A stretch of 24,521 nucleotides of DNA from a virus, in the IMG/VR virus record IMGVR_UViG_3300045049_000251, positions 1-24,521 of that record; one strand, given 5' to 3'. Below are positions 1 through 24,521 of the stretch, piece by piece. A program made the translations under genes and the position numbers. Under the pieces are notes generated by a model. The model had not been told where the DNA came from and ran no database searches. It saw only the letters and a program-made list of their open reading frames with translations. Each line of letters begins with the position of its first letter. The first letter of the stretch is position 1.

Positions 1-2
1 TG

Positions 3-149
3 CTCGGCGAGACCGTGCTTTACCTCAAGCTCGAAGGCGGTGGTGACTGGGGTTTCCTAGCTGAGAAGTTCCGCCGCATCGCGCCCCTCACCGACGCCGA
101 GCACCGCCAGGCGGTTGAGGATTTGCGGGTGCCGGAGGTGGTCTCGTGA
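3..149 (+). CDS. 3' end of an unrecognised phage protein (partial)
   Basis: An open frame enters from the left edge and stops at TGA 147-149, giving 48 residues from LGETVLYLKL to VPEVVS. Its GC-rich third positions match the following genes, and its stop overlaps the next start as GTGA, the junction style used throughout this gene train. The visible part is charged (EKFRRIAPLTDAEHRQAVEDL) and has no motif I recognise. The start lies outside the window, so size and function are unknown. Confidence 0.6.
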   Translation, partial: LGETVLYLKLEGGGDWGFLAEKFRRIAPLTDAEHRQAVEDLRVPEVVS

Positions 150-532
150 ACCCGCGCGTGGACATCGCCTGCAATGACCCGGACAACGGCCTGTTCGAAG
201 GTCGCGCGTGGATGATCCAGGTCGGAAGCCTGGAGCTTGGCGCCAACGACTTTCGCGGTCCGAAGATGCGCGAGCTGCCCGACAGCATCGTTATCGCCGG
301 CAAGCATTGGCCGATCACCGGCAGCCAGGAATGGGTCGGGAACTGGTGCTGGAACCGATACGAGATGGAAATCGACACGCTGGTCGACTTCCTGATCTGG
401 GCACATCGTCGCGACTTCTGGTCGATCGATCAGGGCGAGGAGCGCATCTACAATCTCTGGCAGCGGCGGGACAACGCTCTTGCAGAGAGCCGAGATTTCC
501 TCGCGCGCTATTTCGCCAAGCCGAGCACTTAA
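146..532 (+). CDS. hypothetical phage protein, 128 aa
   Basis: The frame starts with GTG at 146 inside the preceding stop (GTGA overlap), preceded by a purine-rich GGAGGTGG tract. The 128-residue product is rich in Trp and acidic residues (NWCWNRYEMEID, FLIWAHRRDFWSIDQGEERIYNLW) and looks like a soluble globular protein. No signal peptide, membrane segment or catalytic motif is visible. I do not recognise the family. Its place in a coupled train of small genes suggests an accessory early or middle phage function. Confidence 0.75.
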   Translation: MNPRVDIACNDPDNGLFEGRAWMIQVGSLELGANDFRGPKMRELPDSIVIAGKHWPITGSQEWVGNWCWNRYEMEIDTLVDFLIWAHRRDFWSIDQGEERIYNLWQRRDNALAESRDFLARYFAKPST

Positions 533-534
533 CA

Positions 535-732
535 ATGACCCGCCTCCGCAGTCAGTTAGCCTCGCTCCCCGTCCAGCGCCTCCCCGACCCGGAAGCAGCC
601 CGCCGGCACGCTCGGGACGCGTGGAGGACTCATGGGATAGTCCTGATCAACCCGGCTTGGTGCGCGAACCAACTCGACCGCGAGCTCCTGATCACGCTGG
701 CGGTGGCGGTGCATGGGGAGAGGGCAGGATGA
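535..732 (+). CDS. hypothetical small phage protein, 65 aa
   Basis: ATG at 535 begins two bases after the previous stop; the frame runs to TGA 730-732, which overlaps the next ATG as ATGA. The open frame extends further upstream but there it overlaps the preceding gene, so 535 is the natural start. The product is basic at the N terminus (MTRLRSQLASLPVQRLPDPE) with a helical C-terminal half (LDRELLITLAVAVHGE). Function is not recognisable. Tight spacing on both sides is the main support. Confidence 0.6.
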   Translation: MTRLRSQLASLPVQRLPDPEAARRHARDAWRTHGIVLINPAWCANQLDRELLITLAVAVHGERAG

Positions 733-1079
733 GGGTCCTTGTCTGCGGTGGTCGCGACCTGTGCGACCGGGATCTGGTCTGCAACAGCCTGTTCCGGCTG
801 GAGGAGGAATACGGCGACTTCACCGAGGTCGTGCATGGTGGTGCGCCCGGTGCCGATAGCGAGGCTGGTGTGTTCGCCCGACTGCGGCACGCGAAGGAGA
901 TCATCTATCGCGCCAACTGGAAAGCCCATGGCAAGGCTGCCGGACCGATCCGCAATCAGCGCATGTTGGACGAGGCCAAGCCCGAGCTGGTGATCGCATT
1001 CCCCGGCGGTCGCGGGACTGCCGACATGGTTCGCCGGGCCGAAGCTGCTGGTGTGCTGGTCGTGAGGATCGGCGCATGA
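729..1079 (+). CDS. DUF2493 (SLOG-superfamily) protein
   Basis: The 116-residue product carries the hallmarks of the DUF2493/YspA-like branch of the SLOG superfamily: a Rossmann-type opening (MRVLVCGGRD, GGRD at residues 7-10), the HGGAPGAD loop (36-43), W-KAHGKAAGPIRNQRM (64-80) and a terminal FPGGRGTADM (91-100). SLOG domains bind nucleotides or nucleotide-derived ligands, and related proteins in phages and plasmids mostly have no assigned reaction. Start ATG 729 overlaps the preceding stop and the 3' end overlaps the methyltransferase gene, both by ATGA. Upstream in-frame codons overlap the neighbouring gene and are not needed. The family call is firm; the role is unknown. Confidence 0.88.
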   Translation: MRVLVCGGRDLCDRDLVCNSLFRLEEEYGDFTEVVHGGAPGADSEAGVFARLRHAKEIIYRANWKAHGKAAGPIRNQRMLDEAKPELVIAFPGGRGTADMVRRAEAAGVLVVRIGA

Positions 1080-1702
1080 GCCAGAACAGGTCCTCCGCCG
1101 TCATGCAGCAGCGGTCCGAGCCGCACGATTCGCTCGACGATTTCCCAACGCCGCCTTGGGCAACGCGCGCTCTGTGCGAGTTCCTGACCGGCGAGGGCTT
1201 TGACCTGGGCGAATGCTCTGTGCGCGAGCCCGCTGCGAACCGCGGCCACATGGCACGACCGCTCGCTGAGTATTTCGCGAGCGTCGAGGCGTCCGACGTG
1301 CACGACTATGGCGCTGGCTATCCCGTGCGCGATTACCTCTTCCCCGACCCGCTGTCGGTGGTCGATTGGACAATCACGAACCCGCCGTTCCGTTTAGCCG
1401 AGCAGTTTATCGAGCGCATGGCGGCGACCAGCAGCATCGGCTGGGCTGTCATTGTCCGCGCCGCATTCCTTGAAGGTCAGGGTCGATTTGAGCGGCTGTT
1501 CTCGAAAAACGCGCCCGCCTACGTGCTCCAGTTCAGCGAACGTGTCGTCATGCACAAAGGGAGGCTGGCACCCGAAGGCTCAACCGCGACCGCATACGCA
1601 TGGCTGGTCTGGGTCGATGGCGCCGACCAGACGCAACTGCGCTGGATCTCACCCTGCCGGAAATGGCTCGAGCGGCCAGAGGATTATGCGCCATGCCCCT
1701 GA
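1076..1702 (+). CDS. phage N6-adenine DNA methyltransferase
   Basis: The 208-residue protein has the catalytic motif IV NPPF at residues 102-105 in the context WTITNPPFRLAEQFIERM, typical of amino-methyltransferases acting on adenine N6. An N-terminal DFPTPPWATRAL stretch (22-33) is common in phage adenine methylases. A SAM-binding motif I equivalent appears as REPAANRGHMARPLAEYF (50-67), degenerate relative to EPAxGxG. No restriction partner is adjacent, so it is an orphan enzyme that probably methylates phage DNA, for example to evade host restriction. ATG 1076 overlaps the upstream stop by 4 nt and the 3' end overlaps the next gene by 10 nt. Target specificity cannot be read from sequence. 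Confidence 0.85.
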   Translation: MSQNRSSAVMQQRSEPHDSLDDFPTPPWATRALCEFLTGEGFDLGECSVREPAANRGHMARPLAEYFASVEASDVHDYGAGYPVRDYLFPDPLSVVDWTITNPPFRLAEQFIERMAATSSIGWAVIVRAAFLEGQGRFERLFSKNAPAYVLQFSERVVMHKGRLAPEGSTATAYAWLVWVDGADQTQLRWISPCRKWLERPEDYAPCP

Positions 1703-2271
1703 GCCGTTCCCAAACCGCCTGCATCACCGCGATCCGCCGCCACTTCCGCGACACCGGATGCGCGCCGAGCATGGGTGACCTGTCCCGATATCTGCGTTGC
1801 TCTCGCCAGCGCGCCTGTGAGCTTGCGTCCCAACTGGAGCGCGCCGGTCTGATCACCCGTCGCCGCGGCGAACCCCTCTCGATCCGATTGGTGAAGGTTA
1901 TGGGCAACTTCAGCGACGACGATCTGGTGCATCAGCTTACCGCGATCACCGAGGAGTTGATCCAGCGCGGGGTCGACGTTCGGGTCGCATCCGCCTCGGT
2001 CGCCCTCAAAAAGTCGTTCCCCTTGACACTTTTGGAACACGACAGGGTCGATCCGGACGCGGATATTCTCGCTCGATTGGAGAGCGGGGATGGGCATGGC
2101 AGCGAAGCAGGACGAGCCGACACCGACACAGCGAATGGCGCGCAATCGCCTGTCGCAGTTGCCGCCGCGCAAACCGTTCGACCGGCAAGCCAAGCTGAAG
2201 CAGGCAGCCCAGCGCGAGGAAGCGCGGGTCGCATCGATCCTCGCCAAGGACCAACCGCCCGCGCCGCCTAA
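1693..2271 (+). CDS. winged-helix DNA-binding protein (LexA N-domain-like)
   Basis: From ATG 1693 the frame encodes 192 residues. Residues 1-67 form a helix-turn-helix with wing: RSQTACITAIRRHFRDTGCA, then PSMGDLSRYL, a recognition helix CSRQRACELASQLERAGLI and a wing RRRGEPLSIRLV. This resembles the LexA/MarR type. A central helix-rich stretch (NFSDDDLVHQLTAITEELIQRG) follows, and the last ~60 residues are Ala/Gly/Arg-rich and of low complexity. The final 182 nt overlap the next gene in another frame, so the C-terminal tail may be real dual coding or an artefact of a lost stop or a frameshift. Likely a phage transcription regulator; target unknown. Confidence 0.7.
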   Translation: MPLSRSQTACITAIRRHFRDTGCAPSMGDLSRYLRCSRQRACELASQLERAGLITRRRGEPLSIRLVKVMGNFSDDDLVHQLTAITEELIQRGVDVRVASASVALKKSFPLTLLEHDRVDPDADILARLESGDGHGSEAGRADTDTANGAQSPVAVAAAQTVRPASQAEAGSPARGSAGRIDPRQGPTARAA

Positions 2272-3139
2272 GAAGGGGAAGAAAGGCGCGAAACAGGCGC
2301 CCGCGATCGATCCGACACCGGAATGGCTGCGGCGCTACGAAAACGCCTGCCGCAAGGAGAACCCGACCACGGCGTCCGGCTATGCGATGGCCGAGCGTCC
2401 GATCTACCGGAAGCACCCCTGGTTCGAGAGCCTGTGTGGGCGCGATGACTCGTTCACCGACGAAGACCTCTACGCGCTGCGCTACTACCGGAACACCTAC
2501 GAGGCGGCGCAGCGGTCCGAGACGAAGTGCTCGCTGGCGTCGATGGTGCACGGATCCGGCACGCCGAGCGAGGACGGCAGCTTTCGGTTGCTGCGTCTGC
2601 GCGACCGCCTGGCCGAAATCGAGCGGGCATTGAAGGGCGCGCTCCATACCGTCCGTGCCATCGCGATCGAGGATCTGACCTACGAGCAGGTGGCGATGGG
2701 CCGATATGGTTATCGCTATGCCGAATATTTCGACGCGGCATCCGGCAAGCTGGAATATCGCCCGCGGCCGAAGTCGGGCCGGCACCCGACGAACATCAAG
2801 ATCGAGTTCATTGCTGGCGTGCGGGTGCTGACGGCGGCGGTGCTGGGAATCTCCAACGCCCCGGCAAACGCCAACGGCTCGGCACCGGCTGACACTCCGC
2901 CAACCGGAATGTCGATCACCGAAAGCCTGCAGGACGCCATCGCCAAGCGAGGCGCGGCCGGCCGGGTCGTCCATTCGATAATTCTCGCCCAGTCGGTGAT
3001 GGACGCGATCTGCCGCGAGAACGACGTCGACCCCGCCGATCTGGAAAGCTTTCAGACCGTTGCCTTCCGGGGAACGCCTGTAACGATCCGCGAGGACTGG
3101 CCATGGGGCTGGGTGTTGCAAGATGGGGAGATGGAATGA
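2090..3139 (+). CDS. hypothetical phage protein with basic linker, 349 aa
   Basis: Start ATG 2090 has a GGAG Shine-Dalgarno at 2079-2082 with 7-nt spacing. The N-terminal ~85 residues are Lys/Pro/Gln-rich and probably disordered (QPPAPPKKGKKGAKQAPAID). A folded region follows (EWLRRYENACRK, HPWFESLCGRDDSFTDEDLYALRYYRNTYEAAQ). A central segment, LRLRDRLAEIERALKGALH then EDLTYEQVAMGRYG, has the look of a helical DNA-binding protein such as phage late regulators, but I cannot assign it. The gene ends in an ATGA overlap with the double-HTH gene. Function unknown; being next to two DNA-binding proteins hints at a regulatory or replication-linked role. Confidence 0.75.
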   Translation: MGMAAKQDEPTPTQRMARNRLSQLPPRKPFDRQAKLKQAAQREEARVASILAKDQPPAPPKKGKKGAKQAPAIDPTPEWLRRYENACRKENPTTASGYAMAERPIYRKHPWFESLCGRDDSFTDEDLYALRYYRNTYEAAQRSETKCSLASMVHGSGTPSEDGSFRLLRLRDRLAEIERALKGALHTVRAIAIEDLTYEQVAMGRYGYRYAEYFDAASGKLEYRPRPKSGRHPTNIKIEFIAGVRVLTAAVLGISNAPANANGSAPADTPPTGMSITESLQDAIAKRGAAGRVVHSIILAQSVMDAICRENDVDPADLESFQTVAFRGTPVTIREDWPWGWVLQDGEME

Positions 3140-3687
3140 TGGGCCAAGCGGCCGTTCGTTCCATCCCATGCGACCTCGCCCGCATGTGCGCCACACTCCA
3201 CGCGGCTGGCCTGATGCGGCATTACGACGTGTCCAACTCGACGATCCGACGTTGGCTGAGTGAGACAGGCCTGTCGCCAGCACCGAGGCCGAAGCAGGAA
3301 AGTCCGAAACGGCGTCCGATCCCTGACGATTGGGCGCAGGTTACCCCCACGCTGGCCGCCAGAGCGCTTGCCGACCATTACTCCGTCAGCCTCTCGCTCA
3401 TCAATCGCTGGGCCAAGGAGAGTGGGGTACGGCCGAAGCGGGCGCCAAAAGGACGACTGCCGGGCTCGATCATCGCCTCCGTGCCGCAGGTTGATGCCAG
3501 CCTCGCCGCCAGAGCCGCACAGCATCTCCGCCGTCGGCACATCGTCTACCACTGCGCGGTCCTGCCCGCCCATGAGCGCCGTGGCCTGCCGAACAAGGGC
3601 CGCGACCACTGGTACGTGAATGGCCGTGGCGCACTTCCCGCAGCCGACATGATCGCGCTGGCCGAGCAGACGGGATTCCAGGCATGA
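3136..3687 (+). CDS. double helix-turn-helix putative regulator, 183 aa
   Basis: ATG 3136 overlaps the upstream stop and has a GGGGAG ribosome site at 3125-3130. Two similar HTH units are visible: residues ~24-48 (AGLMRHYDVSNSTIRRWLSE) and ~74-100 (ARALADHYSVSLSLINRWAKES), each with the pattern L..HY.VS...I.RW..E.G. An Arg/Lys/Pro-rich linker separates them. The C-terminal third (AARAAQHLRRRHIVYHCAV to ALPAADMIALAEQTGF) looks like another small domain. The tandem HTH arrangement suggests a DNA-binding protein contacting two half-sites, perhaps a middle or late gene regulator. The DNA-binding assignment is an inference from the HTH pattern. Confidence 0.75.
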   Translation: MMGQAAVRSIPCDLARMCATLHAAGLMRHYDVSNSTIRRWLSETGLSPAPRPKQESPKRRPIPDDWAQVTPTLAARALADHYSVSLSLINRWAKESGVRPKRAPKGRLPGSIIASVPQVDASLAARAAQHLRRRHIVYHCAVLPAHERRGLPNKGRDHWYVNGRGALPAADMIALAEQTGFQA

Positions 3688-3953
3688 CCGGGCTTGTCGC
3701 TGACCTGACCGCCGCGCTGGAGCGGCACCACAACCGCCCGCTGGATGCCACCATGGAGGTGCCGATCGGGCTGGTGAAGGCAGCTCGCACGATGCTGGAG
3801 CGGTATGAGGGGTGGCCGCTGGTGGATCGGCCGCTGCATCCGGAATTCGTCGACTTGGCCACATCGCCGCGCAGGGGTGGTGGGAAGTGCGCGAGCTTGT
3901 GTGCGGCGCAGACGAGACGGCGGGAGCGGGAGCGCATGGAGCGGGGAGCATGA
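3684..3953 (+). CDS. hypothetical phage protein, 89 aa
   Basis: ATG 3684 overlaps the previous stop (ATGA), and the frame ends in an ATGA overlap with the following gene. The first ~55 residues look structured (MTGLVADLTAALERHHNRPL, GLVKAARTMLERYEGWPLV). The tail is Arg-rich (QTRRRERERMERGA), and its Glu/Arg repeat comes from the purine-rich GGGAGCGGGAGCG tract that may also supply the ribosome site of the next gene. No family recognised. Confidence 0.65.
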   Translation: MTGLVADLTAALERHHNRPLDATMEVPIGLVKAARTMLERYEGWPLVDRPLHPEFVDLATSPRRGGGKCASLCAAQTRRRERERMERGA

Positions 3954-4279
3954 TTTGGAGTAGACGCAAGCGCAGCTTCGGCGCAGCGATCTGCGGCCAT
4001 TGCGGCACGTGGATTCTGCCCGGCGAAACTCATTCTTGCCCTGGACTGCGCGCTGCGATGGCGCATCCGTCTGGCTATGCCCTGCCTCGCGAGCCCCTGC
4101 GTGTCCCGATGCCCGGCCGCAAACGCTGGCCTGCGATCGAGTTGCATTATCGGCTCTTGAAATCCGATGGGAGACTCTGTGGCGCTCGTGTCAACCCGCA
4201 CGTAGCGCAAGGGGTCGCACGATACCTCCGAAAGGTTGGCGTGCCTATCGTCGCCCTCATCAAGGTCACGCCGAAGTGA
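3950..4279 (+). CDS. hypothetical phage protein with CCHC cluster, 109 aa
   Basis: Starts at ATG 3950 within the preceding stop and ends in a GTGA overlap. Residues 15-30 read CGHCGTWILPGETHSC, giving Cys15, Cys18, His28 and Cys30, a plausible zinc-binding knuckle. The rest is basic (PGRKRWPAIELHYRLLKSDG; ARYLRKVGVPIVALIKV). This suggests a small nucleic-acid- or protein-binding zinc protein, but zinc binding is inferred from residue spacing only and I recognise no named family. Confidence 0.65.
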   Translation: MIWSRRKRSFGAAICGHCGTWILPGETHSCPGLRAAMAHPSGYALPREPLRVPMPGRKRWPAIELHYRLLKSDGRLCGARVNPHVAQGVARYLRKVGVPIVALIKVTPK

Positions 4280-4455
4280 CCCGCACCATCGTCTCCGCCC
4301 GCCGCACCGACCGCTCGACGCTGATCAAGCTCGACTGCGGGCATGAGCGGTCGCTGGGCGGGCATCGGTTTTTCAACGGGGCGATGGCTGAGCCGGAATG
4401 GATAATTGGGCGGTCGTACGATTGCCAGGATGGGAATTGTGGGAGGCGACCATGA
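4276..4455 (+). CDS. zinc-ribbon-like mini-protein, 59 aa
   Basis: GTG 4276 overlaps the upstream stop as GTGA and the end overlaps the next gene as ATGA. The product has Cys21/His23 (LDCGH) and Cys50/Cys55 (YDCQDGNC), a layout common in tiny phage and mobile-element zinc-ribbon-like proteins that have a beta-hairpin between the two ligand pairs. The N terminus is basic (RTIVSARRTDRSTLIK). Metal binding is inferred; function unknown. The small size makes this depend largely on the unbroken overlap chain. Confidence 0.6.
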   Translation: MTRTIVSARRTDRSTLIKLDCGHERSLGGHRFFNGAMAEPEWIIGRSYDCQDGNCGRRP

Positions 4456-4643
4456 GCGGCGAAGGGATGATACCGGCGGATAGTGCGTGGCAGCCGTATG
4501 ACGTTGGCCGCCCCGAATTCCGGGTTGAGTACTTGGCGGTTCCCCGCACACTGCGCGCCACCGATCTGTCCGGCGCGCACACCGCCATGTTCGGCAGCTA
4601 TCGCGAGGATGGCACGCTGCGCACGATCAGGCCGCGGCGATGA
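4452..4643 (+). CDS. hypothetical small phage protein, 63 aa
   Basis: ATG 4452 overlaps the previous stop and has a GGGAGG ribosome site just upstream (4441-4446). The frame ends at TGA 4641-4643 in an ATGA overlap. The soluble product begins MSGEGMIPADSAWQPYDVG and ends in a basic TLRTIRPRR tail. No motif recognised; support comes from start-stop coupling on both sides and GC-rich third positions. Confidence 0.6.
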   Translation: MSGEGMIPADSAWQPYDVGRPEFRVEYLAVPRTLRATDLSGAHTAMFGSYREDGTLRTIRPRR

Positions 4644-4912
4644 GACCCGAGATCGAGATCGAAGGTCTGCGCGTCGTCATGACCTGCGGCGTCTGCCCTG
4701 AGCAATACGACGTTTTCAGCGGCGATTGGCAGGTCGGCTATCTGCGGCTTCGGCATGGCAAGTTCCGGGCCGACGTGCCGGAGTGCGGCGGCGAGACGGT
4801 CTATTCCGCTGAACCCGAGGGGCAAGGTGAGTTCGAAGAGCACGAGCGTGCGACTTACCTGCTCACCGCGATACTGGCGATCAAGGCACATCTGCGGGCG
4901 CGGTTTGCGTGA
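4640..4912 (+). CDS. hypothetical phage protein, 90 aa
   Basis: ATG 4640 overlaps the preceding stop, and the end overlaps the following GTG start (GTGA). The protein starts with beta-type sequence (EIEIEGLRVVMTCGVCPEQY), continues with VGYLRLRHGKFRADVPECGG, and ends in a helix (ERATYLLTAILAIKAHLRAR). A CGVC pair at residues 16-19 and Cys49 are present, but no His partner is obvious. It looks like a compact alpha/beta protein of unknown role. Confidence 0.65.
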   Translation: MRPEIEIEGLRVVMTCGVCPEQYDVFSGDWQVGYLRLRHGKFRADVPECGGETVYSAEPEGQGEFEEHERATYLLTAILAIKAHLRARFA

Positions 4913-5061
4913 CATTCAAACAGCGCCACCTATGCATCGCCGCCATCCTGCTCGTGCTCGCACTATGCACGCCATCCATGTTCCTAGGCTTCCTCGCCGC
5001 AGCCCTCGCCCTTGGCAACCTCGCCTGCGCGGCGCATGAGGAAGCGGAGGAGAGGTGGTAG
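4909..5061 (+). CDS. small membrane protein, 50 aa
   Basis: GTG 4909 overlaps the preceding TGA (GTGA) and the frame runs to TAG 5059-5061. After a basic start (MTFKQRHLC) there are two adjacent hydrophobic stretches, IAAILLVLALCTPSMFLG and FLAAALALGNLACAA, and an acidic tail (HEEAEERW). This reads as a one- or two-pass membrane protein with the basic N terminus inside. A lipobox reading (LALC) is weak because Leu precedes Cys. It is the last member of the coupled early gene train. It could be a holin-like or superinfection-exclusion protein; neither is supported beyond topology. Confidence 0.55.
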   Translation: MTFKQRHLCIAAILLVLALCTPSMFLGFLAAALALGNLACAAHEEAEERW

Positions 5062-5062
5062 T

Positions 5063-5120
5063 GCACTTGACATCGGGGTAGCCGGCCAGTAGTTTCGTGA
5101 AATCCTGAAATTGTTGCGCC
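5063..5120 (+). repeat. two-copy regulatory element, copy 1
   Basis: Compared with 20828-20885, this copy matches at 15 of 17 bases in its first part (GCACTTnnCATCGGGGT) and 16 of 19 in its last part (ATCCTGAAATnGTTGnGnnC). The ~22 nt between, covering the -10, are mostly unlike. The distance between the two blocks is identical in both copies (31 nt from CATCGGGGT to ATCCTGAAA). A hairpin follows directly in both. Confidence 0.6.
5067..5095 (+). promoter_or_regulatory. candidate promoter for the glycosyltransferase/late unit
   Basis: TTGACA at 5067-5072 is a perfect sigma-70 -35 box, followed 17 nt later by TAGTTT at 5090-5095, a poor -10. It sits immediately after the last early gene and upstream of a 180-nt leader. 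The same layout recurs at 20832-20860 with a conserved CATCGGGGT in the spacer, which supports a real regulatory site. The weak -10 would fit an activator-dependent promoter. Confidence 0.5.
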
Positions 5121-5147
5121 CGGGCCGGATAACCGCTCGGGCATTTT
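5118..5147 (+). terminator. hairpin followed by ATTTT: possible terminator or attenuator
   Basis: GCCCG (5118-5122) pairs with CGGGC (5138-5142), with an inner CGG/CCG pairing (5126-5128 with 5133-5135) closing an ATAA loop; ATTTTC follows. The T run is short, so termination would be weak. It directly follows the candidate transcription start, so it may act as an attenuator of the glycosyltransferase leader. Confidence 0.35.
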
Positions 5148-5276
5148 CGTATCTGGCGTCCAGAAGATCGCCAGACAGCCGACCGACTCCGGGGGGATAG
5201 GTTGGCACCGGCGGACTGGACTTAAGCCTCCACGGGCCGCCGGGTTGATCAAGCTGAACGTGATGCAGGAGCCCTT
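5148..5276 (+). promoter_or_regulatory. structured untranslated leader of the glycosyltransferase gene
   Basis: No credible gene is present here. Two perfect inverted repeats can fold in the RNA: TCTGGCG (5152-5158) with CGCCAGA (5169-5175), loop 10 nt; and CCGGCGG (5208-5214) with CCGCCGG (5237-5243), loop 22 nt containing CTTAAG. With the hairpin at 5118-5142 this makes three stem-loops in about 130 nt of leader. An AGGAG ribosome site precedes ATG 5277. It does not match a riboswitch or tRNA that I can recognise. Confidence 0.4.
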
Positions 5277-6311
5277 ATGTCCCGGCCCCTGCGCGTCCTG
5301 TTCCTGCTCAAGCGCCGTGAGTTCGCGCCGACCTTCAACTGCGAGACCTACGCGTACAGCCGCTCCTCCGGGTTGCTGAACAGCGTCCGGTTCGTAGTCG
5401 ACATGCTCAACGATCAGGGCCATGACGCCATTCTCGAAGAGTGTGTCGACAACAACTGCATCGATCGGCTCGTCACGCAGCATCGGCCGACGCACGTCGT
5501 CCTTGAGGCTCTTTGGGTCGTTCCGGAAAAGCTCGAAATCCTCAAGCGGCTGCATCCGACCGTCACTTGGATCGTGCGCCTGCACAGCGAAGTTCCGTTC
5601 ATCGCCAACGAGGGCATCGCCTGCGAGTGGCTGTACGGCTATCGCGACCGCGGCGTCCTGATCAACGCCAACAGCGAGCGGATGTGCCGGGCGGAGCGGA
5701 TCGCGCTCGGTGTGCCGGTCAGCTACTCGCCGAACTATTATCCGGTCGAATGCGAGCCGCGCTGGCAGCACCGCCAACGCGATCAAATCGACATCGGCTG
5801 CTTCGGTGCCGTCCGCCCGCTCAAGAACCACCTGATCCAGGCCAAGGCCGCAATTGCCTACGCCGATCGCCATTCGAAGAAGCTGCGGTTCCACATCAAC
5901 GCCAGCCGAGCCGAGGGCAATGGCGGCCCGGTGCTGAAAAACCTGCGCGCCCTATTCGCCGGCTCGTATCACGACTTGATCGAACATGAGTGGCTGCCGC
6001 ACGACCAGTTCCGCAGGCTTTGCGCCGAAATGGATCTGATCCTGCAGGTCAGCTTCACCGAGACGTTCAACATCGTGGTTGCTGACGCCGTCGCGGAAGG
6101 CGTGCCGGTGGTGACCTCGAAAGAGATACGGTTCATCGCCTGCCCGTTCACTGCGTCGCCGGTCGACATCGACGGGATCATTCGCGCGATGGGCCGGGCA
6201 ATGTTCGCCGCCCGCTATGGGCTGCACGAGATCAATTACGCGCTCCTGCGCCGGAACGCCGTCCGCGCCGTCCGTGCCTGGGGACGCCTGCTGGCCGACC
6301 TGGCCCGCTGA
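5277..6311 (+). CDS. GT-B (GT4-like) glycosyltransferase
   Basis: The 344-residue protein has the two-domain GT-B layout. The N-terminal half begins with a Rossmann-type strand (PLRVLFLLKRREF). The C-terminal half opens with IDIGCFGAVRPLKNHLIQAK (171-190), the phosphate-loop region, and contains SFTETFNIVVADAVAEGVPV (259-278), the donor-binding E-x7-E motif as Glu262-x7-Asp270. Such enzymes transfer sugars from nucleotide donors to glycans, proteins or modified bases. There is no membrane segment or signal peptide. An AGGAG site lies upstream of ATG 5277, and candidate promoter and hairpins precede it. It sits alone between the early train and the packaging genes, so virion, DNA or host-surface glycosylation are all possible; the acceptor is unknown. 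Confidence 0.82.
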   Translation: MSRPLRVLFLLKRREFAPTFNCETYAYSRSSGLLNSVRFVVDMLNDQGHDAILEECVDNNCIDRLVTQHRPTHVVLEALWVVPEKLEILKRLHPTVTWIVRLHSEVPFIANEGIACEWLYGYRDRGVLINANSERMCRAERIALGVPVSYSPNYYPVECEPRWQHRQRDQIDIGCFGAVRPLKNHLIQAKAAIAYADRHSKKLRFHINASRAEGNGGPVLKNLRALFAGSYHDLIEHEWLPHDQFRRLCAEMDLILQVSFTETFNIVVADAVAEGVPVVTSKEIRFIACPFTASPVDIDGIIRAMGRAMFAARYGLHEINYALLRRNAVRAVRAWGRLLADLAR

Positions 6312-6393
6312 GCCACCGCCGCCGCGTCCCCATCAACCGAAGCACATCCTGTAGCCGATCGGGCCGACGCGTGCGGCGGGGAATGGAGTTGCC

Positions 6394-6741
6394 ATGCCTG
6401 CAAGCTCCACCAGCTGGAAGAAAGGCCAGTCCGGCAATCCGGGCGGACGGTCTAAGAGCACGGTCAAGATCACCCGCGAGGATGGGACCGAGGTCGAACT
6501 GACGATCACGGAACTGGCGCGCGAGCATAGCCCGACCGCGATTCAGACGCTGGTCGACATTATGAAGTCGGCAACATCGCCCGCCGCCGCCCGCGTCTCT
6601 GCCGCGAACAGCATCCTTGAACGCGCGTTCGGGAAGGTGCCGCAGATGCTGATCGGCGATCCGGAACAGCCGCTCGCAATGACCGGCGTGACGCTCGAGC
6701 AGGTGCTCGCGGCCCGCGCCACCGTCGTTGATGAATGCTGA
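6394..6741 (+). CDS. DUF5681 protein, putative small terminase subunit
   Basis: The N terminus reads SWKKGQSGNPGGRSK (residues 7-21), the signature of DUF5681 proteins, which are commonly encoded just upstream of phage large terminases. The 115-residue product continues with a helical region (LTITELAREHSPTAIQTLVD, AAARVSAANSILERAFGKVP), resembling HTH-type DNA-recognition subunits. The gene overlaps the large terminase start by 11 nt. Position and family together suggest recognition of the packaging site as TerS; the biochemical role is inferred. ATG 6394 is preceded by TGGAG. Confidence 0.8.
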   Translation: MPASSTSWKKGQSGNPGGRSKSTVKITREDGTEVELTITELAREHSPTAIQTLVDIMKSATSPAAARVSAANSILERAFGKVPQMLIGDPEQPLAMTGVTLEQVLAARATVVDEC

Positions 6742-8137
6742 TGAGCAAGAGGCCGCTCTAAGGCTTGCCCGCCAAGCCGAAGCGCGAGCCAGCTTCTACT
6801 GGTTCTGCCGCTACGGGTTCCTGCAGCAGCGCGGCTACAAATGGCTGCGCAACTGGCACCACGATGTCATCTGCCGGAAGCTCGAAGACGTATTCTACGG
6901 TCGCTGTCGTCGCCTGATCATCAACATCCCGCCGCGGTACAGCAAGACCGAGATTGCGGTCGTCAACTTCATCGCCTGGGCGCTCGGGATGGCGCCCGAC
7001 AGCGAGTTTATCCACACCAGCTATTCGTCGCGCTTGGCGGCCAACAACAGTTACCGAGCCCGCGAGATCGTCCGACAGGACTGGTATCGCGAGCTGTTCC
7101 CGGAATTGCAGTTGGCGGCCGGCTCCGAGGCCAAGGACGATTGGCGCACGACCGACGGCGGCGTGGTCTATGCCACCGGCTCGGGCGGCACGATCACCGG
7201 CTACGGCGCGGGCAAGATGCGCGAAGAGCCGGGGTTCGGCGGCGCAATCATCATCGACGACCCGCACAAGGCCGACGAAGCCACGTCCGAGACCATGCGG
7301 GAAAACGTCATCGAGTGGTTCAAGAACACGATCGAAAGCCGCGTCAACGATCCTTCGACGCCGATCATCGTCATCATGCAGCGCCTCCACGAGGAGGATC
7401 TTGCCGGGTGGCTGCTGGCCGGCGGCAACGGCGAGACGTGGGAGCATCTGTGCATTCCGGCGCTCAACGAGGCCGACGAGCCACTTTGGCCTGAAAAGCA
7501 CGACAAGGCCGAGCTGGACCGGATGGCCAAGGCCAAGCCGTATGAGTTCGCTGGACAGTATCTGCAGCGGCCGGCCCCCCTCGGTGGCGGCATCTTCAAG
7601 ACGGACTGGTGGCGCTATTACCATCCGGCGGCCCTTCCGCCGATCAACCGCATCGTCCAATCCTGGGACACTGCGTTCAAGACCAAGACGCACAACGACT
7701 TTTCCGTGTGCACGACCTGGGCCGACACCGATCAAGGCTTCTACCTGCTTGATTGCTGGAAAGAGAAGGTCGAGTTTCCGGACCTGAAGCGCATGGTGGT
7801 CTCGCTCCACCAGAAGTTCGGTGCGCATGCGGTCCTCGTCGAAGACAAGGCTTCTGGCCAGTCGCTGATTCAGGAACTGAAGCGCGAGACCAAGATCCCG
7901 CTCATCCCGGTCCAGAAGGGTGCCGGCGACGACAAGATCAGCCTCGCCTTCGCCGTTACGCCGCTGATCCAGGCGGGTCGGGTGTTCTTGCCCGAAGGCG
8001 CGCCATGGCTCGCCGATTACATCGCGTCGCACGCCGGTTTCCCGAACGCCGCGCATGACGACGACGTGGATTCGACCACGCAGGCGCTCAGCTTCATGAG
8101 CCACGGCACCGGTCGCCACCAATTCGCGTGGGGGTGA
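6731..8137 (+). CDS. terL: terminase large subunit
   Basis: The 468-residue protein is the DNA-packaging motor. The ATPase domain has a Walker A-like NIPPRYSKTE (65-74), a Walker B AIIIDD (172-177) and a coupling region around IVIMQRLHEEDL (213-224). The C-terminal RNase H-like nuclease has acidic clusters SWDTAFKT (311-318), VEDKASG (370-376) and HDDDVDS (442-448), as in the phage putative large terminase C-terminal domain family. Length is normal and the frame is intact. ATG 6731 is preferred over TTG 6728; it overlaps the DUF5681 gene. It docks on the portal encoded just downstream. Confidence 0.95.
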   Translation: MNADEQEAALRLARQAEARASFYWFCRYGFLQQRGYKWLRNWHHDVICRKLEDVFYGRCRRLIINIPPRYSKTEIAVVNFIAWALGMAPDSEFIHTSYSSRLAANNSYRAREIVRQDWYRELFPELQLAAGSEAKDDWRTTDGGVVYATGSGGTITGYGAGKMREEPGFGGAIIIDDPHKADEATSETMRENVIEWFKNTIESRVNDPSTPIIVIMQRLHEEDLAGWLLAGGNGETWEHLCIPALNEADEPLWPEKHDKAELDRMAKAKPYEFAGQYLQRPAPLGGGIFKTDWWRYYHPAALPPINRIVQSWDTAFKTKTHNDFSVCTTWADTDQGFYLLDCWKEKVEFPDLKRMVVSLHQKFGAHAVLVEDKASGQSLIQELKRETKIPLIPVQKGAGDDKISLAFAVTPLIQAGRVFLPEGAPWLADYIASHAGFPNAAHDDDVDSTTQALSFMSHGTGRHQFAWG

Positions 8138-8141
8138 CTTG

Positions 8142-9473
8142 ATGGCCGACGGCTTCCTGAAGCGCCTCCGTATCGGCCGACGCCGCGCTGAACCGCAACG
8201 TGATACAATTCCGTTCCCGAACATCCTGCAGGTCGGGCAGATGCGCCCGGCGCAGCGGACGATCTGGAAGCCAACACCGCGGAACCTGCGCTACTTCTCG
8301 CGCTCGCCTTATGCCCGCCGCGCTATCAACGCGATCAAGTTGCCGATCGCGATGCTGGAGTGGGAGGTCGGCACGCGCCCTGGGGTGGACGAGACACCCG
8401 ATCTGAAGGCGCAAATCGAGACGGCGACTTACTGCTTCGACAACCCGAACCGTGACGACAGTTGGCGCAGTTTCGCCGAGCAAGTCCTTGAGGATTGCCT
8501 CATCGGTGCTGGCGCAATCGAAAAGCGCGTGTCCGGTGACCCGCTGCGGCCGCTCTGGCTGTGGCCAGCGGATGGCCTGTCAATTCAGATCTTCCCAGCC
8601 TGGGCCGGCAATCCAGACGAAGCGCGCTATAGTCAATCGGTCGGATACGGCACCTACAGCGGCGGCGGTCCGACGATCCAGTTGCGCGACGACGAGCTCA
8701 TCTACATCAAGCCGAACCCATCCACCTCAACGCCGTTCGGCCTGGGGCCGCTTGAAGTCGCTTTTAATTCGATCAGCCGCCAGTTGGGTGTGGGCGAATT
8801 TGCGGGCAACGTCACCTCGAATGCCAAGCCATCATCGCTGCTGAACCTGGGCGAAGGTGTCGACGCCTCCACGCTAGCCGCCTTCCGGACCTATTGGACT
8901 TCGGAGGTCGAAGGGCAGGGCAAGATGCCGATCGTCGGCATGAAGGGCGGTGGCGTCGAGAAGCTGTTTCCGGAGGGCGATAACGCGCTGTTCCTGAAGT
9001 ATCAGGAATTCCTCAAGTCCGAGATCGCGATCAGCTTTGACCTGTCGCCGCAGAACCTGGGCGTCGAGCGCGACGTCAACCGCAACACCGCCGAGGTGGC
9101 GGAGGAGAGGGACTGGAACGCGGCGATCGTACCTTGGGCCGACCTGCTCGCATCGTATCTGACGCGGCACGCCCTGCACCGCGGGCTCGGATTCTATCAG
9201 CTGGAGTTCCGGTTCAAGGGGCTGAAGCGCGAGGACGCGAAGCTCGCAGCAGAGGTGTTCCAGCTCGAATACCAGAACAACGCCGTCACTCCTGACGAAT
9301 ATCGTGAGCAGGTCGGACGGCCTCCTCTCGATAGCCCCTACGGAAAGCTGACCAGCGCTGAAGTCGAAATCGCAACGGCCGCCGCTCGGGGAGCGGCCGA
9401 AGTGCGCGATCCGAAGCTCCCGAAACCCCAGCCGGCCGCTCCGGCGAACCCCAAGCCGAAGAAGGAAGCCTGA
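8142..9473 (+). CDS. portal protein (HK97-type)
   Basis: At 443 residues it has typical portal length and lies directly after the large terminase. Recognisable features are an N-terminal RYFSRSPYARRAINAIKLPI (membrane-free clip and wing entry), LQVGQMRPAQ, the YIKPNPSTSTPFGLGPLEVA stem region and FDLSPQNLGVERDVNRNTAE (typical of phage portal families). The C terminus is an Ala/Pro/Lys-rich tail. The dodecameric portal ring forms the DNA channel at the capsid vertex. ATG 8142 lies 4 nt after the terL stop; the TTG at 8139 is less likely. Confidence 0.9.
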   Translation: MADGFLKRLRIGRRRAEPQRDTIPFPNILQVGQMRPAQRTIWKPTPRNLRYFSRSPYARRAINAIKLPIAMLEWEVGTRPGVDETPDLKAQIETATYCFDNPNRDDSWRSFAEQVLEDCLIGAGAIEKRVSGDPLRPLWLWPADGLSIQIFPAWAGNPDEARYSQSVGYGTYSGGGPTIQLRDDELIYIKPNPSTSTPFGLGPLEVAFNSISRQLGVGEFAGNVTSNAKPSSLLNLGEGVDASTLAAFRTYWTSEVEGQGKMPIVGMKGGGVEKLFPEGDNALFLKYQEFLKSEIAISFDLSPQNLGVERDVNRNTAEVAEERDWNAAIVPWADLLASYLTRHALHRGLGFYQLEFRFKGLKREDAKLAAEVFQLEYQNNAVTPDEYREQVGRPPLDSPYGKLTSAEVEIATAAARGAAEVRDPKLPKPQPAAPANPKPKKEA

Positions 9474-9475
9474 GA

Positions 9476-9781
9476 ATGGCGAAGGACCTGCATACGATAG
9501 CCGTGGCGACCGGCTCCGATCTCTCGAACGAGGATCGTCTCGTCGTCCTGATGAAGAAGCAGCTCGCGAACAGTGCGGGCGGTGGCGCCGGTCAGTCGGT
9601 CACGATTGCAGTGACCGGTCTGACGCTTCCCGCCAGTTATGCGGTCCAGGCAACACCCGACCAGGACGCCACCGTCTGGATTAGCGGTCGTTCGCAGACC
9701 GGATTCACCATCAACCTGGCCCCACGCCTGGCCGCGAACACCCTCGCGGTGGGCAAGGTCGACGTCGTCGTGATGGCCTGA
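9476..9781 (+). CDS. small hypothetical head-region protein, 101 aa
   Basis: ATG 9476 has a GAAGGA ribosome site inside the end of the portal gene. The N-terminal third is polar (MAKDLHTIAVATGSDLSNED). The C-terminal part is beta-rich (SVTIAVTGLTLPASYAVQAT, VWISGRSQTGFTINLAPRLA) like an immunoglobulin-like or decoration fold. The location between portal and protease suits a virion decoration or minor head protein, but this is inferred from position and beta content. Confidence 0.7.
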   Translation: MAKDLHTIAVATGSDLSNEDRLVVLMKKQLANSAGGGAGQSVTIAVTGLTLPASYAVQATPDQDATVWISGRSQTGFTINLAPRLAANTLAVGKVDVVVMA

Positions 9782-9798
9782 ACCGAGGAGACTTAAAC

Positions 9799-10098
9799 AT
9801 GGTCGATCATGCCGAAGCCGCCGAAGTGGCGAAAGAGACTGTCGCTGAAACCGTTCCGGCTGTCGAGGAATCCGGGACCGCCGAGACGGTCGCGGAAGAG
9901 ACTGCTGCCGTAGGCGATCTCGAAGACAAGCCGGCCGACCCCGCAGCTGTCTCGGTTGCCCCGGCGCGCCAGCACGAAGGCATCGTCAGCCAGTTCGAAA
10001 TCCGCTGGCATGAACTCAAAGTCTTCGTCGGCCATCTCGATGGCGAGATCGAGGGCGAGCTGGGCGAAGTCCTGGCGCTGGCCCGCAAGCACCTCTGA
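9799..10098 (+). CDS. acidic hypothetical head-region protein, 99 aa
   Basis: A GAGGAG site precedes ATG 9799. The first ~55 residues are a low-complexity Glu/Ala/Val/Thr segment (EAAEVAKETVAETVPAVEES), probably disordered. The last ~40 form a predicted helical module (SQFEIRWHELKVFVGHLDGE). It could be a head accessory or scaffold-associated protein; no family recognised. Confidence 0.65.
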   Translation: MVDHAEAAEVAKETVAETVPAVEESGTAETVAEETAAVGDLEDKPADPAAVSVAPARQHEGIVSQFEIRWHELKVFVGHLDGEIEGELGEVLALARKHL

Positions 10099-10111
10099 TC
10101 CGGAGTCAGCC

Positions 10112-11494
10112 ATGGCGCTTTCCACCAAGGAGCGGGACCAGCTTCCCGCTTCCGACTTCGCCGTGCCCGGGAAGCGCAAGCTCCCGATGCATGATGCGCA
10201 CCATCTGCGCCTGGCGTGGTCTCAGGTGGGACGCACCGGTGGCCTGACGGAGGCCGAGCGCAAGGAGGCCCGCGAGCGCATCAAGCGTCGCGCAGCAGAG
10301 TTGGGCATCGACACATCGGATTGGGAGACGATCCACGCCATGCGCCTTGAGGCGATGGCGCTCGAACTCCCCGACGTCTCAGACCATCCGAACCGGATGC
10401 CTTTCTCCGGTGTGCTGGTGAAGCTGGAGCAGTCCAGCGACGCCGCACCGCACGGCAGCAAGGGCAAGAAGATCATCATGTCGCGCGAGGCCGCCGAACA
10501 GGCGCTCCCATCGCTGCTCGGCATGGGGGTCGACATCACATCGGACTTCGACGGGCACGATGCCCAGCAGAAGATTGGCGTCATCACTGCCGCCACCATC
10601 GAAGGCTTCGACCTGAAAATCGAAGGCTTCATCTACGCAGCCGACTTCCCCGAGGAAGCAGCGTTCATCAAGGACCACAAAGACGCCCTCGGCTTCAGTT
10701 TTGAAGCGCAAGAGATTCACGTCGAAAGCCTCGATAGCGCCCCCTTGGTCATCACCGCCTGCGTGTTCACCGGCGCCGCGATCCTGCTCAAGGACAAGGC
10801 CGCCTTCACCACAACGTCATTGGCCGCTGCGGCGGCTGGAGAACTCGAGATGACCAAGGAAGAACTGGAGGGCCTGCTCGCTTCGGCGCTGAAGCCCATC
10901 ACCGACAAGATCGATGCGATCGAGGCTGGCCAGGCCAAGCTCGACGAAAAGATCGAAGCGGGCAAGGAGTTGCATGCCAAGGTTGCGCCCCATGCCGATC
11001 AGCTGCGCGCCTGCGCCTCGTCGATGCAGGCGGCTGGTGTCGGCCTGCACGCCACCCGCGGCCACGTCGCGGTCCTGAACCGCATGGCCGACAACCTCGA
11101 AGCGGAAGCGATGGCCGGCTCGATGCCGCACATCTACCGCGACCACGACTATGCCGGCGGCAGCTATTATGCCGGTGCCGACAAGGAAGCGGGCAAGACC
11201 GACGACGCGACCGCCAAGGAGATTGGCGAACTCAAGGCCTCGATCGCCGACCTGACCAACAAGCTGAAGGACGGCATTTCGGCGGCCCGCGACAATGCGA
11301 AGGAGCCGGAGCGCAAGACCGTTTCGCCGCAGATCGCGTCGTTGCTCGCGAAGGCGGGCGTCGACCAGCCGGAAGAGGGCAAGAAGCTCTCGAACGGTGA
11401 TCTCGACAAGGTGCTCGCCTCGGCGGGCATGAGCGTCTCGCAGCGCATGGTCGTGAAGCAGCAGATGTATCGCGACGGGCTCATCGACGCCTGA
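10112..11494 (+). CDS. DUF6582 - prohead protease-like - scaffold fusion protein
   Basis: The 460-residue protein appears to have three parts. Residues 1-70 match the DUF6582 pattern (LPASDFAVPGKRKLPMHD, then EAERKEARERIKRRAAELGI). Residues ~92-232 resemble a head-maturation protease domain (NRMPFSGVLVKLEQ, DITSDFDGHDAQQKIGVITA, DHKDALGFSFEAQEI); candidate catalytic residues are His149 and Ser196. Residues ~245-400 are helical and coiled-coil-like (TKEELEGLLASALKPITDKI), fitting an internal scaffold. The position immediately before the capsid gene supports a protease-scaffold. CGGAG precedes ATG 10112; the longer open frame upstream overlaps the previous gene. Catalysis is inferred. Confidence 0.75.
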   Translation: MALSTKERDQLPASDFAVPGKRKLPMHDAHHLRLAWSQVGRTGGLTEAERKEARERIKRRAAELGIDTSDWETIHAMRLEAMALELPDVSDHPNRMPFSGVLVKLEQSSDAAPHGSKGKKIIMSREAAEQALPSLLGMGVDITSDFDGHDAQQKIGVITAATIEGFDLKIEGFIYAADFPEEAAFIKDHKDALGFSFEAQEIHVESLDSAPLVITACVFTGAAILLKDKAAFTTTSLAAAAAGELEMTKEELEGLLASALKPITDKIDAIEAGQAKLDEKIEAGKELHAKVAPHADQLRACASSMQAAGVGLHATRGHVAVLNRMADNLEAEAMAGSMPHIYRDHDYAGGSYYAGADKEAGKTDDATAKEIGELKASIADLTNKLKDGISAARDNAKEPERKTVSPQIASLLAKAGVDQPEEGKKLSNGDLDKVLASAGMSVSQRMVVKQQMYRDGLIDA

Positions 11495-11530
11495 TCCACG
11501 CAACCGTCAATTCCTGAAGGGAAATCAGTT

Positions 11531-12556
11531 ATGTACACGTCCCCCGACGGTCGCGTGACCGTCAAGTTCGATGGCCAGATGAGCGCTGCGGCCGATTATC
11601 TCGGTAACGGCGCAATCGAGGTCAATCGCTACGAGACCGAGATCGCGGACATTGTCCGTCGTGAATCGGTCTTCCTGAACCGCGTCGGCGAAAGCCCGGC
11701 GAACGGTCACCCGCATCGCTTCTTCGATCAGACGGCGATTGCCACCGGCTCGTTCACCGATCCGCGTTCGATCAATCCCTCGGCAACGGGCCCGACCCGC
11801 ACCGAGCGGTCCGTCTACATCAAGGCGGTGACCGCTCAGACCAACTTCGGCCTGTTCGATGTCGACGTGACCCGGATGCAAGGCCAGTTCGCCTATGTCG
11901 AGGCAAAGGACATCGAGGATATCACGTCGGGAATCGTCGTGGCAGAGGCGGCTGCCGTGTGGAACGGCACCGCGACCGCGATCTCCGACAGCTCGACGCA
12001 GAGCTTCTGCGGCCTGCTGACCCAGATCAGCAATCAGGCCACGATCTCGCTCGGTGCCTCGATCATCGACGGCATCAAGGCGAAGGTCGCCGCAATGATG
12101 GCGAACGGCACGCAGTCGCCGCGCCCCACCGCGATCTACCTGAACCCGATCCTGGCCGATCTGATCGATCGCGAAGCCAAGGCGGCTCACATCGACCTCA
12201 AGACGATGGAAGTCGCTGCGGGCGTGGTCGTCACCTCGATCAACACCCAGGCCGGCGTGCTGCCGCTGATCCCTGATCCTTACATTCCGGCGACCACGGA
12301 CACGAGCTACGGCTTCACCGCGCCGGGCACGGGCAACAGCAACTACTTCGCGGTGATCGTGACCGAGCGCCTGATCGAGCGCCCGGTCGTGCATGGCGGC
12401 GACGGCAACCTCAAGCCCCGCATCTTCCAGCTGGGCCTGCTCGCTGGCCTGCAGGGTCAGTATGTGGGCATCCACTTCAGCGCCGTGGTCGCGAAGCTCG
12501 CTTCGTCCGCCCACGCCGTTGTCGCGGTGGTCCGTCCGACCGTCACGGCGGGCTGA
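11531..12556 (+). CDS. major capsid protein (HK97-fold type)
   Basis: A GAAGGGA ribosome site precedes ATG 11531. The 341-residue product has the size and composition of HK97-fold capsid proteins: an N-terminal arm, GSFTDPRSINPSATGPTRTE and VYIKAVTAQTNFGLFDVDVT (E-loop region), TAIYLNPILADLIDREAKAA and a beta-rich C terminus (NYFAVIVTERLIERPVVHGG). It follows a protease/scaffold gene and precedes connector genes, and is closed by a strong hairpin. The assignment rests on position, length and overall pattern, not on a short diagnostic motif. Confidence 0.85.
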   Translation: MYTSPDGRVTVKFDGQMSAAADYLGNGAIEVNRYETEIADIVRRESVFLNRVGESPANGHPHRFFDQTAIATGSFTDPRSINPSATGPTRTERSVYIKAVTAQTNFGLFDVDVTRMQGQFAYVEAKDIEDITSGIVVAEAAAVWNGTATAISDSSTQSFCGLLTQISNQATISLGASIIDGIKAKVAAMMANGTQSPRPTAIYLNPILADLIDREAKAAHIDLKTMEVAAGVVVTSINTQAGVLPLIPDPYIPATTDTSYGFTAPGTGNSNYFAVIVTERLIERPVVHGGDGNLKPRIFQLGLLAGLQGQYVGIHFSAVVAKLASSAHAVVAVVRPTVTAG

Positions 12557-12573
12557 TCCTCTCCCTGAGCCTA

Positions 12574-12604
12574 GAGGGCGGTCTTCGGGCCGCCCTCGTC
12601 CTTT
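12574..12604 (+). terminator. cUUCGg hairpin after the capsid gene (candidate intrinsic terminator)
   Basis: GAGGGCGGTC (12574-12583) pairs with GGCCGCCCTC (12588-12597) as a 10-bp stem with one T-G wobble and a C(TTCG)G tetraloop, followed by GTCCTTT. The T tract is weak. It lies in the 60-nt gap after the capsid stop, so it may attenuate readthrough or protect the abundant capsid message from 3' decay. Confidence 0.6.
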
Positions 12605-12616
12605 CAGGAGACGGAC

Positions 12617-12862
12617 ATGCGTGTTTATCACTTCCAGCGCTGCCGTCACACGCTCTACGTCTCGCCCGCCTCCGATCCACGCGGGATCAAGGGCGGTGTC
12701 GATGCGGAGTGGCGCAACGACGATGGCTCGGCCAAGCTGATCGAAGTCTGCTTCGACGCTGATGGCCGCGCAGAAGTTTCGGACAATCTCGGGCGCTATC
12801 TGGTAGCGACCAAGCAGGCCAAGAGCACGCGGCTCTGGCTGCCCCAGTCGCTGGCCGCCTGA
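12617..12862 (+). CDS. small hypothetical phage protein, 81 aa
   Basis: AGGAG precedes ATG 12617 with good spacing, and the stop TGA overlaps the next ATG (TGATG). The protein is beta-type and polar (MRVYHFQRCRHTLYVSPASD, AKLIEVCFDADGRAEVSDNL). No family recognised. It sits between capsid and connector, where small head-completion proteins are common. Confidence 0.7.
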   Translation: MRVYHFQRCRHTLYVSPASDPRGIKGGVDAEWRNDDGSAKLIEVCFDADGRAEVSDNLGRYLVATKQAKSTRLWLPQSLAA

Positions 12863-13785
12863 TGCCAAGCGCCTATCTCGCCAGCGGCGACCTTGCGACC
12901 TACGGCGTCACGGGCGCCACGGACGCACAGATTGCGCAGGCGAGTACGATCGTTGACGGCTATCTGGAGCGGCCGGAGGGGCTGGTCTGGATGCCTGACA
13001 GTTCCGGGTTGCCCGCCTATATGGCGGCGCTGACCCCTTCCTTTTCCACCACGCTTAGCGCCGGTATCTCGCCTGGCAGCAACGTCGTGGTTCCGATTCC
13101 CGCCGCAGCAGCTGGCATGGCCGATTGGATCGGCGAAGCACTGGTGCTCGATCGCGTGGACAGCAACAAGTGCGAGGCGTGCGCCGTGGTCGGCGTCGAC
13201 AACCAGAACGGCACCATCACGTTGGGCTCTGTCGCAAAGGCCCATGGTAGTGGCGCGACCGTGGAGGCCGGACTTCAGATCGTCGAGGAGCGCGCACTTG
13301 CAAGCAAGCGGTCGCTGACGCGGGTGTCGCGCTCACCTGTCGTGCGCGTTCTCGCCGGTGTCGGGCGCTACAGTTACGGCCGCCGCTCGGATCAGGTCGC
13401 TGGGCTGTACAACGACACCAACCTGCTGGCGGCAATCCAGACATTCGGCGGGCCGCCGCAGTGGATTCCATTCGATGTCCGGCAAGCCGCAGTCAGCGTG
13501 GCTACGGGCGAAATCTGGGTGCCGGCAGGGCTGCTGCTCGCTTATTACTCCGAAGTCCGACTGCGCTACGTGGCCGGTTATTCTGCGACGGCCATTCCAC
13601 CGGCGATCAAGCGCGCGACGGCGAACATCGTCACCACCCTGATGAACTTCAGCTACGCCGATGCCAATCCAGCCTTCAAGATCGTGCAGGCCGGCGGGAC
13701 CAAACTCGAACGCTGGTCGGATTCCATGATGGACGCCGACACCAAAAGCCTGCTCGAACCTTTCCGGCTGAAGCTCAACTTCTGA
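12862..13785 (+). CDS. head-tail connector (adaptor) protein
   Basis: ATG 12862 overlaps the previous stop. The N terminus AYLASGDLATYGVTGATDAQ, followed by IAQASTIVDGYLERPEG, is like gp6/gp15-type adaptor proteins, whose helices bind beneath the portal. The C-terminal part is helical (IPPAIKRATANIVTTLMNFS, then DADTKSLLEPFRLKL), also typical. At 307 residues it is longer than many adaptors; a beta-rich insertion (~50-140) accounts for the extra length. The order capsid, adaptor, stopper, terminator, sheath supports the call. Confidence 0.7.
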   Translation: MPSAYLASGDLATYGVTGATDAQIAQASTIVDGYLERPEGLVWMPDSSGLPAYMAALTPSFSTTLSAGISPGSNVVVPIPAAAAGMADWIGEALVLDRVDSNKCEACAVVGVDNQNGTITLGSVAKAHGSGATVEAGLQIVEERALASKRSLTRVSRSPVVRVLAGVGRYSYGRRSDQVAGLYNDTNLLAAIQTFGGPPQWIPFDVRQAAVSVATGEIWVPAGLLLAYYSEVRLRYVAGYSATAIPPAIKRATANIVTTLMNFSYADANPAFKIVQAGGTKLERWSDSMMDADTKSLLEPFRLKLNF

Positions 13786-14138
13786 TGTCGTTCCTGTACC
13801 CCCACCAGGCGAGTTTCCACCGGCCGGCCGATCAGACCGGCATCGGCGCGGTCGGATACGGCGGCCAGACGCAGGGCACCGAAACCCCGATCGCGGGCGC
13901 ACAAGACATCCGCTGCTCGATCCAGGAGCGGCGCGAGGGCCAGAATAGCCGGGTTGGACTGCCAGCGGACGGCACGACGCCGACGCATTACGTGTTCATT
14001 CCGAAGTCGGCGCTGCCAAATGGCACTCTCAAGAGCCGCGATATAATGATCGACGGGCTGGCCCGAAGATATCTGGTCCTCGCGCCATACTGGGATTCGC
14101 TCGGCTACAGACTTACCGTCCTGACGCTGGAGGCCTGA
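13785..14138 (+). CDS. putative head-closure (stopper-like) protein, 117 aa
   Basis: ATG 13785 overlaps the connector stop (TGATG). The protein is beta-rich (TPIAGAQDIRCSIQERREGQ, THYVFIPKSALPNGTLKSRD, YLVLAPYWDSLGYRLTVLTL) with the size of head-closure or stopper proteins such as SPP1 gp16. The function is inferred from size, beta content and position between the adaptor and the tail-terminator-like gene. Confidence 0.6.
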   Translation: MSFLYPHQASFHRPADQTGIGAVGYGGQTQGTETPIAGAQDIRCSIQERREGQNSRVGLPADGTTPTHYVFIPKSALPNGTLKSRDIMIDGLARRYLVLAPYWDSLGYRLTVLTLEA

Positions 14139-14139
14139 C

Positions 14140-14748
14140 ATGGCGGACGTGTCGGAAGTCGCCGACGGGCTGGTCCAGATCGTCGCCGCAGCCGCCTATC
14201 CGAATGGCACCAGCCAGCCGTCGATCGGCGCCTGCGACATCATGGTCTATCAGGGCTGGCCGAACCCGCAGACGCTCGATGCCGACATGGCTGCGGGCAA
14301 GGTCCATATCTCGGTCTTTCCCCGGCCTGGCGACACGATCACGTCGATCATGATGGGCGATGTGGAATGGTCCGAGGCCACGAATAACGGCACGACCGGC
14401 ACTTCGACCCGCGAAGTCCGGCGCCAGAACAAGCAGTTCCAGATCACCATCTGGGCACCGACGCCGACACTGCGCGACACGATCGCCAAGAAGGTGGACC
14501 TGGCGCTGGCGGTCACCAGCCGGTTCACGATGGCGGACGGCAGCCAGTCGGTCCTGACCTACGTCAACGCGACCCAGTCGGACAGCCAGCAGAAGGTGAG
14601 CATCTACCGACGCGACCTGTTCTACGCGGTCAATTACGCTCTGGTGCAGGACGACGCCGAGTTCACGATCCTCGAAACGATTACCAACATCACGACAGCG
14701 ATCAGCGACACCGACAGCGGCCGCGTCGTCACCGTCCACAATCCATAG
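14140..14748 (+). CDS. putative tail terminator/completion protein, 202 aa
   Basis: A TGGAGG site precedes ATG 14140. The sequence starts with a helix (VSEVADGLVQIVAAAAYPNG), followed by beta strands (VHISVFPRPGDTITSIMMGD, QFQITIWAPTPTLRDTIAKK), consistent with the alpha/beta fold of tail terminator proteins that cap the tail tube. It directly precedes a small gene and the sheath. There is no diagnostic motif; position and fold pattern are the basis. Confidence 0.6.
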   Translation: MADVSEVADGLVQIVAAAAYPNGTSQPSIGACDIMVYQGWPNPQTLDADMAAGKVHISVFPRPGDTITSIMMGDVEWSEATNNGTTGTSTREVRRQNKQFQITIWAPTPTLRDTIAKKVDLALAVTSRFTMADGSQSVLTYVNATQSDSQQKVSIYRRDLFYAVNYALVQDDAEFTILETITNITTAISDTDSGRVVTVHNP

Positions 14749-14757
14749 GATAGCGCC

Positions 14758-14922
14758 ATGCCCCTCCGGGTCACGCAGCCGTTCGGCAGCCACGCTGCCG
14801 GCGACTTGATCACTGATGCCGCCGAGATCGACGCCGTGCTGGCGTCCGATCAGGCCGCTTTCGTCGTCGCCGTGGCCGATGAGCCCGCGCCGGTCGCGCC
14901 CACCAAGTCCGCCAAGGAGTAA
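14758..14922 (+). CDS. small protein upstream of sheath, 54 aa
   Basis: AGGA precedes ATG 14758, and the frame ends at TAA 14920-14922, six bases before the sheath ATG. The product is MPLRVTQPFGSHAAGDLITD, a short helix (AAEIDAVLASDQAAFVVAVA) and a Pro/Ala/Lys tail. Mu-like phages also have a very small gene (DUF2635 type) at this place; this may be a positional analogue, but the residues do not prove it. GC3 bias and exact fit between neighbours support it. Confidence 0.65.
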   Translation: MPLRVTQPFGSHAAGDLITDAAEIDAVLASDQAAFVVAVADEPAPVAPTKSAKE

Positions 14923-14927
14923 AGCCG

Positions 14928-16472
14928 ATGCCCGTTGTCCAGCAGGGCGCGATCAACACGAACGCGCTCTACGTGCCCGACGTCTATGTCCAGATCGTGC
15001 CGCCGTCGCAGAATTATCTGAACGGCGTGCCGACCAACGTGCTCGGCATCGTCGGCACGGCGCAGTGGGGTCCGGTCAATTCGCCGACCACGGTGAGCGG
15101 CCTGTCGGACTTCGTGCCGCAGTTCGGCAACGTCCAGGCGCGCAAATATGATCTCGGCACCGCCGTCTGGGCCGCGCAGCTGAACGGCGCGAACAACATG
15201 CGCATCGTGCGCGTGACCGACGGCACCGACGTTGCGGCCTCCGCGACGATCGGCACCAATGGCCTGACCGTCACCGGTAAATATACCGGCTCGCTCGGAA
15301 ACAAGATCCAGGTCACGATCGCGACCGGCTCGGCTGCCAACAGCTGGAAGGTCACAGTCGCGCTCCCCGGCCTCGCACCGGAGGTGTTCGACAATCTTGC
15401 GGCTGGACTCTCCGGCAATGCGGTCTGGGTGGCGCTCGCGGCCGCGATCAATGCTGGTGCCTCGGCCCTGCGCGGCCCATCGCAGCTGGTCACCGCCGCT
15501 GCCGGCGCAGGCACCGGCACGCCTTCGGCTGGCACGACGACGCTGACTGGCGGCACCGACGGTGCGACCACAATCACCGGCTCGGTTCTGATCGGCCAGG
15601 ATACGACGCCCCGCAAGGGAATGTACGCGCTCCGCTCGACCGGCTGTGCGGTGGCCTTCCTCGCCGATTGCGACGACTCCACGACCTGGGCGACGCAAGT
15701 GGCATTTGCCCTGTCCGAGGGTATCTACATGATCGGTGCCGGTCCGGCGGGCGATACGGTCGCGAACGCCGTGTCGACCAAGGGCACCGCCGCGATCGAC
15801 AGCTACGCGTTCAAGCTGATGTTCGGCGACTGGATTTATTTCAACGACACGGTCAACAGCCAGGTCCGCCTGATCTCGCCGCAGGGCTTCGTTGCCGGTC
15901 GCCTGTCCGCGCTCTCGCCGCAGGAATCGTCCCTCAACAAGCAGCTGTACGGAATCGCCGGCACGCAGAAGTCGGCAGCGACCGCGGGCGTGAACGTCTA
16001 TTCGGCGGCCGACCTGCAGACGCTGGCGCAAGCCGGCATCGACGTGATCGCGAACCCCTGTCCGGGCGGCGCCTATTTCGGCGTCCGCCTTGGATGCAAT
16101 ACGAGCTCCAATGCCGTCATCAATGGCGACAACTATCCGCGCCTGACCTTCTATATCGCTTATACGCTCAACAACGGCATGGGCATCTATGTGGGCCAGC
16201 TGCAGAGCCCCGCGACCCGCCAAAAGGCACTCGGCACGCTCAACGCCTTCCTGTCCAACATGTGGACGCAAGGCATGATCGGCGATGTCTCGGACGCCTC
16301 CAAGCAGCCCTTCTCGGTCGAGATCGACAACGCCAACAACCCGCAGCCCCGCGTGGCGCTCGGCTACATGCAGGCCGACGTGCGGGTCACGTACCTGTCG
16401 ATCATCACCAAGTTCCTGATCAACGTCGAAGGCGGCCAGTCGGTCGTCGTGACGCCCACCGCCGCGCAGTAA
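14928..16472 (+). CDS. contractile tail sheath protein
   Basis: AAGGAG precedes ATG 14928. The 514-residue protein shows sheath features: an N-terminal PTNVLGIVGTAQWGPVNSPT entry strand, then LNGANNMRIVRVTDGTDVAA, a domain insertion around GKYTGSLGNKIQVTIATGSA, and the conserved C-terminal domain from DTTPRKGMYALRSTGCAVAF to YLSIITKFLINVEGG, where neighbouring subunits exchange strands. The sheath surrounds the tube and contracts to drive it through the host envelope, so the virion is a myovirus type. The next gene is the tube. Confidence 0.92.
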   Translation: MPVVQQGAINTNALYVPDVYVQIVPPSQNYLNGVPTNVLGIVGTAQWGPVNSPTTVSGLSDFVPQFGNVQARKYDLGTAVWAAQLNGANNMRIVRVTDGTDVAASATIGTNGLTVTGKYTGSLGNKIQVTIATGSAANSWKVTVALPGLAPEVFDNLAAGLSGNAVWVALAAAINAGASALRGPSQLVTAAAGAGTGTPSAGTTTLTGGTDGATTITGSVLIGQDTTPRKGMYALRSTGCAVAFLADCDDSTTWATQVAFALSEGIYMIGAGPAGDTVANAVSTKGTAAIDSYAFKLMFGDWIYFNDTVNSQVRLISPQGFVAGRLSALSPQESSLNKQLYGIAGTQKSAATAGVNVYSAADLQTLAQAGIDVIANPCPGGAYFGVRLGCNTSSNAVINGDNYPRLTFYIAYTLNNGMGIYVGQLQSPATRQKALGTLNAFLSNMWTQGMIGDVSDASKQPFSVEIDNANNPQPRVALGYMQADVRVTYLSIITKFLINVEGGQSVVVTPTAAQ

Positions 16473-16484
16473 GGAGCATAGCAC

Positions 16485-16919
16485 ATGCCTCAACAGGGCT
16501 TTTCCGTCGGCCGCGACGTATCGACGGTGCTGATCCTCGCGGACGGCTCGTCGCTCCCGCTCGAAAAGGTCACGGGCTTCAATGCGAAGCCCGACACGTC
16601 CACCCAGAAGGTCAAGGGCCTCGACGGCACCATCATCAACCTGCGCTGGCATGAGGGCTGGTCTGGCTCGTTCATGATCGAGCGCCGGTCCGCGCTGATC
16701 GACCAGTATTTCGCGCAGGTGGAGGCCGATTATCACGCCGGGCAGGACGAGAAGCCGGCCACGCTCCAGCAGACGATCCAGGAGCCGGACGGCACGATCT
16801 CGCAGTATCGCTTCACCGAAGTGCTGCTGACCTATGACGATGCCGGCGACTGGGCGGCCGACAAGACCGTCAGCCAGAAGATCGGTTTCGTCGCCCACCG
16901 TCGCATCCAGCAGGCCTGA
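16485..16919 (+). CDS. tail tube protein
   Basis: AAGGAG precedes ATG 16485. The 144-residue protein lies immediately after the sheath and begins GRDVSTVLILADGSSLPLEK, with LRWHEGWSGSFMIERRSALI and YRFTEVLLTYDDAGDWAADK. It has the size and beta-sandwich look of Mu gpM/PBSX XkdM-like tube subunits, which stack as hexamers to form the inner channel of contractile tails. The call rests on position after the sheath and the pattern. Confidence 0.82.
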   Translation: MPQQGFSVGRDVSTVLILADGSSLPLEKVTGFNAKPDTSTQKVKGLDGTIINLRWHEGWSGSFMIERRSALIDQYFAQVEADYHAGQDEKPATLQQTIQEPDGTISQYRFTEVLLTYDDAGDWAADKTVSQKIGFVAHRRIQQA

Positions 16920-16921
16920 TC

Positions 16922-17287
16922 ATGGTTGCCGCAAAAGCAAAGGTGCAGCTCGTGGAAACGCCGAGCCAGCAGATGAAGGCCGCGACGCAGTTCGAGGTGA
17001 CTGACGAGCGCGGACGCGTGTTCGTGCTCGCGAAGCCCGATGTGCTGGCCCAGTTCCGGCTGGTCGAGGCGCTGGGCGAGACGGCGATGAACCAGGCCTA
17101 TATGGGCATGGTGTTCCCGCTGCTCTTCATCCGCGCAATCGACGGCGAGGCGGTCAGCTCGCTCCACAACAAGCTCGAGGTTGAGGCGCTGATCAAGCGG
17201 CTCGACGAGGACGGCATCCAAGCCGTCACGCTCGGCGTGCACGAGCACTTCGCCCAGCCGTCGGAGGCCGCACTAAAAAACGGCTGA
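16922..17287 (+). CDS. tail assembly chaperone, short (0-frame) product
   Basis: The 121-residue product ends EAALKNG at TGA 17285-17287. It sits between tube and tape measure, where tailed phages encode the chaperone pair (lambda G/GT, P2 E/E+E', Mu gp41-type). Visible segments include ATQFEVTDERGRVFVLAKPD and RAIDGEAVSSLHNKLEVEAL, typical of the G-type N domain. The last codons CTA AAA AAC form a slippery heptamer from which a -1 shift would make the longer 182-residue form. It is predicted to bind the tape measure protein during tail assembly and to be absent from the virion. Confidence 0.85.
   Translation: MVAAKAKVQLVETPSQQMKAATQFEVTDERGRVFVLAKPDVLAQFRLVEALGETAMNQAYMGMVFPLLFIRAIDGEAVSSLHNKLEVEALIKRLDEDGIQAVTLGVHEHFAQPSEAALKNG
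17275..17281 (+). promoter_or_regulatory. programmed -1 frameshift slippery heptamer
   Basis: A AAA AAC lies in the correct phase (0-frame codons AAA 17276-17278 and AAC 17279-17281), two codons before the 0-frame stop. This is the canonical X XXY YYZ site for simultaneous tRNA slippage. A hairpin begins 7 nt downstream. The -1 frame then stays open to 17469. Confidence 0.9.
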
Positions 17288-17469
17288 GACGGATCGCCAC
17301 CAACCCGGCGATCCGTGAATCGATGGCGCTGGTGAAAGCCGGCGTCCCCTTCGATCTGGCTTTCTCCATGGACGAGGACTGGCGGCGCGCGCTCTGCATC
17401 GTTGCTGGCGAGAATGAGGGCGGCGAATTCGACTGGTCCTCTATGTCGTGGAAGGAGCCGCAGACGTGA
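17281..17469 (+). CDS. tail assembly chaperone, -1 frame extension (T part)
   Basis: This frame has no good start of its own for its full length. It is joined to residue Asn120 of the upstream frame by the -1 shift, adding 62 residues (RLRRIATNPAIRESMALVKA to SMSWKEPQT) to give a 182-residue fusion. The extension is well composed (FDLAFSMDEDWRRALCIVAG) with GC-rich wobble positions, so it is coding. Its stop TGA 17467-17469 overlaps the next GTG start. In lambda and relatives the T domain recruits tube subunits to the tape measure complex; the same role is inferred here. Confidence 0.85.
   Translation, partial: RLRRIATNPAIRESMALVKAGVPFDLAFSMDEDWRRALCIVAGENEGGEFDWSSMSWKEPQT
17289..17316 (+). 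promoter_or_regulatory. frameshift-stimulating hairpin
   Basis: ACGGATCGCC (17289-17298) and GGCGATCCGT (17307-17316) are perfectly complementary over 10 bp, enclosing an 8-nt loop. The 7-nt spacer from the slippery site is the usual distance for a stimulator that pauses the ribosome. It lies inside the -1 extension frame. Confidence 0.85.
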
Positions 17470-17957
17470 TCGAATTCCCGACGCTGGGCCACCTCGCTGA
17501 CCATTTCCTGCGCGAAACCGCGGGCGAGTTGGTCATCGTCCGCGAGGCGATCCAGCCGGGCCTCGATGCCGCTTCTGCGCTCATCGAGAAAGAGGCCAAG
17601 GCCGAGTTCGGCACCTATCAGCAGGGCATCGGCCCCTTCGGCGATTGGCCGGAACTGGCCGACGCCACCAAGGAAGACCGCGTCCGGCAGGGGTATCCCG
17701 AAAATGAGCCGCTTCTCCGCTCCGGCGAGCTACGCGACAGCATCGAGCGCGAGGTCGACCATTTCGAAGCGACCGTCGGCTCGAAGAGCGAGATCATGCT
17801 CTATCAGGAGCTTGGCACGCAGCGCATCCCGCCGCGCCCGGTGCTTGGCATCGCTTTGCAGCGCTGCTGGCCGCAAATCCAGGCGCTGATCGGCAAGGCC
17901 GCGGCGGCCGGGTTCTGCGGCGGCGGTCCGATCAATCGGCCGGGGTATGAACTCTAG
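17466..17957 (+). CDS. virion morphogenesis protein (Mu gpG / HK97 gp10-like)
   Basis: I choose GTG 17466 because GGAAGGAG (17450-17457) lies 8 nt upstream and it overlaps the frameshift-product stop as GTGA; GTG 17448 would lie upstream of that ribosome site. The 163-residue product has PLLRSGELRDSIEREVDHFE and EIMLYQELGTQRIPPRPVLG, the pattern of the phage virion morphogenesis/HK97 gp10 family (tail completion or head-tail joining). Its stop TAG shares the palindrome CTAG with the stop of a convergent minus-strand gene. Confidence 0.75.
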   Translation: MIEFPTLGHLADHFLRETAGELVIVREAIQPGLDAASALIEKEAKAEFGTYQQGIGPFGDWPELADATKEDRVRQGYPENEPLLRSGELRDSIEREVDHFEATVGSKSEIMLYQELGTQRIPPRPVLGIALQRCWPQIQALIGKAAAAGFCGGGPINRPGYEL

Positions 17958-18082
17958 CGGATCCAGCCAGCCGCGATTGCGACCATGATACCGAAGAAGG
18001 CCATGATCAGCAGGCCGCCCAAGAGGGCGAGCGTTGCGCCGAGCGCGTGCATGTGGCCTTTATCGTGGCTGCAGGGGGTCAT
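17954..18082 (-). CDS. small membrane protein at the end of the toxin-antitoxin operon, 42 aa
   Basis: On the minus strand the antitoxin stop TGA (18081-18079) overlaps an ATG at 18082 as ATGA, preceded by a GAAGG ribosome site 7 nt upstream. The product is MTPCSHDKGHMHALGATLAL followed by a hydrophobic span (ALLGGLLIMAFFGIMVAIAA) and GWIR: one membrane helix with a short His-rich N terminus. Translational coupling suggests co-expression with HigBA. The stop CTA (17954-17956) overlaps the stop of the convergent late gene. Function unknown; third genes are not a standard part of HigBA modules. Confidence 0.6.
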   Translation of the reverse strand: MTPCSHDKGHMHALGATLALLGGLLIMAFFGIMVAIAAGWIR

Positions 18083-18375
18083 ACGTCAGCCTTCTCGATA
18101 ATGCGCTGCACTCCTTCAGGATCGGCCTCAATCATCTTGAGCAAGGTGACCGACCCAGTGTCAGGCACGCGCCGTCCCTGCTCCCAATCGCGCACCGTTG
18201 CCGCCTTGAAGTGGAACGTGCGGGCAAAAGCCTCCTGAGTAAGCTTGGTCCGCCCACGAATAGCGCGCACGTCAGGGCCGGCGACCATCCGCCCGCGGGT
18301 GGCGTCACCTCGCATATACGCGGTGGCATCCGCGATCCCCGCCATGATGCCGTTGAAATCCTCAGCGTCCATCAT
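18079..18375 (-). CDS. higA: HigA-type antitoxin / HTH repressor
   Basis: ATG 18375 overlaps the toxin stop (ATGA) and has an AAGGAG ribosome site 5 nt upstream; GTG 18381 and ATG 18372 are alternative starts. The 98-residue product has a Xre-family HTH in its C-terminal half: DVRAIRGRTKLTQEAFARTF, HFKAATVRDWEQGRRVPDTG, then LLKMIEADPEGVQRII. This is the layout of HigA/NadS antitoxins paired with RelE/HigB toxins. It should neutralise the upstream toxin and repress the operon through the twin palindromes at 18727-18775. Confidence 0.85.
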   Translation of the reverse strand: MMDAEDFNGIMAGIADATAYMRGDATRGRMVAGPDVRAIRGRTKLTQEAFARTFHFKAATVRDWEQGRRVPDTGSVTLLKMIEADPEGVQRIIEKADV

Positions 18376-18716
18376 TTGCACTCCTTCTTCAGTTCCGTGA
18401 TTGCCTTTTTAAACGCCGCCTTCTGCTCGTCGGTGAGCGCCGCGTCCCTTGACTTGTCGATGATCCACAGCAGGAAGACAGGGTTGCGTTCGTCTGCAAA
18501 GAAGCTGAACACGCGATAGCCGCCGCTTTTGCCGGTCTCATCTTTTGCGATGCGCCCCTTGCGCAGGCCGCCGGTGCCGGGCTCGACAGCGCCATAATTA
18601 GGGTTGGCGGCATATGCGTCGTAGATTGCGCCGCGTTCGCTATCGCTGACACCCAGCTTCGCGAGCTGGGTAGTGAATGCCTTGGTCTCGACAGTGGTGT
18701 GGGTCGGCGCCTTCAT
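18372..18716 (-). CDS. higB: HigB/RelE-superfamily toxin
   Basis: The 114-residue product from ATG 18716 matches the RelE/HigB (PF06296-type) toxin pattern: TKAFTTQLAKLGVSDSERGA, GGLRKGRIAKDETGKSGGYR, VFSFFADERNPVFLLWIIDK and TDEQKAAFKKAITELKKE. Such toxins usually cleave translated mRNA at the ribosome. It precedes the antitoxin gene, the reverse order typical of higBA. No Shine-Dalgarno is visible before ATG 18716, and the predicted promoter places the start of transcription at or next to the A of the ATG, so the message may be leaderless. The frame continues upstream through the operators but has no other plausible start. Confidence 0.87.
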   Translation of the reverse strand: MKAPTHTTVETKAFTTQLAKLGVSDSERGAIYDAYAANPNYGAVEPGTGGLRKGRIAKDETGKSGGYRVFSFFADERNPVFLLWIIDKSRDAALTDEQKAAFKKAITELKKECK

Positions 18717-18723
18717 GGGGACA

Positions 18724-18752
18724 GAAATACGGCATTGCCGTATGTCAGTCAA
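18724..18752 (-). promoter_or_regulatory. toxin-antitoxin promoter
   Basis: On the minus strand TTGACT (18752-18747) and TATTTC (18729-18724) are separated by 17 nt. The -10 overlaps the proximal operator and the -35 lies between the operators. Transcription would begin about 7 nt further on, at 18716-18717, next to the toxin ATG. Confidence 0.6.
18727..18743. promoter_or_regulatory. operator palindrome O1 (toxin-antitoxin)
   Basis: ATACGGCA-T-TGCCGTAT is a perfect 17-nt palindrome immediately upstream of the toxin gene and overlapping the predicted -10. It is the expected binding site for the HTH antitoxin dimer. Confidence 0.85.
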
Positions 18753-18760
18753 CCGAAAAC

Positions 18761-18775
18761 TACGGCATTGCCGTA
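18761..18775. promoter_or_regulatory. operator palindrome O2 (toxin-antitoxin)
   Basis: TACGGCA-T-TGCCGTA repeats the core of O1 perfectly. The centres (18735 and 18768) are 33 nt apart, about three helical turns, so two dimers would bind the same face of the DNA. The -35 box lies between the sites. Confidence 0.85.
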
Positions 18776-18778
18776 TTT

Positions 18779-18982
18779 TTACCCCAGCAGCGTCACCGCC
18801 ACCACGGCGAAGCCCAGCGCGACGCCGCCCCAGATCAGCATCATCGCCCAGCCAAACAGACCCCAGCGGAGCGTGAGCCCGAGCCAGTCCCGGGGCGGTC
18901 GAACGACACGAAAGAGCGGCGGGTGCGGCACGAATGCCCACCGATCAGCTGCCCAGGTCTGAACCCTTTGGAGTTGCCGCAT
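18779..18982 (-). CDS. putative small membrane protein, 67 aa
   Basis: The minus-strand frame from ATG 18982 to TAA 18781-18779 encodes a basic, Pro/Trp-rich N-terminal part (LFRVVRPPRDWLGLTLRWGL) and a hydrophobic C terminus (FGWAMMLIWGGVALGFAVVA, then VTLLG), one or two membrane helices. The second half has strongly GC-rich third codon positions on this strand. The AAGGA upstream of ATG 18982 is too close to be ideal; GTG 18931 is an alternative start. The ATG shares CATG with the divergent tape measure start. No plus-strand gene explains these 200 nt. It ends next to operator O2. Function unknown. Confidence 0.5.
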   Translation of the reverse strand: MRQLQRVQTWAADRWAFVPHPPLFRVVRPPRDWLGLTLRWGLFGWAMMLIWGGVALGFAVVAVTLLG

Positions 18983-20828
18983 GTCCTTCGCTTATAGCGT
19001 CGCCATCAAGCTGACGGTAGCGAATCTTGCGAGCCAGGGCGTGCGCATGCTCGCCAAGGACTTGCTGGCTGCTCACGGGAGCGCTGTCAGCCTCGGCGAC
19101 AAGCTCAAAGCTCTGAAAATGATCGCCGTCGGCTACGGCATGGAAAAAGCCGGCCAGGGCATGCTAGGCTTCATGGGCAAGGCGATCGACGCGTCGAAGG
19201 AATATACGCGTCAGCTGTCGCTAATGAACGCGGCCGGCATGTCGCACCTCGAGGTTGCCCGCGCCACGGCCGCTGCCTGGCAGACCAGCCGCGATGTCGT
19301 GACGACCTCGGCCGCCGAGAACCTGAAGGCGATCCGCGAACTGCGCTCGGTGTTCGGTGCCGGCGGCATGGGCGAGGCTTATCGGATCCTGCCGACCGTC
19401 CAGCGCACCAAGAGCATTCTCGACGCTCTGACCGGCCGCGAGAACGAAGGCGTGGCCTTCGATATGGTCAAGGCGATCGAGCTGCGCACGCCCGGCCTCA
19501 TGTCCTCGGCGCGCATGCAGTCGAACGCCGACCTGATGGCGCGGGCGCTGATGGCCATGGGCGGCACGCTGAACGCCCACGATTTTCACATGACGCTGAA
19601 GCAGTCGAAGACAGCCGCGTTCGGGCTGTCAGACGACTTCGTTTACAACTACTTGCCGACGCTGATCCAAGAGGTGAAGACCGGCGCGAGTGGGTCAGGC
19701 TCGACCGCCGGTACGGCGCTGATGTCGACTTATTCCGCGATAATCGGGGGCGTGCTGAAGAAATCAGCGATCCCGCTGTGGGAAGCGATGGGCCTGATCA
19801 GCCCGTCGAGCGTGGTCAAGAATTCCACCGGTGCGCTTCAGTTGAAGCCTGGCGCGGTGCGTGGATCTGCGCTGTTCCAATCGAATCCATACGCTTGGGC
19901 GAACGAGGTTCTGGCGCCGGCCATTGCCGCCTACGGCAAATCACATGGTCTGAACCGCGAGCAGGTTATCTCTGGCATGTTCGGCAATCGCAACGCTCAG
20001 TGGCTGATGAACACGCTGATCGCCAAGGCGCCGCAGTTCGAGCGAGACCGCAAGCTGATCGAAAGTGGCGGCAACTCGTACCAGACCTACCAACGCCTGC
20101 TGAAGACGAACCCACAGCTGGCCGGGACGGCGATGCACAACCAGTGGCAGAACGTGCTGTCGATCCTCGGCTATCAGGTGCTGCCGAAGCTCATCCCATG
20201 GATGATCAAGTTCGCGAACGGTCTCGATCGCATTGGCCAGTTCATGGAGCGTCACCCCAATTTGACCGCCGGGCTGGCGATCGGACTTCTCGGTGTCGGC
20301 TCCGCGCTCATTGTGGTCGGCAAAGCCCTCATGACGATCGGGATCATGAAGTTTCTCGGCATGGGCCCGATGATCGGCGGTCTCATGCGCGCGATCGGCA
20401 CGGGCATCATGTTCCTGGGGCGGGCGCTATTCGCCAACCCGATTGGGCTCGTCCTGCTCGCTATCGGCGTCGCGGCTTACGAGGTCTATCAGCACTGGGA
20501 CTGGATCTCGAAGAAACTGAGCACGGTCTGGACGTTCTTGAAGTCGTCCTTCTTCGGCTTCATCAATGGCCTGATCGACCTCGCGAACCACATCCCGTTC
20601 GTGCACCTCAACCACATCGGCGGCGGTGCGCCACAGAGCTCATACGTTCCTCCCGCTCACAAAATGGAGCAGCGCGGCGGCGACGTCTATCTGGACGGAA
20701 AGAAGGTCGGCAAGGCCTTGTCGCCCTACCTGACCGGACACTTCGCGAACGACATGTCGCGCCCGAACCGCGGCACGTCAGTGTTCGACGGCACGCGGGG
20801 CCCGCTGCGGCCCGCGACTGCGCGATAG
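18981..20828 (+). CDS. tail tape measure protein
   Basis: TGGAG (18969-18973) precedes ATG 18981 by 7 nt. The 615-residue product follows the chaperone frame-pair, as tape measure genes do. It begins with helical, Ala-rich sequence (LTVANLASQGVRMLAKDLLA, MLGFMGKAIDASKEYTRQLS) and has hydrophobic segments near ~427-450 (LTAGLAIGLLGVGSALIVVG) and ~485-503 (ANPIGLVLLAIGVAAYEVY), typical membrane-active parts. Using the general ~1.5 A per residue rule, the tail would be about 90 nm. The C-terminal ~60 residues are Gly/Pro-rich and polar. It sets tail length and is ejected at infection. Confidence 0.88.
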   Translation: MSFAYSVAIKLTVANLASQGVRMLAKDLLAAHGSAVSLGDKLKALKMIAVGYGMEKAGQGMLGFMGKAIDASKEYTRQLSLMNAAGMSHLEVARATAAAWQTSRDVVTTSAAENLKAIRELRSVFGAGGMGEAYRILPTVQRTKSILDALTGRENEGVAFDMVKAIELRTPGLMSSARMQSNADLMARALMAMGGTLNAHDFHMTLKQSKTAAFGLSDDFVYNYLPTLIQEVKTGASGSGSTAGTALMSTYSAIIGGVLKKSAIPLWEAMGLISPSSVVKNSTGALQLKPGAVRGSALFQSNPYAWANEVLAPAIAAYGKSHGLNREQVISGMFGNRNAQWLMNTLIAKAPQFERDRKLIESGGNSYQTYQRLLKTNPQLAGTAMHNQWQNVLSILGYQVLPKLIPWMIKFANGLDRIGQFMERHPNLTAGLAIGLLGVGSALIVVGKALMTIGIMKFLGMGPMIGGLMRAIGTGIMFLGRALFANPIGLVLLAIGVAAYEVYQHWDWISKKLSTVWTFLKSSFFGFINGLIDLANHIPFVHLNHIGGGAPQSSYVPPAHKMEQRGGDVYLDGKKVGKALSPYLTGHFANDMSRPNRGTSVFDGTRGPLRPATAR

Positions 20829-20885
20829 CACTTCCCATCGGGGTCATTTCGCCCTATAGATCAGGCATCCTGAAATCGTTGTGTC
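20828..20885 (+). repeat. two-copy regulatory element, copy 2
   Basis: This copy aligns without gaps to 5063-5120 (offset 15,765). GCACTTCCCATCGGGGT and ATCCTGAAATCGTTGTGTC match copy 1 at 15/17 and 16/19 positions, with the middle divergent. It occupies most of the 107-nt gap between the tape measure and hub-adaptor genes. Divergence in the middle and conservation at both ends point to protein or RNA contacts instead of a recent duplication. Confidence 0.6.
20832..20860 (+). promoter_or_regulatory. candidate promoter for the baseplate/tailspike genes
   Basis: TTCCCA (20832-20837) and TATAGA (20855-20860) are 17 nt apart, in the same register as TTGACA/TAGTTT in copy 1. Here the -10 is good and the -35 weak, the reverse of copy 1, which would suit an activator acting on the shared CATCGGGGT. 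Confidence 0.45.
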
Positions 20886-20886
20886 C

Positions 20887-20905
20887 GCGGGCGAGCAATC
20901 GCCGC
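20887..20905 (+). promoter_or_regulatory. leader hairpin with GNRA-type loop
   Basis: GCGG (20887-20890) and CGA (20892-20894) pair with TCG (20899-20901) and CCGC (20902-20905) around a GCAA loop, with one bulged G. The hairpin directly follows repeat copy 2, just as another follows copy 1, and precedes the ribosome site of the next gene. No T tract follows, so it is not a terminator. Confidence 0.45.
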
Positions 20906-20935
20906 TGACCATGCGTGCGCGTGGAGGGCCGTTTC

Positions 20936-21988
20936 ATGCCCGACACGACGCTGCAGCTCGGCGATTTTGTCTTCTCGCGGTTCGAGGTGCCGGAGGAAAT
21001 CCCCTTCGGCGGCGACCAGAAACTGATCGTCCATGAGCTGATCGGCGGCGTCCGCGTGGTCGATGCGATGGGCGATCAGCCAACGGCGCTGGACTGGTCC
21101 GGAATCTTCGTCGGCCAGGACGCGCTAGATCGGGCACTATATCTCGACGGGCAGCGCAAGGCCGGGCATGCGCTGTCGCTGACCTGGAGCGGTCTGCGCT
21201 TCACCGTCGTCATTCGGGCGCTCAACTGCTCGTTCCGCCGATTCTACCGGCTACCATACCGGATCACCTGTGAGGTGGTCAGCGATGACACGGCGCCGGT
21301 CCTGGCGGCGAACAATCCGGCCGCCGAGCAGCTGATCACGGACGACCTGGCCTCGGCGAATACGGTTGCCGCCGCGATCAACGACGATCCGCTGTCGGGG
21401 CTGATGGCGACACTGAATTCGGCGGTCGCGGCTGCTGGATCGCTCCACGACGCCACGTCGCGGGTCATTCTCGGCATCGAGGCACCGCTCAACGCCGTCA
21501 GGTCGCGCATTTCGGCGCTGATCACCGCCGGCGGCCAGTTGATCGACGATGCCGCATCCGTCGGCGGTATTGTCTCAGGCGGCTTGATCACCGCGCAAGT
21601 GAACGCGCTCTCCGCGCAGATCGACGCGATTGGCACGGGCCCATCGCTCCTGTCTCTCGACCGGCTGCTCGGCCGTATCGACAAGAATATCCGCTCACTG
21701 AATGCCGGCACACGGACACGCACGGCAGTCGGCGGCAACCTCTTCGAAATCGCGGCCAAGGAATATGGCAATTCCGCCGCATGGGCGACGATCGCGCTGG
21801 CGAACGGACTCACCGATCCGTGGATCCAGCAGGTCGCAACACTCGCAATCCCGCCGGATGGGAACGAGGCCGCAGGCCTGTCCTACCCGAACGCGGCGGA
21901 CTTTATCCCGGCATACCCCGACGACGCGCTGATCGACGTCAACGAGTTCGTCGCCGAGCCGGTCACCACGATTCTGGAGGACGGTTGA
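20936..21988 (+). CDS. LysM-type baseplate hub adaptor (XkdP / Mu gp43-like)
   Basis: GGAGGG (20923-20928) lies 7 nt before ATG 20936, preferred over the in-frame GTG 20915. The 350-residue protein starts TTLQLGDFVFSRFEVPEEIP and contains beta-rich sequence resembling the N-terminal domain of phage tail proteins such as gpU or the Mu gp43 type. It has a helical middle (~145-250) and a LysM-like segment near 265-312 (GGNLFEIAAKEYGNSAAWAT, then IQQVATLAIPP). In contractile-tail phages this protein follows the tape measure and links it to the hub. The family assignment is by order and LysM pattern. Confidence 0.72.
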   Translation: MPDTTLQLGDFVFSRFEVPEEIPFGGDQKLIVHELIGGVRVVDAMGDQPTALDWSGIFVGQDALDRALYLDGQRKAGHALSLTWSGLRFTVVIRALNCSFRRFYRLPYRITCEVVSDDTAPVLAANNPAAEQLITDDLASANTVAAAINDDPLSGLMATLNSAVAAAGSLHDATSRVILGIEAPLNAVRSRISALITAGGQLIDDAASVGGIVSGGLITAQVNALSAQIDAIGTGPSLLSLDRLLGRIDKNIRSLNAGTRTRTAVGGNLFEIAAKEYGNSAAWATIALANGLTDPWIQQVATLAIPPDGNEAAGLSYPNAADFIPAYPDDALIDVNEFVAEPVTTILEDG

Positions 21989-23451
21989 TGACCAGGCTGC
22001 TTAGCCGCTCCCCCACCTTTCAGGCGCTCGATAATCGGGTTGGCGCGCTGGAGCTCGGCGGATCGAGAGTCTTGAACGCCCTAAATTATGGGGCCGCCGC
22101 GAACGGGGTCGATGACGACGCGGACACACTCCTGCAGGCTCTCGCGAAATTGTCCGGCTCGGGTGGCCGACTCTACCTTCCGGCCGGCTATTACAAGATC
22201 ACGAAAGCTCTCTGGGCTGCGTTTTCGAACATCATCATCGAAGGTGACGGGCGCGGCGCGACTGTGCTGCAACCCTATGGGTGGATCGATGCGGTTCGGT
22301 TTGCAAATGGCTACCCGGGCCCAGCGGGCGTGATTTCCAATGTCGGAATCCTCAATCTAACGATCGACTGTGGAAATCAGACGGCGGGAACCGACGATAC
22401 TAATGGTAACGGCATCAATTTCAACGATTGCGACAACTTTCTCTGCCAGAATGTGGAGATACTGAGTGTCAAGCAACAGGGTGTAGCGATAACCTATTTC
22501 CCGGTTTCCGGCTCTGTGCCTAAAGGTGGTGAAGTCCGAAACTGCTTTGTTGACCTAGGGTCGTCGAATAACATTGGCATCGGTGCCGAAGGAAACGCTC
22601 GCAAGATCGCCTTTTGCGGAAATCATATTGAAAATGTCGGCAGTTCCGTGGCCCTCTACTCCGGCAATGTGGGCAGTAGCGGCGCGGCCGGAGACGTGAT
22701 CATCTCCGACAATTTCGTTCTTGGACGGGCTGGCAATGTCGGTCGCGGCGTCACTATCGAGGACGGGGCGCGGCGGGTCATCGTCTCGGCGAACATCATC
22801 ACCAGCATGTCCCAAGGAATCCGGGCCGCAGTTGTTGGCGGCACAAACAATAGTTACAACTTCGTTATCTCATCGAACATCGTCACCGATTTCAGCCAGT
22901 ATGGGATCGGTGTCGGGCCGCAGGTCCCTGGGGACTATGCGCAAGCCCTTTGCGTCGGCAATACGGTCGTCACGACGAATGTCACAGCAACTGAGGGAAT
23001 TCTCTCCTTCGGGGGGGCAACGATCACGGCGAACTTGGTTGATTATGGCGGTTCTGCATGTGGGATCGCGGTAACGGGCTCGAGTACGAACATATCGGGC
23101 AATACCGTCCGTGGTACCGCAGGCTTCGCTATCGATGTTTCAATGGCCACGAACTCGGCCGTCTTCGGGAACTATTGCAATCGCGATATCAGCAATCCAG
23201 CTGATCCAGTTGCTGCCAATATCCAGATTTATGGCAATCTCGGATATTCGACACAACGTTGGTATACCGGCTACATCGGCGTCAACAAATCAGTTCCCAA
23301 TCCGAATGGCAATAGCGCGCCCACGTCTGGAACTTGGGCGCAAGATGACAAGGTTTGGAACAACAGCGTTTCTTCAGGTGGCTATATCGGGTATGTCTGC
23401 ACGGCATCTGGCACACCTGGCACTTGGAAAGCCTTCGGATTGATCGCGTAG
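21988..23451 (+). CDS. tailspike with pectate-lyase-type beta-helix
   Basis: ATG 21988 overlaps the previous stop (TGATG). The 487-residue protein has a short N-terminal anchor (~1-28), then VLNALNYGAAANGVDDDADT and GGRLYLPAGYYKITKALWAA, hallmark of Pectate_lyase_3/right-handed beta-helix tailspikes. Long runs of Asn/Gly/Val/Ile coils follow (NGINFNDCDNFLCQNVEILS, VSANIITSMSQGIRAAVVGG). The C-terminal domain (SAPTSGTWAQDDKVWNNSVS, then GYIGYVCTASGTPGTW) is common in phage fibres. It should bind and perhaps degrade a host surface polysaccharide. Base composition drops in GC from about 22300 on, unlike the flanking tail genes, indicating separate acquisition. Catalytic residues are not assignable. 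Confidence 0.85.
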   Translation: MTRLLSRSPTFQALDNRVGALELGGSRVLNALNYGAAANGVDDDADTLLQALAKLSGSGGRLYLPAGYYKITKALWAAFSNIIIEGDGRGATVLQPYGWIDAVRFANGYPGPAGVISNVGILNLTIDCGNQTAGTDDTNGNGINFNDCDNFLCQNVEILSVKQQGVAITYFPVSGSVPKGGEVRNCFVDLGSSNNIGIGAEGNARKIAFCGNHIENVGSSVALYSGNVGSSGAAGDVIISDNFVLGRAGNVGRGVTIEDGARRVIVSANIITSMSQGIRAAVVGGTNNSYNFVISSNIVTDFSQYGIGVGPQVPGDYAQALCVGNTVVTTNVTATEGILSFGGATITANLVDYGGSACGIAVTGSSTNISGNTVRGTAGFAIDVSMATNSAVFGNYCNRDISNPADPVAANIQIYGNLGYSTQRWYTGYIGVNKSVPNPNGNSAPTSGTWAQDDKVWNNSVSSGGYIGYVCTASGTPGTWKAFGLIA

Positions 23452-23497
23452 GTTGTAAATTGCCATCCAGATCTATTCTACATCCTTTGGAGCCCAC

Positions 23498-24133
23498 CTA
23501 ATGGGTGCGCTGTGCTTGCATCCACTCCTGCATGCCCTGAGGGTCGAAATAACTTTCCCTGATTTCTGGATTATCCCAATAAGCTTGATCCCGCTCGCGG
23601 GTGTCGCCTACCACTACAGCGGGCGCTCCGCGGGCAATCGCGAAGTCGGGAACGTCTTTCGTCACGACTGATCCAGCCGCGATCATGGCTCCTTTACCAA
23701 TAGTCACGCCGGGAAGAATGACGGCTCCTGCGCCGACAAAGGTAAAATCTCCGATGGTGACAGCGCCGCGAGCATATCCCTTGCGTTCTGTGTGATCGAT
23801 CTGGATGAAGTGGTCGCCGTGCAGCCTTAAAGCGTTATGGCTGCCGTGGGAAAATATACCGACCGAGGAACAGATTTGAGCCCCGCGGCCAATCGTCACG
23901 CCATTGCTGCCGTCGATGAAGGTGTGATGGGATATCCAGACGTGATCGCCGATGGATATGCCTTTCTTACAACTCAAGACGGCGCTGGAACTGATCCGAG
24001 TGAACTTCCGCCAAGCGCGGCTGGGAACGTCCCTGTATCCATAGGCCATGAAGGGCCTATGCGCGAATGCGAACAAGTTCATCGCGAACGAAATCGCTCG
24101 GCCTAGTGGCGACAAGTAAAGCCTGCGCAGCAT
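23498..24133 (-). CDS. hexapeptide-repeat O-acyltransferase (LbH family)
   Basis: The 211-residue protein has the left-handed beta-helix hexapeptide pattern (ISIGDHVWISHHTFIDGSNG, VTIGRGAQICSSVGIFSHGS, VTIGDFTFVGAGAVILPGVT, IGKGAMIAAGSVVTKDVPDF), as in WcaF/NodL-type acetyltransferases; His in SHGSHN is a likely catalytic-region residue. I choose ATG 24133 because GGAAGG lies 7 nt upstream; the longer open frame to 24418 overlaps the plus-strand hub gene. It is convergent with the tailspike and probably O-acetylates host surface glycan, perhaps altering the receptor after infection. The N-terminal hydrophobic stretch (AISFAMNLFAFAH) may associate with membrane. Confidence 0.85.
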   Translation of the reverse strand: MLRRLYLSPLGRAISFAMNLFAFAHRPFMAYGYRDVPSRAWRKFTRISSSAVLSCKKGISIGDHVWISHHTFIDGSNGVTIGRGAQICSSVGIFSHGSHNALRLHGDHFIQIDHTERKGYARGAVTIGDFTFVGAGAVILPGVTIGKGAMIAAGSVVTKDVPDFAIARGAPAVVVGDTRERDQAYWDNPEIRESYFDPQGMQEWMQAQRTH

Positions 24134-24170
24134 TATCATTCCTTCCAGTGATAGCGGCCTAGCCACGGAA

Positions 24171-24211
24171 CTAGCGACCGAATGCGAGAATTGTCCAGCC
24201 TGTGTCGCTAG
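24171..24211. repeat. inverted repeat in the divergent acyltransferase/hub intergenic region
   Basis: CTAGCGAC (24171-24178) and GTCGCTAG (24204-24211) are perfect 8-bp arms 25 nt apart. A second, overlapping pairing exists between GCGGCCTAG (24154-24162) and CTAGGGCCGC (24208-24217, one extra G). The position upstream of the minus-strand acyltransferase suggests an operator or leader structure. Confidence 0.45.
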
Positions 24212-24268
24212 GGCCGCCGATGCGAGTCCAACTCGCGCGCTCGCCAAAGATCGGAGGGCGGCCCGAAA

Positions 24269-24521
24269 ATGCCAACCGCTCCCCGGCAACCCCGCGCACG
24301 CCGCCCCCGCGGCGCGATCAATCTCAACGGCAAGATCGTCTGGGGCTGGATCAGTTGGGAAGTCGACAACAACAATTTCCGCAGCGCCGACACGTTCAGG
24401 GTCGAGTTTGCGCTCCACGGACTGCCCAGCGGATATGGCGTCGACTGGTTCGCGGCGCAGGCATCGCTTCAGGTTGAGATATTCGCGACCGAGGATTGGA
24501 TCGGCAGCGGCGTATATGCGC
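24269..24521 (+). CDS. baseplate hub protein (XkdQ / Mu gp44-like), 5' end (partial)
   Basis: ATG 24269, with GGAGGG at 24252-24257, opens a frame that leaves the window. After a basic, Arg/Pro-rich N terminus (MPTAPRQPRARRPRGAINLN) it reads GKIVWGWISWEVDNNNFRSA and DTFRVEFALHGLPSGYGVDW, then VEIFATEDW, the opening beta-barrel pattern of gpD/gp27-like contractile-tail hub proteins such as Mu gp44 or PBSX XkdQ. It would form the central baseplate ring beneath the tube. The assignment uses ~84 residues and gene order, so it is probable, not certain. Confidence 0.65.
   Translation, partial: MPTAPRQPRARRPRGAINLNGKIVWGWISWEVDNNNFRSADTFRVEFALHGLPSGYGVDWFAAQASLQVEIFATEDWIGSGVYA

Follow-up and report, generated by a model that had tools for sequence, protein, structure and literature searches.

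What purpose is served by a short sequence that stands twice, on one strand and with one internal spacing, in a fragment of a phage genome? The fragment is IMG/VR record IMGVR_UViG_3300045049_000251, and the whole stretch analysed (24,521 nt) is referred to here as the window. An earlier note had described a duplicated promoter-like element in two intergenic gaps and had proposed that it is a phage-encoded regulon signal, with copy 1 leading to glycosyltransferase and packaging genes and copy 2 to hub and tailspike genes.

Position and structure of the repeat

The two copies lie at 5063-5120 and 20828-20885, exactly where they had been placed. Block 1, GCACTTnnCATCGGGGT, is matched without mismatch at 5063 and 20828, its only two sites in the window, and ATCCTGAAATnGTTGnGnnC, taken from block 2, has two exact matches, at 5102 and 20867. 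Joined as one pattern, both blocks match exactly twice, and this search found no third copy in the window. Block 2 has the common form ATCCTGAAATnGTTGYG at identical spacing from block 1, the offset from CATCGGGG to ATCCTG being 31 nt in both copies. The 22-nt middle between the blocks is divergent, with a copy-to-copy match no higher than chance level, and the previously described architecture of fixed offset and diverged middle is thus confirmed. Ungapped comparison of the copies gives 38 identical columns of 62, almost all inside the two blocks; when one gap is allowed, the likeness extends into the hairpin. Copy 1 starts 1 nt past the TAG stop (5061) of a 50-aa ORF and copy 2 on the last base (20828) of the tape-measure TAG stop. 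The features of the two loci are listed below, all on the + strand.

4909-5061: 50-aa ORF with a hydrophobic stretch and a GTG start, read directly from the sequence; TAG 1 nt before copy 1; no family match
5063-5142: element copy 1 (putative promoter, conserved transcribed segment, hairpin), from sequence
5067-5095: copy 1 sigma70-like promoter TTGACA-17-TAGTTT, rank 3 of 48,962; TCGGGGT at 5073-5079 (-29 to -23)
5102-5118: copy 1 inferred +1 to +17, ATCCTGAAATTGTTGCG; AATCCT at -1 to +5, TGCG at +14 to +17
5118-5142: copy 1 hairpin followed by ATTTTCGT, terminator-like; -16.8 kcal/mol
5143-5276: hairpin-rich leader ahead of the glycosyltransferase (predicted folds)
5277-6311: glycosyltransferase, accessory (moron) gene; relatives in unrelated phage contexts
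6394-8137: small and large terminase genes, downstream of copy 1
18981-20828: tape-measure gene; copy 2 starts within its TAG stop, on the last base
20828-20909: element copy 2, from sequence
20832-20860: copy 2 sigma70-like promoter TTCCCA-17-TATAGA, rank 33 of 48,962; TCGGGGT at 20838-20844
20867-20883: copy 2 inferred +1 to +17, ATCCTGAAATCGTTGTG; -10-like CATCCT, pause-like TGTG
20883-20909: copy 2 weaker hairpin, no T tract; -14.0 kcal/mol
20936-21988: hub/baseplate gene; own ribosome site GGAGGG; phrog_21362 at 4e-98, weak baseplate/LysM-region matches
21985-23451: tailspike or tail-fibre-like gene, accessory here; weak tail-fibre matches, insertion by comparison

The first chance test, plain identity over 58 nt, did not set the observed pair beyond shuffles. 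Its place was taken by a block test, which asks for two windows on one diagonal, one of 17 nt matching at 15 or more positions and one of 20 nt matching at 17 or more; with these thresholds, which were fitted to the observed pair, the window yields one pair and 60 third-order Markov shuffles yield none. Applied to 59 real related loci, the block test returned, among the matches listed (no more than four pairs for any locus), repeats within coding sequence and a few coincidences in coding regions, and no promoter-like intergenic pair. The duplicated repeat is real.

The promoter reading and the putative transcribed segment

Both strands of the window (48,962 positions) were scored with an approximate E. 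coli sigma70 matrix, which ranks the copy 1 hexamers 3rd and those of copy 2 33rd. They share one register, and the 17-bp spacing of both lies within the 16-18 bp expected for sigma70. Neither promoter is picked up by a simple consensus scan, whose rules are stricter. Block 1 spans the -35 box and upper spacer (about -39 to -23), with TCGGGGT kept at -29 to -23 in both copies and the remainder of the spacer not kept. Sigma70 transcripts begin 6-8 nt past the -10 box. When +1 is set seven bases past its end, transcription would start at 5102 and 20867, on the A of ATCCTGAAAT, and block 2 would be the first 17 transcribed bases. The placing of block 1 over the -35 box and spacer, and of block 2 at this inferred start, is borne out. 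Both -10 boxes sit inside the divergent middle; the co-positioned promoter-like hexamers are therefore not a by-product of the repeat, and a promoter is the best reading.

We put the probability that each copy is a sigma70-type promoter with a conserved initially transcribed leader at roughly three in four. The best explanation for each copy is a cassette of ~80 bp in which a phage promoter is joined to a conserved initially transcribed segment and a hairpin, and the duplicated cassette is probably functional. Judged by its sequence, the element, probably a promoter with a conserved transcript start, would seem to switch on late or host-modifying genes. That the repeat is instead a DNA site unrelated to transcription (a mobile-element end, or a recombination or replication site) seems most improbable: copy 2 does lie within an inserted stretch, but no terminal inverted repeats or target duplication were noticed, no copies occur elsewhere, both copies are oriented as the genes are, and the promoter hexamers are in register.

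Given the inferred start, nATCCT at -1 to +5 would be a -10-like hexamer in both copies, by a test that ~10% of positions pass by chance. TGYG at +14 to +17 resembles the end of the pause consensus in both copies; the strict signal G-10 Y-1 G+1 is not present, with Y-1/G+1 falling at +16/+17 and the G at -11. The -10-like and pause-like features occur jointly at 0.2% of window positions, a figure that overstates the case and is a guide only, as both were defined after the sequence was seen. The hairpin begins near +17. The earlier note had a hairpin follow both copies directly, and this stands for copy 1, whose hairpin is strong and has a terminator-like tail that includes ATTTT. It is absent from the list of a simple terminator scan, probably owing to a bulge. 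For copy 2 the claim holds less well: the hairpin is weaker, lacks a T tract, and the leader folds no better than shuffles (z 0.26). The copy 1 leader (178 nt, 5102-5279) has several predicted hairpins (z -2.2).

Might the conserved blocks act as RNA? Seven pairs are possible between them, UCGGGGU with AUCCUGA, and copy 1 folds so. A structured RNA element is nevertheless very unlikely, since by our own estimate ~0.16 such helices are expected by chance for blocks of this length, copy 2 folds differently, the fold z-scores are -1.1 and -0.8, and the promoter reading leaves block 1 outside the transcript. No Rfam model reached its gathering score either; the best, NsiR1 (22.7 bits against a cut-off of 39), was set aside as mere hairpin resemblance. 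A tRNA search returned nothing.

A possible antitermination mechanism

An activator or antitermination site at the element, as the earlier note had suggested, is plausible but unproven. Of the full mechanisms we prefer antitermination, which we hold tentatively and at somewhat less than even odds. Host RNA polymerase would start at ATCCTGAAAT; nATCCT, together with the TGYG pause signal ending near +16, would briefly hold sigma and polymerase; and a phage protein bound at CATCGGGGT, between -35 and -10, would load onto the paused enzyme. The loaded polymerase could then read through the nearby downstream hairpin and subsequent terminators, in the manner of Q at late promoters and of AlpA at alpB. 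By this route copy 1 would switch on the glycosyltransferase and the packaging and late genes, and copy 2 the hub and the added tailspike.

The kept parts and their order (site, promoter, -10-like sequence, pause, hairpin) suggest a fit to the antitermination promoters used by Q at pR' and by AlpA. Such promoters combine a site in the -35/-10 spacer with a -10-like sequence among the first transcribed bases, followed by a terminator (PMC6606751, PMC9371919, PMC7969949), and the parts kept here, the -35 and upper spacer and +1 to +17, are of the kind that matters in them. The requirement in these papers is a -10-like sequence, not the G-10 Y-1 G+1 signal, and sigma pauses at +16 to +20 that use -10-like sequences are widespread in E. 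coli (PMC7876045). Likeness to the Q late promoters of lambda and 21 (pR') extends to the -10-like early transcribed sequence and, putatively, to a protein site between -35 and -10 and a downstream terminator (PMC6606751). Unlike that system, this one has two promoters rather than one, its copy 2 lacks a terminator, and no Q gene was recognised; for the 21Q subsites the essential C:G pairs are at -21 and -13 (PMC6606751), downstream of the kept spacer block at -29 to -23. The AlpA promoters of Pseudomonas aeruginosa (alpB and PA0807) resemble the pair in being two and, putatively, in a short spacer element and early terminators (PMC7969949, PMC9371919), which under AlpA control start at +26 and +54 (PMC7969949). 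The alpB promoter has its -10-like hexamer, CACGAT, at -1 to +5, the same register as nATCCT here (PMC9371919, PMC7969949). However, the AlpA element is GGGACG, whereas TCGGGGT lies next to the -35 box, and no AlpA-like protein was recognised.

Family searches among the genes of 2090-5061 in this fragmentary record gave no Q- or AlpA-like match; antiterminator proteins have little sequence in common (PMC9371919). The best helix-turn-helix (HTH) candidate, the 3136-3687 protein, has an AlphaFold pLDDT of 35, and its model is unusable. Against antitermination stands the copy 2 hairpin without a T tract, to be set beside the copy 1 hairpin with its ATTTT. With two copies in existence, conservation cannot be used as a check. 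We regard as quite unlikely the more far-reaching version, in which an undescribed antitermination factor with two loading promoters would have had its second site planted between tape-measure and hub, letting the factor control the hub and an acquired tailspike and splitting an otherwise uninterrupted tail operon.

Activated promoters offer another model: MotA boxes stand in for the -35 of T4 middle promoters. Here, an activator or repressor site over the -35 box would be served by the 17-nt block at about -39 to -23, with the conserved start of the transcript either having a part in promoter escape or serving as a second operator at a distance of three helical turns. The 31-bp offset is indeed about three DNA turns, and the weak -35 box of copy 2 (TTCCCA) is of a kind frequent in activated promoters. 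The model is nonetheless doubtful: copy 1, with the consensus TTGACA, should need no activator, there is neither palindrome nor direct repeat to mark an operator, and a simple activator leaves the kept transcribed segment without a role. It ranks directly behind antitermination, ahead of a moron-type or PeSL-like promoter, then an RNA element and last an unrelated repeat.

Gene neighbourhood and distribution

The gene assignments downstream of both copies are supported, and the gene set is that of a contractile-tailed phage, not T4-like. Loci for comparison came from a sheath search (77 viral, 11 genome) and from capsid and tape-measure searches (35 more). In 66 of 84 related loci, some of them the same contig, no more than 21 nt separates the tape-measure stop from the hub start; in most of the other 18 the gap is 31-69 nt, and many of these belong to a branch whose upstream ORF is shorter (~300 aa). 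In the window the gap is 107 nt and houses copy 2. This comparison identifies copy 2 as an apparent lineage-specific insertion between two tail genes that normally touch.

Between the hub stop and the baseplate gene that follows, the distance is -19 to +183 nt in 62 relatives and 2280 nt in the window. This 2.3-kb stretch (21985-24418) holds the tailspike-like gene and a reverse-strand hexapeptide acyltransferase, and is missing in the 62 relatives. Relatives of the glycosyltransferase adjoin T4-like DNA polymerase and replication genes and occur in other unrelated phage contexts, which argues that the gene is accessory and mobile. With an accessory glycosyltransferase after copy 1 and the inserted tailspike and acyltransferase after copy 2, both copies lie near accessory genes of a surface-glycan type, and the element is probably a selected promoter cassette beside such genes.

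Two kinds of cassette invite comparison. The moron promoters of temperate phages combine an own promoter and a hairpin beside a horizontally acquired gene, and the PeSL cassettes of T4-like phages are short promoters with a stem-loop, repeated between genes beside accessory genes. On either model, an unregulated host-type promoter and stem-loop would have been carried with, or recombined beside, the glycosyltransferase, tailspike and acyltransferase and would give them their own expression, perhaps in the lysogen. Both copies do lie near accessory insertions, directly at stop codons, copy 2 is in a gap missing from most relatives, and, as in morons, an own promoter and hairpin stand beside an acquired gene. 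Unlike a moron promoter, the element also precedes a core baseplate gene, the hub, and has a conserved transcribed segment; the kept spacer block and first 17 bases, with a middle at chance level, are left unexplained. As in PeSL (references cited in PMC4503421), a promoter with stem-loop is repeated here, but in two copies only; the T4-like genome and early-promoter consensus expected of PeSL were not found, the gene set being that of a different contractile-tailed phage, nor is there any sign that copy 2 marked surrounding recombination. Such a cassette is unlikely.

Trees group the window's tape measure with L082 and L113 and its hub with L005, L007, L009, L012, L082 and others. The stretch 18981-21988 is a mosaic, in that tape measure and hub differ in their nearest relatives, a combination that L082, an Acetobacteraceae MAG, has in common. 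Copy 2 as a marker of tape-measure/hub recombination was dropped, since L082 has both lineages without the element.

The element has no orthologous copy in the relatives searched, an outcome that the earlier note had named as refuting. Up to 3 mismatches, it is absent from the whole records of 29 relatives, from 7 genomes with relatives and from 299 genomes of the bacterial family of L082, and, with as many as 9 mismatches allowed, it is missing from every locus of the IMG/VR sheath, capsid and tape-measure searches. IMG/VR and GTDB contigs, collections that may omit records very near the window, were scanned for exact matches and yielded one, L003, which lies within a coding gene and was put down to chance. 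When the copy 1 region was compared by BLAST with phages and plasmids, no useful hit came back, and IMG/VR scans with the hub and HTH proteins gave no relatives, those of the hub being reached via sheath loci. Within the data compared, the cassette is unique to this record. The proposal of a conserved regulon signal is not supported; the missing copies weaken it rather than overturn it, because the record is fragmentary and copy 2 appears to be an insertion specific to its lineage.

If antitermination holds, a phage late-gene control element would have been copied into the middle of a tail operon together with an accessory receptor-binding gene. The two promoters would also be a well-defined starting point for identifying a new antiterminator among relatives of alphaproteobacterial phages, where few such factors are known. 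A moron promoter would be ordinary, yet would document accessory genes gaining an expression signal of their own. The cassette is interesting as a lead, and not remarkable as it stands.

Two further observations concern the neighbouring genes. A RelE-like toxin and HTH antitoxin pair (18079-18941, - strand), which contains the palindrome TACGGCATTGCCGTA at 18761-18775, lies immediately upstream of the tape-measure gene. Among the genes that run up to copy 1, 3951-4279 encodes a small protein with a CGHC...C zinc-ribbon-like motif, whose position alone makes it a candidate regulator.

Follow-up and report, generated by a model that had tools for sequence, protein, structure and literature searches.

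Organization of the locus

The window analyzed here is an entire IMG/VR record of 24,521 bases with a G+C content of 63%, and it carries a tail module in the order sheath, presumed tube, G, T, one or more small genes, and tape measure (Table 1). The 0-frame G ORF ends close to a slippery heptamer that is read in the codons GCA CTA AAA AAC GGC TGA. Downstream of the heptamer, the arms ACGGATCGCC and GGCGATCCGT are 100% complementary (10/10 bp). A −1 shift at this site would join 120 residues to 62 from the T frame, giving a fusion of 182, and the T stop overlaps the start codon of the next gene as GTGA.

Table 1. Features of the tail module and the putative frameshift site in the window.
Feature	Position	Strand	Basis and remarks
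Tail sheath	14928..16472	+	phrog_23, E 1e-45
Presumed tail tube	16485..16919	+	phrog_12993 (unknown function); position is the sole basis of the name
G-type tail assembly chaperone ORF, 121 aa, 0 frame	16922..17287	+	Stop TGA 17285-17287; phrog_20383, E 1e-30; AlphaFold model with best PDB match 2ob9
GGAGG, possible Shine-Dalgarno-like stimulator	17263..17267	+	7 nt upstream of heptamer; sequence
Slippery heptamer A AAA AAC, in phase	17275..17281	+	Sequence; XXXYYYZ in 28/30 loci
T-type extension, −1 frame, 62 codons	17281..17469	+	Stop TGA 17467-17469; open homologous frame in 30/30 loci; dN/dS among relatives
7-nt spacer GGCTGAG, holding the 0-frame stop	17282..17288	+	Sequence
5' arm of 10-bp stem, ACGGATCGCC	17289..17298	+	
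8-nt loop, ACCAACCC	17299..17306	+	
3' arm of 10-bp stem, GGCGATCCGT	17307..17316	+	
Next gene, 163 aa, GTG start	17466..17957	+	Weak match to tail completion/Neck1 families
Tape measure protein	18981..20828	+	phrog_28, E 5e-29

The original prediction had described an in-phase A AAA AAC, a 7-nt spacer, a perfect 10-bp hairpin and an 8-nt loop, and these agree with the sequence base for base; the 62-codon open −1 frame overlapping the next gene was likewise recovered, with its end at 17469 and the GTG at 17466. The heptamer had been placed two codons before the 0-frame stop, and while it does lie near the stop, exactly one sense codon (GGC) intervenes. At the predicted fusion junction, trypsin would cut after Lys119 and Arg121 and release only the dipeptide Asn-Arg. 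Glu-C is predicted to yield the 18-residue product AALKNRLRRIATNPAIRE, with Lys in place of Asn if slippage precedes decoding in the A site.

Elsewhere in the window, positions 1076-1702 strongly match phrog_799, a family of phage DNA methyltransferases.

Identity of the probable tail assembly chaperone

Despite being labeled as a family of unknown function, phrog_20383 is matched by all 29 aligned G proteins, whereas only 2 of the 30 T parts have a PHROG match of any kind. Neither G nor T convincingly matched a Pfam family, the members giving scattered weak matches to unrelated families. At the limits applied, neither part had a match when its sequence was searched against the phage collection, and a sequence search of the PDB returned only chance-level matches for G (the best, an alpha-amylase, at E 0.045) and none for T.

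The AlphaFold model of G, with a mean pLDDT of 83.7, has as its top PDB match 2ob9, the tail assembly chaperone of HK97, at a weak Foldseek score (E 0.17, probability 0.72). A second look at Foldseek's list again placed 2ob9 first, with Z 5.6 and an rmsd of 5.5 over 97 residues at 12% identity; the match is weak, since a Z under 8 can mean a common arrangement only. Taken together, the gene order, the phrog_20383 matches and a fold that scores weakly but falls in the expected family support the reading of this locus as a tail assembly chaperone made in two forms, G and G-T. phrog_20383 can therefore be named a tail assembly chaperone. This naming, together with the near-absence of the T half from the family libraries searched, is what is new here.

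Conservation of the putative slip site and the T frame

Relatives were collected by a protein search followed by a search with a five-row alignment, which yielded 35 viral and 2 genome loci. With the window and phiKX1 these 37 loci made 39, which were reduced to 30 non-redundant loci at 93% identity. An in-phase XXXYYYZ heptamer is present in 28 of the 30 (13 AAAAAAC, 7 AAAAAAA, 7 AAAAAAG, and one GGGAAAC in L024); L036 was manually reassigned to its AAAAAAC instead of an alternative CCCGGGC, and the positions in L010, L014 and L038 were also set manually. The remaining two, L010 (A AAA AGC; near-twin L014) and L038 (A AAG AAG), have no standard heptamer, yet their T frame is still open. An open homologous −1 frame thus occurs in all 30 loci, with 55-65 codons in 29 of them and 43 in L002. 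Relatives without an in-phase heptamer and an open −1 frame had been named beforehand as evidence that would count against frameshifting, and the comparison, once made, did not refute it.

The T frame of L002 has 43 codons against about 60 (59-60) in the near-identical L003, which suggests a sequencing indel or a truncation.

Plasmid records in which the sheath had a match numbered 10, and 6 of them were retrieved. Of the 8 annotated records obtained in all, seven form a second set of relatives, which shares one member (L039) with the 30 loci; the eighth, phiKX2 (L040), entered only through its identity with phiKX1 in this region. A heptamer is present in all seven, with AAAAAAT and CCCTTTG among the forms. 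In L042, a Rhodovastum plasmid, the site is C CCT TTG at 6372-6378, six codons before the stop; this locus has no A-rich heptamer and keeps its T frame.

The motif by itself carries little weight. AAAAAAC occurs once in the whole window, both strands counted, against 0.76 copies expected by chance, and is therefore not significant on its own, and the single perfect 10-bp stem with a 3-10 nt loop compares with a mean of 0.54 in shuffles. These figures would suit a chance heptamer and hairpin beside a degenerate ORF, or a sequencing error, but such an account would also have to produce the same arrangement in the 28 non-redundant loci and in all seven annotated records. As controls we took the ends of 272 further ORFs (minimum length 100 aa) in these loci. 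Their last eight codons never contain A AAA AAN, and two of the ends carry an XXXYYYZ heptamer of any kind. Given these controls, the recurrence of the heptamer in 28 loci and the open frame in all 30, the arrangement is not due to chance; conservation has already refuted that account, to which we give next to no credence.

Selection on the T frame points in the same direction. Over 253 pairs that are not independent of one another, its median pairwise dN/dS is 0.44, compared with 1.09 and 1.57 for the two alternative readings of that DNA (ungapped comparison, dS 0.02-1.5 kept; the window, L002, L008, L011, L012, L013, L016 and L039 omitted). The T frame is under purifying selection among the relatives, and its conserved residues, which begin early, include the G and P of a G-x-P motif, E45 and F51.

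A conserved T frame could also be expressed as a separate protein, through re-initiation or an internal start, and the window does have an in-frame ATG 14 codons past the slip site, and in phiKX1 and a Pantoea plasmid ORFs of this kind are listed as genes of their own. However, the first 20 T codons contain no ATG in 26 of the 30 loci, and the first 10 contain no ATG, GTG or TTG in 21 of them, even though conserved residues begin early. Separate expression would moreover leave the conservation of the heptamer without a reason, and we regard it as extremely improbable compared with a G-T fusion.

RNA structure downstream of the heptamer

The 79-nt stretch from the spacer onward has a predicted folding energy of −38.4 kcal/mol, with z −3.67 against dinucleotide shuffles. 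When the 60 nt after the heptamer are instead compared with synonymous-codon shuffles, the window has z −2.2 (p 0.018) and the 30 loci a mean z of −1.53, with p < 0.05 in 13 of them and a reversed sign in L016 and L019. Seven control offsets across the loci gave mean z values from −0.68 to +0.04. Among 271 control windows in the genes of the window itself (mean z −0.22), some are as low as the site and the lowest reaches −2.9, so the value for the window would be unconvincing if taken alone; Stouffer sums over the loci ignore kinship and therefore overstate significance. By these codon-preserving shuffles, RNA structure just 3' of the heptamer is under selection.

The original prediction had proposed checking whether the stem is conserved while its loop varies; a conserved stem is not supported as worded. 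The 10-bp stem is not conserved; the relatives form different and often longer stems. In L039, L041, L043, L044 and L046, bases after the heptamer (e.g. GAACCCCG) are predicted to pair with the G-V-P codons (CGGGGTTC), so that the pairing spans about 45 nt with an inner stem inside it, whereas the window has a short local hairpin. By eye, the outer arms at one same place read ACGAACG/CGTTCGT in L002 and ACGGATG/CATCCGT in L004, changed on both sides and still complementary. Because the pairing partners differ in this way, structure is conserved as a property and not as one particular stem.

Two further elements in the window may contribute. An ACCA in the loop and a downstream TGGT (17330-17333) could, judged by eye, form a pseudoknot. 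Upstream, we conjecture that the GGAGG acts as a Shine-Dalgarno-like stimulator, although it is not general across the family.

Slippage of the RNA polymerase on the A run, instead of the ribosome, could likewise generate mRNA in the −1 frame, and runs of 6 or 7 A in most relatives would suit it. The run is no longer than six A in the window, however, and falls to five in L010, and L024 (GGGAAAC) and L042 (CCCTTTG) do without a long run. The position of the RNA structure after the heptamer and the preserved codon phase of the heptamers also speak for the ribosome, leaving transcriptional slippage very unlikely.

Proposed mechanism and comparison with known systems

These results make it very likely, in our judgment, that the locus encodes the tail assembly chaperone of a phage whose tail is contractile, and that it uses programmed −1 ribosomal frameshifting of the lambda G/G-T type, as originally predicted; conservation and gene order support this strongly, and the fold weakly. 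We infer the slippage itself, its efficiency and the roles of both proteins as follows. The majority of ribosomes would terminate at 17287 and release the 121-aa G protein, while a minority, with tRNA-Lys and tRNA-Asn occupying A AAA AAC, would be delayed by the hairpin downstream. Both tRNAs would then slip back together by one base, and 62 more codons would be read to give the 182-aa G-T fusion. If the proteins work as in lambda, G may coat the tape measure protein, the T part of the fusion may recruit tail tube subunits, and both proteins may depart before the tail is completed.

The locus resembles lambda G/G-T in its predicted −1 slip, which falls near the end of a gene flanked by the tail tube gene (presumed in the window) and the tape measure gene and would yield one short product and one long one. 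Lambda slips at G GGA AAG, whereas the window has A AAA AAC, a contractile tail, and G and T parts without a convincing Pfam family. Similarly, E. coli dnaX has an A AAA AAN heptamer, a downstream stem-loop and, as may also be the case here, a Shine-Dalgarno-like sequence upstream. The spacing of that sequence is 10 nt in dnaX and 7 nt in the window, and the dnaX frameshift product is the shorter one. According to PMC5009743, the dnaX heptamer is A AAA AAG, and the A AAA AAC found here is much less shift-prone than A AAA AAG in E. coli. The site had been called highly canonical; A AAA AAC is so by the standards of eukaryotic viruses but is described as weak in E. coli. The same review reports A_AAA_AAC as the slip site of a haloarchaeal tailed virus.

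Further close parallels are the Komagataeibacter phages phiKX1 and phiKX2 and the Rhodovastum plasmid RHOApg, which share the locus order and a homologous T frame. Their sites read A AAA AAC TGA or A AAA AAT TGA, with the stop immediately after the heptamer, unlike the window, and their stem is longer (about 45-50 nt); the annotation rows shown for them contain no frameshift. Our literature search for programmed ribosomal frameshifting in Komagataeibacter phages found none.

Our findings leave the understanding of frameshifting unchanged. The locus is of an ordinary, known kind, in which one gene gives two related tail-assembly helpers, a long-known scheme that is well conserved in the relatives of the window. 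A further reading, which we consider rather unlikely, is that the heptamer and the T domain persist while the stimulatory RNA is repeatedly rebuilt, as a long stem from the N-P to the G-V-P codons in several members, a compact local 10-bp hairpin in the window and no clear stem in some, and that the last base of the heptamer (C, A or G) may follow which lysine tRNAs the host has. If this were true, the family would offer a natural series for the co-evolution of stimulator and slip site inside a coding constraint.

Distribution and annotation of the relatives

The best named relatives of the sheath are on Rhodovastum plasmids (60%, Alphaproteobacteria) and in Komagataeibacter phages, and relatives also occur in beta- and gammaproteobacterial replicons. 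The site had been put forward as an alphaproteobacterial model, which is unsupported as worded: the relatives span alpha-, beta- and gammaproteobacterial replicons, and alphaproteobacterial cases have already been reported. Caulobacter phage Seuss is annotated with the conserved frameshift product (PMC4591317), and a paper on Rhodobacter capsulatus phages treats frameshifting as usual in most of those that it covers (PMC8601537), so an alphaproteobacterial example is not new. Host assignment through the portal and terminase failed, their matches being scattered over many phyla.

Xu, Hendrix and Duda 2004 is cited in PMC4591317, PMC2628397 and PMC5009743. For the 3,679 SEA-PHAGES genomes, PRFect (PMC10885494) reports 2,397 tail chaperone genes that are joined. 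Standard gene callers had been expected to report only the short product, which is largely true: it holds for five of the seven annotated relatives, while the other two, phiKX1 and Pantoea sp. Lij88, list a fragment of T as a separate gene; the plasmid gene table behind these counts is incomplete, and joined genes cannot appear in it. Gene callers probably overlook the T half, which would explain why PHROGs and Pfam contain so little of it.

Four of the tail-module relatives, L041, L042, L043 and L045, come from Rhodovastum, Aquitalea and Paraburkholderia plasmid records 27-115 kb in size; these plasmids may be phage-plasmids.
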